Shown: in pieces, positions 1 to 64,000 of the stretch
Layout: the number at the start of each line of letters is the position of its first letter
How positions within the stretch are numbered: the first letter of the stretch is position 1
DNA from: Candidatus Bacteroides intestinavium
GTDB lineage: Bacteria > Bacteroidota > Bacteroidia > Bacteroidales > Bacteroidaceae
Assembly: GCA_019118325.1 (NCBI GenBank)
Contig: DWZE01000042.1
Span: forward strand, 1-64,000
DNA: 64,000 nucleotides
Direction: 5' to 3'
Made by a program: the position numbers and the translations under genes
Notes under the pieces: model-generated
The model's database searches: none
The model's input: only the letters and a program-made list of their open reading frames with translations
What the model was told of the DNA's origin: nothing

Positions 1-340
1 ATATTTTCTGCAGAGCGCATCGGAACGGGCCCGCACCTCGGTATAGTAGGACAGGATTCCCAGGGGCATTCTCGTCCATAAAGGTTCTGACAAGGCAGGC
101 TATTGGCGTATCATCGTAAAACTAAAAGTAAGTAATCAGAATTAAATGACACTATCTTTTGAGAAGTTAAGAAGTTAAGGAGTTAAGCCAGTACCTTCTG
201 TGTATACGGCTCATTGACTTATTATTGGCTTAATTCCTAACGGAGCAAAGCGAAGTGATAACTTCTTAACTACTATCATATAAACTAAATTTGAACATCT
301 ACTTATATAAGAACTGTAAAGACAAACTTAAATAAACAGA
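1..340. other. Left-edge region without a confident gene
   Basis: A 26-codon open frame enters from the left edge on the + strand and stops at 79-81; it may be the tail of a gene outside the window, but it is too short to identify. Positions 161-272 form a long inverted repeat of the AGTTA low-complexity family. Its left arm has repeated AAGTTAAG words and its right arm contains GCGAAGTGATAACTTC. Positions 277-312 resemble 60798-60832, another dispersed repeat word. No clear -7 box was found for the gene that follows. Confidence 0.4.
161..272. repeat. Low-complexity inverted repeat, AGTTA family (copy 1)
   Basis: The left arm (161-193) consists of AAGTTAAG-type words and the right arm (223-272) carries the complementary CTTAACT-type words. 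A GCGAAG box sits inside the right arm, as in the copies near 52.6, 54.2, 59.5 and 60.9 kb. It could form a long hairpin in RNA. The gene upstream is outside the window, so its link to a gene end cannot be judged here. Confidence 0.6.
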
Positions 341-862
341 ATGACTGATGTGCTAAATAAAGAGCAGCGCCATCGCAATATGGCAGCTATACATGGGAAG
401 AATACCAAACCCGAAATATTAGTGCGGAAATTCCTTTTCAGCCGAGGTTTCCGCTATCGGCTCAATCACCCACGTCTGCCAGGCCATCCTGATCTAGTGC
501 TGCGTAAATACCGCACGGTCATCTTTGTGAACGGCTGTTTCTGGCATGGTCATGAGAATTGCAAATACTTCCGCCTGCCTAAGACTAACATCGACTTTTG
601 GCAAAATAAAATTGAACGGAATAAGGCACGTGATAAAAGGGAGCAATGCCAACTCGCTGCTATGGGTTGGCACTGCATCACTATATGGGAATGTCAGCTG
701 AAGCCTAAAATCCGGATGCAGACATTGGAATCATTGGCATATACCTTGAATCACATTTATCTTGAAGACCGTAAAGTCAAGACATACGAAATACCTGAAA
801 ACGACAATAATCTTATAGCCGCAGAGACCCAACCTTCATACGGGAAAGCAAAACATCCATAG
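341..862 (+). CDS. vsr: Very short patch repair endonuclease (Vsr)
   Basis: Vsr nicks next to the T of T:G mismatches that arise by deamination of 5-methylcytosine and is normally paired with a DNA cytosine methyltransferase. The 173-residue protein has the family layout: the N-terminal RNMAAIHGKNTKPE segment, Asp51 in PGHPDLVL, the VNGCFWHGH motif with His69 and His71, and the conserved Cys of TIWEC near residue 118. The C-terminal 30 residues are family-variable. The gene is more AT-rich than its neighbours, which suggests transfer. No methyltransferase gene is visible in the window; it could lie to the left. The start follows an AT-rich leader. Confidence 0.93.
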   Translation: MTDVLNKEQRHRNMAAIHGKNTKPEILVRKFLFSRGFRYRLNHPRLPGHPDLVLRKYRTVIFVNGCFWHGHENCKYFRLPKTNIDFWQNKIERNKARDKREQCQLAAMGWHCITIWECQLKPKIRMQTLESLAYTLNHIYLEDRKVKTYEIPENDNNLIAAETQPSYGKAKHP

Positions 863-1157
863 GTTTTTCGGATTATTCCGTACTTCTTTTCACTCTTTGC
901 TAGTTCTTTCCATCAGATACTGATGCTGCTCCTTTATCGCCCGATACATGGAATAATGTGCGAATGATTCTTCCAGTTTTGATGATCGCCTTTTTGTTTA
1001 CCTTCCTACCGCACAAGTAAATCATAAGACACGATACAAGGTTCTTTATGAAATACCAAAGGCATAGAAACCAAGAACCCCACAAACGCAAAAAGCGTGC
1101 AACTCTGGTGAGCTGCACGCTTTTGCTTGCGATTTAGTATGTATTTACTTATCGGAA
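863..1157. other. Gap between vsr and dnaK 3' ends
   Basis: The two genes converge here. Apart from the dnaK terminator near 1090-1124 nothing clear is seen. A 72-codon frame on the - strand (900-1118) begins inside the terminator stem and has no family resemblance, so it is not called. Confidence 0.5.
1090..1124 (-). terminator. dnaK intrinsic terminator
   Basis: An 11-bp perfect stem pairs AAAAGCGTGCA (1091-1101) with TGCACGCTTTT (1114-1124). Read on the - strand it ends in a run of five T. It lies 34 bp past the dnaK stop. Confidence 0.8.
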
Positions 1158-3080
1158 TTATTTGACTTCCTCAAAGTCTGCATCCTGCACGTTGTCGCCT
1201 TGCTTGCTTTGGTTACCACCGGCTTGCTGGCTACCGGCATTAGCATTGCCTTGTGCACCGGCACCACCTTGTGCGCCGCTCTGGGCATACATCTCGGCAC
1301 TGGCGGCCTGGAAGGCTGTGTTCAGTTCGGCCATGGCGCTGTCAATGGCAGCCAGGTCTTGAGCCTTGTGGGCGTCTTTCAACTTCTGGAGGGCAGCTTC
1401 GATAGGAGCCTTCTTGTCGGCCGGGAGCTTGTCGCCCAGGTCCTTCAGTTGGTTCTCGGTAGTGAAGATCATGGAGTCGGCCTGGTTCAGCTTGTCCACT
1501 TTCTCACGTTCCTTCTTGTCGGCTTCGGCATTGGCGGTAGCTTCGGCTTTCATGCGTTCGATTTCTTCCTTGCTCAAACCGCTGGAAGCTTCGATGCGGA
1601 TGGCCTGTTCCTTGCCCGTGGCCTTATCCTTGGCAGACACTTTCAAGATACCGTTGGCGTCGATGTCGAAGGTTACCTCAATCTGAGGAACACCACGACG
1701 GGCCGGAGCGATACCGGTCAGGTTGAACTGGCCGATGGACTTGTTCTGCGCAGCCATAGGACGCTCACCTTGCAGGACGTGGATGGTTACCTCTGTCTGG
1801 TTGTCGGCAGCCGTGGAGAACACTTCGCTCTTCTTGCAAGGAATGGTCGTGTTGGCATCAATCAACTTGGTCATCACACCGCCCATGGTCTCGATACCCA
1901 AGGTCAACGGAGTGACATCCAGCAGGACGATGTTGCCCACACCGGCTTCCTTGTTCAATACGGCACCCTGGATAGCAGCACCTACGGCTACCACTTCATC
2001 GGGGTTCACGCCCTTGGAAGGCACTTTGCCGAAATAGTCTTGAACCAATTGCTGTACAGCAGGGATACGGGACGAACCACCTACCAGGATAACTTCGTCA
2101 ATATCCGAAGTGCTCAGTCCGGCATCGCTGATGGCCTTCTTACACGGCTCCAGGCAAGCCTGAATCAAGTCGTGGGCCAACTGCTCGAACTTGGCACGGG
2201 TCAATGTCTTCACCAAGTGCTTGGGCACACCGCCTACGGGCATGATGTACGGCAGGTTGATTTCCGTAGAAGTAGAGGAAGACAACTCAATCTTAGCCTT
2301 TTCGGCTGCCTCTTTCAGACGTTGCATGGCCATCGGGTCGGTAGTCAGGTCTGCGCCTTCGTCGTTCTTGAATTCCTGTACCAGCCAGTTGATGATAGCC
2401 TGGTCGAAGTCGTCACCGCCCAGGTGAGTATCACCGTTGGTGGACAATACCTCGAACACACCGCCGCCGAACTCCAGGATGGAGATATCGAACGTACCAC
2501 CACCGAGGTCGAACACAGCCACCTTCATATCCTTGTTAGCCTTGTCGATACCGTAAGCCAAAGCGGCGGCCGTAGGTTCGTTCACGATACGCTTTACGTC
2601 CAATCCGGCAATCTGTCCGGCCTCTTTCGTGGCCTGACGCTGGGAGTCGGAGAAGTAGGCAGGCACCGTGATGACAGCTTCTGTCACTTCCTGGCCCAGG
2701 TAATCCTCAGCCGTCTTCTTCATCTTCTGAAGAATCATGGCGGAAATTTCCTGCGGGGTATAGTGGCGGCCGTCGATGTCTACACGCGGCATATTGTTAT
2801 CGTTCACAACAGGATAGGGCACGCGGGATACTTCCTTCTGTACCTGGCTCCAGTTCTCACCCATGAAACGCTTGATGGAGTACACCGTGCGCTTCGGGTT
2901 CGTGATGGCCTGACGCTTGGCAGGATCACCCACCTTACGTTCGCCACCGTCTACAAATGCTACTACGGAAGGAGTCGTACGCTTGCCTTCGCTGTTCGCA
3001 ATCACTACCGGTTCGTTACCTTCAAATACGGCTACACACGAATTCGTAGTTCCTAAGTCAATACCAATAATCTTTCCCAT
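1158..3080 (-). CDS. dnaK: Chaperone DnaK (Hsp70)
   Basis: This is the ATP-driven cytosolic chaperone that binds exposed hydrophobic peptides and works with DnaJ and GrpE. The 640-residue length is normal. The N-terminal ATPase domain (about 1-380) shows GIDLGTTNS, the DLGGGTFD signature and the [10 protein letters not shown] motif. The substrate-binding domain and helical lid follow, with a Gly/Gln/Asn-rich tail ending in DADFEEVK. No dnaJ or grpE is adjacent. About 70 bp upstream there is a sequence resembling a sigma54 promoter and a perfect 15-bp palindrome (separate entries), which suggests stress control. A complete frame runs antisense through the gene but reflects codon bias only. Confidence 0.99.
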
Positions 3081-3150
3081 GATTTTATTCTTTTTATTTG
3101 TTATTATTCCAGTTTACTCTGTCTGTCTTGCGGCAGACGCCTAACTTAAA

Positions 3151-3164
3151 ACAAACGGCGTGCC
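3151..3164 (-). promoter_or_regulatory. Possible sigma54-type -24/-12 promoter of dnaK
   Basis: On the - strand the sequence TTTTGGCACGCCGTTTGTTT contains GG and GT separated by 10 bp (GGCACGCCGTTTGT). This differs by one base from the sigma54 rule GG-N10-GC and matches TTGGCAC at -24. A start site would leave a leader of about 60 nt before the dnaK ATG. A half-palindrome CTGTCCCGGCAG lies just upstream. That sigma54 acts on dnaK here is an inference. Confidence 0.4.
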
Positions 3165-3207
3165 AAAACTGCCGGGACAGAATATCTCCAAGATTCTGTC
3201 AGCAGGA

Positions 3208-3222
3208 CTGCCATTGTGGCAG
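3208..3222. promoter_or_regulatory. Perfect 15-bp palindrome upstream of dnaK
   Basis: CTGCCATTGTGGCAG is a 6-bp inverted repeat around a 3-bp centre. The related half-site CTGTCAGCAG lies just to its left (3196-3205). It sits about 45 bp upstream of the possible -24 box, a plausible place for an activator or stress-repressor site. Confidence 0.45.
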
Positions 3223-3335
3223 CAATCCCCCCCAAAAAAGCAAGGGGATGCCCCGGACGTCCTGTCCCGGCACCCCCTCGGCTCAAGAGAAATCATTGAG
3301 ATGAAGGCTTTTTATACGTTTTATGGACATAACAG

Positions 3336-3801
3336 GCACGGATTGGGCGGGAAACTGACGGAAATAGAAGAGAAAAAGAGGAGAAGCGGCAGTCAAAAAA
3401 TGAACAGACGGGGTGGAATGAAGAAAGAAAACCTCTCGCCGGACTATCCGGAATAGGAGTTGAACAGGAATTGAACGTAAGTTGGAAGAGAGGTAAAAGA
3501 GAGGAGAAAGAGACCAGAAAGAGAGGAGAAAGAGAGGAAAAGCAAAGGAAGAAGGGCGGAGATATCGCGGAGTGAGGACGGAGATATCGACGGACACGGG
3601 CGGGGATATCGGCGGATAAGGGCGGGGATATACCGGCCTTGCGGGAGGAAGGAAACAATACAAGAAGCCATACAACATAAATCGGCATACACCGCAATCG
3701 GACATACACGACCGCAGGTGTTCCCCTACGGGAAGCCACCAACGGCTAAGCATAGTTCGACCCCTGTAGGGTCGGCAGTGCGTGCGGGATGACGTTATTA
3801 T
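3336..3801. repeat. Large dispersed repeat, copy A (with GATATC array)
   Basis: This stretch of about 465 bp is repeated at 56266-56697 with high identity. Shared in order are a GGGAAACTGA start, a purine-rich part with repeated GAGAGGAGAAAGAGA words, four 22-bp GATATC units, a TACCGGC segment, then CGCAGGTGTTCCCCTACGGG and a GTCGGCAGTGCG end with GATGACGTTATTA. Copy A has an extra insert of about 35 bp near 3670-3710. The long - strand frames across it are low-complexity and differ between copies in start and frame, so no gene is called. Confidence 0.85.
3561..3632. repeat. GATATC array with 22-bp period (array 1)
   Basis: GATATC begins at 3561, 3583 and 3605, and a degenerate GATATA begins at 3627; each step is exactly 22 bp. 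Units have the form GCGGAGATATCGNCGGA plus a 5-6 bp spacer. A 22-bp unit is not a multiple of three, so the array is not conserved as codons. Confidence 0.9.
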
Positions 3802-4009
3802 ATAAGGTATAGGGGGATTGTTGCAACTTGGCGTTTCCACGGTCAGCATTAAAATTGAGACGATATTTACTAATCAAATGATTCCGTCTCGTTTTTCATG
3901 AAAGCAGAAACGGCAGGACGAGGGAAGGAAAGCGGGCAGGCTGGACAAGATTTCAGTAGGGGGGACAAGGAACATGCGGGCAATGCTTGGCCACGCCACG
4001 AAGTTTTTG

Positions 4010-4017
4010 TACCTTTG
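4010..4017 (+). promoter_or_regulatory. Promoter of RNase P RNA
   Basis: The -7 box TACCTTTG lies 19 bp after a TTGG that can serve as the -33 element (3987-3990). The RNA is expected to start about 7-8 bp downstream, near 4025. Confidence 0.7.
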
Positions 4018-4024
4018 CCCCCAC

Positions 4025-4392
4025 GAAGCAGTCGGCCGGTCTGTCGCTTGTGCAGCTTGCGCAGGAGGAAAGTCCGGGCAACACAGAGCATCCCACTTCC
4101 TAACAGAAAGCTGTCCGCGAGGGTGGAGTAACGCAGAAGAAAAGAACCGCCTCCGGAGTCACATCCGGCGGTAAGGGTGAGAAGGTGGGGTAAGAGCCCA
4201 CCGGCCTTGTGGCGACACAAGGGCCGTGCGTCTTGGGAGTTGTAAGGTCATGTAAACCGGCGTCAAGAGAGTTGCTCGCTCCATGTCGGAGGGTAGACCG
4301 CTAAAGCCGCATGGCGACATGCGGACGAGATAAATGACAGACGTCCCGTGGCTTCACGGGAAACAGAACCCGGCTTACAGGCCGACTGCTTT
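4025..4392 (+). ncRNA. rnpB: RNase P RNA (M1 RNA), bacterial type A
   Basis: This is the catalytic RNA that removes 5' leaders from tRNA precursors. The ends pair as helix P1: GCAGTCGGCC at 4028-4037 with GGCCGACTGC at 4380-4389. The conserved core GAGGAAAGTCCGGGC lies near 4066-4080, and the conserved ACAGAA ... CCGGCTTACAGG 3' core lies at 4363-4381. A T-run begins at 4390 and acts as terminator. A Bacteroidales -7 box lies immediately upstream. The length of about 367 nt is normal. Confidence 0.96.
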
Positions 4393-4398
4393 TTTTTA

Positions 4399-4526
4399 AT
4401 GAAGAACTAATAATGAAGAATGAAGAATGGACGCGTGGCGATGGAAGAAAAAGGAAGCAGGTAGAGGAAAAGGAAGGGGGAGATTTCTTCATTCATCATT
4501 CATAATTCATCATTCATAATTCTTCA
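4399..4526. repeat. Heptad inverted repeat (AATGAAG / ATTCATC family)
   Basis: After rnpB, AATGAAGAATGAAGAA words (4407-4428) face a right arm of 7-bp steps ATTCATC, ATTCATA, ATTCATC, ATTCATA, ATTCTTC (about 4489-4526). The arms are complementary and could form a long hairpin between rnpB and the next gene. Confidence 0.6.
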
Positions 4527-4531
4527 CTGAA

Positions 4532-5851
4532 ATGAACAAGCGTATCACTGCCCTTTGGAAATTCCTGACCTACGACATCTGGCGCATCACGGAGGATGAG
4601 GTCACAAAGACTACTTTCTCCGCCTACAACGTCATCAAGAGCGTCTACCTCTGCATCAACCGCTTCACGCAAGACAGGCTGGTCAACAAGGCTTCGGCAC
4701 TGACCTACAGCACGCTGCTGGCCATCGTCCCCATTCTGGCCATTGTCTTTGCCATTGCGCGGGGATTCGGCTTCGACGACATCATCCGGGAACAGATCAT
4801 GACGACCTTTGGCGGACAGACGGAAGCGGTGAACGTCATCCTGCAATTCGTCAATTCCTACCTGTCGGAGACCAAAAGCGGCGTATTCATCGGCGTGGGC
4901 CTCATCTTGCTGCTTTGGACGGTGCTGAACCTGGTGAACAGTCTGGAAATCACCTTCAACCGCATCTGGCAGGTGAAAAAAGCCCGGAGCATGTACCGCA
5001 AAATCACGGACTACTCGTCGATGCTGCTGCTCATTCCCCTGCTGCTGGTGGTGTCCGGCGGTCTCTCCATCTATATGAGCACCGCCCTGAAGTATGTGCA
5101 GGACTATGCCCTGCTGGCCCCCCTGGGCAAATTCCTGATCCGGCTGATTCCGTTTGCCCTGACATGGTTCATGTTCACGGGCCTGTATATCTTCATGCCC
5201 AATACGAAAGTGAAGTTCCGCCACGCACTGGTAGCCGGCATTCTGGCCGGATCGGCCCACCAGGCTTTTCAGTTCCTGTACATCAGCGGCCAGTTGTGGG
5301 TGTCGCGCTACAATGCCATCTACGGCAGTTTCGCCGCCCTGCCCCTGTTCCTGCTTTGGCTCCAGATTTCATGGACCATTTGCCTCTTTGGCGCCCAGCT
5401 GACGTATGCCAGCCAGAATATCCGCAACTTCAGTTTTGACAAGGACACACGCAACATCAGCCACCGCTACCGCGAATTTGTGTCCATCCTCGTGATGTCC
5501 CTCATCACGAAACGCTTCGCCCGGAATGAGCCTCCCCATAATGCCCAGTCCATTTCCGAGGAATGCCAGATTCCCATCCAACTGGCCCAACGTACCCTCT
5601 ACGAACTGCAAGAGATTAACCTCATCCACGAAGTAGCCAGCGATGAAAAAGGAGAGGAGATCGCCTATCAGCCCTCCATGGATATCAACCAGCTAAATGT
5701 GGCTGTCCTGCTGGACCGACTGGACACACATGGTTCGGAAGACTTCAAGATAGACAAAGACCAGACTTACAGCGACGAATGGACCGTGCTGATGAAGGCA
5801 AAGGAGGAGTACTACAAAAGTGCGGGGAATGTGCTGCTGAAGGACCTTTGA
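4532..5851 (+). CDS. YihY/BrkB family inner-membrane protein
   Basis: This is a 439-residue polytopic membrane protein of the YihY (formerly misnamed RNase BN) family, whose biochemical role is not settled. The family core KASALTYSTLLAIVPILA is near residues 50-67, followed by several hydrophobic segments and a GSFAALPLFLLWLQ segment near residue 270. About 140 residues after the last membrane segment form a soluble domain resembling a winged helix (IPIQLAQRTLYELQEINLI). The gene stands alone after rnpB and converges with the next gene. The ATG at 4532 precedes the first amphipathic helix. Confidence 0.88.
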   Translation: MNKRITALWKFLTYDIWRITEDEVTKTTFSAYNVIKSVYLCINRFTQDRLVNKASALTYSTLLAIVPILAIVFAIARGFGFDDIIREQIMTTFGGQTEAVNVILQFVNSYLSETKSGVFIGVGLILLLWTVLNLVNSLEITFNRIWQVKKARSMYRKITDYSSMLLLIPLLLVVSGGLSIYMSTALKYVQDYALLAPLGKFLIRLIPFALTWFMFTGLYIFMPNTKVKFRHALVAGILAGSAHQAFQFLYISGQLWVSRYNAIYGSFAALPLFLLWLQISWTICLFGAQLTYASQNIRNFSFDKDTRNISHRYREFVSILVMSLITKRFARNEPPHNAQSISEECQIPIQLAQRTLYELQEINLIHEVASDEKGEEIAYQPSMDINQLNVAVLLDRLDTHGSEDFKIDKDQTYSDEWTVLMKAKEEYYKSAGNVLLKDL

Positions 5852-5854
5852 TTA

Positions 5855-5958
5855 GTGGTGTGAGTGGTGAGCGATTAGTGATTAGCATTTCGTACGCTGC
5901 TCATCACTAACCACTAATCACTAACCACTAACCACTAATCACTAACCACTAATCGCTA
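5855..5958. repeat. Heptad inverted repeat (ATTAGTG / CACTAAC family)
   Basis: GATTAGTGGT and GCGATTAGTGATTAGC at the left face CACTAACCACTAATCACTAAC words at the right, in 7-bp steps. It lies between two converging genes and may act as a two-way terminator. Confidence 0.6.
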
Positions 5959-5962
5959 ACCA

Positions 5963-7705
5963 CTATTCAAACAGCTTCCGATAGTCCCGCTCCGCAGCCG
6001 GCTTCACCCAATTCTGCGGGATGAACTTCCATTGCTCCAGACTCTCGGGCGTGATGACTTTCCGCTGCGCGATGTATTGCATCAGGTAGTAACGCAGGTC
6101 CTTGTCCGTAGAGAAAAGAATGCGGTCCTTCAACTTCTCTTGCGGGATGCCGGCTCCCCGGGTCAGCAACTCCCCTCCCCCATTCCCACGATAGGAATTG
6201 ACGGCCACCCGGTACATCCTATTCTCATCGAAAGGCGTTCCGTCGGCCATGCTCAGGATGGTGACTTTCTGACCGGCCGGACGGGTAACATCCACCGTGT
6301 AGAGGATGCCGGCAGCAGAATCGAAGTTGTAGCTGGGATTGCGGAAAAAAGTACGCTCCTCTGCCCCCTTTCCTTGTCCGGAAGGCTCGCGCAAGAGCAA
6401 CAGGTCATCGTCCGGCGCCTGCATCTGGTTGGTCCACAAGGCGTAGGACATCTCCAACGCTCCCCGGATTTCCTTGCCGGAGAGGGACATCGTATAGAGC
6501 ATGTTCTCATATTTATAAAGGTTGAACATATCGCTGACGCAAATGTCGCCTTCCTCAATCCGCGCATCAAAGGACAGGGGTGCCGCCAATGAAATCTCCG
6601 CCTGTCCAATCTCCAGTTGCAGGCGATGGATCAGATCCACAAAGGCCGAAGGCCCGAAATAGGCAGGACGCGTGGAAATAGACCGGGTGAAACGGCCTAT
6701 CTTCTTGGAGACAAAGGCCTGGATCGTGTCATACTGCGCCGAGAAGTGCGCCATGAAATCCCGGTCAGGCTCCAGGGCACCGACATCTGTCAGACGGCTC
6801 TCCACCCGCTTGCCTGTCACCTTGCCATCCTGCAAGGTCAGCGTGACCTCCACATCGCCCACGGTAACCGCATTGTTGGCGGGATTGACCACCCACACGG
6901 AATCCCCGTCAGCGTTGGCTACTTGGAAGCAAGCGCGTGCATGGTCGTGTCCAGCCAGTACCACATCAAAGCCCGGCACGTTGCACGCCACCTCCACCGA
7001 AGCATTGTCCCTATACTTGCCCCCCATCAGCACGGCTTTCTTACCCGCATGGAAGAGGCCGATGATCAGGTCGGGCTTTTCCTGCTCCCGGATGACGGGC
7101 ATCCATCGGCGAGCCGTTGCCTCCATGTCCTCGAAAGAAAGTCCGGGCCAAAGATTCTCGGAGAGCCACATCGGAATGGCTGGCGTAATCATGCCCAGTA
7201 TGGCAATCCGGACGCCTTCACGCTCCAGCATGACGTAGGGCTTGAAATGAGGCCGCCCCGTGGACCGGTCTATTACATTGGCTCCCAACACCGGGAAACG
7301 GCAATCCGCCGCCCAGCGGTCGAAGACTGCCCGTCCTGTCTCTATGTCATGATTACCCACTGTCCCGGCATCGTAATCCATGTAGTTCTGCATCTCTGCC
7401 GTCAGGTGGGGAGATACCGTGTCCATATAATTATAGTAATAGGCCGAAGGCTGACCCTGGAGAATATCCCCGTTGTCCAGCAATATCAGGTTGTCCCCGT
7501 ACCTCTGCCTTTCCTGCCTCACGAAGGCCTGCACCCGTGCCAGGCTTCCCGAGGCCGGCTGCCTGCGGATGAAGTCATAGGGATAGAAATTGCCATGCAC
7601 GTCGGAAGTTTCCACAATCTTCAGTTTGACGACTTTATCCTGTGCGACAACTCCACTCCATAGCCCCCAAAACAACAGGGCAGCAATCAATAACTTCTTC
7701 AACAT
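5963..7705 (-). CDS. Secreted 5'-nucleotidase / 2',3'-cyclic-nucleotide phosphodiesterase-type metallophosphatase
   Basis: This protein likely dephosphorylates nucleotides in the periplasm. A signal peptide covers residues 1-22 (LLIAALLFWGLWSGVVAQ). The metallophosphatase domain shows ETSDVHGNFYPYD, LDNGDILQGQP, VGNHDIE and LAGHDHARA. The C-terminal 5'-nucleotidase domain follows from about residue 330, with VNSYRGNGGGELLTRG near residue 500. The length of 580 residues fits a two-domain enzyme. Exact substrate cannot be told from sequence. It starts 19 bp after the rfbC stop on the same strand and may share its transcript. Confidence 0.9.
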   Translation of the reverse strand: MLKKLLIAALLFWGLWSGVVAQDKVVKLKIVETSDVHGNFYPYDFIRRQPASGSLARVQAFVRQERQRYGDNLILLDNGDILQGQPSAYYYNYMDTVSPHLTAEMQNYMDYDAGTVGNHDIETGRAVFDRWAADCRFPVLGANVIDRSTGRPHFKPYVMLEREGVRIAILGMITPAIPMWLSENLWPGLSFEDMEATARRWMPVIREQEKPDLIIGLFHAGKKAVLMGGKYRDNASVEVACNVPGFDVVLAGHDHARACFQVANADGDSVWVVNPANNAVTVGDVEVTLTLQDGKVTGKRVESRLTDVGALEPDRDFMAHFSAQYDTIQAFVSKKIGRFTRSISTRPAYFGPSAFVDLIHRLQLEIGQAEISLAAPLSFDARIEEGDICVSDMFNLYKYENMLYTMSLSGKEIRGALEMSYALWTNQMQAPDDDLLLLREPSGQGKGAEERTFFRNPSYNFDSAAGILYTVDVTRPAGQKVTILSMADGTPFDENRMYRVAVNSYRGNGGGELLTRGAGIPQEKLKDRILFSTDKDLRYYLMQYIAQRKVITPESLEQWKFIPQNWVKPAAERDYRKLFE

Positions 7706-7724
7706 CCTACTATTCTTTTAGATT

Positions 7725-8270
7725 TTAGAGCCAATCCACGTCCTTCAGCCGGGGATGATGCCTGTCTTTCTCGCTCAATATCACCTGCTCTGCCGGGATT
7801 CTCCAGTCAATGCCCAGGTCGGGGTCATCCCATGCCACGGCACCTTCGCTGGCGGGTGCATAGAAATTGTCACATTTGTATTGGAACACGACCTCTTCGC
7901 TCAACACGCTGAAGCCATGCAGGAAACCCCGCGGAATGAAGAACTGGCGATGGTTCTCCCCCGTCAGTTCCACAGCCACATGCTGTCCGAAAGTCGGCGA
8001 GCCCTTGCGCACATCCACCGCCACATCCAGCACAGCTCCCTTCACCACCCTCACCAGCTTGCTCTGCGTGTAGGGCGGTTTCTGGTAGTGCAAGCCACGC
8101 ACCACCCCGTAGGAAGACTTGCTCTCGTTGTCCTGCACAAACACCACCGGAGCCACTTTCTCCTCAAATTCCCGCTGATTGAAAGACTCAAAGAAATAAC
8201 CCCGCGCATCCTCAAACAGGCGAGGCTCCAAAATAAACACACCGTCTATGGCTGTCTTGATTACATTCAT
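7725..8270 (-). CDS. rfbC: dTDP-4-dehydrorhamnose 3,5-epimerase
   Basis: RmlC/RfbC epimerizes dTDP-4-keto-6-deoxyglucose on the way to dTDP-L-rhamnose for surface polysaccharides. The 181-residue cupin protein shows ESFNQREF near the N terminus, VVRGLHYQ with the catalytic His, DVAVDVRKGSPTFGQ, and FIPRGFLHGFSVL. The other dTDP-rhamnose genes (rmlA, rmlB, rmlD) are not adjacent, which is unusual but occurs in Bacteroides. A -7 box (TATTTTTG on the - strand, 8295-8302) lies 25 bp upstream of the ATG. Confidence 0.96.
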   Translation of the reverse strand: MNVIKTAIDGVFILEPRLFEDARGYFFESFNQREFEEKVAPVVFVQDNESKSSYGVVRGLHYQKPPYTQSKLVRVVKGAVLDVAVDVRKGSPTFGQHVAVELTGENHRQFFIPRGFLHGFSVLSEEVVFQYKCDNFYAPASEGAVAWDDPDLGIDWRIPAEQVILSEKDRHHPRLKDVDWL

Positions 8271-8302
8271 ATCTCACTAAATCTGATTAATGTGCAAAAA
8301 TA

Positions 8303-8715
8303 CAAGGATAATTTAGGTTTTACGGGAGGGCAAATGTTAAAAGGGGTTATTCAAACTACACAAAAAACTCCGTGGGGGTGGCAACTATTCAGCGGTAGTA
8401 AAAGCACAAGTCGTTTTCTTCCTATAAAGACAGGATGGGATTAATTGGCTAAAGTTATAATTGTCGTTTTTCCCAAGCAGTATCTACTATAAAATGTTTG
8501 GCAAAAAGCATCCACTCCATTATTAGACTTGAAAGTTTCGGATATTTTTGTTTTATGAATATCCGCAGAATGACTAAACAAAGAATGAGAAGCAACTATA
8601 AGCAAGCTCCTATAGCCAAGTATTATTGAATACTTTGCCATTTATCATTGCTTCTATGCCGGTTGAAGCATAGTATCCTTCAAAACATAATTGGGGAACA
8701 TACGAACATTCATAA
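8303..8715. other. Intergenic region between rfbC and tRNA-Ser
   Basis: No gene is supported. A 66-codon - strand frame (8441-8641) lacks family resemblance. The segment 8651-8673 (CTTCTATGCCGGTTGAAGCA plus TAG) recurs at 32333-32355 with one mismatch and contains a TGCTTC/GAAGCA inverted repeat. Confidence 0.4.
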
Positions 8716-8750
8716 AAAAAGCCCCCAGGATATTCTCCCAGAAGCTTTTT
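8716..8750 (-). terminator. tRNA-Ser terminator
   Basis: A 15-bp stem (8716-8730 with 8736-8750, five-base loop) pairs fully if G-U pairs are allowed when read on the - strand, and ends in seven T. It lies 25 bp past the tRNA 3' end. Confidence 0.85.
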
Positions 8751-8775
8751 CCCTAATTATGCCTATACTAATCAG

Positions 8776-8863
8776 CGGAAAGACGGGGATTCGAACCCCG
8801 GATACCCTTTTGGGGTATACACGCTTTCCAGGCGTGCCTCTTCAACCACTCGAGCATCTTTCC
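8776..8863 (-). tRNA. tRNA-Ser (anticodon GGA)
   Basis: An 88-nt class II tRNA starts with GGAAAGA on the - strand, has an anticodon loop CTGGAAA giving GGA, a long variable arm, and a GGTTCGAATCC T-arm. The discriminator base is G and no CCA is encoded. A -7 box TACTTTTG (- strand, 8947-8954) gives a leader of about 75 nt. Confidence 0.96.
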
Positions 8864-9024
8864 TTGGTTACCTCTCTTTCGCCTAAGATGAGTGAAAAGT
8901 AAGGGTGAAAACAAGGGCTTCTAAAAGGCTTTCTCGTTTTCGGGTGCAAAAGTAGTGCTTTTTTTGAAACGAGAGGCCTTGCGGACTGCTTTTTCTTCAG
9001 GCAAACATGTCTGATTAATATCTT

Positions 9025-9825
9025 TTAAGAGTTTTCGACCCATTTAGGGAGCTTTGTGAACAAGTTCAAGGCATTGGCAGAGGTGACGGCAGCCACTTCT
9101 TCAGGAGGAAGCCCGATGACTTCGGCCACCTTGAGGGCGGTGTCCTTCACATAAGCGCTCTCGTTGCGACGCCCCCTATGAGGGACAGGAGCCAGATAGG
9201 GCGCGTCCGTCTCCAACACCAGACGTTCGAGAGGAAGATGACGCACCACCTCGGGCAAGGTAGACTTCTTGAAGGTCACCACGCCCCCAATGCCCAACAG
9301 AAAGCCCGGGAAGGTTTCCAGAAAGCGATGCGCTTCGTCCTCAGTGCCCGTAAAACAATGCAGGATGCCACGTAAAGGAGTCCCCCGATAGGATTCCAAC
9401 ACTTGACAGATGGGTTCAAAGGCTTCCCGGCAGTGGATGACCACGGGCAGACCGAACTCCAGAGCCCAGCGGAGTTGGATGTCCAAAGCCTGACGTTGCC
9501 GGTCCTCATAGGTACGGTCCCAATAGAGATCCATTCCTATCTCGCCAATGGCCACGAAGGAAGAATTCGTCTCCAACTGGCGGCGCACCACGTCCAATTC
9601 CTCTTCATAACGTGCATCCACTGAGGTCGGATGAAGTCCCATCATCGGAAAGCAATAGCCGGAATAAGCCTCGCACATCCGAAGCAAAGGAGCGATGGTG
9701 GTGCTATCTATATTGGGCATCAGAAGGTGGGTGATTCCGGCCTGACGGGCACGGGCCACCACCTCGGAACGGTCTTCATCAAATTCCTCCAGAAAGAGGT
9801 GCGTATGTGTATCAATCAGTTTCAT
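9025..9825 (-). CDS. TatD family 3'-5' DNA exonuclease / hydrolase
   Basis: This is a metal-dependent TIM-barrel hydrolase of the TatD family (cytosolic 3'-5' exonuclease in characterised members). The N-terminal LIDTHTHLF carries the metal-binding His pair. IGEIGMDLYW, VIHCREAF, LHCFTGT and LETDAPYLAP are the other family motifs. The start is set at MKLIDTHTH (9825; an ATG one codon upstream at 9828 is possible). Upstream in-frame codons overlap the preceding gene and have no homology. The gene overlaps the 3' end of the upstream hypothetical by about 14 bp, so the two are likely co-translated. Confidence 0.94.
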   Translation of the reverse strand: MKLIDTHTHLFLEEFDEDRSEVVARARQAGITHLLMPNIDSTTIAPLLRMCEAYSGYCFPMMGLHPTSVDARYEEELDVVRRQLETNSSFVAIGEIGMDLYWDRTYEDRQRQALDIQLRWALEFGLPVVIHCREAFEPICQVLESYRGTPLRGILHCFTGTEDEAHRFLETFPGFLLGIGGVVTFKKSTLPEVVRHLPLERLVLETDAPYLAPVPHRGRRNESAYVKDTALKVAEVIGLPPEEVAAVTSANALNLFTKLPKWVENS

Positions 9826-10543
9826 CATTGGTCTGTTCGTTTTTCTGCGCTTTCTTTTCGCCGGAACGATAATAATAAATGACTCCATAATCCCGACAAA
9901 GTTCCAAACGCTTCTCGTTGGGCAATATGGACTCAAAAGACTTCTCCACCTGATTCCAAGCATCCAGAATCAGACGGTCGGCCTCGGCACGCATGGAAGC
10001 CAAAGCCTGCAAGCTACGGGCGGTCAGGGCCTGCAGATTCTTTTGCCTGCCATAGCTGTCCATAAAAAGGTCATAGTGCACTTTGACTTTGGCTATGGTA
10101 GGGTTATAAATAGGGATTCCGCCTTGGGCTGTGCGCCTTCCCTCGCCTTCTATGATTTTCTTTCCCCACTCGGCCAACGAGGCATCCGAAGCCAGGTCGG
10201 GCAAGTTGTGATGCAGGTGGGCCAGTCCATACAAATCCCGCTGGGCGGGACGTACCTCGTTGCGTATCATCGCCAGATTCAGCACCTGGATGAAATGCGA
10301 GATGTACAGACGAGCCATTTGCACGTTCCGGTGATGAACGGGAGCTGCCTTAGCCTGCCGTTCATAACATTCGGCATAATAGATCTGGGCGGCTTCGAAA
10401 CGGGGAAGGAAATTCCGAACGGCCGTCAAGGTCTTGAGGGACACCACGGGATGATAAGCATCATACGCGTCGTCCTTGGCCACCAGAGCCTTCAACGAGC
10501 GTATCCGCGCCTGGTCCGTGTTGGGCAATCGTCTGTATGGCAT
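9812..10543 (-). CDS. Conserved hypothetical protein between polyprenyl synthetase and tatD
   Basis: This 243-residue protein was not recognised as a named family. It is helical, rich in Arg, Ala and Leu, has no signal peptide or membrane segment, and contains a long coiled region (AEADRLILDAWNQVEKSFESILPNEKR). It starts 3 bp after the polyprenyl synthetase stop and overlaps tatD, so it belongs to a tight operon. The tail is Lys/Glu/Asp-rich. The HYDLFMDSYGRQKNLQALTA segment may be a conserved core. Confidence 0.8.
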   Translation of the reverse strand: MPYRRLPNTDQARIRSLKALVAKDDAYDAYHPVVSLKTLTAVRNFLPRFEAAQIYYAECYERQAKAAPVHHRNVQMARLYISHFIQVLNLAMIRNEVRPAQRDLYGLAHLHHNLPDLASDASLAEWGKKIIEGEGRRTAQGGIPIYNPTIAKVKVHYDLFMDSYGRQKNLQALTARSLQALASMRAEADRLILDAWNQVEKSFESILPNEKRLELCRDYGVIYYYRSGEKKAQKNEQTNDETD

Positions 10544-10546
10544 CGC

Positions 10547-11521
10547 TCAGACCTCCCTGTACATCAGTTTCTCCATCAGGACTTCCAATTCGGCTTTCCG
10601 TTCCGCAGGTACTGACACGGCTTCCAGTGCGGCACGTGCACGCCCGGTGTAGGTTTCCATCAGATGTTCGCACAAAGCCTTCACGCCTATCCCGTCATAG
10701 AGGGCCGTTACCGAGGCTATCTTCTCTTCGGGCACGTAAGTTTCCGCGTCTATCCAGGCGTCCAAGGCCTGGCGTTGGGAGGGAGTGGCCTGTTCATAGG
10801 CCTTGATGAGCAGGTAGGTCTTCTTGTTGCAGAGGATATCACCTCCGATATTCTTGCCGAACACCTCGGGATTGCCATATACATCCAGCAGGTCGTCCTT
10901 CAGTTGGAAGGCAAGGCCCAGATGAATGCCGAAGTCATACAAGTGGCCTGCATCTTCGGGAGAAGCTCCCGCCAGCAGAGCGCCCATCTTCAAGCTACAG
11001 GAGAGCAGGACAGAGGTCTTGAGGCGTATCATCTCCATGTATTCGGCTTCGGTCACATCTTTGCGCGTCTCGAAGTCCATGTCCAGTTGCTGACCTTCGC
11101 AAATCTCAAGGGCTGTCTGGCTAAACAGATCCATCACCTCCTTCAGGCACTCCGGGGGACATTGCGCCATGAACTGGTAGGCCAATACCAGCATCGCATC
11201 GCCGGAAAGGATGGCCGTGTTCTCATTCCATACCTTGTGAACGGTAGGCTTGCCCCGGCGCCGGTCGGCCTTGTCCATGAGGTCGTCGTGCAGAAGGGTA
11301 TAGTTGTGATAGACCTCAATGCCTGTAGCCTGCGGGAAGATGTGCTCCACATCCTCGCGATAGAGGTTGTAGGCCATCAGCATCAGCAGGGGACGGATGC
11401 GCTTTCCGCCTATGGAAAGGACATACGAGACCGGAGCATACAGACCTTGGGGCTGACGCGTGAACTTCAGTTCCTCGAAATGACGATTGATTTTCTCGGT
11501 TAATTCCGTAATGGTGAACAT
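10547..11521 (-). CDS. Polyprenyl (farnesyl/geranylgeranyl-type) diphosphate synthase
   Basis: The enzyme condenses isopentenyl diphosphate with allylic diphosphates to make precursors for quinones and cell-wall lipid carriers. Both Asp-rich motifs are present: LLHDDLMDKADRRRG (Asp79, 80 and 83) and FQLKDDLLDVYGN (Asp209, 210 and 213). GGKRIRPLL provides the diphosphate-binding Lys and Arg. A Tyr five residues before the first motif favours a short product, but chain length cannot be fixed by reading. Length is 324 residues. It lies in a leftward run after the TonB-like gene. Confidence 0.93.
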   Translation of the reverse strand: MFTITELTEKINRHFEELKFTRQPQGLYAPVSYVLSIGGKRIRPLLMLMAYNLYREDVEHIFPQATGIEVYHNYTLLHDDLMDKADRRRGKPTVHKVWNENTAILSGDAMLVLAYQFMAQCPPECLKEVMDLFSQTALEICEGQQLDMDFETRKDVTEAEYMEMIRLKTSVLLSCSLKMGALLAGASPEDAGHLYDFGIHLGLAFQLKDDLLDVYGNPEVFGKNIGGDILCNKKTYLLIKAYEQATPSQRQALDAWIDAETYVPEEKIASVTALYDGIGVKALCEHLMETYTGRARAALEAVSVPAERKAELEVLMEKLMYREV

Positions 11522-11593
11522 GTTGAGTAATGGTTAATGGTTAATGATGAATGGTCAATAAGTAATCAATCAAGAGTTTAAAAGCTGAAGGGA

Positions 11594-12298
11594 TTATTGC
11601 AACCGGAACTCCACGGGCAACGTGAAACGGACACGCACGGGTTTTCCTTTCAGCTTTCCGGGTTTCCACGGAGGCATCGTGGAGAGCACGCGCGTGGCTT
11701 CACGATCCAAAGCCGGATGTACACCCGTCAACACTTGCACGTCGGCGATGCTTCCATCCGCGTTTACGATGAACTGGCAAAGAACGCGTCCCTGTATGCG
11801 GTTCCTTTGAGCAAAGGCGGGGTATCGGACGTGTTGGGTCAGGTAACGCATCAGCCCAGGAAGTCCTCCGTCGGAAAACTCCGGAAGCTCATCCACCAGC
11901 AGGTAAGGCTGGTCTTCCGCCGCCCGGATTGGGCGGGCCTCCTCAGGGATAAGCTCCGGAAGAGGAGTGCCTTCCGTAATCTCCGATGAAGGAGGTAAAG
12001 GCGTTTCTTTCTCCAACGGTGTTTCGTTGTCCACCACGTCCAGTTGTTCGAGAGGAGCGGGTGTCTCTACCGCAGGAGGAGGTGGCGGAGGAGGCTCGAA
12101 GAGGGTTTCCGGAAGGGGAATGTCCAGTTCTTCTTCGAATAGCAGATCGGACAAGGTCCCATCGGCATCGAATTTTTCTTCAGGGCTCCTCCACTCCAAA
12201 GCGATAAACACTAGAGAGAGCGCCACCGCATAGCCCACCAGGAGCCACAAGGGGCGCCGCCTCTCCAAGTCCGCTTCGGGCGATTTCTTGACCTCCAT
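11594..12298 (-). CDS. TonB family energy-transducing protein
   Basis: TonB proteins couple the inner-membrane proton gradient to outer-membrane receptors. The 234-residue protein has a short cytosolic start, one membrane helix (LWLLVGYAVALSLVFIALEW, residues 17-36), a Pro/Glu-rich periplasmic linker with a PPPPPP run near residue 70, and a C-terminal TonB domain (RYPAFAQRNRIQGRVLCQFI to MPPWKPGKLKGKPVRVRFT). No ExbB or ExbD gene is adjacent. It begins 10 bp after metY and may be read with it. Confidence 0.93.
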   Translation of the reverse strand: MEVKKSPEADLERRRPLWLLVGYAVALSLVFIALEWRSPEEKFDADGTLSDLLFEEELDIPLPETLFEPPPPPPPAVETPAPLEQLDVVDNETPLEKETPLPPSSEITEGTPLPELIPEEARPIRAAEDQPYLLVDELPEFSDGGLPGLMRYLTQHVRYPAFAQRNRIQGRVLCQFIVNADGSIADVQVLTGVHPALDREATRVLSTMPPWKPGKLKGKPVRVRFTLPVEFRLQ

Positions 12299-12308
12299 GC
12301 CTTTTCCT

Positions 12309-13589
12309 CTACGCGTTCAGGGCCTGCTCGATATCCGCAATGATATCCTCGGCATTTTCGATGCCCACGGAGAAGCGGATGAGGTCGGGACGCACGCCGG
12401 CTTCGATGAGTTGCTCGTCGGTGAGCTGACGGTGCGTGTGGCTGGCGGGGTGCAGCACGCAGGTGCGGGCATCAGCCACATGGGTAACGATGGCGGCCAG
12501 CTTCAGATGGTCCATGAAGCGGATGGCCACATCACGTCCGCCTTTGAGGCCGAAGGAGACGACGCCGCACGAGCCGTGAGGCATATACTTCTGCGCCAGT
12601 TCATAATACTTGTTGCCGGGCAGGCCGCAGTAGTTCACCCAGGCTACCTTGTCGTTTTGCTGAAGATATTCGGCCACGGCCTGTGCGTTACGGCAATGCT
12701 GGGGCATGCGCAGGTGCAGCGTTTCCAGTCCTAAGTTGAGCAGGAAAGCGTTCATGGGGCTTTGGATGCTGCCCAGGTCGCGCATCAGCTGGGCTGTGGC
12801 TTTGGTTATGTAGGCCATCTTGCCGAATGCCTTGGTGTAGGTCAGGCCGTGGTAGGATTCATCCGGCTGGCAAAGGCCGGGGAACTTGTCTGCATGCGCT
12901 TCCCAGTCGAAGTTACCGCTGTCCACGATGGCTCCGCCCACCGACGTGGCGTGTCCGTCCATATACTTGGTAGTGGAGTGCACCACGATGTCGGCTCCCC
13001 ATTCGAAGGGACGGCAATTGATGGGTGTGGGAAAGGTATTGTCCACGATGAGGGGCACGCCGTGGCTATGGGCGATGCGGGCGAACTTCTCAATGTCCAG
13101 CACTTCGAGCGAGGGATTGGAGATGGTTTCGCCGAACAGGGCCTTGGTATTGGGACGGAAGGCTTTGCTGATTTCCTCCTCCGAATCGTCGGGGTTGATG
13201 AAAGTCACGTCAATGCCCATCTTCTTCATCGTCACGCCGAAGAGGTTGAACGTGCCTCCGTAAATGGCCGACGAACATACGAAGTGGTCGCCTGCCTGGC
13301 AGAGGTTGAACAAGGCATAGTAGTTGGCAGCCTGTCCACTCGATGTGAGCATGGCGGCTATGCCTCCTTCCAGTGCGGCTATCTTGGCAGCCACGGCATC
13401 GTTCGTGGGATTTTGCAGGCGGGTATAGAAATAGCCGCTGTCTTCCAGGTCGAAGAGGCGGGCCATCTGTTCGCTGGTTTCGTATTTGAATGTGGTGCTT
13501 TGATAGATGGGAAGCACGCGCGGTTCCCCTTTCTTGGGAGACCATCCGGCTTGCACGCACAGGGTCTCCGGCTTGAATTGTTTTGCCAT
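12309..13589 (-). CDS. metY: O-acetylhomoserine sulfhydrylase (aminocarboxypropyltransferase)
   Basis: This PLP enzyme makes homocysteine from O-acetylhomoserine and sulfide in methionine synthesis. At 426 residues it is the long MetY type rather than cystathionine gamma-synthase. Key parts are TLCVQAGW, YTRLQNPTNDAVAAKIAALE, SSGQAANYY, and the PLP Lys208 in VVHSTTKYMDGHA. It heads a leftward run of five genes. A -7 box (TATTTTTG on the - strand, 13641-13648) sits about 50 bp upstream and lies back to back with the promoter of the amidase gene. Confidence 0.96.
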   Translation of the reverse strand: MAKQFKPETLCVQAGWSPKKGEPRVLPIYQSTTFKYETSEQMARLFDLEDSGYFYTRLQNPTNDAVAAKIAALEGGIAAMLTSSGQAANYYALFNLCQAGDHFVCSSAIYGGTFNLFGVTMKKMGIDVTFINPDDSEEEISKAFRPNTKALFGETISNPSLEVLDIEKFARIAHSHGVPLIVDNTFPTPINCRPFEWGADIVVHSTTKYMDGHATSVGGAIVDSGNFDWEAHADKFPGLCQPDESYHGLTYTKAFGKMAYITKATAQLMRDLGSIQSPMNAFLLNLGLETLHLRMPQHCRNAQAVAEYLQQNDKVAWVNYCGLPGNKYYELAQKYMPHGSCGVVSFGLKGGRDVAIRFMDHLKLAAIVTHVADARTCVLHPASHTHRQLTDEQLIEAGVRPDLIRFSVGIENAEDIIADIEQALNA

Positions 13590-13640
13590 ATTTGTTATCT
13601 TCTTAAGTAGTTTCTTTTCAATTAATATTCAATTATGCGG

Positions 13641-13668
13641 CAAAAATAAGGAAAATAACGTACTTTTG
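13641..13668. promoter_or_regulatory. Back-to-back promoters of metY and the amidase gene
   Basis: The - strand box TATTTTTG (13641-13648) faces metY and the + strand box TACTTTTG (13661-13668) faces the amidase gene, with 12 bp between them. The two promoters must share or compete for the same DNA. Confidence 0.6.
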
Positions 13669-13703
13669 TCCGGTCAAAGTCCTTTTTTTGCATTAATATA
13701 GAT

Positions 13704-14708
13704 ATGAACCGACTCCTTTTCATCCTCTTCCTGCTGGCCATGCCCGCTTTCTTGTCCGCCCAGCAGTCCACCGCCACTCCCCGGAGAGGCGAAGGTATTT
13801 CCGCTTTCCTGGAGCGTAACGGACGCCCCGGGCGTGCCTATTACAATGAGTTTCTGGAACTGAACAAGAAACGCCTGAAGGGAAAGAAAGAATTGATGTA
13901 TGGCGTCAAATACGTCCTTCCGCCTCGGCGAGACAAAGGCGGGGGCTCCGCGAAAGAAAGACAGGGCAAAGGCAGAACTTTGCACGAGCCTCTCTTCGGG
14001 CGCAAACTGGACGACGTGCAGGTGACGGGCAACCGCCTGAAAGGTGCGTGCTTCTACGTGGTGAGCGGACACGGAGGACCCGACCCCGGAGCCATCGGTC
14101 GCGTGGGACGCCACGAACTGCATGAAGACGAGTATGCCTATGATGTGGCCCTGCGGCTGGCGCGCAACCTCATGCAGGAAGGTGCCGAAGTGCGCATCAT
14201 CATCCAGGACAAGAAAGACGGCATCCGTAACGACCGCTACCTGAACAACTCCAAGCGTGAGACCTGCATGGGCGACCCCATCCCCCTGGGGCAGGTGGCG
14301 CGCCTCCAGCAACGGTGCGACAAGATCAACGCCTTGTATGCCAAAGACCGCAAGAAGTATAAGTACTGCCGCTCCATCTTCCTCCATGTAGACAGCCGGG
14401 GCAAACGTGCCCAGGTAGATGTGTTCTTCTACCATGCCGACGGGAGCAAGTATGGCAGGCGCCTGGCAAAGAATGCGCGCGACGTCTTCGAACAGAAGTA
14501 TCACCAGCACCAGCCGGGACGTGGCTTCGAGGGTTCGGTCAGCGCACGCAACCTCTATGTGCTGAACAAGTCTACTCCCGTAGCTCTCTTCGTGGAGTTG
14601 GGCAATCTTCAGAATACTTTCGACCAGCGGCGCTTCGTCATTGCGGACAACCGCCAGGCGTTGGCCAACTGGCTGATGGAGGGGTTGGTGAAGGATTATA
14701 GGAACTAA
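13704..14708 (+). CDS. N-acetylmuramoyl-L-alanine amidase (amidase_3), secreted
   Basis: The enzyme cleaves the bond between muramic acid and the peptide in peptidoglycan. A signal peptide covers about residues 1-19 (LLFILFLLAMPAFLSAQ). The catalytic domain shows VVSGHGGPDPGAIGR, HEDEYAYDVALRLARNL, IFLHVDSRG and VALFVELGNLQN, with the zinc His and Glu expected for this fold. A 90-residue N-terminal region may be a cell-wall binding part. It is 334 residues long, has its own promoter and lies 31 bp before the helicase gene. Confidence 0.93.
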   Translation: MNRLLFILFLLAMPAFLSAQQSTATPRRGEGISAFLERNGRPGRAYYNEFLELNKKRLKGKKELMYGVKYVLPPRRDKGGGSAKERQGKGRTLHEPLFGRKLDDVQVTGNRLKGACFYVVSGHGGPDPGAIGRVGRHELHEDEYAYDVALRLARNLMQEGAEVRIIIQDKKDGIRNDRYLNNSKRETCMGDPIPLGQVARLQQRCDKINALYAKDRKKYKYCRSIFLHVDSRGKRAQVDVFFYHADGSKYGRRLAKNARDVFEQKYHQHQPGRGFEGSVSARNLYVLNKSTPVALFVELGNLQNTFDQRRFVIADNRQALANWLMEGLVKDYRN

Positions 14709-14739
14709 GGGAAATAATGATTAAAAAGCAAATTCACTA

Positions 14740-17523
14740 ATGGATAATTTTCTTTCCAAACTGAAAATCAACCCAGCCGCCTCTTTCTCCACAGAAAGAT
14801 ATACCGGACAAGACATTTTTTTTAAATTGGACGCGACAGGCGACGAGACCTTTCTCTGCGTGGTCAATGGCAAAGGGGAGGATATTACTCCCGATTATCG
14901 CTATTATGCAGGCTCCGTGGCTCAACTGCTGCGCAGCATGGACAACGCGCGCCGCGAGCAGGTGCATCAATTTTCCTGGGACGGCGTTGATGAAGGAATC
15001 AGCCTGAAGACACATCCTTACCTGTTGTTTCCACTCGCTTTATGCAAGAACATCGTGGACGAAAACATGAATCCCATCCACGTGAGCGAAAACAACGCTT
15101 CCCTGCAATTGTCGCTTCGCCGGGAAGGCGATACCATTATCCCTGACTTGCAGGCCAATGTAGGCGACGGGAGCATTCAGAAAGAGTTCCGCCTGTTGTC
15201 AGACAGTTTCCTTCTGGCGGACCACACGCTCTATCCCACATCGCCCGTGGGCGACAACTACACCCAGCTTCCTTTCTTCATCGAGCCTTTCCGCGAAGAC
15301 CTGTTGGAAAGCTACCTGTCCATCTTTTGTTCGTTCATTGAAAACGTGCAGCCGGTGTCCGAAGATTTTGAGGTGGTGGTCAATCCGGACGAGAAAGTCC
15401 GCACTTCGCCCGCTATCCTTTTCGAACAGGTAGACGATGACAATGCGCTCTATCTGAAAGTGATAGAATCCATACCCGGTCTTCCGGTAGACTTGACGAG
15501 CCAATTCGAACTGACCCGTACGGCCACCCGCACACTGGACAGGCAAGTCCTTGTGAGGCCGCTGGAGCATGTCTCGCTGGAAGAATCGCTTGCCAGGGTC
15601 AAAAAGCAGATTATCCAGAGCACCTCCGACAAGCAAGCCCGGAAAGATGTCTATCAGGATGGCAACCTGTTTATCATCCCCGGCGATACGGCTGCCCACT
15701 TCTTGCGACAGGGCCTGCTCTCGTTATTGAAGGACTTCCAACTGATAGGAACAGACAAACTCCGCAAATACAACCTCCAGCTGGTGCGTCCACGCTTGAA
15801 CTTGCAGTTGTCATCGGGTATCGATTTCCTGGAGGGCGATGCCGACGTGGAGGTTGGCGAAGAACACTTCAGTTTGCAGGAATTCCTGGCGCAATACCGC
15901 AAGCAGCATTACATCCTGCTCTCCGACGGAAGCCATGCCTTGATGGACGAGAACTATATGCGGAGGCTGGAGCGCCTCTTCAGGCTGAAGAAGAAGGACA
16001 AGGAGGTAAAAGTGTCCTTCTTCGACCTGCCGGAAATAGAAGAAATGCTGGACAGCCAGCTGACCGGCGAAGTGTTCAAGCATCACCGTGAAGTGTATGA
16101 AGGCTTCAACCTGCTGAAGAAGCAGAAACTCCGCCTGCCCGCTTTGAATGCCACTCTGCGTCCCTATCAAATAGAGGGCGTGAAGTGGATAAAATACTTG
16201 CACGACAATAAGTTGGGCGGATGCCTGGCCGACGACATGGGATTGGGAAAGACTCTGCAAGCCATCACCATACTGACTATGCTCTATCCGAAAGAAAAAA
16301 CGCCCAGCCTGGTGGTGATGCCCCGAAGCCTGCTCTTCAATTGGCAGGACGAACTTAACAAATTTGCCCCGTCTCTTTCCGTCTATACCTACTACGGACA
16401 TGGACGTAACCTGAAAGAGGCATTGTCCCACCAGGTTGTTCTCACTACCTACGCCATGGTGCGCAACGATGCCGAAGCCTTCAGCCGGGAGCAGTTCTAC
16501 TATGTCATTCTGGATGAGAGCCAGAACATCAAGACCATAAACGCGCAAACCACCCAGGCCGTATTCCTGCTGAAGGCACGCCATCGGTTAGCTTTGAGCG
16601 GAACCCCGGTGGAAAACAATCTGACGGAACTGTATTCGTTGTTCCGTTTCTTGAATCCCACCATGTTCGGCAGCCTCAGCGATTTCAACGAACAATACAC
16701 CTATCCCATCCAGCGGGAAAATGACAAAGAAGCACTGGAAAGTCTACGCCGGAAGATATTCCCCTTCCTCTTGCGCCGCCTGAAGCGGGATGTGCTGAAA
16801 GAATTGCCCGACCGCACGGAGCAAACCCTCTACGTGGAGATGGAGAAAGCACAGGCCGATTTCTACGAACAACGCCGCCGCTACTACTACCGGCAGGTAA
16901 AGGAAAATATCGCCACCGAAGGCATCCAGAAATCCCAATTCATCATGTTCCAGGCACTGAGTGAACTGCGGCGCATCGCTTCCGTGCCGGAAAGCCTGAC
17001 CGATGACAAAATCACCTCGCCCAAGCTGAACCTGCTGCTGGAAACCGTTTGCGAGGCGGTGACCAACCGCCACAAGGTTGTCATCTTCTTCAACTTCATT
17101 GCCGGGCTGGAATTGGCGGGAGAACGTCTGGAGAAGGAAGGCATCGACTTTGCCAGCATGACAGGCTCCACGCACGACCGGCGAAGCGTGGTGGAGCGTT
17201 TCCAAAACGATCCTCAGTGCATGGTGCTGCTCATGACCCTGAAAACGGGAGGCGTAGGGCTGAATCTGACTGCGGCAGACACCGTGTTCATCTTCGAACC
17301 GTGGTGGAACAAAGCAGCCGAGGAGCAGGCCATCAACCGACTGCACCGCTATGGGCAGACCGCCAAGGTGTTGAGCTATTCGCTTATCACCAAAGGGACC
17401 ATCGAGGAAAAAATACTGCAATTACAACAACAGAAATCGGCCTTGTTCAACGAACTGATAGGGAGCGATTCGGCCTTATCGAAACATTTGACCGAGGAAG
17501 ACATTAATTACATATTAGGCTAA
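14740..17523 (+). CDS. SNF2-family DEAD/DEAH-box helicase/translocase
   Basis: This 927-residue protein is a SWI2/SNF2 ATPase, expected to move on double-stranded DNA rather than unwind it. About 470 N-terminal residues are family-specific and not recognised. Motif I is DDMGLGKT near residues 498-505, motif II is DESQ near 592-595, motif III is ALSGTPVENN, and motif VI is LHRYGQ near 868-873. The C-terminal lobe is complete (TLKTGGVGLNLTAADTVFI). It is coupled to the next gene with only 2 bp between. RapA-like or defence roles are possible but unproven. Confidence 0.94.
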   Translation: MDNFLSKLKINPAASFSTERYTGQDIFFKLDATGDETFLCVVNGKGEDITPDYRYYAGSVAQLLRSMDNARREQVHQFSWDGVDEGISLKTHPYLLFPLALCKNIVDENMNPIHVSENNASLQLSLRREGDTIIPDLQANVGDGSIQKEFRLLSDSFLLADHTLYPTSPVGDNYTQLPFFIEPFREDLLESYLSIFCSFIENVQPVSEDFEVVVNPDEKVRTSPAILFEQVDDDNALYLKVIESIPGLPVDLTSQFELTRTATRTLDRQVLVRPLEHVSLEESLARVKKQIIQSTSDKQARKDVYQDGNLFIIPGDTAAHFLRQGLLSLLKDFQLIGTDKLRKYNLQLVRPRLNLQLSSGIDFLEGDADVEVGEEHFSLQEFLAQYRKQHYILLSDGSHALMDENYMRRLERLFRLKKKDKEVKVSFFDLPEIEEMLDSQLTGEVFKHHREVYEGFNLLKKQKLRLPALNATLRPYQIEGVKWIKYLHDNKLGGCLADDMGLGKTLQAITILTMLYPKEKTPSLVVMPRSLLFNWQDELNKFAPSLSVYTYYGHGRNLKEALSHQVVLTTYAMVRNDAEAFSREQFYYVILDESQNIKTINAQTTQAVFLLKARHRLALSGTPVENNLTELYSLFRFLNPTMFGSLSDFNEQYTYPIQRENDKEALESLRRKIFPFLLRRLKRDVLKELPDRTEQTLYVEMEKAQADFYEQRRRYYYRQVKENIATEGIQKSQFIMFQALSELRRIASVPESLTDDKITSPKLNLLLETVCEAVTNRHKVVIFFNFIAGLELAGERLEKEGIDFASMTGSTHDRRSVVERFQNDPQCMVLLMTLKTGGVGLNLTAADTVFIFEPWWNKAAEEQAINRLHRYGQTAKVLSYSLITKGTIEEKILQLQQQKSALFNELIGSDSALSKHLTEEDINYILG

Positions 17524-17525
17524 GT

Positions 17526-19379
17526 ATGAATTGGATGAAAGAACAGGCTGTAGAATTGTATTATCCGGAAAAGCCGGCTTTTACAAGTTGGTATCAACTG
17601 CTCAATAGATTGAACAAGAGTGAAGTGGAAGACCTGGCGGCTCCGTTCTTACGGATTATGCGCAAGAAACAAGTAACCGCCATTGATGCCCAAGGCAACC
17701 GGCATGTGCCGACACAAATCACAGAAGTCTTGGTCAAGAAATATAATATAAAGAAAGGAGAGCTGCTGGATTTCCTATGCTTCATGCTGGCAGATGTCCG
17801 CAATTTCCAATACTACCTGAACAGTTTGTCTGAAACTGACAAGAAAGTATGGAAAAAGGCCCTGACCCAATACTATGTAAGTACCGACGAGATTTTCCGA
17901 CTGACCGGAGAGCATTGGATGCCAGACACCGACAGCTATTATTATTCTTATTACCGTCCCCAAGGCATCTCGGACAAGCTCAACTTCTTCAATCTGCTGG
18001 ATGCCAAGGCTGAAAACAAGGAAGGTAAACGATTGTGGACCAGAGGTATCTATTGCGTCATCTACGAAAAGTTGCGGATAGACTTGTTGCCCGTATTCTT
18101 TCCCGATGCCTGCAATCTGGAAGGACAAATCCTGGACAAGCTGCCGGAAGATACGCCCTTGCATACGTTTAGCGGAGAAAACGACATCTTTGTCATTCTC
18201 CCGATTCTGAACGGGCTTTATGACTCCAAACAACTGGTTCAACCGAAAAGCAAACTCGGCTTGTCTGCGTTGCGCAAACTGACACAGGCGGTGACATTGA
18301 CAGAGTTCTTTCCCAACCACAAGGAGAAAGAAATGGCTTTGTTCCGCAGTTCGATCGTCATGAACTTATATGTGTGGGGAAAGAAGGCTCATGCCTCGAC
18401 AAAACGGAGCGAAGATGTGTTGAAAGAAATATTCAATACGGCTCTGCACTATCCTACCCACCTTCTTCCGATATTGTTGCCCCATCTGACAGGATTGCGC
18501 AAGAAAGAATTGCTGGATTCATACGGCGTCCAGCTGGCTATTAACTTGTGGAACCTGATGGGAACCCTGCCCCAGCAGCAATGGATATCCGTGCAAGGCA
18601 TCCACTTCAAATTGTTGCAGGAGGCCAACCGCTATGTACCCTTGTTCCCTACCTATATATTCGACAAGATGGATGTGTTCAACGACAAGCTGAATCACTA
18701 TGTCTATCTGGACAGCCTCTATAATGAAATGAGCGTCCCCTTCATCAACGGTTTGCTCTATGCCATGGCCGCCTTCGGCTTTGTGGAGGTGGCTTATGCT
18801 GATGAGAGTCCAAGCGATGCCTCTTACACCAGTTCCCTGGCTTACATCCGCCTGACCAACCTCGGAGCCTATGTCTGGGGACAGTCGAAGGACTACACTC
18901 CCACCGCATTGAATCGCGAGCAAGGCCCGTTGTTCGAACTGGACGAAAAGTACATGCTGGTACGCTCGCTGGTTACGCCCAATCCTTATCTTCCCCTTTT
19001 GAGTGAGATGGCTGTTCCCGTAGGCGGGCAACGCTACCGGGTGAGCGCCGCTTCATTCCTGTCCACTTGCCAGACAAGCAAGGACATAAAGGAAAAGATA
19101 GCCTTGTTCAAACAATACATCTGTGCGGAACCTTCAGCCGAATGGGAGGAATTTTTCAACAGCCTGTTACACCATAGCAACTCCGTCAGCCGAATGAAGG
19201 ACAAGGATTATGCCATCTACCATATTTCACCGGAAGACAAGGAGTTGCAACGCATCGTTTCCACCGACCCCTTCATCCGCCAATATTCCCTTCGCGCCGA
19301 GGGCTATTTGTGGTTGATAGAAGCATCCAAGGTGAAAGCAGTGCAAAAAAGATTGAAGGAATGCGGCTATCTGTTTTAA
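17526..19379 (+). CDS. Large protein coupled to the SNF2 helicase; C-terminus resembles a helicase-associated domain
   Basis: This 617-residue protein starts 2 bp after the helicase stop and is surely co-translated. There is no signal peptide or membrane segment. The N-terminal 450 residues are helical and not recognised. The C-terminal about 140 residues read like the XPB/Ssl2 N-terminal-like, helicase-associated domain of other bacteria: GGQRYRVSAASFLSTCQ, DIKEKIALFKQYI, then a second repeat ending AEGYLWLIEASKV and KRLKECGYLF. That similarity is by pattern only. A partner or regulator of the helicase is the simplest reading. Confidence 0.85.
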   Translation: MNWMKEQAVELYYPEKPAFTSWYQLLNRLNKSEVEDLAAPFLRIMRKKQVTAIDAQGNRHVPTQITEVLVKKYNIKKGELLDFLCFMLADVRNFQYYLNSLSETDKKVWKKALTQYYVSTDEIFRLTGEHWMPDTDSYYYSYYRPQGISDKLNFFNLLDAKAENKEGKRLWTRGIYCVIYEKLRIDLLPVFFPDACNLEGQILDKLPEDTPLHTFSGENDIFVILPILNGLYDSKQLVQPKSKLGLSALRKLTQAVTLTEFFPNHKEKEMALFRSSIVMNLYVWGKKAHASTKRSEDVLKEIFNTALHYPTHLLPILLPHLTGLRKKELLDSYGVQLAINLWNLMGTLPQQQWISVQGIHFKLLQEANRYVPLFPTYIFDKMDVFNDKLNHYVYLDSLYNEMSVPFINGLLYAMAAFGFVEVAYADESPSDASYTSSLAYIRLTNLGAYVWGQSKDYTPTALNREQGPLFELDEKYMLVRSLVTPNPYLPLLSEMAVPVGGQRYRVSAASFLSTCQTSKDIKEKIALFKQYICAEPSAEWEEFFNSLLHHSNSVSRMKDKDYAIYHISPEDKELQRIVSTDPFIRQYSLRAEGYLWLIEASKVKAVQKRLKECGYLF

Positions 19380-19403
19380 AAAGATTCGCCACATTGCCCA
19401 ATT

Positions 19404-19525
19404 TAGGAATTAAGAAGTTAAGGAGTTATCACTCCGCTTTGCTCCGATAGGAGGAGTTAAGCCAATAGTAAATCAAAGGGTCATATACACAGAGACATCG
19501 GTTTAACTGCTTAACTACTTAAGAA
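19404..19525. repeat. Low-complexity inverted repeat, AGTTA family (copy 2)
   Basis: AATTAAGAAGTTAAGGAGTT and CCGATAGGAGGAGTTAAGCC at the left face CTGCTTAACTACTTAAG at the right. It starts 25 bp after the stop of the helicase partner gene, as expected for a 3'-end element. Confidence 0.6.
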
Positions 19526-19527
19526 TA

Positions 19528-19707
19528 ACCCGTTGGCGGAATTAATTGGGGTATGCCCCCCCGGGCGGAGATATCTTCGGGCCAAGACAGAGATATCTTC
19601 GGACAAGGACGGAGATATCTCTGGACAAAAGCGGAGATATCCGCCCGCAAAACCGTACAATGGACCGACAGATAAAGTGCATATCGGTTATAATTCCGCC
19701 AATGGGT
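19528..19707. repeat. MITE-like element C with terminal inverted repeats and a GATATC array
   Basis: The element begins ACCCGTTGGCGGAATTA and ends TAATTCCGCCAATGGGT, an inverted pair with one mismatch. Between the ends are a four-unit GATATC array and the segment GACAGATAAAGTGCATAT. A second copy with the same ends and inside order is at 50806-50989. It is about 180 bp with no coding capacity. No clear target-site duplication flanks this copy. Confidence 0.8.
19570..19641. repeat. GATATC array with 22-bp period (array 2)
   Basis: GATATC begins at 19570, 19592, 19614 and 19636, each exactly 22 bp apart. The common unit is CGGAGATATCTNCGG followed by ACAAGGA. It lies inside element C. Confidence 0.92.
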
Positions 19708-19975
19708 CCATACAAATAAAACAAGGTGGCATCTGACGTGAAAAGGAATGCGAAGACGGCAACTGAAGTGTATTTTTTGTTTTGCACAAAATTAAACCGC
19801 GCAAAGTATAACAACTATCCCCCGAGAGGAACGAACCTGCAAACTTAATCAACGCCCAAAAGGAAACAGAAATTAACATATAGATAATGTTATATATATC
19901 AACACCTTACAAGTCAACACCTGCTTCAAACGAAAAAAAACAGCACAAACATTTGCTTTTTAGGAAAGGAACCCG

Positions 19976-19983
19976 TACCTTTG
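19976..19983 (+). promoter_or_regulatory. Promoter of tRNA-fMet
   Basis: The -33 element TTTG (19952-19955) and -7 element TACCTTTG are 20 bp apart, a full Bacteroidales promoter. The tRNA begins 24 bp past the -7 box. Confidence 0.8.
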
Positions 19984-20006
19984 CACCCGAAATCAAAAAG
20001 CAACAT

Positions 20007-20079
<73 letters not shown>

Positions 20080-20084
20080 CAAGT

Positions 20085-20123
20085 TAGGGGATAGCATGCT
20101 ATAAGACAGCAAGTTATCCCCTA
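20085..20123 (+). terminator. Terminator after tRNA-fMet
   Basis: The stem TAGGGGATA / TATCCCCTA (20085-20093 with 20115-20123) is followed by TTAATTTTA. A second, weaker hairpin at 20135-20153 lies between it and the stop of the leftward flavoenzyme gene and may serve that gene. Confidence 0.7.
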
Positions 20124-20156
20124 TTAATTTTATCAGGTCGGACAAAAGTCGGACCT

Positions 20157-21101
20157 TTATTTTCTTAAGGCAGCAAGGGCACCTGCATAACTTTCTGTCA
20201 AATCTTTCATGACTTCAGCTACGGTTTGGATTCCCCTGCCTTTCAGCAAAGCCGCAATTTGACCTATTTCCAATTCGCCTTCGTCCAGATTACCTTCAAA
20301 GATACCAAGTTTGGCACGTCCCTTGCCTAAAAGCACTCGCAATTCGTCCGGAGTAGCCCCTGCATCTTCAGCCTTCGCCACTTCATCCAGGAACTTTCCT
20401 TTCACCAAACGCGTCGGAGCCAATTTCTTCAATAAAAGACGCGTATCCCCTTCCTCCAGATTCAAGCAATGATTCTTGAATGCCTCGCTGGCCGAACTCT
20501 CCTCAGTCAAAGCAAAACGGGTACCTATCTGCACACCATCAGCCCCTAAGACCCTCATAGCCAATATGGCCTCACCCGTAGCAATACCTCCGGCGGCAAT
20601 CAGAGGAAGAGGCGTAACCCGACGTACGGCAGGAATGAGGCACAACGTTGTGGTTTCCTCACGACCGTTATGGCCACCAGCCTCAAAACCTTCAGCTACA
20701 ATGGCATCCACCCCAGCCTGCTCGGCCTTCTTCGCAAATGTGGAGGAAGACACCACATGCACTACCGTCATGCCATGCTCGTGCAGCCAACCTGTCCATT
20801 TCTTTGGACTCCCGGCAGAAGTGAACACAATCTTGACACCTTCGTCCACCAGGAGCTGCATCACCTCGTCCACCTGCGGATACATCAGGGGCAGATTCAC
20901 TCCGAAAGGTTTCGATGTGGCCGCCTTGGTCTTCCGGATATGCTCACGCAAAGTTTCGGGATGCATGGAGCCTGCTCCCAACAATCCCAACCCGCCGGCA
21001 TTACTCACGGCCGAAGCCAACCGCCAGCCACTGCACCACACCATACCACCCTGGATGATGGGATGCTCTATTCCAAACAAAGAAGTAACTCTATTATCCA
21101 T
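20157..21101 (-). CDS. FabK-type enoyl-ACP reductase / nitronate monooxygenase family flavoprotein
   Basis: This is an FMN TIM-barrel enzyme, 314 residues. The N-terminal HPIIQGGMVWCSGWRLASAV, the SNAGGLGLLGAGSM motif, GVNLPLMYP and EGFEAGGHNGRE, and the phosphate-binding IAAGGIATGEAILA and VLGADGVQIGTRF fit both FabK and nitronate monooxygenase. FabK reduces enoyl-ACP in fatty acid synthesis; the His of AGGHNGRE is shared by both. A fatty-acid role is somewhat favoured by the close match to FabK-like spacing, but neighbours give no help. Confidence 0.88.
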   Translation of the reverse strand: MDNRVTSLFGIEHPIIQGGMVWCSGWRLASAVSNAGGLGLLGAGSMHPETLREHIRKTKAATSKPFGVNLPLMYPQVDEVMQLLVDEGVKIVFTSAGSPKKWTGWLHEHGMTVVHVVSSSTFAKKAEQAGVDAIVAEGFEAGGHNGREETTTLCLIPAVRRVTPLPLIAAGGIATGEAILAMRVLGADGVQIGTRFALTEESSASEAFKNHCLNLEEGDTRLLLKKLAPTRLVKGKFLDEVAKAEDAGATPDELRVLLGKGRAKLGIFEGNLDEGELEIGQIAALLKGRGIQTVAEVMKDLTESYAGALAALRK

Positions 21102-21157
21102 ATTTTAATCAATAAGTAAGTAATCAGAATTAAAAACGTTTCCGGCACGCCATTGGT

Positions 21158-21697
21158 TTACTCATGATGCGGCTTTTCTTTCTGATGTATCGTGATAGAG
21201 TCTCCATAAGCCTTCAAGGCTTCCAAAGTAGCAGCCCTCCTCTTCTTGATTTTCCGGTTCCAGAATTCTTTGGTAAAGATGCCCATGAAATCAAGCCCCG
21301 AGGGCTTGGCAGCCCCCACCAGCATCTTGTCCAGTCCCCGCAGGATGTTCTCTTTCCATGTGGGCTTGTCTATGTCAATCTTGCATCCTCGGATAGGATC
21401 CCAGTTGTAGGGCGTATAACCAGTATAAGGCCGCAAAACCATCTTTGCTTTCTTGTCTTTCTCCGAAATCCCCATCGGCAGGGTCTCGTCGAACTTCAGC
21501 CAAGGCTTCTCTTCCGAAATTTTCGGTTGGCCGAAGTTCTGCTCCAACTCCCGCAAGGCCTCGGGATTCAACTTGATTTCCCCCTCTCCTTCCAGCAGAC
21601 GTTGCAAACGCAGGGAATCGGCCGACGTCCAATTTTGAGCGCAAAGCACGCCAACCCACCCCAACAGCAGCCCCAGCAAAGCAGTCAGACGTCTCAT
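21158..21697 (-). CDS. Secreted DUF4858-like protein, last gene of the ECF operon
   Basis: This 179-residue protein has a signal peptide (MRRLTALLGLLLGWVGVLCAQ) that decides the start; upstream in-frame codons run into the previous gene. The mature part is polar and positively charged near the C terminus (NRKIKKRRAATLEALKAYG), with no catalytic motif that I recognise. It resembles the Bacteroides DUF4858 family, remembered rather than searched. It follows the DUF4943-like gene by 52 bp and is likely co-transcribed with the ECF sigma factor. Confidence 0.7.
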   Translation of the reverse strand: MRRLTALLGLLLGWVGVLCAQNWTSADSLRLQRLLEGEGEIKLNPEALRELEQNFGQPKISEEKPWLKFDETLPMGISEKDKKAKMVLRPYTGYTPYNWDPIRGCKIDIDKPTWKENILRGLDKMLVGAAKPSGLDFMGIFTKEFWNRKIKKRRAATLEALKAYGDSITIHQKEKPHHE

Positions 21698-21749
21698 ATT
21701 GACCCAATTTGACTCAGGAAGTAACTTCACCGGCCGGATTACCAACAGA

Positions 21750-22304
21750 TTACCACCACATATAGCCACTTCCACAAAGCGGTTCATTCCAACAAGGATC
21801 AATGGTCCACATGGTCCGCGGCAGATTCCGGTTCTCCCACCAATGACGATAGCGCGAAACGGCATCCAGCACCTCCTCGTCGGAGAGGAAGTAGATGCCT
21901 TCATAATTGTCCGCATCCACATGCACCATCTTGCAGCCCATCGAAGCATTATGCCCCAGCCGAAGGGTTTCCACCGTCCAAAGCAGGCATTCCCCTAAAC
22001 GCAATTTACCTCCGGCAGAATAGGATACCGGCGCCAAGGGGAATGACGGTATGACGCTCAAATCATCGGCATATTCCAGCAATTTCCCGATGTCCTGCAT
22101 CGCAAACTTGGGTATACGGGCCATTCCGTCCGAACTTTGAACGGACAACTCCCCATCCTTCAATTGCTTTACAAAGACTGCCACATCCGGGTGGTCATAA
22201 TCCAATGTATCTTCTGTGCATGAGACCAATGCCAAGATGAGAAAGGCAATGCCCATCAGGCATCCGCCTATATGTAAATTCATGAATAAACCGTTTTTCT
22301 TCAT
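21750..22304 (-). CDS. DUF4943-like lipoprotein
   Basis: A 184-residue lipoprotein: MKKNGLF start, a hydrophobic stretch, then LVSC as the lipobox with Cys near residue 29. The mature part has Trp-rich C-terminal sequence (RYRHWWENRN, DPCWNEPLCGSGYMWW) with paired Cys. The start at 22304 is chosen because it begins the lipoprotein signal and lies 11 bp after the preceding stop. It belongs to the ECF operon. Function is unknown; a cell-envelope role is inferred. Confidence 0.72.
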   Translation of the reverse strand: MKKNGLFMNLHIGGCLMGIAFLILALVSCTEDTLDYDHPDVAVFVKQLKDGELSVQSSDGMARIPKFAMQDIGKLLEYADDLSVIPSFPLAPVSYSAGGKLRLGECLLWTVETLRLGHNASMGCKMVHVDADNYEGIYFLSDEEVLDAVSRYRHWWENRNLPRTMWTIDPCWNEPLCGSGYMWW

Positions 22305-22315
22305 AACTAATCCGA

Positions 22316-23404
22316 TTAAAAAGCCATACGCAAGCCACATGAAAGATTCAGGTTCGTGGGACGCTCCGAATACAAAGACCGTGTGGAGGAGTCCGTATCA
22401 AAATGGTGAGTTACCGTGGGTTCGACAAACAGGGCCAGACGGTCGTTCATCTTATAACGAACACCCATTCCTGCCATCACTGAACATTGCACAGGCTCTG
22501 CTTCGAAGCCATTATCCGGAGCACCCGCCACGCACTTCTCTACCGCCCCGCCGGCCAAAGCATACAAATCGACCTTGGAATTACCGGCCAGCAAGACATT
22601 CAGGCGCACCGGAATGCCCAGTGTGTGCAGCGTTTCGCCCCCGTCCTCATGCAGACGTACATATTGCAAGCCTGCTTCCAGCGAGAGGCGTTTGTTCAGC
22701 CGGCGCTCCACCCCGAGCTCCACCTCCAAAGGTGCCTGATAATTCCCTTTGGGCAGGGAGGTTCCGGCACTTGCCTTCAAGAACCAGCGCGGCGTCTTCA
22801 GCAGTGCCGCACAATCTTCCACCGAAGCCTCCTCGCCGCCTGACGCCGACCACGATGCTCCGTCCTCTGTCCAATGCTCGTGCTTCACACGGGACATAGG
22901 GTCCCGCCTGCGACGGCCCGCATCGTCGGACGGATATCCATACTGCCTTTGCGTAATGGTAATGGAGACATGCACCGACATTGGCTCCTGGGGCGAAGGC
23001 TCCGCTTGCGCCACAGCCTTTGCCAAAACGGGACGATGCGTACCCCCCTCCTTGACCGGGTCTATCGGCCGGACAGACGCCTCTTCCACGGACGCGGAAA
23101 CTCCCTCTTCCGCTTCCGGCGTTTCCGAAAGTGTCAAGAGAGGGGCGACAGACACCTCCTCGCCGGCTTCTTGAGGAGACCGGCTCCACCATACGAGCGT
23201 GGCCGCCCCCAACACCAACAGCACCGAAGCCGCCACCACCCATCGGTGCATCCGGGAAGAAAAGCCACGCCTCTCCCTGCCGACGGCCGGGATGGACTTG
23301 GACAAATCCTGTTCCAGCGTCTCCCAGAATCCGTCGCGCACCTCCATTTCCGTCTGCGACAAACGGTTTTTAAACAGATTGGTCAGTTCACTATTTTCTC
23401 TCAT
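22316..23404 (-). CDS. Membrane-anchored protein with C-terminal beta-barrel-like domain (putative ECF partner)
   Basis: A 362-residue protein starts MRENSELTNLFKNRLSQTEM and overlaps the sigma gene by 14 bp. About 60 cytosolic residues precede one membrane helix (VVAASVLLVLGAATLVWW, near 65-82), followed by a 150-residue polar linker. The C-terminal about 130 residues look like an outer-membrane beta-barrel (VELGVERRLNKRLSLEAGLQ, ending in LSCGLRMAF). The N-terminal part is placed like an anti-sigma domain. An inner-membrane helix joined to a barrel-like domain is odd. Confidence 0.75.
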   Translation of the reverse strand: MRENSELTNLFKNRLSQTEMEVRDGFWETLEQDLSKSIPAVGRERRGFSSRMHRWVVAASVLLVLGAATLVWWSRSPQEAGEEVSVAPLLTLSETPEAEEGVSASVEEASVRPIDPVKEGGTHRPVLAKAVAQAEPSPQEPMSVHVSITITQRQYGYPSDDAGRRRRDPMSRVKHEHWTEDGASWSASGGEEASVEDCAALLKTPRWFLKASAGTSLPKGNYQAPLEVELGVERRLNKRLSLEAGLQYVRLHEDGGETLHTLGIPVRLNVLLAGNSKVDLYALAGGAVEKCVAGAPDNGFEAEPVQCSVMAGMGVRYKMNDRLALFVEPTVTHHFDTDSSTRSLYSERPTNLNLSCGLRMAF

Positions 23405-23948
23405 GGGCCAGATATTCTTTGATTCGTTTCGCCAACATTGTCTTGGCACGATGCAGTTGCGAGGTAGAGGAATGTTCCTTGATATGCAGCAGGGCAGCAA
23501 TCTCCTTGTGTGATTTTTCCTCGAACACATAGAGGTTGAAGACTGTCCTGCATCCGTCGGGCAGCTCGGCCACGAACTTCATCAGCACTTCTTCCGAGAG
23601 GCGCTCACCGGCCTCGGCCAGGCTGTCCTCCTCCGGGATGTCCGGCATCTGCTCTTCGCTCACCAGCAGGCGACTGAAGCGTTGCTCGCGCCGCAGATGG
23701 TCGATGGCCTGCGTCACCATTACCCGATGAACCCAGACTTCCAGCGGACATTCGCCCCGGAAGGTGAAGTGTGTGAAGATCTTGATGAACCCGTCGTGCA
23801 ACACATCATGTGCGGCATCCATATCGCCCACATAACGGTAGCACACAGCCAACATCTTGCGTGCATAGAGGGTATAAAGAGCCTTTCGGGCAGAATCCTT
23901 TCCAGCCCGGCATCCTTCAACCAACTCTATTTCACTTTCCAATACCAA
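23391..23948 (-). CDS. ECF-type RNA polymerase sigma factor
   Basis: This 185-residue sigma70-like factor has region 2 (ARKALYTLYARKMLAVCYRY and GDMDAAHDVLHDGFIKIFTH) and region 4 (LPDGCRTVFNLYVFEEKSHK, EIAALLHIKEHSS as the helix-turn-helix). It is the size of SigW/RpoE-type extracytoplasmic factors. It overlaps the membrane protein downstream, the usual sigma/anti-sigma arrangement. A -7 box TATTTTTG (- strand, 24025-24032) lies about 75 bp upstream. Targets are unknown; self-control of the operon is likely. Confidence 0.93.
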   Translation of the reverse strand: MVLESEIELVEGCRAGKDSARKALYTLYARKMLAVCYRYVGDMDAAHDVLHDGFIKIFTHFTFRGECPLEVWVHRVMVTQAIDHLRREQRFSRLLVSEEQMPDIPEEDSLAEAGERLSEEVLMKFVAELPDGCRTVFNLYVFEEKSHKEIAALLHIKEHSSTSQLHRAKTMLAKRIKEYLAHERK

Positions 23949-24080
23949 AATATTCTTTCGAACGCCTCATCGCGCCGTTTATCTGTTAGACGCAGCCCTT
24001 GAGAGAATGCTGCAAAAGAGAATACAAAAATACGTTAAACACGCCGCTTGCCGGACGGCGAGAAAGTCTTTTGCAATCAA

Positions 24081-24150
24081 GCGCGAACTACGCGGATTGA
24101 CACAGGCCATATAGTGAAAGGAATCCGTGCAATCCGCGTAATCCGCGCCA
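24081..24150. repeat. GCGGATTACGCGG inverted repeat (degenerate copy)
   Basis: GCGCGAACTACGCGGATTGA at the left faces AATCCGCGTAATCCGCGC at the right with a short loop. It begins just past the nadC stop, so it could act as its terminator. Fuller copies lie at 41.7, 44.85 and 60.67 kb. Confidence 0.65.
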
Positions 24151-24170
24151 AGAATATAGCAAGGCTGTTC

Positions 24171-25019
24171 TCAGCAAGCCTTGAAACTCATGTCCAGTCC
24201 CTTGACGGAATGCGTCAGGGCACCCACCGAGATAAAGTCCACGCCACACTCGGCGTAATCGCGCAGGGTGTCAAACGTGATGCCGCCCGAGGATTCGGTC
24301 TCATAACGTCCCCCCACCATCTCGACGGCTTTGCGGGTAAGTTCCGGCGTGAAGTTGTCGAACATGATGCGGTCCACTCCGCCCACGTTCAGGACTTGCT
24401 GCAGTTCGTCGAGGTTACGAACCTCAATCTCAATCTTCAGGTCCTTGCCCTTCTCCTTGCAATACTCCTTGGCACGCAGGATGGCCTTGTCAATGCCTCC
24501 GGCAAAGTCCACATGGTTGTCCTTCAGCAGAATCATGTCGAACAGACCGATGCGATGGTTGACGCCTCCGCCTATCTTCACGGCCATTTTCTCCAGGATG
24601 CGCATGCCGGGTGTTGTCTTGCGGGTGTCCAACACGCGGGTGTGCGTGCCTTTCAACTGCCCGGCATAGCGATGGGTCATAGTGGCAATACCGCTCATGC
24701 GCTGCATGATGTTCAGCATCAGGCGCTCCGTCTGAAGCAAAGATTGCACCTTGCCTTCTACCACCATCGGCACGTCGCCCGGCTTCACTTCGGAACCGTC
24801 GGGCATGAACACCTCCACCTTCAAGGTGGGGTCAAAGCGCCGGAACACTTCCTTGGCCACCTCGATGCCGGCCAGGATGCCCGGTTCCTTAATCAGAAGT
24901 TTGGACTTCCCCATCTCTGTGGCGGGGATGCAGGACAGCGTGGTGTGGTCGCCATCGCCGATGTCTTCCGCAAAAGCCAGGTCAATCAGCCTGTCTATCA
25001 ATTCTTGTTCCTTTGTCAT
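24171..25019 (-). CDS. nadC: Quinolinate phosphoribosyltransferase (NadC)
   Basis: It makes nicotinate mononucleotide from quinolinate and PRPP in NAD synthesis. At 282 residues it shows EDIGDGDHT, LNIMQRMSGIATMT, the active-site DTRKTTPGMR, KIGGGVNHRIGLFDMILLKD and FDNFTPE. The ATG overlaps the stop of the DUF4783 gene (ATGA type), so both are translated together. nadA and nadB are not in the window. An inverted repeat follows its stop. Confidence 0.97.
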   Translation of the reverse strand: MTKEQELIDRLIDLAFAEDIGDGDHTTLSCIPATEMGKSKLLIKEPGILAGIEVAKEVFRRFDPTLKVEVFMPDGSEVKPGDVPMVVEGKVQSLLQTERLMLNIMQRMSGIATMTHRYAGQLKGTHTRVLDTRKTTPGMRILEKMAVKIGGGVNHRIGLFDMILLKDNHVDFAGGIDKAILRAKEYCKEKGKDLKIEIEVRNLDELQQVLNVGGVDRIMFDNFTPELTRKAVEMVGGRYETESSGGITFDTLRDYAECGVDFISVGALTHSVKGLDMSFKAC

Positions 25020-25408
25020 TGTTCTGTCTTATCTATCCTTATTTGATGTATGAAATACTTGTTCTGTATGCGCCGGAAAAAGCAATTCACGCGGAAAATG
25101 CCATTGCCGGTCCTCAATGTCCCTACGATGAAACTCGATTCACCCCGCTTGCCCTGGTGGTTCACATCGAATCCTTTTACCGGATTGCCGGAGAAGAAAG
25201 ACGTCAACGTCTCCTGCGCCAGTGTCTTGTCCGCACTGACGGTCTTCTCCTGGATGGTCAGGTCCACCTTCTCGCCCAAATACCTGTTCAGTTCCTGAGG
25301 GCTCCCCTTCTTGAGGGCCACAATCACGCCTACAGGCACGTCCTGCGCGAAAGCGAAGGTTAACCACATAAAGAGGCAAGTCACTATCAAAACTATCCGC
25401 TTTCCCAT
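25016..25408 (-). CDS. Secreted DUF4783-like protein
   Basis: This 130-residue protein has a signal peptide (VLIVTCLFMWLTFAFAQ) that fixes the start at 25408; codons upstream to 25459 are not needed. The mature part is SnoaL/NTF2-like in rhythm (LKKGSPQELNRYLGEKVDL, FFSGNPVKGF, ENCFFR-type end) and resembles the Bacteroidetes DUF4783 family. Its stop overlaps nadC. A -7 box TACCTTTG (- strand, 25431-25438) is 22 bp upstream. Function is unknown. Confidence 0.8.
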   Translation of the reverse strand: MGKRIVLIVTCLFMWLTFAFAQDVPVGVIVALKKGSPQELNRYLGEKVDLTIQEKTVSADKTLAQETLTSFFSGNPVKGFDVNHQGKRGESSFIVGTLRTGNGIFRVNCFFRRIQNKYFIHQIRIDKTEQ

Positions 25409-25499
25409 ATCCGCAAGCATTAATGATGGACAAAGGTACACATTTCTTGCAAATAACAAGTGAAATGGCTAAGAAAATATGTTTCAGGGCTTAGACGGA

Positions 25500-25593
25500 G
25501 ATATCTGCGGGCACGGACGGAGATATCCGCGAAGGAAAGCGGAGATATCCGCGAAGGAAAGCGGGGATATCCGCGAAGGAAAGTCCGGATATC
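25500..25593. repeat. GATATC array with 22-bp period (array 3, five units)
   Basis: GATATC begins at 25500, 25522, 25544, 25566 and 25588, all exactly 22 bp apart. Three units are near-identical: GATATCCGCGAAGGAAAGCG plus two bases. No wider element or terminal inverted repeat is seen here. It lies in the divergent gap between DUF4783 and rlmH, 37 bp before the rlmH -7 box. Confidence 0.95.
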
Positions 25594-25629
25594 CCCCGGC
25601 AAAAGGAGAATTTTCTCGTTTCTTTGTCG

Positions 25630-25637
25630 TACATTTG
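25630..25637 (+). promoter_or_regulatory. Promoter of rlmH
   Basis: The -7 box TACATTTG lies 26 bp before the rlmH ATG, giving a very short leader. It follows the five-unit GATATC array, which would therefore lie just upstream of the polymerase. Confidence 0.6.
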
Positions 25638-25662
25638 CAGGCAGAACCATTTCCTATCGCGT

Positions 25663-26136
25663 ATGAAGACAACCCTGCTTGTAGTGGGCCGCACCGTCGA
25701 ACCCCACTTCATCACCGCCATCGACGACTATGTGCAACGCACACGCCGCTATCTGTCGTTCGACCTGGAGGTCATCCCCGAACTGAAGAACACCCGGAGC
25801 CTCTCCACCGACGTGCAGAAGGAACGGGAAGCCGACCTCATCCTGAAAGCGCTCCAGCCGGGCGACGTGGTGGTGCTTCTGGACGAAGGAGGCAAGGAAA
25901 TGCGCTCCGTGGAATTCGCCGAGTATATGAGGCGCAAGATGAACACGGTCAGCCGGCGGCTGGTCTTCGTGGTGGGCGGCCCCTACGGCTTTTCCCGGCG
26001 GGTGTACGAGGCAGCACAGGAGAAAATCTCCCTCTCACGCATGACCTTCTCCCACCAGATGGTACGCCTCATCTTCGTGGAGCAACTCTACCGGGCCATG
26101 AGCATCCTGCACGGCAGTCCCTACCACCATGAATAA
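25663..26136 (+). CDS. rlmH: 23S rRNA (pseudouridine1915-N3)-methyltransferase RlmH
   Basis: RlmH is a small SPOUT methyltransferase that modifies pseudouridine 1915 in helix 69 of 23S rRNA. The 157-residue length matches the family. FVVGGPYGFSRRVYEAAQ is the SAM-binding knot and SLSRMTFSHQMVRLIFVEQL the conserved C-terminal part, with LDEGGKEMRSVEFAEYM in the middle. The start is the MKTTLLVVGR Met; upstream in-frame codons are AT-rich and lie before the promoter. Confidence 0.97.
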   Translation: MKTTLLVVGRTVEPHFITAIDDYVQRTRRYLSFDLEVIPELKNTRSLSTDVQKEREADLILKALQPGDVVVLLDEGGKEMRSVEFAEYMRRKMNTVSRRLVFVVGGPYGFSRRVYEAAQEKISLSRMTFSHQMVRLIFVEQLYRAMSILHGSPYHHE

Positions 26137-26202
26137 AGCGGAGTGCCATGCATGGTTTTCTGAAAATAAAAACGTACTTTTATCACCCATAAATCATCCG
26201 AT

Positions 26203-27270
26203 ATGAAAACAGCTCTCATCTCAGGCATCACGGGTCAGGACGGCTCTTTCCTGGCCGAATTTCTCCTCCAGAAAGGATATGAAGTACACGGCATCCTGCG
26301 CCGTTCATCTTCGTTCAACACCGGACGCATCGAACACCTATACTTTGACGAATGGGTGCGCGACATGAAGCAGAAGCGCCTGGTCAACCTGCACTATGGC
26401 GACATGACGGACAGCAGCAGCCTCATCCGCATCATCCAGGAGGTGCAGCCCGACGAAATCTACAACCTGGCCGCCCAGAGCCACGTGAAGGTCAGCTTCG
26501 AAGTGCCCGAATACACGGCCGAGACCGATGCCGTGGGCACCCTGCGCATGCTGGAAGCCGTCCGCATCCTGGGTATGGAGAAGAAGACGAAAATCTACCA
26601 GGCCTCCACCTCCGAACTCTTCGGCAAGGTGCAGGAGGTTCCCCAACGGGAGACGACCCCCTTCTATCCGCGCAGCCCCTACGGCGTGGCCAAGCAATAC
26701 GGCTTCTGGATAACGAAGAACTACCGCGAGAGTTACGGAATGTTCGCCGTCAACGGCATCCTCTTCAACCACGAAAGCGAGCGCCGGGGCGAAACCTTCG
26801 TCACCCGCAAGATTACGCTGGCCGCCGCCCGCATCGTCCGGGGCCTGCAGGACAAGCTCTACCTGGGCAACCTGGACGCCCGCCGCGACTGGGGCTATGC
26901 CAAGGACTACGTAGAGTGCATGTGGCTCATCCTGCAACACCCCACTCCCGAGGACTTCGTCATCGCCACGGGCGAGATGCACACCGTCCGCGAGTTCTGT
27001 ACCCTGGCCTTCCAAGAGGCCGACATCAACCTGCGTTGGGAAGGTGAAGGCATCCATGAAAAAGGTATCGACACCCGCACAGGCCGGGTGCTGGTAGAGG
27101 TAGACCCCAAATATTTCCGCCCTGCCGAGGTGGAACAACTCCTGGGCGACCCCACCAAGGCCAAGACCCTGCTGGGCTGGAATCCGCGGCAAACCAGCTT
27201 CGAGGAACTGGTGCGGATTATGGTGAGGCATGATCTGCGGACAGTGGAACGTGGCAAGGATACGTTGTAA
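26203..27270 (+). CDS. gmd: GDP-mannose 4,6-dehydratase
   Basis: It converts GDP-mannose to GDP-4-keto-6-deoxymannose, first step to GDP-L-fucose for Bacteroides surface glycans. The 355-residue protein is an extended SDR: NAD(P)-binding [19 protein letters not shown] at the N terminus, [13 protein letters not shown], and [17 protein letters not shown] with catalytic Tyr and Lys. [19 protein letters not shown] is diagnostic. Its usual partner fcl is 13 kb away. A -7-like TACTTTTA (26175-26182) lies 21 bp upstream of the ATG. Confidence 0.98.
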
Positions 27271-27386
27271 TCGGCCGATATGCTAAGTGCCCTCGCGTTT
27301 CTCTATGACAATCCTGTAAGCACGACTTGTAGAGTTTCAGTCTTCCTAGTTACAGGAACAGAGGGCGGTAACGGCTGTACATATTA

Positions 27387-27989
27387 TTATAGGTGTATTA
27401 ATGTTCCAGGCTCCTGTGTCAGCTCATACCGGTCGTTCACCAATGCGGAATTGGCATAAAGGATGCTGTCCACTTCCTCTATGCCGCGGGCATCGTGTAT
27501 ATGGCCGAAAAGATGGATGCGAGGCTTGATGCGGGTGATTTGTTGGAGCAGGGCGTAATTTCCCCAGTGGATATTTCCCGAAAAGTCACATATGCCCAAT
27601 GGGGGTTGGTGGCTGATCAGGATATCCGTACCGGGAGGAATCCGGTGGATTTGTTGTTCGTATGCACCTGCTAGGTCATCACCTACAAACATGGGCATTC
27701 CGTAGAAGTGCAAACCTTCTATTGCCATGCCCGAGTTGCAGAGATAATGCACATGCTCCGGCAGCCCTTCCAATTGGGCTTGGTAAAGGCAATCGTCATG
27801 GTTTCCGGCGATAAATATTTTGTGCGGATGAGGGAGGGAAGACAGCCATTCGATAAAGTCAAAGGCTTCTTCCTCCGTGCCCGCCATGGTGAAGTCCCCG
27901 GAGTGGACAAGCACGTCTGCATCGGGTAAGGCGTGGAGTTGCCGGTGCAAGCCGTGCGTGTCCGAGAGGTGTAGTATGGTCTGTATCAT
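27387..27989 (-). CDS. Calcineurin-like metallophosphoesterase
   Basis: A 200-residue cytosolic metallophosphatase: ILHLSDTHGLHRQL, VHSGDFTMAG, IAGNHDDCLYQ, ILISHQPPLG and HLFGHIHDARG supply all metal ligands. There is no signal peptide. The substrate is unknown; phosphodiesterase activity on nucleotides or nucleic acid is likely for this small type. It is the last gene of a leftward group that also contains a nuclease-like gene, with 39 bp to the gene upstream. Confidence 0.88.
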   Translation of the reverse strand: MIQTILHLSDTHGLHRQLHALPDADVLVHSGDFTMAGTEEEAFDFIEWLSSLPHPHKIFIAGNHDDCLYQAQLEGLPEHVHYLCNSGMAIEGLHFYGMPMFVGDDLAGAYEQQIHRIPPGTDILISHQPPLGICDFSGNIHWGNYALLQQITRIKPRIHLFGHIHDARGIEEVDSILYANSALVNDRYELTQEPGTLIHL

Positions 27990-28028
27990 TCTAGCGGTAA
28001 TCGTCAGTATTTCCGTCTTTGGGCAGTT

Positions 28029-28949
28029 TTAGGATTGCTTCAGCCTTTCGATCCAGTTCCGTTCGGCTTTTTCCCCGATTTCCTGCAATCGTCGGGCTTG
28101 CTCGTCGGTGAACTGCAAGATGCGTACGTCGCCTGCGACATGTTCATGCAACTTGTCCATGTAACCCATGTCCGCCACCTTATCCAGGTCGTCAAGTATT
28201 TCCTTGTTGATACCCGGTTCTTGCGCGATTTTTTCCATCAGCGGGATGGACAGGCGATGGTTATACGCGAGATGCATGGACATCAGTTTGGCATAGAGCT
28301 TACGTCTCAGTTTGACAGGTACATCCTTGATGGGCGCAAATACAAACGGAGCCTCCGGGTGGCTATGCGTATCCCCGTTCCCTAACGAATAGGTAAGGTA
28401 ACAATAGTCTGAGGTATCCCAGTAAGTATCCCTTTTGCAACGAGGCTCGTCTTGTTCCCATCTCTTTTTACAAATCTCATATTTTTTAGTCGAAGGGGGA
28501 AGTGCCGCAATGATTTCCAAGGAGGCATATCCATAATCCACAACCTCTACGATGTCCCCAATCTGGAACTTTATCTTTTCTTCCGGCACGCCGTAGAAAG
28601 GTAGCAGGTCCGACGATTTATCCGGAGTGGTGTAGACAAAGTCGTCGTTCGGTTCTCCCATCCGGGTATAAGTGTGTATGGAAATTCCGTTCCAGGGTAT
28701 AAAGGGCTCGTTCAAAGCGAGTTCTCGTATGCTATAACCAATGGTGGTCGCCAAGTCATAGTCCTTTTCTCCTTCCTTTTCCGCTTCAGCCTTTTCTTTC
28801 AAAGCCTCGGCAACAATACCTTTCATAGCGTTTTCCGCTTTTTCAAGTGTGGTAAACAGGCCGTAATTGTTATCATGGGCTTTCCGGGAAGGATAGCGAT
28901 TGGTCCATGCATAGATTTGTTTAAGTTCAAAGATGGTTTTATGGGTCAT
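28029..28949 (-). CDS. Hypothetical protein in nuclease-containing operon
   Basis: Not recognised. The 306-residue protein is soluble and acidic. The N-terminal part (FELKQIYAWTNRY, GLFTTLEKAENAMKGIVAEA) looks like a small alpha/beta unit that recurs in Bacteroides hypothetical proteins. The middle has a beta-rich stretch IKFQIGDIVEVVDYGYASLE, and four Cys lie around CKKRWEQDEPRCKRDTYW. The C-terminal third is helical. It sits 62 bp after the RNase J-like gene and before the phosphoesterase. It is AT-richer than flanking housekeeping genes. Confidence 0.75.
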   Translation of the reverse strand: MTHKTIFELKQIYAWTNRYPSRKAHDNNYGLFTTLEKAENAMKGIVAEALKEKAEAEKEGEKDYDLATTIGYSIRELALNEPFIPWNGISIHTYTRMGEPNDDFVYTTPDKSSDLLPFYGVPEEKIKFQIGDIVEVVDYGYASLEIIAALPPSTKKYEICKKRWEQDEPRCKRDTYWDTSDYCYLTYSLGNGDTHSHPEAPFVFAPIKDVPVKLRRKLYAKLMSMHLAYNHRLSIPLMEKIAQEPGINKEILDDLDKVADMGYMDKLHEHVAGDVRILQFTDEQARRLQEIGEKAERNWIERLKQS

Positions 28950-29011
28950 AAGCCTATCTGTTAGGTAGTTTGAATTTTTTTTCTGATGAAATGTGTGAGT
29001 AGTTCTCCCGA

Positions 29012-30277
29012 TTAAGTCGTAGCGATGTAGGTTTCTCCGTCTTGGATCAGGATGATGGGAGCTATGCTGCCAAACAAGGTTTCAAACCTTTCCGGATGTT
29101 CCGTATGGATGGGGATGATACCTTTCCGCGGCTTCACTTGCCAGAAGAGTTTTTCCAGCGTTTGGATGTCGCAATGCCCGCTGGTGTGCATGGATTTGTA
29201 GCCGGGATAGTGTGAAAGCGCCTCCTTCATGTCAGCGTTGAGAGTCGTAGGAGAACTTTCGTCCAAATAACCTTCCCACATGGAGTAATACAAAGTTTGG
29301 TCTTGGTCTCCGTCAAACGTGGAAACAAAATTCCAGAAATGCCGGTTATTCCTGATAGGCATGCAGAAACCTTTGCTTTTCATCAGGTTCAGCAACCTTT
29401 CCGGGAAAAAATAATTGCCGTCTTTGTACCGTTTGGGGACGTAGACCTGTTCCCTGATCTGGTAGAAACTGGTGTAAACGCCATGGTTGGAAGCGACGAT
29501 ATCCATTAATTTCTTTTGATAATTATCGCATACGAAGATACGTCCGGCTTGGTAAGCCGCATGATAGAGCGAGAATATACGGTCAATGTTAGTGCTGGCT
29601 GTCAAGACAAAGTTATATTTGCTTTGGCGGAATTCTTCGATGAACCGACGTTGAAGAGTCTGTTCGCTCTCTATTTCTACCGTGCGGTAGATGTTGGTTC
29701 CTTCAGAAATGATGTAATCTATCTCTTTGGCATATACAGCCATCAGCTTGGGCAAAGCCTTGCTGCGGAAGCCGTGCCCCCGGAAATCACCCGTGTATAG
29801 CAGCCGTGTACCTCCGGCTTCTATGACAAACATGTAAGCATCAAAGGCAGAGTGGTCCACCATCAAGGGGATGATTCGGAAAGGGCCGATTGACATATCC
29901 TTGCCGGGCGTAAAGGTATGTACGTTTTCCATACGTTTCAGGATTCTTTCCATTTTTTCTTTTCCGTCCGGTTGCAAAATGTTGAACAGATAGTTTTTCG
30001 TGCATTTATAGATTTCCAGAGCGGTTTTTCCCATGTAAATCGGGACCTCATGTTGGGCTTCAAGGATTCTCCCGATGTGATCCTCGTGGTAGTGGGTGAT
30101 GAAGAGCGCACTACGGGTCGTATCGCCCTGAGTCAAACCTTCAATCGGTATGGATTCGGTATTGGGGGTGCCGGGCAAGGGTTCTCCCAGGTCGATAAAC
30201 AATCGGTAATCTTCGTGGTTGATTTCAGTGATGCACCCACCAATTTGATGGGTGCCGCGATGGATGGTAATTTTCAT
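29012..30277 (-). CDS. RNase J-like beta-CASP metallo-beta-lactamase nuclease
   Basis: A 421-residue protein with all signs of an RNA- or DNA-cutting beta-CASP enzyme. ITHYHEDHIG (HxHxDH at 62-67), VDHSAFDAY (His142), YTGDFRGHG (Asp164), ISEGTN (Glu192), TASTNIDRI, TSGHCD (His368) and IPIHTEH (His391) match RNase J order. It lacks the extra C-terminal domain of full RNase J (about 550 residues). The start at MKITIHRG (30277) is an ATG; the longer frame would use TTG. An eight-base C tract sits upstream of the start on the coding strand. Confidence 0.88.
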   Translation of the reverse strand: MKITIHRGTHQIGGCITEINHEDYRLFIDLGEPLPGTPNTESIPIEGLTQGDTTRSALFITHYHEDHIGRILEAQHEVPIYMGKTALEIYKCTKNYLFNILQPDGKEKMERILKRMENVHTFTPGKDMSIGPFRIIPLMVDHSAFDAYMFVIEAGGTRLLYTGDFRGHGFRSKALPKLMAVYAKEIDYIISEGTNIYRTVEIESEQTLQRRFIEEFRQSKYNFVLTASTNIDRIFSLYHAAYQAGRIFVCDNYQKKLMDIVASNHGVYTSFYQIREQVYVPKRYKDGNYFFPERLLNLMKSKGFCMPIRNNRHFWNFVSTFDGDQDQTLYYSMWEGYLDESSPTTLNADMKEALSHYPGYKSMHTSGHCDIQTLEKLFWQVKPRKGIIPIHTEHPERFETLFGSIAPIILIQDGETYIATT

Positions 30278-30289
30278 ACTGTTTTGCAA

Positions 30290-30297
30290 GGGGGGGG
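30290..30297 (-). repeat. Homopolymer C8 tract upstream of the RNase J-like start
   Basis: Eight G on the + strand (C on the coding strand) lie 12 bp before the ATG at 30277, where spacing to translation signals could matter. Such tracts can change length by slippage. Confidence 0.6.
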
Positions 30298-30310
30298 AAA
30301 ATGGGTTATT

Positions 30311-31057
30311 TTATTTAGTTTCATTGATTGCATTTACCGGTTCGATGCTGATGTGTTGCACTTTCTTGCATTTTTCGCTTCGGAGCTTGAGAAAGATTTC
30401 CGCTTTCAGGTCTTCCGCGCTTATTTCCGGTCGATAGTTGATGTCCAGCATGTTGCATAACGCCCGAAAGTTGTTGCAGAACGTGTATTTGTGAAATTCT
30501 CCCCGGTTATCTATCCATTCGATATTGAGGTTCCACAGGCTATTCGTCTGTCGTAATTCTGCGATGTTTCTGAAATTTCTGAGCAACTCGATCTCATTTT
30601 CCAGTTCGGCTATCAGATGGTCTACCTGTATATCCTTTCCATCTCCGATGCCCATTCCCAGGAAGCAATAGATTTGTTTCCGGCTGATGTCGTATGTCTT
30701 TTCCATCTCCGCCAAACCCATGCCCTTGCACGAAGCCTTGCAGATGGCATCTTCCAAGCTGATAGCCAATTCGCTTCTGAGCAGGCTCATGGCACCATCA
30801 TTAGAGGGCCTTTGTCTTTTGTTCTGTTTGGATTTGGCGTAGCTGTTTTGAAATTTGTAAAATTGTTCTTCGGTCAGGTGAAGATATGGCTTCATGTCAT
30901 TCAGGTAGTCCAGATTCAAGATGATTTCTTTATTGGCCAGTTCTTCCAATCCCTCCATGATTTGGTCGTAATTCAAGCCTAATTCCTCGGAGATTTGGTC
31001 CAAGGGACGATAAAGATCTGTCTTGTCCAAAAGTTCTGCTAGGTTTTTTGCGTCCAT
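30311..31057 (-). CDS. Helix-turn-helix-like hypothetical protein, first gene of nuclease operon
   Basis: Not recognised as a family. The N-terminal 45 residues read like a winged helix (RPLDQISEELGLNYDQIMEG, LEELANKEIIL). A second helix-turn-helix-like segment is GLAEMEKTYDISRKQIYCFL, followed by a coiled stretch (VDHLIAELENEIELLRNFRN). The length is 248 residues with no membrane segment. It lies 33 bp before the nuclease gene and could be its regulator or DNA-binding partner. Confidence 0.75.
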   Translation of the reverse strand: MDAKNLAELLDKTDLYRPLDQISEELGLNYDQIMEGLEELANKEIILNLDYLNDMKPYLHLTEEQFYKFQNSYAKSKQNKRQRPSNDGAMSLLRSELAISLEDAICKASCKGMGLAEMEKTYDISRKQIYCFLGMGIGDGKDIQVDHLIAELENEIELLRNFRNIAELRQTNSLWNLNIEWIDNRGEFHKYTFCNNFRALCNMLDINYRPEISAEDLKAEIFLKLRSEKCKKVQHISIEPVNAINETK

Positions 31058-31252
31058 ATCGAATAGCTTTTTATAAGTTTATGTTCCTATATACGAAAAA
31101 CGAATTTTAATAGACGGGTAAATTGTTAAGAAGTATATATGATTAGGATGAGAAATAATCGATAAATTACTGTACGATAAACGATTTTATGATTTTGATA
31201 GTGCTTTATAGAAGATTTTCGTTAACCTTATTTATAGATTTCGTCATTGATA

Positions 31253-31299
31253 GCTGCATAAAAACTCAGCGCATGTAGCATTCTGAGTTTTTATGTAGC
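31253..31299. terminator. Strong two-way terminator
   Basis: A 17-bp stem with one mismatch (GCTGCATAAAAACTCAG with CTGAGTTTTTATGTAGC) surrounds a 13-base loop. It separates the PD-(D/E)XK gene from the nuclease operon and can stop transcripts on both strands. Confidence 0.8.
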
Positions 31300-31317
31300 T
31301 GTTTGGTCCGGTGTGTC

Positions 31318-31956
31318 TCACTTGCTTTCTTCTAGGTGAAGGATTTGGTTAGTTATGTCTCCTTGCTTTAATGAAAAACACCTGAATTCTATGCCTTCTC
31401 CTTTATTATTTATTTTGTCGTGAAGGCTATTGTAAGTACCCTTATTTGCGTTTTTTACTATTTCTATGAAATAGCGTAATGGATTGCCCTCTAATTCTTT
31501 GCTTTGGTTCAGTTTCAATATATCCTTCTGGTGGTCATGTTCATCTGGGTTATTGGCTTTGAATTCAATCAGTGCAATCCTCTGGAGTTTATTGTCGAAA
31601 ATAACCAAGTCGAAGTTTGCAGGATCTCCTTTACCATCTTCGTTATAGGACGGATTTTTATCTTTGAAGCAATACTTATCGCCTTTGGTTGGTGTTTCGA
31701 CAGAATAATACACATCCCAAGCGTTTCCTTCAGCTACAATTTCCTTGTTAAGCTGTTCTACAAAGATGAATCTGAGTTCTTGTTCGCTGATTCTTGTCTC
31801 TCCTTTACAAGAGTTGGGGAAAATAATTCGACTTCGTTTGGAAGATTCATCCAGACTTCCCTCTTTTTCTTTCTGATGATTATATACATCCTGGATGATT
31901 TCGAATGTGTTTTTAATCACATTCTCAATGTGTTTTTGGTGTTCTTGGTTCGTCAT
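31318..31956 (-). CDS. PD-(D/E)XK-like hypothetical nuclease
   Basis: A 212-residue protein not recognised by name. It carries FDLVIFDNKLQRIALIEFKA: an Asp (116) in a first strand and Glu-x-Lys (131-133) in the next, the core of restriction-endonuclease-like folds. An upstream Glu in ISEQELRFIFVEQL may complete the site. It is Lys/Asn-rich and AT-rich, unlike neighbours, which suggests transfer. It has its own transcript, ended by a strong hairpin 19 bp past the stop. A role in defence or DNA processing is inferred. Confidence 0.72.
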   Translation of the reverse strand: MTNQEHQKHIENVIKNTFEIIQDVYNHQKEKEGSLDESSKRSRIIFPNSCKGETRISEQELRFIFVEQLNKEIVAEGNAWDVYYSVETPTKGDKYCFKDKNPSYNEDGKGDPANFDLVIFDNKLQRIALIEFKANNPDEHDHQKDILKLNQSKELEGNPLRYFIEIVKNANKGTYNSLHDKINNKGEGIEFRCFSLKQGDITNQILHLEESK

Positions 31957-32472
31957 AATTCTTAGCAGAAATAAAGTTAATAATATGATATTTATATTGC
32001 AAATAGGGGTTAGCCCTTATTATGTTACAAAGCTAAGATTTTTTTCTGAATTTTCCACATAAACACTTCACTATTTTTCTATTAGTTTTTTAAAAAGTGG
32101 ATATCTGGTTCTCAAAAGCCACATCCGATAAGTGTCTTGGCCGGATGAAATTCCACCGGATAAGCAGATTGCGAGGATAATGCCTCATGAGGTACATATG
32201 AGCAAGAGGAGGAATATGTCGAAAGTGAAGAACGAAAAGGAATGTTCGCAACTGGCCTAAGCATAGGATGAAAAACAAAGTAAACAAACTTCTACGACCA
32301 TTTCATCTTACTTCTATGACCATTTCACCTTACTTCTATGACGGTTGAAGCATAGCTACATTTACCAAAACGTCACTTGGTGGAATGCGGGCAATTCATT
32401 TTTTCCTGCATTTATTAGCAGATTCTACCAGAAAGCCCTACATTTGCACACAAAACCATAAAGTGTGCAATC
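31957..32472. other. Intergenic region before the acyl-CoA ligase
   Basis: About 500 bp without a supported gene. It is AT-rich at the left. A tandem 22-bp array lies at 32288-32355. The -7 box TACATTTG (32439-32446) is the likely promoter of the ligase, 26 bp before its ATG. Short frames in 32090-32287 have no family resemblance. Confidence 0.5.
32288..32355. repeat. Tandem 22-bp repeat, ACTTCTATGACC type
   Basis: ACTTCTA begins at 32288, 32310 and 32332, exactly 22 bp apart. The unit is ACTTCTATGACCATTTCACC plus two bases. The third unit diverges into GGTTGAAGCATAG, which also occurs at 8651-8673. Confidence 0.85.
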
Positions 32473-34131
32473 ATGGAGCAAAGTTTTATCGCCTATATCA
32501 AGAACAGCATCCAGCAGAATTGGGACCTGGACGCGCTGACCGACTATAAAGGAACCACCCTGCAATACAAGGACGTGGCCCGCAAAATAGAAAAGCTGCA
32601 CATTCTTTTCGAGGAAAGCGGCATCCGGAAGGGAGACAAAATCGCCCTGTGCGGACGGAACAGTTCGCACTGGGGCGTTGCCTTCCTCGCCACGCTGACC
32701 TACGGAGCAGTGGCCGTGCCCATTCTGCATGAGTTCAAGGCAGACAATGTACACAACATCGTCAACCACTCCGAAGCCCGCCTGCTCTTCGTGGGCGACC
32801 AGGTGTGGGAGAACCTGAACGAACACGCCATGCCCCGGCTGGAAGGCATCATCCTGCTGCCCGACTTCTCCCTGCCTGTCTCCCGCAGCGAAAAACTGAC
32901 CTACGCCCGTGAACACCTCAACGCGATGTTCGGGCAGAAATATCCCAAGAACTTCCGCAAGGAACACATCTCCTACCACGAGGACCAACCCGAGGAACTG
33001 GCTGTCATCAACTATACCTCCGGGACCACCAGCTATTCCAAAGGCGTGATGCTGCCCTACCGGAGCCTGTGGAGCAACACGGCCTTTGCCTTCGAAGTAT
33101 TGCCCCTGAAGCGGGGAGACAGCGTAGTGTGTATGCTGCCCATGGCCCACATGTACGGATTGGCCTTCGAATTCCTTTATGAATTTGCCGTGGGATGCCA
33201 CATCTACTACCTGACCCGCATGCCCAGTCCGAAAATCATCTTCCAGGCCTTCGCCGAAATCAAGCCGAGCATCATCATCGCCGTGCCCCTCATCATCGAG
33301 AAGATAATCAAAAAGAACGTCCTGCCCAAACTGGAGACGCCCACAATGAAACTTCTCCTGAAGGTGCCGTTCGTCAACGACAAAATCAAAGCGACGGTGA
33401 AGGAACAGGTGACACAGGCTTTCGGCGGACGCTTCTCCGAGGTCATCATCGGCGGCGCGGCCTTCAACCAAGAAGTAGAACAGCTGCTCCGGATGATAGA
33501 TTTCCCCTACACCGTAGGCTACGGCATGACGGAATGCGGCCCCATCATCTGCTATGAAGACTGGAAACGCTTCAAGCCGGGTTCGTGCGGCAAGGCTGCC
33601 CCACGCATGGAGGTCCGCATCCTCTCGCCCGACCCGGCGAACGTGCCTGGGGAAATCATCTGCAGAGGAGCCAACGTCATGCTGGGCTATTACAAAAATC
33701 CGGAAGCCACGGCCGAAACGATTGACCAGGAAGGCTGGCTGCATACGGGCGACCTGGGCACGATGGATGCCCTGGGCAACGTCACCATCAAGGGACGCAG
33801 CAAGAATATGCTCCTTGGTCCCAGCGGACAGAATATTTACCCCGAAGAGATAGAAGACAAACTGAACAACCTGCCCTACGTGGCCGAATGCCTGGTGGTA
33901 CAGCAGAACGAACGTCTCGTGGGCCTGGTCTATCCCGACTTTGACGATGCCTACGCGCATGGCCTGACCCCGCAGGACATCGAACGGGTGATGGAGGAGA
34001 ACCGCGTGACGCTCAATCAGGAACTGCCGGCCTACAGCCAGCTGTCCAAGATGAAGATTTATCCGGAAGCGTTCGAAAAAACGCCGAAAAAGAGCATCAA
34101 ACGATTCCTGTATCAGGAGGCAAAAGGATAA
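32473..34131 (+). CDS. AMP-dependent long-chain acyl-CoA synthetase-like ligase
   Basis: A 552-residue adenylate-forming enzyme, expected to activate fatty acids to acyl-CoA or acyl-ACP. Motifs are NYTSGTTSYSKGVMLPYRS (phosphate loop), VGYGMTECGPI, GWLHTGDLGTMD and KGRSKNMLLGPSGQNIYPEE (hinge). The catalytic Lys lies in KTPKKSIKRFLYQ. Exact substrate cannot be inferred. It begins a two-gene rightward unit and lies 14 bp before the next gene. Confidence 0.94.
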   Translation: MEQSFIAYIKNSIQQNWDLDALTDYKGTTLQYKDVARKIEKLHILFEESGIRKGDKIALCGRNSSHWGVAFLATLTYGAVAVPILHEFKADNVHNIVNHSEARLLFVGDQVWENLNEHAMPRLEGIILLPDFSLPVSRSEKLTYAREHLNAMFGQKYPKNFRKEHISYHEDQPEELAVINYTSGTTSYSKGVMLPYRSLWSNTAFAFEVLPLKRGDSVVCMLPMAHMYGLAFEFLYEFAVGCHIYYLTRMPSPKIIFQAFAEIKPSIIIAVPLIIEKIIKKNVLPKLETPTMKLLLKVPFVNDKIKATVKEQVTQAFGGRFSEVIIGGAAFNQEVEQLLRMIDFPYTVGYGMTECGPIICYEDWKRFKPGSCGKAAPRMEVRILSPDPANVPGEIICRGANVMLGYYKNPEATAETIDQEGWLHTGDLGTMDALGNVTIKGRSKNMLLGPSGQNIYPEEIEDKLNNLPYVAECLVVQQNERLVGLVYPDFDDAYAHGLTPQDIERVMEENRVTLNQELPAYSQLSKMKIYPEAFEKTPKKSIKRFLYQEAKG

Positions 34132-34145
34132 ATGAGAACAAACAG

Positions 34146-34886
34146 ATGAAACAGCGATTTTATAAGACCGAGTGGTGGAAGAATACCATGACTTCCCTCG
34201 TCGGAACAGTAGTGGGTATCGTGTTGACATTCGGCACCACCTTTTATGTGGAGAAGAAAAACAAGGCAGAGATGGCCCATCAAACCGTGGTCATCACCTT
34301 GCATAACCTGGATGCCAGAATTGACAACCTAAAAGAAAGCACAGCCAAGATGAGCCATATAGATACCCTCTTCCAGGCTGTCCTCAAACATACCCCTACG
34401 GATTTGGATAAAATGAATCCGGATACACTATTGGCTGCCTACGATGCTTTTACCTACCTGGATATCCGCTTAAGCGAGAATGTTGCCGAATCCATCTTCT
34501 CCAACAGCATTGAGGTGTGGGAATACATGGACGACGAACGCATCATCGGGCGCATCAGCAACTGCTATATGGTCAGCAACTATTGCACAGAGACTCAAAA
34601 GGAACTACAGGCAGAACGGTTAGCGCTCTTCCAGGAGTTTCTAAAAACGCAGAAGTCCATGAAACGCACGCCCGAAACCGCCCGCACATTCTTCCAACGT
34701 CCAGAGGTGCAATTTTATCTTTCCAAACATGCTGCGCTCACTGAGTTCATAAGTAGCTATTCGATGAGAATTCTCACCCTGATGCACAACCGAAACAAGA
34801 AAGAGCTGGGCATCCAACAGGAAGAATTAGACGCCGCAGGCAACTTACTGAACGAAGAGGATTACAAAGAACTGGACGAATTATAG
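34146..34886 (+). CDS. Membrane-anchored coiled-coil hypothetical protein
   Basis: Not recognised. The 246-residue protein has one N-terminal membrane helix (SLVGTVVGIVLTFGTTFYVE, near 17-36) after a short positive start. The rest is helical and probably periplasmic or cytosolic coiled coil (HNLDARIDNLKESTAKMSHI). It follows the ligase by 14 bp and converges with fbp. Confidence 0.75.
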   Translation: MKQRFYKTEWWKNTMTSLVGTVVGIVLTFGTTFYVEKKNKAEMAHQTVVITLHNLDARIDNLKESTAKMSHIDTLFQAVLKHTPTDLDKMNPDTLLAAYDAFTYLDIRLSENVAESIFSNSIEVWEYMDDERIIGRISNCYMVSNYCTETQKELQAERLALFQEFLKTQKSMKRTPETARTFFQRPEVQFYLSKHAALTEFISSYSMRILTLMHNRNKKELGIQQEELDAAGNLLNEEDYKELDEL

Positions 34887-34914
34887 ATATGACAAGAGAA
34901 AAAGGCGGGAAAAC

Positions 34915-36903
34915 TTACACCTTTTCCTTAATCAGTCCCATCCGATACGCCACCAACAGTTTCTCCAGATCCGCTATCTGCGTAGTCAGTTCAGCCCCCT
35001 TGTCCGTATCCTTCACCATCATGCGCTGAGAGTTGAACTCTACCAGGAACGTCGTGGACTTGATGTCCAGCCCCTCCTCGATGGCTTTCTGACGGCTTTG
35101 GAAAGGCTCGTGCTGCACCAACTGCAGACCATGGGAATGATAGACAAGGGTATAGCCTGCGATGCCCGTCTCCGGCTGGTAGGCCTTGGAGAAGCCGCCG
35201 TCTATCACCAGCAACTTGCCATTGGCCTTGACGGGCTTTTCACCTTTCAGGGTCTTGACAGGGACGTGGCCGTTGATGATATGAGAATGCGGACCGGGCT
35301 GCACACCAAACTCCAGCAGGATGCGGTCGCAAGTCTCGGCCTCGTTGCGCAGGGTATAATACCAACCTTTCGTCTCCTTGCACAGGTCCTTGTCGCCCAC
35401 GAAATAACGCTCAAACGTTGCCATCTTGTCCTTATCGAACGAAGGAGCGTCCGGACCACACCACATGTACCACATATAGTCCACGGCAAAGGCCTTGGAC
35501 TCGGTACCTTCTTCGCCAAAGTAGGCACGGCGCACCAGCTGGTCGGTCTTCCGCAAGAGTTTGTGACCCCAGTATTCCTTCTCGCCGATGCGGACATGCT
35601 TGAAGCTGCCGTCCGCATTGAGAGGCACGGAGGCGTGGTAGAGCAGGTTACTGTTGCACACCAGGTACATACCGCCGTAGGTGTAGAGGCAGCGCATGTG
35701 CTTCTTCAGTTTCTCGCTGTTCATGAAGGAGGCGTGGATTTTATCTACGATGTCCTGCTCCTCGTCGCTCAGGCGGTAGGGGTTGGCCGGGTCGATGGTG
35801 GGGAAATACGTGTCGCGCAGGGGATATTCCTTACCCTCATAGACCAAAACGCCGCGTGCATAGTCAATTTTGTCCAACAGCTTGCGTCCCTCCATACCGA
35901 ACTCCGGCCGGCGGTTGATGATGGCAGCCTCCAGCTTGAACTGAATGACAGTGATGGCCTTGTGCATCTGGGCAATAAGCCGCAGGGTCTTCTCGTTGTG
36001 CTGTCCGTCGGCAAAGGTCATCTTGGGGGCGAAGATGGTGCAGGGGTCGTCGGCGTAGGCATCCATGGCGAAAGTGGCCAGGGGCAGGAGGTTGATGCCA
36101 TAACCGTCTTCCAGCGTGCCCAGATTGCCATAGCGCATGGACAGACGGATGACATTGGCTATGCAGGCGTCATTGCCCGAAGCGGCGCCCATCCAAAGGA
36201 GGTCGTGGTTGCCCCATTGGATGTCGAAGTTATGATAGTCGCAAAGGGTATCCATGATGATATGCGCACCGGGGCCACGGTCGTAAATGTCACCCACGAT
36301 GTGCAGCGAGTCGATGGTAAGCCGTTGGATCAGATTACACATCGCCACGATGAAATCGTCCGCCCGCTTGGTGGAGATGATGGTGGAGATGATGACATTG
36401 ATGTAGGCCTGCTTGTTGGGGTCGATGCTGGACTCATGCAGCAATTCCTGGATGATGTAGGAAAATTCCTGCGGCAGAGACTTGCGCACCTTGGAACGGG
36501 TGTATTTGGAGGATACGTTCTGGCAGACCTTCACCAATTGGTTCAGGGTAATCTGGTACCAGTCATCCAGGTCCTTCTCCTTGGCCTTGACCAACTGGAG
36601 TTTTTCTTCGGGATAATAGATGAGTGTACAGAGTTCTTTCTTCTCAATCTCGCGCAGGGTATGGCCGAAGATTTCGTTCACTTTGCGCTTCACGGCACCC
36701 GAGCCGTTCTTCAGCACATGCTGGAAGGCTTCGTACTCGCCGTGTATGTCTGTCAGGAAGTGTTCCGTGCCTTTGGGCAGGTTCAGGATAGCTTCCAGAT
36801 TGATGATTTCCGTACTGGCGTCGGCAATGGTCGGAAAACTGCGCGACAAGAGTTGCAGGTAGCGCAGGTCGTTGACAATGGATTCTGGACTGATATTTCC
36901 CAT
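34915..36903 (-). CDS. fbp: Fructose-1,6-bisphosphatase class III
   Basis: It removes phosphate from fructose-1,6-bisphosphate in gluconeogenesis. Class III enzymes are metallophosphatases: the 662-residue length, HFLTDIHGEYEAF, IVGDIYDRGP, WGNHDLLWMGAA and NGHVPVK place it in the Bacillus/Bacteroides class rather than FbpA or GlpX types. A -7 box TAACTTTG (- strand, 36929-36936) lies 26 bp upstream of the ATG. Confidence 0.97.
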   Translation of the reverse strand: MGNISPESIVNDLRYLQLLSRSFPTIADASTEIINLEAILNLPKGTEHFLTDIHGEYEAFQHVLKNGSGAVKRKVNEIFGHTLREIEKKELCTLIYYPEEKLQLVKAKEKDLDDWYQITLNQLVKVCQNVSSKYTRSKVRKSLPQEFSYIIQELLHESSIDPNKQAYINVIISTIISTKRADDFIVAMCNLIQRLTIDSLHIVGDIYDRGPGAHIIMDTLCDYHNFDIQWGNHDLLWMGAASGNDACIANVIRLSMRYGNLGTLEDGYGINLLPLATFAMDAYADDPCTIFAPKMTFADGQHNEKTLRLIAQMHKAITVIQFKLEAAIINRRPEFGMEGRKLLDKIDYARGVLVYEGKEYPLRDTYFPTIDPANPYRLSDEEQDIVDKIHASFMNSEKLKKHMRCLYTYGGMYLVCNSNLLYHASVPLNADGSFKHVRIGEKEYWGHKLLRKTDQLVRRAYFGEEGTESKAFAVDYMWYMWCGPDAPSFDKDKMATFERYFVGDKDLCKETKGWYYTLRNEAETCDRILLEFGVQPGPHSHIINGHVPVKTLKGEKPVKANGKLLVIDGGFSKAYQPETGIAGYTLVYHSHGLQLVQHEPFQSRQKAIEEGLDIKSTTFLVEFNSQRMMVKDTDKGAELTTQIADLEKLLVAYRMGLIKEKV

Positions 36904-37034
36904 GTATAGATAGTTTTCTGATTGCTTGCAAAGTTAGTCATTCGTCCCTTTCTCGCCAAACATTCCTCCGGAGAAATGCCGTACATGCACACTATTTTCA
37001 ACGAAACGGCGGTCAACCCCGCAACAAGAGAAAC

Positions 37035-38696
37035 TCACAACAGGAACATCAGCAGCACCTGCGCAATGACCACCCGCAGGAACATGCTCAGCGGATAAAC
37101 CGTCGCATAGGCCACCGAAGCGTTGTTGCCCGGCAGGATATCATTAGCATAGGTCAACGCCATAGGGTTGGCCATGCTGCCGCAGAGCATCCCCACCGTG
37201 GAACCAAAGTCTGTTTTCATGGCCTTGAAAGCCACCACACCCACGATGAGCACCGGTACCAATGTCAGCGCGAAGCCCGTACCTATCCACAACAATCCCT
37301 CGGGACGGAACACGGTCTCGAAGAAATGCGCGCCGGCGTCCAGCCCCAGACAGGCCAGATAGAGTGACAACCCCAGGGAACGCAGCATCAGATTGGCACT
37401 GCGCGTGGTATAAGTAATCATGTGCAGCCGCGGACCGAATGTACCAATCAGAATGCCCACAATGATGGGACCGCCAGCCAGCCCCAGCTTGATGGGCGCA
37501 CTGATGCCCGGCAGAGAAATGGGAATGGCTCCCACCATCAAGCCCAGGACGATGCCGATGAAGACCGCCACCAGATTGGGCTCCTTCAGACTCTTGACAG
37601 CATTGCCCAAGACGTGCTCCACGTTGTGCAAGGCAGCAGCCTCGCCCACCACCGTCAGACGGTCGCCCATCTGAAGGCGCAGGTCGGCCGTGGCCAGCAG
37701 TTGCACGCCGCTGCGGTAGATGCGGGTGATATTGACGCCATACGTGTTGCGCAAGTGCAGCGAACCCAGCTTGCGGCCGTTCAGCTCGGGACGGGTGACG
37801 ACAATGCGCTGCGAGATAAGTTGGCTGTCAATGGCATTCCAGTCAATACCTTCCTTATTCCAGTCCGTGTGTTCCTGCTCGCCGAAGAGGACCGTCAGTG
37901 CCGGGGCATCTTTCTCGGGGCTGAGCACCAGAAGACGGTCCCCCTCGCGGATGATGGTGTCCGACGTGGGAATAGTCACCTTGCCATTCCGCCACAGGCG
38001 CGAAATGACGAACTTGGCGTAATGCAAGCTGCCTATCTCCTTGATGCTCTTGTCGAAGATGGCCGGATTGTGCACCTGGAATGCGGCAATATAAGGTTTG
38101 TTCACATTCTCCGTTTCTTTCTCCGTCAGGTCCTCTTTACGGGCCAGGAACTTACGCATCAGCAGGATGGCCAAGATGACGCCCACCACGCCCAACGGAT
38201 AAGTCACTGCACACCCCAAGGCCGGCGGTGCGGCGTCCATGCCCAGTTGCTTCAATGTCTGCTGGGCAGCACCCAGGGCGGGTGTATTGGTCGTGGCACC
38301 ACACAGGACACCCACCATGTCCGGCAAGGAAATGTTCAACCCCCAACTGCCCAACAAAGCCATCAGTGTGCCTGTCAGCACCACGGCAATGGCCAGGATG
38401 TTCAGCCGCATGCCTCCGCTACGGAATGAACTGAAGAATCCGGGTCCCACCTGTAGCCCCAAGGCATAGACAAACACCACCAGGCCGAAACTCTCCGCAT
38501 AGGTCAGCATCTGCGGGTCAATCTCCAACCCCAGATGTCCGGCCAGAATGCCGGCGAAAAAGACGAACGTCACACCCAACGACACGCCCAGAATGCGCAC
38601 CTTACCCAGCCCCAACCCGATGGCGGAAATGAGCGAAAGCACCGCCAGGGCCTGTAAGGCCGTGTGCTCCACAAACAGACTATATAGCCAATGCAT
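37035..38696 (-). CDS. AspT/YidE-type transporter with TrkA-C domains
   Basis: A 553-residue membrane protein of the aspartate:alanine exchanger (AAEX/YidE/YbjL) group. Two hydrophobic halves (GLGLGKVRILGVSLGVTFVF at the start; GAIPISLPGISAPIKLGLAG later) enclose two RCK_C/TrkA-C domains near residues 205-375 (IREGDRLLVLSPE; LQMGDRLTVVGE). CGATTNTPALGAA and CGSMANPMALTY are the paired signature loops. The transported substrate is unknown. It starts 14 bp after the DedA stop, so they form one unit. Confidence 0.93.
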   Translation of the reverse strand: MHWLYSLFVEHTALQALAVLSLISAIGLGLGKVRILGVSLGVTFVFFAGILAGHLGLEIDPQMLTYAESFGLVVFVYALGLQVGPGFFSSFRSGGMRLNILAIAVVLTGTLMALLGSWGLNISLPDMVGVLCGATTNTPALGAAQQTLKQLGMDAAPPALGCAVTYPLGVVGVILAILLMRKFLARKEDLTEKETENVNKPYIAAFQVHNPAIFDKSIKEIGSLHYAKFVISRLWRNGKVTIPTSDTIIREGDRLLVLSPEKDAPALTVLFGEQEHTDWNKEGIDWNAIDSQLISQRIVVTRPELNGRKLGSLHLRNTYGVNITRIYRSGVQLLATADLRLQMGDRLTVVGEAAALHNVEHVLGNAVKSLKEPNLVAVFIGIVLGLMVGAIPISLPGISAPIKLGLAGGPIIVGILIGTFGPRLHMITYTTRSANLMLRSLGLSLYLACLGLDAGAHFFETVFRPEGLLWIGTGFALTLVPVLIVGVVAFKAMKTDFGSTVGMLCGSMANPMALTYANDILPGNNASVAYATVYPLSMFLRVVIAQVLLMFLL

Positions 38697-38710
38697 GATT
38701 CTCCAGCGAG

Positions 38711-39376
38711 TTAGGATTCCTGTCCTTTAGCCTTCTCTTTCTTCAGTTTACGCCGCTCGCGCAACACCTCGATGATGGCCGGCAATACAGAAATGACGAT
38801 GATGGCCACCACCAGGAGTTTCAGGTTCTGCTGCACGAAAGGCAGGTCGCCGAAGAAATAGCCGGCATAGCAGAACAGGGCCACCCACAAGGCACCGCCC
38901 GTCACGTTGTAGAGCATGAAATAATAGTAGTGCATCTTGCCCATCCCCGCCACAAAGGGTGCAAACGTGCGGACAATCGGCACGAAGCGGGCAATGATGA
39001 TAGTCTTGCCGCCATATTTCTTGTAAAACTCATGGGTCTTGTCAAGATAGCTTTGCTTGAATATCTTGGAATTGGGATTGCTGAACAGCTTCTTCCCGAA
39101 GAAATGCCCGATGGCATAATTGCTCGAATCGCCCACAACAGCCGCCACAAACACAATCAACGCCAGGACGTTCACCTCCAGCGGCATATCGGGCTGGGCA
39201 GCGATGGCTCCCGCCACGAACAGCAGCGAGTCTCCCGGCAGGAAAGGCGTAACCACCAGACCGGTCTCACAAAAGATCACCAAAAACAAAATGGCATACG
39301 TCCACAAATGATACTGCTGGACGATGTTGATCATGTGCACGTCAATGTGCAGGATAAAGTCGATAATGAAATCCAT
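38711..39376 (-). CDS. DedA family membrane protein
   Basis: A 221-residue DedA (SNARE-associated/VTT) protein; characterised members flip undecaprenyl phosphate or related lipids. Motifs are [54 protein letters not shown] and [12 protein letters not shown]. The C terminus is basic ([13 protein letters not shown]). It is followed on the same strand by the transporter gene and preceded by a tRNA cluster read in the same direction. Confidence 0.95.
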
Positions 39377-39458
39377 ATAGTTATAGCTTTATTTACCTCT
39401 CTTGTCAACCAAAAAAGGCGACCGCAAAACCATGCAGCCGCCCTTTTCATTCACCAAG

Positions 39459-39530
39459 TAGTGGATACGAGAATCGAACTCGTGTTCCATGCGTGAGAGG
39501 CATGTGTCCTAGCCGCTAGACGAATCCACC
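39459..39530 (-). tRNA. tRNA-Glu (anticodon CTC)
   Basis: On the - strand GGTGGAT pairs with ATCCACT (a G-U at 1:72), followed by the tRNA-Glu-like TTCGTCTAG D-arm start. The anticodon loop CTCTCAC gives CTC. CCA is not encoded. It is the last of three tRNAs in a row. Confidence 0.92.
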
Positions 39531-39552
39531 AGACTAATTTAATCTATCCTTG

Positions 39553-39625
39553 TACACCCTCAGGGATTCGAACCCTGGACCCACTGATTAAGAGTCAGTT
39601 GCTCTACCAACTGAGCTAAGAGTGC
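39553..39625 (-). tRNA. tRNA-Lys (anticodon CTT)
   Basis: The gene reads GCACTCTTAGCTCAGTTGG at the 5' end, with anticodon loop CTCTTAA (CTT) and a GGTTCGAATCC T-arm. CCA is not encoded. The spacing to tRNA-Ser is 11 bp, so the cluster is one transcript. Confidence 0.94.
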
Positions 39626-39636
39626 GTTTTTGTCCG

Positions 39637-39725
39637 CGGAAGCGGGGGGATTCGAACCCCCGGTACGGAAATACCCGTACGTCAGTTTAGCAAACTGGTG
39701 GTTTCAGCCACTCACCCACACTTCC
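39637..39725 (-). tRNA. tRNA-Ser (anticodon GCT)
   Basis: A class II tRNA of 89 nt with acceptor GGAAGTG/CGCTTCC, anticodon loop TTGCTAA (GCT), and a long variable arm (ACGTACGGGTA ... TACCG). The discriminator is G. It is first in the Ser-Lys-Glu cluster. Confidence 0.94.
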
Positions 39726-39856
39726 TTTGTGACCAGCATTGTTTCAAATGCGGTGCAAAGGTAGGCAAAGTTTTGATACCTGCAAACATTTCGCCCATAT
39801 TTTTTTCAACTTTTCCTTTTTATGCCGGGAAATGCGGTGGAAATCAGCAAAAAGAC

Positions 39857-39864
39857 TACCTTTG
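39857..39864 (+). promoter_or_regulatory. Promoter of the Crp-like regulator gene
   Basis: The -7 box TACCTTTG is followed by a leader of about 15 nt before the ATG at 39886. It supports that start over longer frames that would run into the tRNA cluster. Confidence 0.65.
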
Positions 39865-39885
39865 CACAGATTATCATGCAAACGT

Positions 39886-40485
39886 ATGGACACATTATTA
39901 AAGAAGATTATCAATGAGACCGTCAACCAACGATTCCCGGAGATGAGCACCGAAAGCCGGGATTTGTTATGTACCATCATCACACGCCGGGAGATGGAAA
40001 AAGGAGAACTCCTCCTCAAGGAAGGACAAGTCAGCCGCCATTTCGTCATCGTAGGCAAAGGCATGGTCCGCCAATTCTATTATAAGAACGGGAAAGACGT
40101 CACCGAACATTTCTCCCTTGAGAGCGACGTCGTCATCTGCATTGAGAGCATCCTGCTCCAACAGCCCACCCGCCTGATGATCGAAGCCTTGGAGGCCGGC
40201 ACGCTTTATATGATTCCGGCCGACCAGTTCCTGAAGTTGTCGAAGGAATCCTGGGAAATCAACATGTTCTATAGGAAGATGCTGGAATTCAGCCTCATCC
40301 TTTCGCAGAAAAAAGCAGATTCCTGGCGCTTCGAAACAGCCCGCGAACGCTATCTGAGGCTGATGGCCGACCAGCCCGAAGTCGTCCAGCGCGCCCCCTT
40401 GGCGCACATAGCCTCCTACCTGCTCATGACTCCGGAAACCCTCAGCCGGGTGCGCGCCACTGCCCTGCAGGATGAGGCCCGTTAA
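39886..40485 (+). CDS. Crp/Fnr family transcription regulator
   Basis: A 199-residue regulator with an N-terminal cyclic-nucleotide-binding-like domain (about 15-125; MEKGELLLKEGQVSRHFVIV, VTEHFSLESDVVICIESIL) and a C-terminal helix-turn-helix (APLAHIASYLLMTPETLSRV). The typical cAMP-contacting Arg of the phosphate cassette is not obvious, so the signal may differ. Upstream in-frame codons overlap the -7 box and are excluded. It lies 126 bp before fcl. Confidence 0.9.
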   Translation: MDTLLKKIINETVNQRFPEMSTESRDLLCTIITRREMEKGELLLKEGQVSRHFVIVGKGMVRQFYYKNGKDVTEHFSLESDVVICIESILLQQPTRLMIEALEAGTLYMIPADQFLKLSKESWEINMFYRKMLEFSLILSQKKADSWRFETARERYLRLMADQPEVVQRAPLAHIASYLLMTPETLSRVRATALQDEAR

Positions 40486-40487
40486 GA

Positions 40488-40580
40488 GGGACTTTAGACC
40501 TCTCAAAAGGGACTTGAGCGAGCCAAAGAGGGACTTTGACTGAGCCAAAGAGGAACTTTGACTGAAACAAAGAAGAACTT
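40488..40580. repeat. Tandem 21-22-bp repeat, GGGACTTTGACTGAGCC type
   Basis: GGGACTT or its variants begin at 40488, 40509, 40530, 40552 and 40574 (steps 21, 21, 22, 22). The unit is GGGACTTTGACTGAGCCAAA plus two bases. It fills nearly the whole gap between the Crp-like gene and fcl. Confidence 0.85.
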
Positions 40581-40611
40581 TTGAATAACCGGATTCATCA
40601 CCTATTTCACT

Positions 40612-41712
40612 ATGTTAGGCAAATCAGCAAAAATCTATGTGGCCGGACATCACGGACTGGTAGGTTCGGCCATTTGGAACAACCTCTTGCGTAGAGGATA
40701 TACAAACCTGGTGGGCAGAAGCCACCGGGAATTGGACTTACTGGACCCCGTGGCCGTCCGCCAATTCTTCGATGAAGAACAACCTGAAGCCGTGGTACTG
40801 GCCGCCGCCCACGTGGGAGGCATCCTGGCCAACCTGCACTATCGGGCAGACTTCATCTACCAGAACCTGCAGATACAACAGAACGTGATTGGCGAGAGTT
40901 TCCGCCACGACGTGCAGAAACTGCTCTTCCTGGGCAGCACCTGCATCTACCCGCGTGAGGCTCCCCAGCCCATGAAGGAAGACTGCCTGCTGACGTCTCC
41001 CTTGGAATACACCAACGAGCCGTATGCCATCGCCAAGATAGCCGGCCTGAAGATGTGCGAGAGCTTCAACCTGCAATACGGCACCAACTACATCGCCGTC
41101 ATGCCCACCAATCTTTATGGTCCCAACGACAACTTCCACCTGGAGAACAGCCATGTACTGCCCGCCATGATACGCAAAATCCACCTGGCCAAATGCCTGA
41201 ACGAGGGCGACTGGGATGCCGTGCGCAAGGACTTGGATCTTCGCCCCGTGGAAGGCGTGACCGGCAACAGCACCCAGCAGGAAATCTTGGAGAAGCTGGC
41301 CAAGTTCGGCATCACTCCGGAAGCTGTGACCCTCTGGGGGACAGGAACGCCCCTGCGCGAATTCCTTTGGAGCGAGGAGATGGCCGATGCCAGCGTACAC
41401 GTATTATTAAATGTGGACTTCAAGGACACCTACACGCCGGGCGGCAGGGAAATCCGCAACTGCCACATCAACGTGGGCACGGGCAAGGAGCTCAGCATCC
41501 GCGAGGTGGCCGGGAAAATCATGCGGGAAATCGGATTCAAAGGGGAACTGCGTTGGGATGCCTCGAAGCCGGACGGCACCCTGCGCAAGCTGACAGACGT
41601 CAGTAAGCTGCACGCACTGGGCTGGCATCACAAGATAGAGATTGACGAGGGCATCCACCGGCTGTACGAATGGTACCTGAAGGGGATTTGCATCAATCAC
41701 AAAGAGGAATAG
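40612..41712 (+). CDS. fcl: GDP-L-fucose synthase
   Basis: This epimerase-reductase finishes GDP-L-fucose from the Gmd product. The 366-residue SDR shows YVAGHHGLVGSAIW, LFLGSTCIYPREAPQPMKED, and YAIAKIAGLKMCESFNLQYG with catalytic Tyr and Lys. LYGPNDNFHLENSHVLPAMI and LWGTGTPLREFLWSEEMADA are diagnostic. It is separated from gmd by 13 kb. An inverted repeat follows the stop. Confidence 0.98.
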   Translation: MLGKSAKIYVAGHHGLVGSAIWNNLLRRGYTNLVGRSHRELDLLDPVAVRQFFDEEQPEAVVLAAAHVGGILANLHYRADFIYQNLQIQQNVIGESFRHDVQKLLFLGSTCIYPREAPQPMKEDCLLTSPLEYTNEPYAIAKIAGLKMCESFNLQYGTNYIAVMPTNLYGPNDNFHLENSHVLPAMIRKIHLAKCLNEGDWDAVRKDLDLRPVEGVTGNSTQQEILEKLAKFGITPEAVTLWGTGTPLREFLWSEEMADASVHVLLNVDFKDTYTPGGREIRNCHINVGTGKELSIREVAGKIMREIGFKGELRWDASKPDGTLRKLTDVSKLHALGWHHKIEIDEGIHRLYEWYLKGICINHKEE

Positions 41713-41719
41713 ATATTAT

Positions 41720-41828
41720 TTAGGCGCGGATTACGCGGATTTCACGGATATATCATTTGCAAGACCATTGATATTCATAATTCCATGATAAAACTTAATC
41801 CGTGAAATCCGCGTAATCCGCGCCTAAA
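41720..41828. repeat. GCGGATTACGCGG inverted repeat (copy 2)
   Basis: GGCGCGGATTACGCGGATTT at the left faces AAATCCGCGTAATCCGCGCC at the right, a long perfect pair with an AT-rich loop. It fills the gap between the converging fcl and riboflavin synthase genes. Confidence 0.8.
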
Positions 41829-41840
41829 CCAAATCATCAT

Positions 41841-42443
41841 TTACCGATACTGTATCATCCTGCTGATATACTTCCCGATGATGTCGAACTCGATGTTCAC
41901 CACGCTCCCCACCCGGATGGCGTGGAAATTGGTGTGCTCGAAGGTATAAGGGATGATGGCCACTTGGAACGTGTCGTCCGTCGGGTTGCAGACGGTCAGG
42001 CTGACGCCGTTGACGGTGACGGAACCCTTGTCCACGGTGATGTAGCCGCGCTTGGCCATCTCCTTGTCGAAGGCATAGCGGAAGGTGAAGTAATAGCTTC
42101 CCTCGGCATCCTCCACCGCCGTGCATGTAGCGGTCTGGTCCACGTGGCCCTGCACGATGTGTCCGTCTAGACGGCCGTTCATCAGCATGCTACGCTCCAC
42201 GTTCACCTCGTCGTCCACCTGCAGCAGGCCCAGGTTGGAGCGGTCCAGCGTCTCCTTCATGGCCGTCACCGTGTAGGTGTCGTCCGTGAGGCTTACCACC
42301 GTCAGGCAGACGCCGTTGTGGGACACGCTTTGGTCTATCTTCAATTCATCCACAAAAGAGCACTTGAACGTGAAGTGCACATTCTCTTGGTCCTTGACCA
42401 TCGCCACCAGCGTGGCGCATTCTTCTACTATTCCGGAAAACAT
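41841..42443 (-). CDS. ribE: Riboflavin synthase alpha chain
   Basis: It forms riboflavin from two 6,7-dimethyl-8-ribityllumazine molecules. The 200-residue protein has two lumazine-binding repeats, starting MFSGIVEECATLVAM and NGRLDGHIVQGHVDQTATCT; SHNGVCLTVVSL and VTVNGVSLTVCN are the paired motifs. The start is set at MFSGIVEE (42443; an ATG at 42449 is possible). A -7 box TACCTTTG (- strand, 42468-42475) leaves a leader of about 20 nt, so longer frames are excluded and no FMN riboswitch fits. Confidence 0.96.
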   Translation of the reverse strand: MFSGIVEECATLVAMVKDQENVHFTFKCSFVDELKIDQSVSHNGVCLTVVSLTDDTYTVTAMKETLDRSNLGLLQVDDEVNVERSMLMNGRLDGHIVQGHVDQTATCTAVEDAEGSYYFTFRYAFDKEMAKRGYITVDKGSVTVNGVSLTVCNPTDDTFQVAIIPYTFEHTNFHAIRVGSVVNIEFDIIGKYISRMIQYR

Positions 42444-42520
42444 AAGCATTGGTTTTAAACTCGGGGCAAAGGTAAGAAAAACCTCCGTATTTCGCGTCGG
42501 CATCCTTAAAAACTCCTGCA

Positions 42521-43774
42521 TTAGCCCATACCGAGCATGGGACCTACAAGCGCCCACAATCCCATGTAGCGCAACATGAATTCAATGCCTCCCAAGACAT
42601 GGCCGGACATGGACAAGTCGGTCAGGGTGGACGAACTCCAAAGGTTATGTGCATTCACCGCATTGGAGTAAGGCACAAAATCATCTTGTGGAGAGTGGTA
42701 CAAGTAGACTGGCACTTGCGATGGAAGGGATGAGTTGATAAGTGAATTTTTCCGCAGTGCCTCGATGACGGCGACGACATCGGCATTTCCATTGAATGCA
42801 GGCGCGGCAAAGAAATCCGGATGTACCACTTGGGTGATGTAGGAACCCAATGCTTCGTGCCATTCGGAAAGCGGCCGCGTAGAGAACATTTCATTCAGGC
42901 CGTTCTCAATGACTTCCGGAGCGTACAGGTTTTCATCGCTGACACTCAACTGCTCTCCATATACCATGCCGCGAATCAGATAGGGGGCATAGCCGGTACA
43001 TGCGTAGGGCAGGGGATTATCTTGGTAAGACAAGAAGGTTTGCAGGATGCTTTCCAAGTCATAAGGACCTCCACCGGCATATACTGCCCGGACGCTCCCA
43101 GCCCATCCCCGTCTTTCCAGTTCGAGCAAGGTGGCCATGGACGCTTGTCCGCCTTGCGAGTATCCCATCAATTCAATGGCATCGCTTGTTTCTGCCAGCG
43201 ATTTCTGTTGCAGATATTCGCGTGCTGCTTCAATCATGTCGGCGCAGGCGGTGCCGGTCAGTTGGTTATGCAGATACGGGTGCTGGCGGTCAGGGGTCTG
43301 GCTGGAGCCATATCCGATATAATCGGCCATGACGATGACATGTCCGCGGATGACCGGCAGCATTTCGTAGTAGAAGAGTTGCTTCGACGGAGCTTCTTCC
43401 ATGTTGAGCGTCCCATGTTGGATGCTGACCAGATGGTCGTAGGAGGTGGTCCCTTGGGGCATGGCTATGACTCCCGATGCGGTAATCGGGTTCCCATCCA
43501 CGCCTGTGGTGCTATATTCAATGGCAGCCACATTCACATCGCACATCAACAGGGTGACAAAGTCCATAGGCAAGCTGATGCCTTGACCGGCCACAAAGTC
43601 TACCACCATTGCTGCCAGTTCTTCCCGCTCGAAGCTGGCTTCCGCAATCACCCTGGTCAGGTGGCCTGTTTCTGCGGGAGGCTCCTCCCAAGGGGTTTCT
43701 TCGTCGTTGCTGCAGGCTGCCAGGCAGAACAGCAACAATAAGGCCAATAGTTTGTTGGTAAGATGTTTGTTCAT
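42521..43774 (-). CDS. Alpha/beta-hydrolase (lipase-like) lipoprotein
   Basis: A 417-residue secreted lipoprotein: LLALLLLFCLAAC gives the lipobox Cys near residue 21. The alpha/beta-hydrolase core has the nucleophile in ELMGYSQGGQAS, an Asp in YHSPQDDFVPY and a His in LSMSGHVLGG. It resembles the secretory-lipase group that cuts esters outside the cell; substrate is unknown. A -7 box TATATTTG (- strand, 43810-43817) lies 35 bp upstream. Confidence 0.88.
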   Translation of the reverse strand: MNKHLTNKLLALLLLFCLAACSNDEETPWEEPPAETGHLTRVIAEASFEREELAAMVVDFVAGQGISLPMDFVTLLMCDVNVAAIEYSTTGVDGNPITASGVIAMPQGTTSYDHLVSIQHGTLNMEEAPSKQLFYYEMLPVIRGHVIVMADYIGYGSSQTPDRQHPYLHNQLTGTACADMIEAAREYLQQKSLAETSDAIELMGYSQGGQASMATLLELERRGWAGSVRAVYAGGGPYDLESILQTFLSYQDNPLPYACTGYAPYLIRGMVYGEQLSVSDENLYAPEVIENGLNEMFSTRPLSEWHEALGSYITQVVHPDFFAAPAFNGNADVVAVIEALRKNSLINSSLPSQVPVYLYHSPQDDFVPYSNAVNAHNLWSSSTLTDLSMSGHVLGGIEFMLRYMGLWALVGPMLGMG

Positions 43775-43821
43775 GCTTCTATAGGTTTTATCACTTCATT
43801 TAATCGCTGCAAATATATAAC

Positions 43822-43853
43822 AAAAAACGGAAGCTTTTCACAAAGCCTCCGTT
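43822..43853 (-). terminator. Intrinsic terminator downstream of phoU
   Basis: On the - strand a 12-bp stem with a G-U pair and a loop of four bases ends in six T. It can end transcripts from phoU or from the small-RNA candidate. Confidence 0.75.
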
Positions 43854-43910
43854 TTCAGTTCTCAATAGGTATTAGTTTTTTTTTAAGGTAAAAAGATTGT
43901 TTTCAGGATA
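43822..43910 (-). ncRNA. Candidate small RNA between phoU and the lipase-like gene
   Basis: A full Bacteroidales promoter on the - strand (TTTG at 43946-43949, 21 bp, TACATTTG at 43917-43924) is followed within about 90 bp by an intrinsic terminator (12-bp stem AACGGAGGCTTT/AAAGCTTCCGTT, 43826-43853, then T6). No start codon with a sensible frame lies between. The product would be about 88 nt. The terminator alone might instead serve phoU, whose stop is 260 bp upstream. Confidence 0.4.
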
Positions 43911-44019
43911 ACGGTGCAAATGTAGGCCTTTTTAAGGGCACCAACCAAATAAAAAAACATGTCCTATAACACATTTCCGCAAAAACATTTGGGTTTGTTA
44001 TCACATCAAAGGGCTTTTC

Positions 44020-44027
44020 TACATTTG
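44020..44027 (+). promoter_or_regulatory. Orphan -7 box on the + strand opposite phoU 3' end
   Basis: TACATTTG has a TTTG at 43994-43997, 22 bp upstream. A transcript from here would run toward the phoU 3' end and meet a weak TGCTTC/GAAGCA hairpin with a T-run at about 44067-44113. It may give a short antisense RNA, but evidence is thin. Confidence 0.3.
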
Positions 44028-44112
44028 CAAAGTTTTTCTAAAACAAAGATACATTCAAAAATCTCTGCTTCACGCAAATTACTCCTGAAAATATATCCTC
44101 ACCGAAGCATTT

Positions 44113-44802
44113 TTATTCTTTGGGATAGCCTTCGTCCGTCCGTCCGCTATGCTTCAGCACCTTGGCATCGATGAAGAAGACGATTTCTTCGGCAATGTTA
44201 GTGATGTGGTCGCCAGAGCGTTCCAACTTGCGGAACACACTGAGCAACTCCAGACAATAGAGGGCACTGTCAGGATGCTGGCCGATGTATTCGGTCAGGA
44301 TGGCCGGAGCATTGGCGTTGATTTCGTCCACGAGGTTGTCCTTGGCAAAAACGGAAATGGCCAGTTCCTGGCTTTCCTCCTGGAGGGCGCGCTTGGCCAG
44401 TTCGAGCATGGACAACACTTGGGCTATCATCTCTTTCAGGCGCAACTTCTCCATCAGGTCGGCGTCCATGACAGGCTCCACCGTGTTCAAGGCAAAACGG
44501 GAAATCCCTTCGGCAAAGTCACCCAGACGCTCCAGGTCGTTGTTGATCTTCAGCATGGCCAACACGAAACGCAGGTCGATGGCCACGGGATTGTAGAGGG
44601 CGATGATGTCTTCCACATCGCTGTCTATTTTCAGCTCGAAGGCATTGACACGACGTTCGCATACACATACTTGTTGGGCCAGTTCACGGTCGGAAGTGAG
44701 CACGGCGTCGGCGGCACGTTCCAACTGGTTGTAGACCAAGGTCCACATCTCGTCCACTTCTTTCTTCAGCAAGACGAGTTCTGATTCTATGAATTTCACC
44801 AT
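44113..44802 (-). CDS. phoU: Phosphate signalling protein PhoU
   Basis: PhoU links the Pst transporter to the PhoR kinase and restrains phosphate uptake. The 229-residue protein has two three-helix repeats (ELVLLKKEVDEMWTLVYNQL; LKEMIAQVLSMLELAKRALQ) with metal-binding acidic stretches EKIDSDVED-like and DNLVDEINANAP, and RLGDFAEGISRFA / RSGDHITNIAEEIVFF. It is last in pstC-pstA-pstB-phoU, parted from pstB by an inverted repeat. Confidence 0.95.
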   Translation of the reverse strand: MVKFIESELVLLKKEVDEMWTLVYNQLERAADAVLTSDRELAQQVCVCERRVNAFELKIDSDVEDIIALYNPVAIDLRFVLAMLKINNDLERLGDFAEGISRFALNTVEPVMDADLMEKLRLKEMIAQVLSMLELAKRALQEESQELAISVFAKDNLVDEINANAPAILTEYIGQHPDSALYCLELLSVFRKLERSGDHITNIAEEIVFFIDAKVLKHSGRTDEGYPKE

Positions 44803-44847
44803 ATTATTGTGGGTTTTAAGTTGGTTAAATGATAATTTATCAGCGTT

Positions 44848-44962
44848 TTTTGGCGCGGATTACGCGGATTTCACGGATAATCTTTTCACTGTAAAACGCT
44901 GGATTCCATTGATTATACAAATAATAAATCCGCGTCCATCCGTGTAATCCGCGCCTAAACTA
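44848..44962. repeat. GCGGATTACGCGG inverted repeat (copy 3)
   Basis: GGCGCGGATTACGCGGATTT faces CCATCCGTGTAATCCGCGCC. The loop has AAACGCTGGATTCCATTGAT, also found in copy 4 at 60.7 kb. It lies inside the pst operon, between pstB and phoU. Confidence 0.8.
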
Positions 44963-44971
44963 AATTCCTGT

Positions 44972-45724
44972 TTACCCGAATCGTCCCGTAATGTAATTCT
45001 GGGTCTCCATCTTCGTCGGGTTCGTGAAGATATCCTTCGTGTCGCCGATTTCCACCATGTTGCCCATATAGAAGAAGGCGGTGCGGTCGCTGACGCGGGC
45101 CGCCTGCTGCATGTTGTGGGTGACGATGACGATGGTATAGTCTTTCTTCAACTCATGGATGAGTTCCTCCACCTTGGCCGTCGAGATGGGGTCGAGAGCC
45201 GAGGCCGGTTCGTCCATCAACAGGACGGAAGGCGACACGGCCATGGCGCGGGCTATGCACAGGCGCTGCTGCTGGCCGCCGGAGAGGGCATAGGCCGAAA
45301 CCTTCAGCTTGTCCTTCACCTCGTTCCACAAGGCGGCACCCTTCAGGGTCTCCTCCACCCGCTGGCGGATGAAGTTCTCGTCCTTCACGCCATTGACACG
45401 GAGACCGTAGGCCACGTTCTCGAAGATGCTCTTCGGAAAGGGGTTGGGGCGCTGGAAGACCATGCCGACATTCTTGCGCAACTCGTCCACCTGCACACCC
45501 TTGGCGTAGATGTCTTGCCCGTCAATGAGTATCCGGCCCTCCAGACGGGTTTCGGGGATAAGGTCGTTCATGCGGTTGAGCAGACGCAGGAAGGTGGACT
45601 TTCCGCATCCCGACGGGCCGATGAAGGCCACCACCGACTTTTCTTCAATGTCCATGCTGATGCCCTTCAAGGCGTGGAAGTTGCCGTACCAGAAGTTGAC
45701 ATCGCGCGTTTCGATTTTGTTCAT
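44972..45724 (-). CDS. pstB: Phosphate ABC transporter ATPase PstB
   Basis: The ATPase of the high-affinity phosphate importer. Walker [13 protein letters not shown], signature [14 protein letters not shown], Walker [13 protein letters not shown] and the switch His in VTHNM are all present in 250 residues. It follows pstA after 84 bp. Confidence 0.98.
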
Positions 45725-45808
45725 CTTATCTGTAGTATTAATGTTTCACAATAGGTTTTATGAGCGGACCCCGCGGGCAGGCTCGAGCGAACCGCTCGGT
45801 TTTTCTCA

Positions 45809-46669
45809 TCAGTTCGTCTTGATTTTCTTTTCAAAATGCTTGCGCAGGGCATTTGCCAGCAAATTTACGAAAAGAATGATAATAATCAATACCAAAGCCG
45901 TCCCGTATGCGATGGGAAGTTGTGCATCCAGGTCCGTGCCGCTGGTGGATATGACGTACAGGTGATAGGGCAAGGCCATGCACTGGTCGAAGATGCTGCC
46001 GGGAAGCTGGGGCAGGAAGTAGGCGGCGCAGGTGAAGAGGATGGGCGCCGTCTCGCCCGACACACGGCCCAAGGCCAGAATCAGACCTGTGATGATATTG
46101 GGCATACCCATGGGCAGGATGACGTGCCAGATGGTCTGGAGCTTCGTGGCACCCAACGCACGGCTGCCCTCGCGCATGCTGTCGGGGATGGCCTTCAGCG
46201 CCTCCTCGGTCGTGCGGATGACAAGGGGCAAGGCCAGCAGGCCCAGCGTGAGCGAACCGGCCAGGATACTGTCACCGAAACCCAGGTAGTTGACAAACAG
46301 GGACATGCCAAACAGGCCGAACACGATGGAAGGAATGCCGCTCAGGTTGTTGGTCATCACCCGGATGAAGCGGACAATCCAGCCCTTCGGGGCATACTCG
46401 TTCATATAGATACCGCTCATCACGCCCACCGGGAAAGCGAACAGGGCGCTGCCTACCATCAGCCAGAACGTGCCGACGATGGCGGGCCAGATGCCGCCGG
46501 CGGTCATGCCGTCCTCGGGGGCCGTGGTCAGGAAGTCCCAGTCGATGACACCGATGCCCTTGACGATGATGAATCCCAGGATGGCGAAAAGTATCACCAC
46601 CACTCCCAAACTCAACAGACGGAACAGGCCGAATGCGATTTTCTGCGTAAGACGTTTTCTTGTTGCCAT
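45809..46669 (-). CDS. pstA: Phosphate ABC transporter permease PstA
   Basis: A 286-residue inner-membrane permease with about six membrane helices. GTFWLMVGSALFAFPVGVMS, MNEYAPKGW, NLSGIPSIVFGLFGMSLFV, and EALKAIPDSMREGSRALGAT (the ATPase-contact loop) identify PstA. It starts 3 bp after pstC. Confidence 0.97.
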   Translation of the reverse strand: MATRKRLTQKIAFGLFRLLSLGVVVILFAILGFIIVKGIGVIDWDFLTTAPEDGMTAGGIWPAIVGTFWLMVGSALFAFPVGVMSGIYMNEYAPKGWIVRFIRVMTNNLSGIPSIVFGLFGMSLFVNYLGFGDSILAGSLTLGLLALPLVIRTTEEALKAIPDSMREGSRALGATKLQTIWHVILPMGMPNIITGLILALGRVSGETAPILFTCAAYFLPQLPGSIFDQCMALPYHLYVISTSGTDLDAQLPIAYGTALVLIIIILFVNLLANALRKHFEKKIKTN

Positions 46670-46672
46670 AAG

Positions 46673-47857
46673 TTATCTCTGCTTATTAGACACGGCCTCT
46701 ACCGTGAAGTTGATTAACAAACTGATGAAGAAGAGCACCACGCCCAGCATGAACAGGGCGCCATAGTGCGCGCCGCCGGCCGGCGCCTCGCCCAGTTCCG
46801 CGGCGATGGTGGCGGGGATGGTGCGCAGAGGCTCGAGGATGCTGTGCGGGATGACGGCGGCGTTGCCCGTCACCATCAGCACGGCCATCGTCTCGCCCAC
46901 CGCACGGCCGATGCCCAGCACCACGCCGGAGGTGATGCCGGAGATGGAATACGGGATGACTACCTTATATATAGTCTGCCAATGCGTGGCGCCCAGGGCC
47001 AGGCTGGCTTCGCGCATGGCACGGGGGCAGTTGCGCATGGCGTCCTCGGTGACGGTGATGATGGTGGGCAGGGCCATGATGGCCAGCACCAGCGCACCCG
47101 CCAGGCCACTCTCGCCCACCGGCAGGTTGAAGAACTCCTGCAGGAAAGGCACAATGACGATGAGGCCGAAGAAGCCGTAGACCACCGAGGGGATGCCGCT
47201 CAACAATTCGATGACCGGCTTCAGCATGTTCCTCACCCGGTGATTGGCCACCTCGGACATGTAGATGGCCACAGCCAAGCCAAAGGGCAGGGCTATCAGG
47301 ATGGCGAAGAAGCTGACCCACAACGTGCCCGTCACCAAGGGCAGGAAGCCGAACTGGGGAGCAGGCGTAGCCGTGGGAAACCACTCGGCCCCGGCAAACA
47401 CGTCCTTCACGGAAATCGTGTTGTCCTTCACCAGATGGACAGAATCGGGCTGCACGATGAACTGGCCGGGCACAAAGGCGATGATGCCCGGCGTACGCTC
47501 CACCAGCGAAGTGATGCAGGTGCCGGCATTCTCGTAGGCCGCGCCCAGCTGCTCGTCGGTGAAGTAGGTGGTCACGTCCTCCAGACGGAACAGCTTGATG
47601 GGCCGGTCTTCGCCCCCCACCTCCTTCCAGTTGGTGATTTCTTCGTCGAAGATGTCCTTGATTTCCCGGGGAGAAAGTTCATCCACCACGTTTTCCTTGT
47701 TCAGTGCCAATACGTATCCCTCTTCGATAACCTTGCTCCCGAACAGGCCCAAAGCCTCCGAGAAGAGGAAGAGGACGATGAGCACAATCGTCAAACTCGT
47801 CACAAAGCCGCTACATGTCAGTATCCCTGCGACAATCTTTTCCAATACATTTCTCAT
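46673..47857 (-). CDS. pstC: Phosphate ABC transporter permease PstC with inserted PstS-like segment
   Basis: The 394-residue permease is about 80-100 residues longer than usual PstC. After the first membrane helix (residues 20-40) a soluble segment of about 100 residues is inserted. It contains DIFDEEITNWKEVGGEDRPI and ERTPGIIAFVPGQFIV, which align with residues 127-146 and about 186-200 of PstS in this window (11 identical residues in TNWKEVGGEDR). The phosphate-binding TSSGT of PstS is replaced by DVTTY. The rest is a normal permease (SGIPSVVYGFFGLIVIVPFL, EDAMRNCPRAMREASLALGA). Confidence 0.96.
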   Translation of the reverse strand: MRNVLEKIVAGILTCSGFVTSLTIVLIVLFLFSEALGLFGSKVIEEGYVLALNKENVVDELSPREIKDIFDEEITNWKEVGGEDRPIKLFRLEDVTTYFTDEQLGAAYENAGTCITSLVERTPGIIAFVPGQFIVQPDSVHLVKDNTISVKDVFAGAEWFPTATPAPQFGFLPLVTGTLWVSFFAILIALPFGLAVAIYMSEVANHRVRNMLKPVIELLSGIPSVVYGFFGLIVIVPFLQEFFNLPVGESGLAGALVLAIMALPTIITVTEDAMRNCPRAMREASLALGATHWQTIYKVVIPYSISGITSGVVLGIGRAVGETMAVLMVTGNAAVIPHSILEPLRTIPATIAAELGEAPAGGAHYGALFMLGVVLFFISLLINFTVEAVSNKQR

Positions 47858-47950
47858 ATATCAATAAGTCGGTTATTGTTTTCCGCGTGCAAAGAAAGAG
47901 GATAGATGTTAAAGGAGTGTGTCTAACGCTTGAAAGAAGTATTTCATTTC

Positions 47951-47968
47951 TGTTACAATTATGTTACA
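47951..47968. promoter_or_regulatory. Putative Pho box between pstC and pstS
   Basis: TGTTACA-ATTA-TGTTACA: two identical 7-bp direct repeats with a 4-bp spacer, thus an 11-bp period as in PhoB boxes (CTGTCAT repeats). It lies 84 bp before the pstS ATG and 94 bp before the pstC ATG. The -7-like TTACTTTG of pstS is at 48016-48023. Control by PhoB is inferred. Confidence 0.6.
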
Positions 47969-48051
47969 TTCGCTTCCACCGGAGGATTTGTAAAGACAAT
48001 GTAATATCCATTCCTTTACTTTGCACCCGGAAAACCAATTGAACTAAGCAC

Positions 48052-48873
48052 ATGATGAAAAAAAACATTATCTTGCTCATCGGACTCCTGCTGACAACCC
48101 TCTGCAGTCACGTACAAGCCCAACGCATCAAGGGCAGCGACACGGTACTCCCCATCGCCCAACAGACGGCTGAACGCTTCATGGCGCTGGACCCCAACGC
48201 GCGCGTCACCGTCACCGGAGGCGGTAGCGGCGTAGGCATCTCCGCCTTGCTGGACAAGACCACGGACATCGCCATGGCTTCGCGAAGCATCAAGTTCGGC
48301 GAAACAATGAAGGCCAAAAAGCTTGGCGAAGACCTCACGGAAGCCATCATTGCCTATGACGCCCTGGCCGTAGTGGTGCATCCCTCCAACCCCGTAAGCC
48401 GGTTGACCCGCGAACAGCTGGAGGGCATCTTCCGCGGTAAAATCACCAACTGGAAAGAAGTGGGCGGCGAAGACCGCAAGATTGTGGTCTACTCCCGCGA
48501 GACCTCTTCCGGTACCTACGAGTTCTTCAAGGAAAGCGTATTGAAGAACAAAAACTACATGGCCGGCAGCCTCTCCATGCCTGCCACGGGCGCCATCATC
48601 CAGTCGGTCAGCCAGACCCGGGGCGCCATCGGCTACGTGGGCCTGGCTTACGTGTCCCACCGCATCAAGACGCTCGCCATCTCTTACGACGGACAGCACT
48701 TCGCAGAGCCTTCGCTGGAGAACGCCATCGACAAGTCCTACCCCATCGTGCGCCCCCTATACTATTATTATAATGCACAGGACTCGGCCCGGGTAGCTCC
48801 GCTCATGCGCTTCATCCTCTCGGACGAAGGACAGGAAATCATCAAAAAAAGCGGATATATACCGGTGAAGTAA
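48052..48873 (+). CDS. pstS: Periplasmic phosphate-binding protein PstS
   Basis: It captures phosphate for the PstCAB importer. The 273-residue protein has a signal peptide (IILLIGLLLTTLCSHVQAQ). IKGSDTVLPIAQQTAERFM and VTGGGSGVGISALLDKTTDI bind phosphate with SRETSSGTYEFF. ATG at 48052 or 48055 (MMKK). It is divergent from pstC, so the whole importer is covered from one control region. Confidence 0.97.
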   Translation: MMKKNIILLIGLLLTTLCSHVQAQRIKGSDTVLPIAQQTAERFMALDPNARVTVTGGGSGVGISALLDKTTDIAMASRSIKFGETMKAKKLGEDLTEAIIAYDALAVVVHPSNPVSRLTREQLEGIFRGKITNWKEVGGEDRKIVVYSRETSSGTYEFFKESVLKNKNYMAGSLSMPATGAIIQSVSQTRGAIGYVGLAYVSHRIKTLAISYDGQHFAEPSLENAIDKSYPIVRPLYYYYNAQDSARVAPLMRFILSDEGQEIIKKSGYIPVK

Positions 48874-48894
48874 CGATTTCCAAGAAAATAGTCG

Positions 48895-48902
48895 TACTTT
48901 TG
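48895..48902 (+). promoter_or_regulatory. Promoter of glnS
   Basis: TACTTTTG lies 27 bp before the first ATG of glnS, so the protein must start at 48929 or later and not at the frame's upstream codons. Confidence 0.65.
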
Positions 48903-48928
48903 TGCCAAAATACGTAAAGAACAGCGTT

Positions 48929-50671
<1,743 letters not shown>

Positions 50672-50696
50672 AAAAACGACCAGGAAGGTTAACTGT

Positions 50697-50737
50697 TAGT
50701 CCAAGGTGGACAATTCGTACGTCCCGCCTTGGACTAA
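50697..50737 (+). terminator. glnS terminator
   Basis: An 11-bp stem TTAGTCCAAGG / CCTTGGACTAA (50697-50706 with 50727-50737) follows glnS by 25 bp and precedes TTTGTTGT. A related GTCCAAC / TGGACG pairing continues further right. Confidence 0.65.
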
Positions 50738-50805
50738 TTTGTTGTCCCCCCCTGGACGTGTCACCCGTCCAACAGTGAACGAAAGTTGACAAAATTACCG
50801 TATTG

Positions 50806-50989
50806 ACCCGTTGGCGGAATTAATTGTGGCATGAAAGCCTACGAGCGGGGATATCTCCGGGTCAGGGCGAAGATATCTGCGGACAAGGACGGAGATATCT
50901 GCGGACAAAAGCGGAGATATCTACCCGCAAAGCCGCACAAGGGACTGACAGATAAAGTGCATATTGTGGTCATAATTCCGCCAACGGGT
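50806..50989. repeat. MITE-like element D with terminal inverted repeats and a GATATC array
   Basis: It begins ACCCGTTGGCGGAATTA and ends TAATTCCGCCAACGGGT, a perfect 17-bp inverted pair. It has the same inside order as element C: four GATATC units, then CGCACAAGGGACTGACAGAT and AAAGTGCATATT. Short words CGTATTG (left) and CGTATGG (right) flank it and may be a target-site duplication with one mismatch. It lies between glnS and the TPR gene. Confidence 0.85.
50850..50921. repeat. GATATC array with 22-bp period (array 4)
   Basis: GATATC begins at 50850, 50872, 50894 and 50916, all 22 bp apart. The common unit is CGGAGATATCTGCGG plus ACAAGGA, nearly the same as array 2. Confidence 0.93.
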
Positions 50990-51147
50990 CGTATGGTTAT
51001 TTATTATTAATTATTCCCCTGTCTCTACGATGCATATGCCAGAAACATATCGGCAACGACACCAGCGCAGCCGGCAGTGGCACGAACCCCATCCAGCCTG
51101 GCTCCATTTTTTTACATAAGATAAGAACAGTTCCGATTTCTTTTCTC

Positions 51148-51155
51148 TATATTTG
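51148..51155 (+). promoter_or_regulatory. Promoter of the TPR gene
   Basis: TATATTTG lies 27 bp before the ATG. The start site would be some 230 bp after the last GATATC unit. Confidence 0.6.
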
Positions 51156-51182
51156 TAGCCGTTAAGCATAAACAGAACCTCT

Positions 51183-52601
51183 ATGAACAAAAAAAACCTG
51201 CTATCGGGAAGAGACAGAGAACTGGCCGAACTGGCCGAACAATACGAGAACGCCAAAGCCGAGAACCGGAACGTCTACATGGACGCGGACGACCTGGCCG
51301 ACCTGGCCGACTGGTATGAAGTGCGGCAACAGCCGGACATGGCCATGGAGGTCGTGGAATACGGCCTGAAGCTGCACCCGGCCAGCTTTGCATTGCTGAC
51401 GGAGAAAGCCTACCTCTTCCTGGACTACCATGACACCGACAGCGCCCAGGAAATCGTCGACGACCTGAACGCGAAATCCACTGAAACCAAGATTATCCAA
51501 GCACAGATATACATCCTCCAAGGCAAGGATATACAGGCCAAGCAAATGCTCAGCACCATCAGCGACAAGGAAAGCGTGGACACGATGGTCAGCGTGGCCT
51601 ACATGTACGTCAACACCCATCACCCCGAGGAAGCGTTGAAATGGCTGGAGCCCGGCATTGGCAAATACGAGGACGACGAACCCTTCATGTGCATCGTGGC
51701 CGACTCCTATTACGGCCTGGGGAGGCTGGACGAAGCCATGGAAATCTACAACCGGCTGATTGACCTGAACCCCTACTCCTCTTCCTACTGGTATGGCCTG
51801 GCCCGTTGCTATTTCGACAAGCAGATGTATGACAAAGCCATCGAATCCTGCGACTACGCCAACCTGGCGGACGAGGATTTCCCGGACGCCTATATGATGA
51901 AAGGCCATGCCTTCTTCTACCTGCAGAACGACGCAAAGGCCTTGGAGAACTTCCGGAAAGCCCAGGAACTGGGCGTGGTGTCAGCCAGCTTCGTCGCCAC
52001 ATTCATCGGCCTGGGCTACATGGCCGAAGAGAAATGGGCACAAGCCTATGCGCACCTGCAAGATGCCATCGACAACTATGAGGACGACGACACGGTCATC
52101 ACGCTCTCCATGCTCTATGCCAATGCAGGCTTATGCCTCCGCAAGATGGGCCAAAAGAGAAAGGCCAACCAATATTGGAAGCTGGCCCACGAGGAAAATC
52201 CCGAAGACCCGGAAACCTACCTGATAGAAGGGAAAATGTATCTGGAAGAAAAGAACTACGGCAAATGCGAGCGGTGCTGGGCAATGGCCCTGCAGCTTGC
52301 CCCCACCGCCTACACCTGGCATGAAATCGGCATGGCCTGTCTGGAACAAGGCGGCCTGGAACAAGGGCGGAAAGCCTTCGAGAACGTCAGGCAAATCAAC
52401 CCGGACTTCTACGAAATCAACGAAAAGCTGGCCACGGTATGCCTGCTGCTGAAAGACAAGGAGAACTTCCAGAAATACAACCAGCTATGCAAGCATCCCA
52501 TTACCATGGACGACCTTCAGCGGGTGCAGGAATTTCTGAAGAAAGAAAATCAAGAAGGTATGTTGCAGGCAATGAGGAATATACTGAAGGCGCTGCAATG
52601 A
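51183..52601 (+). CDS. Tetratricopeptide-repeat protein
   Basis: A 472-residue soluble protein built almost wholly of TPR units (YYGLGRLDEAMEIYNRLIDL, YWYGLARCYFDKQMYDKAIE, MKGHAFFYLQNDAKALENFR, GLGYMAEEKWAQAYAHLQDA and later units). There is no signal peptide or enzyme domain. It probably scaffolds other proteins. It is alone in its transcript and converges with glmM across an inverted repeat. Confidence 0.9.
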   Translation: MNKKNLLSGRDRELAELAEQYENAKAENRNVYMDADDLADLADWYEVRQQPDMAMEVVEYGLKLHPASFALLTEKAYLFLDYHDTDSAQEIVDDLNAKSTETKIIQAQIYILQGKDIQAKQMLSTISDKESVDTMVSVAYMYVNTHHPEEALKWLEPGIGKYEDDEPFMCIVADSYYGLGRLDEAMEIYNRLIDLNPYSSSYWYGLARCYFDKQMYDKAIESCDYANLADEDFPDAYMMKGHAFFYLQNDAKALENFRKAQELGVVSASFVATFIGLGYMAEEKWAQAYAHLQDAIDNYEDDDTVITLSMLYANAGLCLRKMGQKRKANQYWKLAHEENPEDPETYLIEGKMYLEEKNYGKCERCWAMALQLAPTAYTWHEIGMACLEQGGLEQGRKAFENVRQINPDFYEINEKLATVCLLLKDKENFQKYNQLCKHPITMDDLQRVQEFLKKENQEGMLQAMRNILKALQ

Positions 52602-52605
52602 TTTG

Positions 52606-52756
52606 GAAGGAGTGAGAGGGAGTTAGAAGTAGTTAGAGGGAGTTAGAAGGAGTTAGAGGCCGATAGTTGGTCCGTCGGAAATAGACGGAAAGGTATTGGC
52701 CTTTAACTCCCCAAGCGAAGCGATAACTCCCTTTAACTCCCTCTCACTCCTTCTAA
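52606..52756. repeat. Low-complexity inverted repeat, AGTTA family (copy 3)
   Basis: GGAGTTAGAAGGAGTTAGAG words at the left face CTTTAACTCCCTCTCACTCC at the right, in 10-bp steps. GGCCTTTAACTCCCC and AAGCGAAGCGATAACTCC are shared with copies 4-6. It sits between the converging TPR and glmM genes. Confidence 0.75.
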
Positions 52757-52763
52757 AAAAGAA

Positions 52764-54152
52764 CTACCGCGCCAGTTCCTCGATGACCTTCATCACCTGG
52801 CGGCCGATTTCCTCAGCCTCTTCCGGGGTATGTGCCTCGCTGTAGACACGGATGATAGGCTCGGTATTACTCTTGCGCAGGTGCACCCATTTATCGGGGA
52901 AGTCTATCTTCACGCCGTCGATATCAGTTATCTGCTCGTCCTTATAGAGTTCCTTCACCTTAGCCAGGATGGCATCCACATTGGTATCGGGCGTCAGGTC
53001 CACCCGGTTCTTGGCCATGAAGTAGGCAGGATAGGTGGCACGCAGTTCACTCACTTTCTTTCCCTCGTGTGCCAGGTGGCTCAGGAAGAGAGCAATGCCC
53101 ACCAAGGCGTCACGGCCATAATGGCTGGCAGGATAGATGACACCACCGTTTCCTTCACCGCCGATGACGGCACCCACTTCCTTCATCTTGGTCGTCACGT
53201 TCACCTCGCCCACGGCAGAAGCGTAATAGGACTGTCCATAGCGGGCCGTCACATCACGCAGGGCACGCGTGGAACTGAGGTTGGAAACCGTTGTGCCGGG
53301 CGTGTGTTTCAGTACATAGTCTGCTACGCTGACCAGCGTATACTCCTCGCCATACATGCGTCCGTCCTCGCAAATGATTGCCAGACGGTCCACATCCGGG
53401 TCTACGACAAAAGCCACGTCATTCCCTCCCTTTGCCATCAGGCTCATAATGTCGCCCAGGTTACGCTCCAGGGGTTCGGGATTATGCTGGAAGTTGCCGG
53501 TAGGCTCACAGTACAGTTTTTCTACGTGCTGAACCCCCAATCTCTGCAACAGTTCGGGCAGGATAATTCCCCCTACCGAATTGACGCAATCAATAGCCAC
53601 GTGGAAATCCGCCTTACGGATAGCCTCCACGTCCACCAGGTCAAGGGCCAGGACACTATCAATATGCTTTTGGTTATAAGTCAAGTCCTTGCGGTACGTG
53701 CCCAGTTTGTCCACCTCTGCATACTCAAAGGCTTCGGCCTCCGCAATGCGCAACACTTCGTTGCCTTCCTCCTTGTTGAGGAACTCACCCTTCTCGTTCA
53801 GCAGCTTCAAGGCGTTCCACTGCTTGGGGTTATGCGAAGCGGTCAGGATGATGCCGCCGCTGGCGCCTTCCATGGTCACGGCCAGTTCGGTAGTAGGAGT
53901 GGAGGCAAAGTCGATGTCCACCACATCCCAGCCCATACCCATCAGGGTACCGACCACCACGTCCTTCACCATTTCTCCGGAAAGGCGGGCGTCACGACCT
54001 ACCACAATTTTATTACTCTTCACTGTACACGTCTTGCGAATCAAGGTCGCATAAGCCGATGTGAACTTCACGATATCCAACGGGTTCAGCCCTTCACCGG
54101 CCTTTCCGCCGATAGTACCGCGGATGCCGGATATGGATTTAATTAGTGTCAT
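52764..54152 (-). CDS. glmM: Phosphoglucosamine mutase
   Basis: It interconverts glucosamine-6- and -1-phosphate for cell-wall precursors. The 462-residue alpha-D-phosphohexomutase has the phosphoserine loop in LTASHNPKQWNALK, metal-binding DPDVDRLAI, GEGNGGVIYPASH and the C-terminal RKSNTEPIIRVYSEA. The start is MTLIKSISGIRGT. It ends a long leftward run. Confidence 0.93.
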   Translation of the reverse strand: MTLIKSISGIRGTIGGKAGEGLNPLDIVKFTSAYATLIRKTCTVKSNKIVVGRDARLSGEMVKDVVVGTLMGMGWDVVDIDFASTPTTELAVTMEGASGGIILTASHNPKQWNALKLLNEKGEFLNKEEGNEVLRIAEAEAFEYAEVDKLGTYRKDLTYNQKHIDSVLALDLVDVEAIRKADFHVAIDCVNSVGGIILPELLQRLGVQHVEKLYCEPTGNFQHNPEPLERNLGDIMSLMAKGGNDVAFVVDPDVDRLAIICEDGRMYGEEYTLVSVADYVLKHTPGTTVSNLSSTRALRDVTARYGQSYYASAVGEVNVTTKMKEVGAVIGGEGNGGVIYPASHYGRDALVGIALFLSHLAHEGKKVSELRATYPAYFMAKNRVDLTPDTNVDAILAKVKELYKDEQITDIDGVKIDFPDKWVHLRKSNTEPIIRVYSEAHTPEEAEEIGRQVMKVIEELAR

Positions 54153-54184
54153 GTCTGTCGTATTTAGTTAAAAATAAGTTGTTT

Positions 54185-54325
54185 TTAAGGTTAAGTAGAG
54201 GAGGAAGTCCCAAGGAACCAGAGGAAGTCAGAGGGCAATAGTCGATTCGGCAAGAAGAGACGAAAGGTATTGGCCTTTAACTCCCCACCAAGCGAAGCGA
54301 TAACTCCTTCTAACTCTCTTTCACT
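54185..54325. repeat. Low-complexity inverted repeat, AGTTA family (copy 4)
   Basis: Imperfect arms; the right part has TTGGCCTTTAACTCCCC and AAGCGAAGCGATAACTCC as in copies 3, 5 and 6. It lies just past the stop of the DUF4827 gene (leftward) and before the glmM start. Confidence 0.7.
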
Positions 54326-54347
54326 CTTGCAAGGCTTCGATTCCCAC

Positions 54348-54968
54348 TCAATATATCTGATACCGTATATCATAATAATACGGCACCACCGAACTTATGG
54401 CCGTGCTGGTACCCATATCCGAGGGGACAATCAGCTTGACGTGCGCCCGGTTGTAAATATAGTCCCACGGCACCAGCCAACCGGCAGGGACAGCCGTGCT
54501 CCCCCCCAGTACATACGAGGGATAATAGGCGGCATAGCCCGTGCTGGCATCGGTCAGGAAAATGCCGGCTATGGAGGTGGAAGAGACCGTATACCGGAAC
54601 CCTTCCAGCATGGAGGGCATCGTTATATTGGAATAATTCAAATAGTTGTCCAGGATGTTATATTCCGAAAAGCGTACCATAATCTCATCGTTGTTCTTTA
54701 CCGTATCGCCCTCAATGCCCTTGTCTATGATTTGCATATAGACACCACTGGCCAGCTGCACATATTCGTTACGGCTGACATCCGTCGTGGAATCCTGCGC
54801 GTAGAATTCGCTCTGCGAGATCACCACAATATTACTGTCCCGAATAAAGGCATTGATGGCATCGTCTTCTCTTTCTTTCATTTCGGCATAGGTCATCGTA
54901 TCGTCACACGCCTGGAAACCCACGCAAAGTGCCATCAACGTCAGAATAAATAAGGTAAGTTTCTTCAT
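54348..54968 (-). CDS. DUF4827-like lipoprotein
   Basis: A 206-residue lipoprotein: LFILTLMALCVGFQAC with lipobox Cys near 21. It resembles the Bacteroides DUF4827 family, which has a peptidyl-prolyl-isomerase-like fold as recalled, with MVRFSEYNIL, YLTDASTGYAAYYP and PWDYIYNRAHVKLIVPSDM-type parts. No catalytic claim is made. A -7 box TACTTTTG (- strand, 54993-55000) is 25 bp upstream. Confidence 0.85.
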   Translation of the reverse strand: MKKLTLFILTLMALCVGFQACDDTMTYAEMKEREDDAINAFIRDSNIVVISQSEFYAQDSTTDVSRNEYVQLASGVYMQIIDKGIEGDTVKNNDEIMVRFSEYNILDNYLNYSNITMPSMLEGFRYTVSSTSIAGIFLTDASTGYAAYYPSYVLGGSTAVPAGWLVPWDYIYNRAHVKLIVPSDMGTSTAISSVVPYYYDIRYQIY

Positions 54969-55071
54969 TATCTATCTCTATGAATTATGTGACAAAAGTA
55001 TCTGATTTCGGGGAAACGTAGATGGATTTGAAGCTAATGTTCGTATCTTTTAACCTTTCCCGCAGGGGTTT

Positions 55072-56112
55072 TTACGATTTTGTTTCGAGGAGAAGGGGCT
55101 TATACTGCGCCAAGGCAGCCTCAAAGAGCTCCCGAGCCTCCTCCATCGTCCCGTAGAATTCACCGCCTGAAGCATTAAGATGACCGCCGCCGTTGAAAAA
55201 CTCGGCCGCCAACTGGTTGCAGGGGAAGGTACCCACCGAACGGAGCGAAATCTTTATCATAGGTTTCTCCGTATCCTCACGCAGGAAGCAGGACAGCACC
55301 ACGTTCTTGATGCTCAACGGGATGTTGACGAATCCCTCACTATCGCCCCGGATATAGTTGAAACGCCGCTGCTCCTTCTTGGTCAACGAGATGAGAGCCG
55401 CATTGCAATCCGTATAGACACGCATCTGGCTGAGGACATAGCCCATCAGGCGCAGGCGGCTCTCGGAATAGGTATTGAACACCTTGCGATAGATGGCATC
55501 CTTATCAATGCCCTTGGTGAGCAGTTCGCTGATGATGAAATAAATCTCGCGGTTGTTCGAGTTATAGGTGAAGCCGCCCGTATCGGTCATCATGCCCGTA
55601 TAGATACATTCGGCTGCCTCCTTGCTGATGTCGTCGAAGTAACCCATCCGGCAAATGAGGCGGAACACCAATTCGGAGGTGGAAGAAATTTCCGGGTGTG
55701 AGATGATGATTTGCGCGAAATCCTCCGGATCCAGGTGGTGGTCCACGAGCAACTTGCGGGCAGGCGAAGCCAATACGGCCTCTCCCATCGCATCAATGCG
55801 ATGAATGGCATTGAAGTCCAGGCAACAGATGACGTCAGCCTCGGCAATGAGGCGGTCGGCAAAATCCTTGTACTTGTCATACTGCAGTATATCCTTGCTG
55901 CCCGGCATCCATTTCAAGAAATCGGGAAAGGCATTGGGAACGATGACATTGGCCGTCTTGTCCTGCGAACAAAGGAAATGCCACAGGCCCAGGGAGGAAC
56001 CGATGGCATCCCCATCGGGCGAGATGTGGGACACAATGACAAATTTTTCACCACGCTCCAACCATTTGGCAAAGTGGTCTATGTGGGCTTGTTTGATAAT
56101 TTTGCTCAACAT
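55072..56112 (-). CDS. DHH-family phosphoesterase (NrnA-like)
   Basis: A 346-residue DHH/DHHA1 protein, likely a nanoRNase and/or pAp phosphatase. IVSHISPDGDAIGSSLGLW is motif I, CCLDFNAIHR motif II, LLVDHHLDP (the DHH), and the C-terminal GGGHLNASGGEF the DHHA1 site. A -7 box TAATTTTG (- strand, 56141-56148) gives a short leader. Repeat B lies between it and comEC. Confidence 0.94.
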   Translation of the reverse strand: MLSKIIKQAHIDHFAKWLERGEKFVIVSHISPDGDAIGSSLGLWHFLCSQDKTANVIVPNAFPDFLKWMPGSKDILQYDKYKDFADRLIAEADVICCLDFNAIHRIDAMGEAVLASPARKLLVDHHLDPEDFAQIIISHPEISSTSELVFRLICRMGYFDDISKEAAECIYTGMMTDTGGFTYNSNNREIYFIISELLTKGIDKDAIYRKVFNTYSESRLRLMGYVLSQMRVYTDCNAALISLTKKEQRRFNYIRGDSEGFVNIPLSIKNVVLSCFLREDTEKPMIKISLRSVGTFPCNQLAAEFFNGGGHLNASGGEFYGTMEEARELFEAALAQYKPLLLETKS

Positions 56113-56265
56113 ATGGTTTTCAGACTTTGGGATTGAGGTGCAAAATTACAAAAAGGTTTGGGAATCCGAATATTTTCAGGCACGGATTTAGCTTCGCTCA
56201 AGATATTGTAAGTCGATGTTGAAGTGTAGTTTATACGATTCATGAATTTCGGAACTATTTTCAGG

Positions 56266-56697
56266 AGTGGATTAGTCGGGAAACTGATGGAAATAGAAGG
56301 GGAAAAGGGGAGAACCGGCAGTCAAAAAATGGACAGATGGGGTGGAACGGAGAAAGAAAACGTTTTGCCGGGCTATATAAGATAGGAATTGGACAGGAAT
56401 TGAACTTAAGTTGGAAGAGAGGTAAAAGAGAGGAGAAAGAGACCAGAAAGAGAGGAGAAAGAGAGGAAAAGCGAAGGAAGAAGGGCGGAGGTATCGCGGA
56501 GTGAGGACGGAGATATCGACGGACACGGGCGGGGATATCGGCGGATAAGGGCGGGGATATACCGGCTTTGCCGGGAGGAAGGGAATAATACAAGAAGCCC
56601 TGCAACCGCCGCAGGTGTTCCCCTACGGGGAGCCAGCAACGGATAAGCATAGTTCGACCCCTATGGGGTCGGCAGTGCGGGCGGGATGACGTTATTA
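56266..56697. repeat. Large dispersed repeat, copy B (with GATATC array)
   Basis: It matches 3336-3801 over most of its length: GGGAAACTGATGGAAATAGA, the GAGAGGAGAAAGAGA purine part, the array, and the GTGTTCCCCTACGGGG to GACGTTATTA end. It stops right at the comEC stop codon, and the shared sequence ends with GATGACGTTATTA. Copy A has about 35 bp that copy B lacks. Confidence 0.85.
56490..56561. repeat. GATATC array with 22-bp period (array 5)
   Basis: GGTATC at 56490 (degenerate), GATATC at 56512 and 56534, and GATATA at 56556, all 22 bp apart. It has the same decay pattern in the last unit as array 1. Confidence 0.9.
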
Positions 56698-56699
56698 CA

Positions 56700-58823
56700 T
56701 CACGGCAGGGGCACCCACAACGCCCCCTCCCTGTCCAGGGCATGAACGGGAATGCCCCGCCGGAGACATTCTTCCTCCATGCGGCGGCGGTAGTAGCCGG
56801 TGAAGGAGGCATCGAACACGACGTAGCGCACGTCGAAGAGGCGGTCCAGGTCGCCAAGGGTGCCGCGGTAACCCCGGCAGACATAGAGGTAGTCCACAGG
56901 CAGGAGGATGTCGGACCGCTTGCCGGCCCAACGGCCGTCGTGCAGGATGCAGACACGGCAACCGCCGTAGTGCAACAAGCCGTCGCGCACGGACAAGGCG
57001 GCATCGGCATATCCGTCTGCCACCGGCCGGGGGCTATCCAGGCGCAGACGCCGCCAATGGGGAGCCAGCGAACGGGACATGCGCTCCACATCGGGCAGGG
57101 TGTCCGCCCCTACCAGCCAGGATGCGCGCCCGCCGGAGAGGCAATGCACAGCCGGGACACGGCTGACGTGATAGAAGGCAAGCCCTCTGTCGGGCAAGGA
57201 GCGAAGCATGGCCAGGCCATGATAGGACACCATGACGCACAAAGACAGCAGCATCCAACGGAGCCGACGGGGCGTGGGACGCCGAAAAACAGCGTAGGAC
57301 AGCCCCAGGAAAAGATAAAACAACACCACATCCCACGCATCCACCCAAATGTCATCCAACGAGGCATAAGGCAAACGCTCCACCCACCGCAAGCCCTCGT
57401 TCTGCAGCCAGACCAAGCAGTCCAACGCCCGGGCCACCCCCATCTGGACGGCGGGCAGCGGCGTCAGCAACAGGAGCAATACGGCGACATAGAGTATCAG
57501 CGAGGCCAGGGGAACCACCCACAAGTTGCTGAGCAGGAAATGGGTGGAGAAACGGCCGAAATAGAGCAACACGAGCGGCGCCGTCCCCACCTGGGCCGCC
57601 ACAGACACCGTCATCAGGCCCCACACATAGCGGCACAAGCGGTTGCGGGGCTGCCAGGCGCGATACAGCAGAGGCTGCAAACACAGAATGGCGGCCAACG
57701 AGAGAAAAGATAGTTGGAAACTGACCTCGAACAGCCACATCGGCCGGACCAGCAGCATCAGGAAGGCTGTGGCAAACAACGAATGGAGCGTCAGCAACTT
57801 CTCGGACTGCAAGGATGCCAGGGCCAGGAGAGAGAACATCGTGACCGAACGCACCACGGGCGAGGCCAGGCCGGTGAAGAAGGCAAATGCCCACAAGAAC
57901 AGCACGACCGCAAACATCAGCGGCAGGTGTGTCCAGCGCCACCGCCTCCACACCGGACGAAGCAGAAAAAGAAGGAGGACATACAGAAAACCGATGTGCA
58001 ACCCCGACAACGACAACACATGGCTGGCGCCGGAAACGGAATAAGTCTCTACGATGTCTTCGCCCAGCTTATCCTGATCGCCCACGGTCAGGGCGGAAAG
58101 CACCGTCAGTTCATTGCCCCGGAAACCCAGACGGCGATAGAGAGCGACCACCTGCGCCCGATAGTCCAACGCCATCTGCCGGAGCGTGCGCGTGGAGTCG
58201 TGCCCCACGACCTGCCAATGTCCCGCAGGCACATAGGCCGTCCCGCTCACTCCCTGCCTGCGCAGGTAGCGCCCGTAGTCGAACTCATCGGGATTGCCCT
58301 GATTGCGCGGCAATGACAGGCGTGCGGAGAGTAACAACTCATCGCCCCGGCGCAAACGCGCGGACGCAGAATCTTTGGGAAAATACAGGAGGAACAGGGG
58401 CGGACGGCTTTCAGCCCGGAAGGTATCGCCCGCATAGACGCCCCGCACGCGGGCCGGACAGAGACGGCTACGCTCCTTCTCTTCCGGAGACTCGGCGATA
58501 CGCACCCGGCAAACAACCTCTGACGGAGGATAGTCGCGCACGACAGCCGCCCCCTGCCAGGCCGCCAGCTGAAAACCAATCAACAGCCATCCCACACAAG
58601 CCCCGCCCCCATAGAGCACAGGCCAACCGCGGCGATGGCACAGATACATCCCCAGCAGCCACAGGGCAGCCGCTCCACAGAAGTACCCCCACGGGCAAGG
58701 GTGCGGGAAGGCATCTCCCCACACAATCCCTGCCACCAGTGGCAACAGCAGCCTCAGAAAAGGCTGCCGCCGCAGAGCCTCCACCGCCTCTGTCCACACG
58801 GTCAGAGATTTTTCAAGGCCCAA
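56700..58823 (-). CDS. comEC: ComEC/Rec2 family DNA-uptake channel protein
   Basis: A polytopic membrane protein for DNA transfer across the inner membrane. The 707 residues comprise membrane helices, the DUF4131-like part, and the competence core (SGASHVLSLSGLHIGFLYVL; FFTGLASPVVRSVTMFSLLA). The C-terminal 150 residues hold the place of the MBL-like domain but lack the HxHxDH metal motif. The start is TTG at 58823 overlapping rpe or GTG at 58799 just after the rpe stop. Confidence 0.9.
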   Translation of the reverse strand: MGLEKSLTVWTEAVEALRRQPFLRLLLPLVAGIVWGDAFPHPCPWGYFCGAAALWLLGMYLCHRRGWPVLYGGGACVGWLLIGFQLAAWQGAAVVRDYPPSEVVCRVRIAESPEEKERSRLCPARVRGVYAGDTFRAESRPPLFLLYFPKDSASARLRRGDELLLSARLSLPRNQGNPDEFDYGRYLRRQGVSGTAYVPAGHWQVVGHDSTRTLRQMALDYRAQVVALYRRLGFRGNELTVLSALTVGDQDKLGEDIVETYSVSGASHVLSLSGLHIGFLYVLLLFLLRPVWRRWRWTHLPLMFAVVLFLWAFAFFTGLASPVVRSVTMFSLLALASLQSEKLLTLHSLFATAFLMLLVRPMWLFEVSFQLSFLSLAAILCLQPLLYRAWQPRNRLCRYVWGLMTVSVAAQVGTAPLVLLYFGRFSTHFLLSNLWVVPLASLILYVAVLLLLLTPLPAVQMGVARALDCLVWLQNEGLRWVERLPYASLDDIWVDAWDVVLFYLFLGLSYAVFRRPTPRRLRWMLLSLCVMVSYHGLAMLRSLPDRGLAFYHVSRVPAVHCLSGGRASWLVGADTLPDVERMSRSLAPHWRRLRLDSPRPVADGYADAALSVRDGLLHYGGCRVCILHDGRWAGKRSDILLPVDYLYVCRGYRGTLGDLDRLFDVRYVVFDASFTGYYRRRMEEECLRRGIPVHALDREGALWVPLP

Positions 58824-59452
58824 ATGGCCTTCACGGGGTCAGTGGCCGAAAAGACGGCATTACCCACCACGAGGATGTCGGCTCCGGCTTCAATCAGCCT
58901 GGCCCCGGTCTCCAGATTGACACCGCCATCCACCTCGATGAGGGCCTCTGAACCGGTCTGCGTCAGCAGTTCGCGAAGTTCGCGCACCTTGTCCACGGTG
59001 TGCTCAATGAACTTCTGTCCACCGAAACCGGGATTGACCCCCATCACCAGCACCATGTAGAGGTCGCCCACGATGTCCTTCAGCAAGGAAACAGGTGTGG
59101 CGGGATTGATGGTGACGGCCGGTTGCATGCCGGCATCGCGAATCTGCTGCACCACGCGGTGCAGATGGGGACAGGCCTCGTAATGCACATTCATCACGTG
59201 CGCTCCCAAGGCTTTCACCTCGGGGATGAACTTCTCGGGCTGTACGATCATCAGATGTACGTCCAGAGGCTTCCGGGTCAGACGGGCCACGTGCTTCAAG
59301 ACGGGAAAGCCAAAGGAAATGTTGGGCACGAACACACCGTCCATGATGTCCAGGTGAATCCAGTCTGCCTCACTACGGTTCAGCATGTCCATCTCGCCAG
59401 TCAGGTCGCTGAAGTTGGCGGAGAGGATGGAGGGGGAAATGATGGGTTTCAT
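58802..59452 (-). CDS. rpe: Ribulose-phosphate 3-epimerase
   Basis: Pentose-phosphate pathway enzyme, 216 residues. ISPSILSANFSDL, WIHLDIMDGVFVPNISFGF, DVHLMIVQPE, VMGVNPGFGGQKFIEHT and IEVDGGVNLETG show the metal-binding His and Asp residues. It is immediately followed by comEC. Confidence 0.97.
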   Translation of the reverse strand: MKPIISPSILSANFSDLTGEMDMLNRSEADWIHLDIMDGVFVPNISFGFPVLKHVARLTRKPLDVHLMIVQPEKFIPEVKALGAHVMNVHYEACPHLHRVVQQIRDAGMQPAVTINPATPVSLLKDIVGDLYMVLVMGVNPGFGGQKFIEHTVDKVRELRELLTQTGSEALIEVDGGVNLETGARLIEAGADILVVGNAVFSATDPVKAIWALKNL

Positions 59453-59489
59453 TTGAGTTTTTGAGTTTTTAAGTTGATAAGTTTTGGGT

Positions 59490-59650
59490 TGATAAGGGAG
59501 GCAGAAGGAGTTATCACTTCGTTCAAGGAGTCAGAGGGAGTTACCGCTTCGCTTGGGGAGTTAGAGGCCGATACTTTGTTACGCGTCATCGCCGGACCAA
59601 CTATTGGCCTCTAACTCCCTGTAACTCCTTCTAACTCCCTCTAACTCCTT
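59490..59650. repeat. Low-complexity inverted repeat, AGTTA family (copy 5)
   Basis: GGAGTTATCACTTCG, GAGTCAGAGGGAGTTACC and CTTGGGGAGTTAGAGGCC face GGCCTCTAACTCCCTGTAAC and TCCTTCTAACTCCCTC in 10-bp steps. It starts past the rpe start and ends just before the fmt stop, so it is downstream of fmt. Confidence 0.75.
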
Positions 59651-59655
59651 CCTAA

Positions 59656-60624
59656 TCACTCCACGCGGGCAGGCTCGGCCATCCGGAAACCACGCAGCAG
59701 TTCGTCCACGTGAAGGCGTTTCTTGCCGGGCAACTGCAAGGAGCGGATGCCCAAGAGGCCATCCCTGACAGCCACGCGTAGATAGGTCTTGCCGTCGGTC
59801 AGTACCGTCCCCACAGGCAAGCCATGCGCGCCGGGCAGTTTCTCGGCTTCGAAAACCTTCAGCACCACAGGTTCCTGACCGGGCTGATGCAACTCGGTCC
59901 AGGCAGCCGGATAGGGTGCCAGGCCCCGGACAAAGTCATAAACCTGCTTGAGGGGCCGGTCCCAGTCGATGCGGCAGGTATCCTTGAATATCTTGGGGGC
60001 AGGACGCAAGGGTTCGGCCGCAGGCATTTGCTCCTGAGGAATGGAAGTCACGCTCCCTGCCAGGATGGCATCCACGGTCTCCACCACTACCCGGCCGCCC
60101 AACTGCATCAGCCGGTCGTGCACCGTGCCCGCATCGTCCGTATCGGCAATAGGCACGCGCTCTTGACGGATGACCTCGCCCGTGTCTATCTCGTGCTTCA
60201 GGAAAAAAGTAGTGACACCGGTCTCTGTATCGCCGTTGATGACAGCCCAGTTGATAGGCGCCGCACCGCGGTATTGGGGCAAAAGGGAGGCGTGCAGGTT
60301 GAACGTGCCCAGGCGGGGCATGGCCCACACCACCTCGGGCAGCATCCGGAAGGCAACGACCACCTGCAAGTCGGCCCTCCAGGCGCGGAGCTGCGCGAGG
60401 AAGGCTTCATCCTTCAGCTTCTCGGGCTGCAACAGGGGCAGGCCGTGTGCCAGGGCGTATTGCTTGACGGGCGACTGCTGCAACCGATGGCCGCGTCCGG
60501 CAGGTTTGTCGGGCATGGTGATGACACCCACTACGTTGTAGCCGCCCTCCACCAGGCAGCGCAGGGACTCCACCGCAAAGTCGGGTGTGCCCATATAGAC
60601 GATTCGCAAGTCTTCTTTCTTCAT
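59656..60624 (-). CDS. fmt: Methionyl-tRNA formyltransferase
   Basis: It formylates initiator Met-tRNA. The 322-residue protein starts MKKEDLRIVYMGTPDFAVES; FNLHASLLPQYRGAAPINWA holds the catalytic Asn and His, and FFLKHEIDTGEV the Asp. The C-terminal oligonucleotide-binding part is present. Upstream in-frame codons (to 60681) run into repeat sequence and are excluded. The initiator tRNA is at 20 kb in the same window. Confidence 0.96.
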   Translation of the reverse strand: MKKEDLRIVYMGTPDFAVESLRCLVEGGYNVVGVITMPDKPAGRGHRLQQSPVKQYALAHGLPLLQPEKLKDEAFLAQLRAWRADLQVVVAFRMLPEVVWAMPRLGTFNLHASLLPQYRGAAPINWAVINGDTETGVTTFFLKHEIDTGEVIRQERVPIADTDDAGTVHDRLMQLGGRVVVETVDAILAGSVTSIPQEQMPAAEPLRPAPKIFKDTCRIDWDRPLKQVYDFVRGLAPYPAAWTELHQPGQEPVVLKVFEAEKLPGAHGLPVGTVLTDGKTYLRVAVRDGLLGIRSLQLPGKKRLHVDELLRGFRMAEPARVE

Positions 60625-60674
60625 ACACATAAGTAAATCGCAAGAATTAAATGATAATTTGTCGGTTAGGTTTT

Positions 60675-60783
60675 TAGGCACGGATTACGCGGATTTCACG
60701 GATTTTTTCATTATAAAACGCTGATTCCATTGATTATATAAATAATAATATATCCGTGAAATCCGCGTAATCCGCGCCTAAAC
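60675..60783. repeat. GCGGATTACGCGG inverted repeat (copy 4)
   Basis: TTAGGCACGGATTACGCGGA faces GAAATCCGCGTAATCCGCGC. The loop carries TTATAAAACGCTGATTCC and ATTGATTATATAAATAATAA, matching copy 3. It lies upstream of fmt. Confidence 0.8.
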
Positions 60784-60849
60784 TAAACTGCTATTTATCA
60801 TATAAACTAAATATCAACATCTGCTTATTTATTTGGTTTCTATTTCAAA

Positions 60850-60985
60850 GGGGTTAGAGGGAGTTAGAAGGAGTTATCGCTCCGCTTGGGGAGTTAAAAG
60901 CCAATACCTTTGACGTTATCGCCGGACCAACTATCGGCCTATAACTCCTTATAACTCCCTCTAACCTCCTCTAATTATACCCCCC
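60850..60985. repeat. Low-complexity inverted repeat, AGTTA family (copy 6)
   Basis: GGGGTTAGAGGGAGTTAGAA and GGAGTTATCGCTCCGCTTGG face ATAACTCCCTCTAACCTCCT. GGACCAACTATCGGCC is shared with copies 3 and 5. It lies just past the ClC gene stop. Confidence 0.75.
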
Positions 60986-61019
60986 TCTAACTCCTTTATG
61001 ACTCTCCCTCCCCTCACGC

Positions 61020-62828
61020 TTACTCATCCGAGAAATGTACCAATACCTCGCGATAGGCATTGAACACCTTGGATTTCGAGACGAATCCCAGGTAGTGGCC
61101 TTCGGCATCGACCACGGGCAGGTTCCACGCCTGGGTATCGTCGAAGATGCGCATCACCTGTTCCATGCTGTCCGTGTCATGCAGGCGGGCGGGAGGAAGG
61201 GTCATGAGCCGCTCCACCGTGAAGCGGTGGTATAGCTCCTGGCGGAACATGATATTGCGGATGTCGTCCAGGGGGATGATGCCCAGCAGGCGGTTGTCCG
61301 CATCGACCACGGGGAAGATATTGCGGTGCGCATGGGCGATGATGCCCACCAGGTTGCCCAGGTCCATGTCCGGACGGACGGGCGTGAAGTCCCGCTCCAC
61401 CACGTCGTCCACCTTCATGAGGGTCAGGACGGATTTGTCCTTATTGTGCGTCAGCAGCTCGCCCTTCTTGGCCAGGCGCATGGAGTAGATGCTATGCGGC
61501 TCGAAAACGATAATGGTCAGGTAGGAGCTGACGGAGACAATCATCAGCGGCAGAAAAAGGTCATAGCCGCCGGTCAGCTCGGCAATGAGAAACACACCTG
61601 TCAGGGGAGCGTGCATCACGCCGCTCATCACGCCGGCCATGCCCATGAGCGCGAAGTTCTTCTCGGGCAGAAAAGGCGTCATGTCAAATTCATTGCTGAA
61701 GTGGGAGAACACGAATCCCGCGATGCAACCCAGATAGAGCGAGGGCGCGAAGATACCGCCGCAACCGCCTCCGCCATTGGTGGCGCTGGAGGCAAAGACC
61801 TTGAAGACGATGATGAGCATCAGGTAGAACAACAGCAGGTTGCCGTGGCCGTAGAAGAGGGAATTGTTCATCACCGTATTCCATTCGGCATCGCTCACCC
61901 CGTTCAGCAACAGCTCTATCGTGTCATACCCCTCGCCGTAGAGCGGGGGAAAGAGGAAAATCAGGATGCTCAGCATGGAGCCGCCCAGCAACAGTTTTTT
62001 CCACGGCGTCTTCAGGCGGCCGAACACGCCTTCCACCCGGCTCATGGCCCGCGTGAAGTAGAGCGACACCAGACCGCAGAAGATGCCCAAAAGAATGACG
62101 TAGGGAATGCGCCCCAATGCAAAGGGTTCGTCGAGATGGAAGCGGAACAAAGCTTCCTGCCCGGTGACGATGTAGGACAGCGTGGCTGCAGTGACCGACG
62201 AAATGAGCAAGGGCAGCAACGAGGTCATCGTCAGGTCTATCATCAGCACCTCCAGCGTGAACACCAGGCCTGCAATGGGAGCCTTGAAGATGCCGGCCAC
62301 CGCGCCTGCCGCGCCGCATCCCACGAGAAGCATCAGCGTGCGGTGTTCCATCTTGAAGAGTCCGCCCAGATTGGACCCGATGGCCGAGCCTGTCAGCACG
62401 ATGGGGGCCTCGGCTCCTACCGATCCGCCAAATCCGATGGTGATGGAACTGGCCAGGATGGACGACCAGGTATTATGCGGCTTGATGCGCCCCTGACGGC
62501 GCGAGATGGCATAGAGTATCTTGGTGACGCCGTGGCCGATGTCGTCCTTCACCACGTAGCGCACGAAGAGCCCCGTCAGGAGAATGCCCACCACGGGATA
62601 GACCAGGTAGAGGTAGTTGGCCTCGGTGGTGTCGAAGTGGTCGGTCAGGAATATTTGTATCCAGTGTATCAGTTGCTTCAGCAACAGGGCCGCCAAGGCA
62701 GTGCCGATGCCTACCACGAAACTCAGCATCAGGATGAAGCGGCGTTCCTTGATGTGCTGTTCACGCCATTGGACGAGGCGGGGCAGCCAGTTCCTCACAT
62801 TATTGAATATATAGGATACTTTCTCCAT
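61020..62828 (-). CDS. ClC-family chloride channel/antiporter with CBS domains
   Basis: A 602-residue protein with a ClC membrane core (GFGGSVGAEAPIVLTGSAIG holds the chloride-binding loop; GGGCGGIFAPSLYLGCIAG the second) and two C-terminal CBS domains (from about residue 450; NIFPVVDADNRLLGIIPLDD and AWNLPVVDAEGHYLGFVSKS). The start ATG at 62828 lies 2 bp past the upstream stop; the GTG at 62834 is less likely. Transport of Cl or another anion cannot be fixed. Confidence 0.95.
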   Translation of the reverse strand: MEKVSYIFNNVRNWLPRLVQWREQHIKERRFILMLSFVVGIGTALAALLLKQLIHWIQIFLTDHFDTTEANYLYLVYPVVGILLTGLFVRYVVKDDIGHGVTKILYAISRRQGRIKPHNTWSSILASSITIGFGGSVGAEAPIVLTGSAIGSNLGGLFKMEHRTLMLLVGCGAAGAVAGIFKAPIAGLVFTLEVLMIDLTMTSLLPLLISSVTAATLSYIVTGQEALFRFHLDEPFALGRIPYVILLGIFCGLVSLYFTRAMSRVEGVFGRLKTPWKKLLLGGSMLSILIFLFPPLYGEGYDTIELLLNGVSDAEWNTVMNNSLFYGHGNLLLFYLMLIIVFKVFASSATNGGGGCGGIFAPSLYLGCIAGFVFSHFSNEFDMTPFLPEKNFALMGMAGVMSGVMHAPLTGVFLIAELTGGYDLFLPLMIVSVSSYLTIIVFEPHSIYSMRLAKKGELLTHNKDKSVLTLMKVDDVVERDFTPVRPDMDLGNLVGIIAHAHRNIFPVVDADNRLLGIIPLDDIRNIMFRQELYHRFTVERLMTLPPARLHDTDSMEQVMRIFDDTQAWNLPVVDAEGHYLGFVSKSKVFNAYREVLVHFSDE

Positions 62829-62830
62829 GC

Positions 62831-63406
62831 TCACTCCCGGATAATCTTGACCTCGCCGCCGCTGCCCAGCTTGATGATAGACGAGGGGCGGGCGGGCGTT
62901 GTTTCCGTGCGGCGTGCCTCGACGATGTAGTCCACAGCGTTCTTAATCTCCTCGCTAATCTCTGCGAAAGTGCGGGGCGAGGGTTGCCCGCTGACATTGG
63001 CAGAGGTAGATACGACAGCCTTGCGGAAGCGGAAGCACAAGGCCCGCGAAAACTCCTCGGCCGTGACGCGGATGCCCACACTGCCATCCTCGGCCAAGAG
63101 GTTGGGCGCCAGGTGGCGCGCGCCGCTATAGATGACGGTCAGAGGCTTATCGGCCACGTCCAGCAGGTCCCAAGCCACGGAAGGCACATCCTGCACGTAA
63201 TAGTCTACCTTGACCGCCGAGTCCACCAGCACCAGCATGGCCTTGCTGTCTGTCCGGCGCTTTATCTCGTAGACGCGGCGCACCGCCTCCTCGTTGGTGG
63301 CGTCGCATCCCAGGCCCCAGATGGTGTCGGTGGGGTATAGGATGACCCCACCCTCCTGCATCACCCGGCAGGCCCGCTTGATGTCTTCTATCCAGTCTTT
63401 GTTCAT
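62831..63406 (-). CDS. Sua5/YciO/YrdC (TsaC-type) threonylcarbamoyl-AMP synthase
   Basis: It makes threonylcarbamoyl-AMP for the t6A base of tRNA, or is a YciO-like relative. The 191-residue protein shows GGVILYPTDTIWGLGCDA, RRTDSKAMLVL, KPLTVIYSG and GIRVTAEEFSRAL, and VSTSANVSGQPSP. The start is MNKDWIEDIKRA; a -7 box TACTTTTG (- strand, 63432-63439) is 25 bp upstream and excludes longer frames. Confidence 0.94.
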   Translation of the reverse strand: MNKDWIEDIKRACRVMQEGGVILYPTDTIWGLGCDATNEEAVRRVYEIKRRTDSKAMLVLVDSAVKVDYYVQDVPSVAWDLLDVADKPLTVIYSGARHLAPNLLAEDGSVGIRVTAEEFSRALCFRFRKAVVSTSANVSGQPSPRTFAEISEEIKNAVDYIVEARRTETTPARPSSIIKLGSGGEVKIIRE

Positions 63407-63497
63407 TACACTATCTGATTTGATTGACGCGCAAAAGTACGAATAAGTATCCATAAAGCCGCGCAAATGCATTAAATAATGTAAGAAAAGCCCCCTC

Positions 63498-63593
63498 CTA
63501 CCTGATGCAGCTGGACACGCCGAAAGCGGTGGCGACAATGCTCAGCACGCTCAGGAGCGTCTGCAAGATGAACTTCCAGGTTTCTTTCTTCAT
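63498..63593 (-). CDS. Smalltalk-type 31-residue peptide
   Basis: A 31-codon gene: MKKETWKFILQTLLSVLSIV, then ATAFGVSSCIR. It matches the Bacteroides 'smalltalk' protein pattern (KKETWKFIIQTLLSVL...TSC) known from small envelope/phage-like clusters with a lipobox-like SSC. No amidase, HU or DUF4248 partner is adjacent here. Its own promoter is not clear. Function is unknown. Confidence 0.8.
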   Translation of the reverse strand: MKKETWKFILQTLLSVLSIVATAFGVSSCIR

Positions 63594-63956
63594 CGTTTTG
63601 AGTTCTTAAGTTTTTGAGTTTAGGCGTGGATTTCGCGGATTTTTCTATATTTCCAGGTCAAACACTTCCATGAAGAATGAGACTGTGCGGTTGTACGGCA
63701 GAAACTGGACTGGCCTTTTCACGCCTCCAACATGACCGGCAAACGAATCCATCATGCCGTACCTCCGTAATCATCGGTCCACTCAATAATTACGTTCAAA
63801 GCGACAAAGATTGAAAAGGCCAAAACTGTGTCAGATTTCAAGCATTCTTATAATAAAATCAAAACTCAAGCATAAGACATTAAAAAAGGAAGCAGTCCCT
63901 CAACCGGTACCGCTTCCCACCTTAAAGTTCTATATGCTATGGCAATGACATATATC
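63594..63956. other. Region between smalltalk and gdhA
   Basis: It contains a half copy of the GCGGATTT repeat (63624-63645, TTAGGCGTGGATTTCGCGGA) and the gdhA terminator. On the - strand two short frames (63651-63790 and 63740-63850) can be read in different phases and may be relics of a decayed gene, but neither is recognised. Confidence 0.35.
63882..63917 (-). terminator. gdhA terminator
   Basis: Stem GGAAGCAGTCCC (63888-63899) with GGTACCGCTTCC (63906-63917), one mismatch and a G-U pair; followed on the - strand by six T. It lies about 40 bp past the gdhA stop. Confidence 0.8.
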
Positions 63957-64000
63957 TCAGACAATGCCTTGTGCCATCATAGCCTTGGCCACCTTCATGA
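63957..64000 (-). CDS. gdhA: NADP-type glutamate dehydrogenase, 3' end only
   Basis: The last 13 full codons before the stop at 63957-63959 read MKVAKAMMAQGIV, which matches the end of bacterial GdhA (GFxKVADAMxAQGVV). The gene enters from the right edge on the - strand. The call rests on this short tail and its terminator. Confidence 0.65.
   Translation of the reverse strand, partial: MKVAKAMMAQGIV

Follow-up and report, generated by a model that had tools for sequence, protein, structure and literature searches.

In Candidatus Bacteroides intestinavium, GATATC palindromes recur at a pitch of exactly 22 bp in about a hundred arrays, which are almost always intergenic and mostly four units long, and the palindromic cores are under selection. 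We read these arrays, at roughly even odds (about 50%), as homotypic operator arrays for a candidate DNA-binding protein, one version of which has been spread by a ~181-bp MITE. Among the explanations considered, homotypic binding-site arrays account best for the data because they fit the core constraint, the symmetry of the sites, the general lack of compensation between arms and the fixed pitch.

GATATC arrays at a 22-bp pitch

The DNA analysed (the window) is a 64-kb stretch in which the spaced pair GATATC-N16-GATATC was found 13 times against an expectation of 0.01. A preliminary description had reported GATATC or one-base variants at 22-bp steps, with four or five units, at five separate loci. 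All five arrays were confirmed at their coordinates (Table 1), but they cannot be counted as five separate cases. One MITE accounts for the arrays at 19570 and 50850, and one ~465-bp segment, whose two copies (3340-3803 and 56269-56700) are 84.7% identical, for those at 3561 and 56490. Only the 25500 array has neither MITE nor duplication flanks. It sits between divergent genes, one at 25016-25369 on the minus strand and one at 25663-26136 on the plus strand that we take from its translation to be rlmH, with a TANNTTTG -7-like box between array and rlmH. The window further contains two 22-bp arrays that are free of GATATC (32264-32365 and 40492-40601) and were absent from the preliminary description.

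Table 1. Arrays and their carriers in the window, and related arrays in other genomes
Feature	Position	Strand	Details
GATATC array and 11-bp purine repeat in ~465-bp duplicated segment	3340..3803	+	Array 3561-3632; purine repeat 3486-3542; units 3561, 3583, 3605 exact GATATC, 3627 GATATA
MITE copy with 4-unit GATATC array	19528..19707	+	Array 19570-19641; TIR ACCCGTTGGCGGAATTA/TAATTCCGCCAATGGGT; units 19570, 19592, 19614, 19636 exact GATATC
Solo array, 5 exact GATATC units at 22 bp	25500..25593		Unit starts 25500-25588
22-bp array without GATATC, other family ACTTCTATGACCATTTCACCTT	32264..32365		Between divergent genes
22-bp array without GATATC, other family GAGCCAAAGAGGAACTTTGACT	40492..40601		Takes up the gap separating a pair of co-directional genes
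Second MITE copy with 4-unit GATATC array	50806..50989	+	Array 50850-50921; unit starts 50850-50916
Second copy of duplicated segment	56269..56700	+	Array 56490-56561; units GGTATC 56490, GATATC 56512, GATATC 56534, GATATA 56556
CTATAG arrays in other Bacteroidaceae	L191-L209, e.g. L191:1479-1572		Four units mostly

Rfam matches in the window were limited to RNase P RNA and tRNAs, and a known RNA family was rejected for the arrays on this basis. Other tandem repeats in the window have a 7-bp unit (CACTAAC, 5905-5965) or an 11-bp unit (AAGAGAGGAGA, 3486-3542 and 56415-56471); a purine repeat similar to the latter is present in the same dnaK-RNase P gap of a sister genome, G002. The window also encodes an SNF2-type helicase of 927 aa (14740-17523, plus strand) whose matches to the pilus-regulating Snf2 and Zorya ZorD families fall short of the curated cut-offs.

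The whole host genome (2.71 Mb in 138 contigs, 82% complete) holds 297 GATATC-N16-GATATC pairs and none of the reversed pattern, which bears out the earlier expectation of an excess far beyond chance. We sampled 818 kb of it, partly picked around MITE copies. The distances between GATATC sites in this sample were 22 bp (158 pairs), 44 bp (103 pairs) and 66 bp (51 pairs), and no other distance up to 150 bp exceeded three pairs. The exact 22-bp pitch that had been noted in the window is supported. Exactly four units were spanned by 47 of the 63 arrays of at least two units. About two thirds (~40/63) were MITE cargo, a share that this choice of sample has likely inflated. The solo arrays were all intergenic and a single MITE array overlapped a gene call, a weak one, so that the arrays do lie between genes rather than inside them, as had been anticipated.

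A MITE that carries one version of the array

The ~181-bp carrier is a MITE by its structure. Its 16-bp TIR, CCCGTTGGCGGAATTA, gave 86 matches at up to two mismatches, mostly as facing pairs, and the inverted ends of the element read ACCCGTTGGCGGAATTA...TAATTCCGCCAAYGGGT. Thirty copies were recovered by their ends alone. Most were 178-185 bp long, other lengths (139, 158, 161, 205, 206 and 211 bp) fell near 22-bp steps, and 15 of the 30 are bordered by an exact target duplication that spans 7-10 bp (usually 8-9 bp). Three orthologous sites in G002 (L016, L039 and L055) are empty of the MITE. Several host contigs end inside a copy (L029:17, L034:13, L053:9779, L056:9401, L057:11 and 10756), and the true copy number is therefore probably higher. 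One host-type MITE with its array was found in a genome of another genus (L190; G357:C1:4073557), which suggests horizontal movement.

The palindromes might instead be transposase or host-factor sites that serve transposition of the MITE as an internal enhancer, with the solo arrays as decayed MITEs. The ends of Tn7, which carry 22-bp repeats, offer a parallel to such internal sites. This would fit the ~40 of 63 sampled arrays that lie in the MITE, the stronger conservation of cores than of TIRs (see below) and the partial MITE flanks retained at some solo arrays (e.g. L029:1983 and L068:10738). We nevertheless regard it as very improbable: most solo arrays are without TIR remnants, an array of the GATATC family in the sister species has a different core and no recognised TIR, and there are species whose comparable arrays have different flanks or lack flanks of this kind. 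Nor was an autonomous partner found, as the incomplete host genome contained no TIR pair at transposon length and the plasmids and phages searched gave no plasmid match and no convincing phage match.

Selection on the cores and symmetry of the sites

To compare the parts of the element we used 22 full-length MITE copies that had been collected by TIR and not by GATATC. The GATATC cores were changed at 5 of 528 positions (0.9%), the TIRs at 40 of 834 (4.8%), the spacers at 125 of 1056 (11.8%), and the flanks and other internal sequence at 209 of 1574. Core positions thus vary ~12 times less than the spacers within one element, and also less than the TIRs, and we conclude that the cores are under selection. 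Because the copies are related, a per-cell Fisher value exaggerates the significance; the column-level test agrees (Mann-Whitney p=1.6×10−5).

The sites of the solo arrays show a twofold-symmetric, position-specific constraint. Preferences at −1/+1 (A/T), −3/+3 (G/C) and −4/+4 (C/G) are symmetric about GATATC, most other flanking positions have no complementary preference, and information in the oriented spacers is uneven (0.17-1.81 bits per position). The solo arrays were found by GATATC, so the value for their core is biased; the spacer pattern is free of that bias. The host site consensus is roughly C-G-N-A-GATATC-T-N-C-G.

These results bear on the idea that the arrays are largely non-functional slippage repeats spread by the MITE, with period and copy number set by the duplication mechanism and core identity due to recent common origin. 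Such an origin would account for the many unrelated sequences that share the 22-bp period, for some arrays of 21 and 23 bp, for MITE lengths that step by about 22 bp and for arrays gained or lost between sister species. It would not account for cores that vary less than both spacers and TIRs or for conservation that is symmetric and position-specific, and free slippage would not favour exactly four units and one period, nor does the E. coli sample described below, which has no arrays, agree with it. We consider this explanation improbable.

The array strands form strong RNA hairpins (z −2.9 to −8.4), which in the MITE arrays take the shape of a single nested hairpin (z −8.4 and −7.1), but any palindrome array would fold well, and hairpin strength alone is non-discriminating. 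The discriminating question is whether arms pair better within one array than between arrays. There was no such within-array compensation in the solo arrays (z −0.5) or in the nested fold of the MITE (z 0.9). The adjacent fold of the MITE gave z −2.6 and the nested fold of Prevotella pallens arrays z 1.3; arrays of the genome RGIG4776 gave strongly negative values, probably from unreliable array orientation. The exception was the middle pair of the MITE: units 2 and 3 show better pairing inside one array than across arrays (z 3.2). The results favour a sequence that is read as duplex, while leaving room for structure. Twofold symmetry together with the mostly absent compensation favours protein dimers over hairpins.

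A hairpin or cruciform element of the REP/BIME kind, with a nested 1-4/2-3 fold, formed in RNA or in extruded DNA, acting in mRNA processing, termination or topology, is rather unlikely in our view, though several observations speak for it. Four units suit a 1-4/2-3 fold, MITE arrays do nest (z −7 to −8.4) and their middle units compensate. In RGIG4776, many arrays start A-rich and end T-rich (AAAACGAG...CTCGTTTT, e.g. L122:3953 and L137:791) and lie near stop codons, where they resemble bidirectional terminators. Against a hairpin stand the missing compensation in solo arrays and in the nested MITE fold, and the 6-bp core, which is nearly invariant instead of being swapped in compensated pairs. 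Host arrays are followed by no T-run, terminator-like matches were at shuffle level (7 found against 6.7 expected), and non-MITE host arrays are rare between convergent genes. An RNA element of fixed sense was also rejected: an orientation bias relative to genes, suspected at first, vanished once all 20 solo arrays, some of them ambiguous, had been classified.

In the operator reading, each array would be a cluster of mostly four palindromic sites for one twofold-symmetric DNA-binding protein, and the 22-bp pitch, about two helical turns, would align its dimers on one face of the DNA for cooperative binding. The protein may act on transcription or on nucleoid structure. The MITE would carry one version of the array and would have spread it. 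Three observations detailed below also speak for this reading: non-MITE arrays, which often lie beside promoters, flank TANNTTTG boxes but leave them free of overlap; such arrays are rare in convergent gaps; and an independent family, AGGTGSCACCT, retains its palindromes and pitch at an orthologous site. A cooperative dimeric binding protein had been proposed before; the twofold symmetry fits a dimer, which may bind cooperatively. Counting against the operator reading are the lack of shared function among neighbouring genes, the high turnover of arrays, the strong hairpins, the z of 3.2 for the MITE middle pair, the different placement of arrays in other species, the existence of non-palindromic 6-mer arrays at 22 bp in a few relatives and the fact that no more than about half of the non-MITE arrays score clearly as palindromic.

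Placement, turnover and the wider class of arrays

With gene starts taken from our own gene caller, the non-MITE 22-bp arrays of the host and G002 lie in 30 tandem, 22 divergent and 1 convergent gap, with 4 at contig edges. Convergent gaps thus hold 1 of the 53 classified arrays, against 79 convergent ones among the 631 gaps that measure 100 bp or more (binomial p about 0.007, calculated by hand). At 59 gene starts next to non-MITE arrays, a TANNTTTG box separates the array from the gene 29 times and lies past the array 9 times; no array has one inside it. Placement differs in P. pallens, whose arrays have repeated flanks and occupy long gaps (convergent in 10 of the 21 cases classified), and in RGIG4776, whose arrays are often just past stop codons, and a link to promoters is therefore seen in the host clade only. 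Judged by translation, the genes next to host solo arrays are of the housekeeping type, and they have no evident common function. No replication or partition gene was noticed among the flanking translations read, and no candidate gene for the binding protein was evident among those of the host and of single arrays of other species.

Where G002 and the host can be aligned, their DNA is ~85% identical, and GATATC arrays are few in this MAG. Its contigs C45 (L226) and C119 (L228) contain stretches that are 99.5-99.95% identical to the host genome, possibly through cross-binning or recent transfer. Conservation at orthologous sites, which had been put forward as a test, turned out to be low: one of four comparable non-MITE GATATC arrays is retained in G002, and with a changed core. 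This array (host L019:10954) has the same place and 22-bp pitch in G002, with the cores GGTACC, CGTACC, GGTACC and CGTACC. The arrays at L022 and L044 are absent from G002, where the gap that holds the former, between what are presumably yicC and gmk, measures 8 bp. The turnover of arrays at orthologous sites is high. Among 11 G002 arrays, hand-picked for similar spacers, the units were GGTACC (13), CGTACC (10), GATACC (5), GATATC (4) and others (6). At one orthologous site of an AGGTGSCACCT family, both genomes keep palindromes at 22 bp and the spacers have diverged. Avoidance of restriction-modification was rejected, as neither GATATC (0.87 and 0.79 of expected outside arrays in the host and G002) nor GGTACC (0.94 and 0.99) is strongly depleted.

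We also scanned without regard to sequence, using 66-bp windows with at least 66% self-match at lags of 14-39. In the host sample, lag 22 accounted for 72 sites and no other lag for more than 7. The counts for G002 were 26 (lag 22), 12 (lag 21) and 8 (lag 23), and 200 kb of E. coli had no array at any lag in the range. GATATC is missing from 17 of the host lag-22 sites and from nearly all G002 sites, which fall into several sequence families, many of them palindromic (CGATAGNNCTATCG, CTACATGSCATGTAG, AGGTGSCACCT and others). In 48% of non-MITE arrays the palindrome score exceeded that of column-permuted controls by over 2 sd, so palindromicity is common and not universal.

Other genomes had been proposed for comparison, and GATATC triples were indeed found in 8 of 399 genomes of the family (377 triples in RGIG4776), but the 22-bp spacing also occurs with other units. 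CTATAG, the reversed control of GATATC, forms triples in roughly 20 of the 399; in Bacteroides these arrays have mostly four units at 22 bp, flanking inverted arms and spacers of alternating orientation. P. pallens and RGIG4776 have many GATATC arrays with unrelated spacers. Among 121 genomes, triples were found for GGTACC in none, for CCATGG and GATAAC in one each and for CAATAG, a non-palindromic reversed control, in several, which weakens palindromicity as a universal feature. GATATC, the pattern originally singled out, is constrained in the host yet is a lineage-specific core, with about two thirds of its sampled copies carried by the MITE, and we rejected it as the essential feature because other families share the 22-bp format. 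The core differs by lineage (GATATC; GGTACC/CGTACC in the one orthologous sister array; CTATAG), and the constant feature is therefore the geometry. Phage origin was rejected, the matches in viral contigs being mostly 11-bp, AT-rich or chance-like triples, none with the host unit. One unrelated viral contig has a clean, iteron-like 22-bp array of five GATATCATTGTGCGTCCAAACT units with unrelated spacers (L288:4752-4845).

The preliminary description knew of no named Bacteroides element with this pattern, and our literature search, with subscription papers and preprints outside its coverage, agreed: it returned BrickBuilt and a REP survey, and nothing matching. BrickBuilt is a MITE/minisatellite of Porphyromonas gingivalis, present in 19 copies, with 1 to ~23 units of 23 nt, indels, a leader and a tail, and a target duplication without fixed length; the text of the paper does not mention GATATC (PMC4596501). 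Both are Bacteroidales MITEs with short tandem repeats in variable number and many intergenic copies. Compared by description, the host element differs in its 22-bp period, mostly four units and strictly kept cores, solo arrays occur as well, and the target site is duplicated over 7-10 bp, usually 8-9 bp; the different period and structure argue against identity with BrickBuilt. REP/BIME elements likewise have many intergenic palindromic copies of species-specific sequence, but the host units are direct tandem repeats at 22 bp, its non-MITE arrays avoid convergent gaps and its solo arrays lack pairing compensation. Plasmid iterons, such as those of R6K, are direct repeats at a 22-bp pitch that bind protein cooperatively. 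The arrays share the direct repeats about 22 bp apart, but they number about a hundred in one chromosome, and their housekeeping neighbours, with no replication gene noticed, speak against iterons. A CRISPR array was rejected, since the repeat is 6-12 bp and the spacers are near-copies of each other. Homotypic operator clusters resemble the arrays in palindromic sites, helical phase, position near promoters and half-site constraint, and differ in that the neighbours of the arrays have no common theme and the core varies between lineages.

If the arrays are operators, their layout would have been kept across the Bacteroidaceae, with related proteins, or one protein of drifting specificity, sharing the architecture. 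We tentatively raise the possibility, itself doubtful, of a hitherto unrecognised Bacteroidaceae class of regulatory or architectural elements set by geometry (short palindromes at a 22-bp pitch, usually in fours) and read by a protein family, in which the palindrome would be replaced in concert at many sites during lineage divergence (GATATC, GGTACC, CTATAG and others). The array class as a whole may be a mix of functional and neutral repeats. The four-site arrays could be used as ready baits for the candidate protein. If proteins do bind them, the arrays would represent a chromosome-wide DNA-binding system in common gut bacteria whose site code changes between close species, and would be a natural case of many binding sites changing in coordination.
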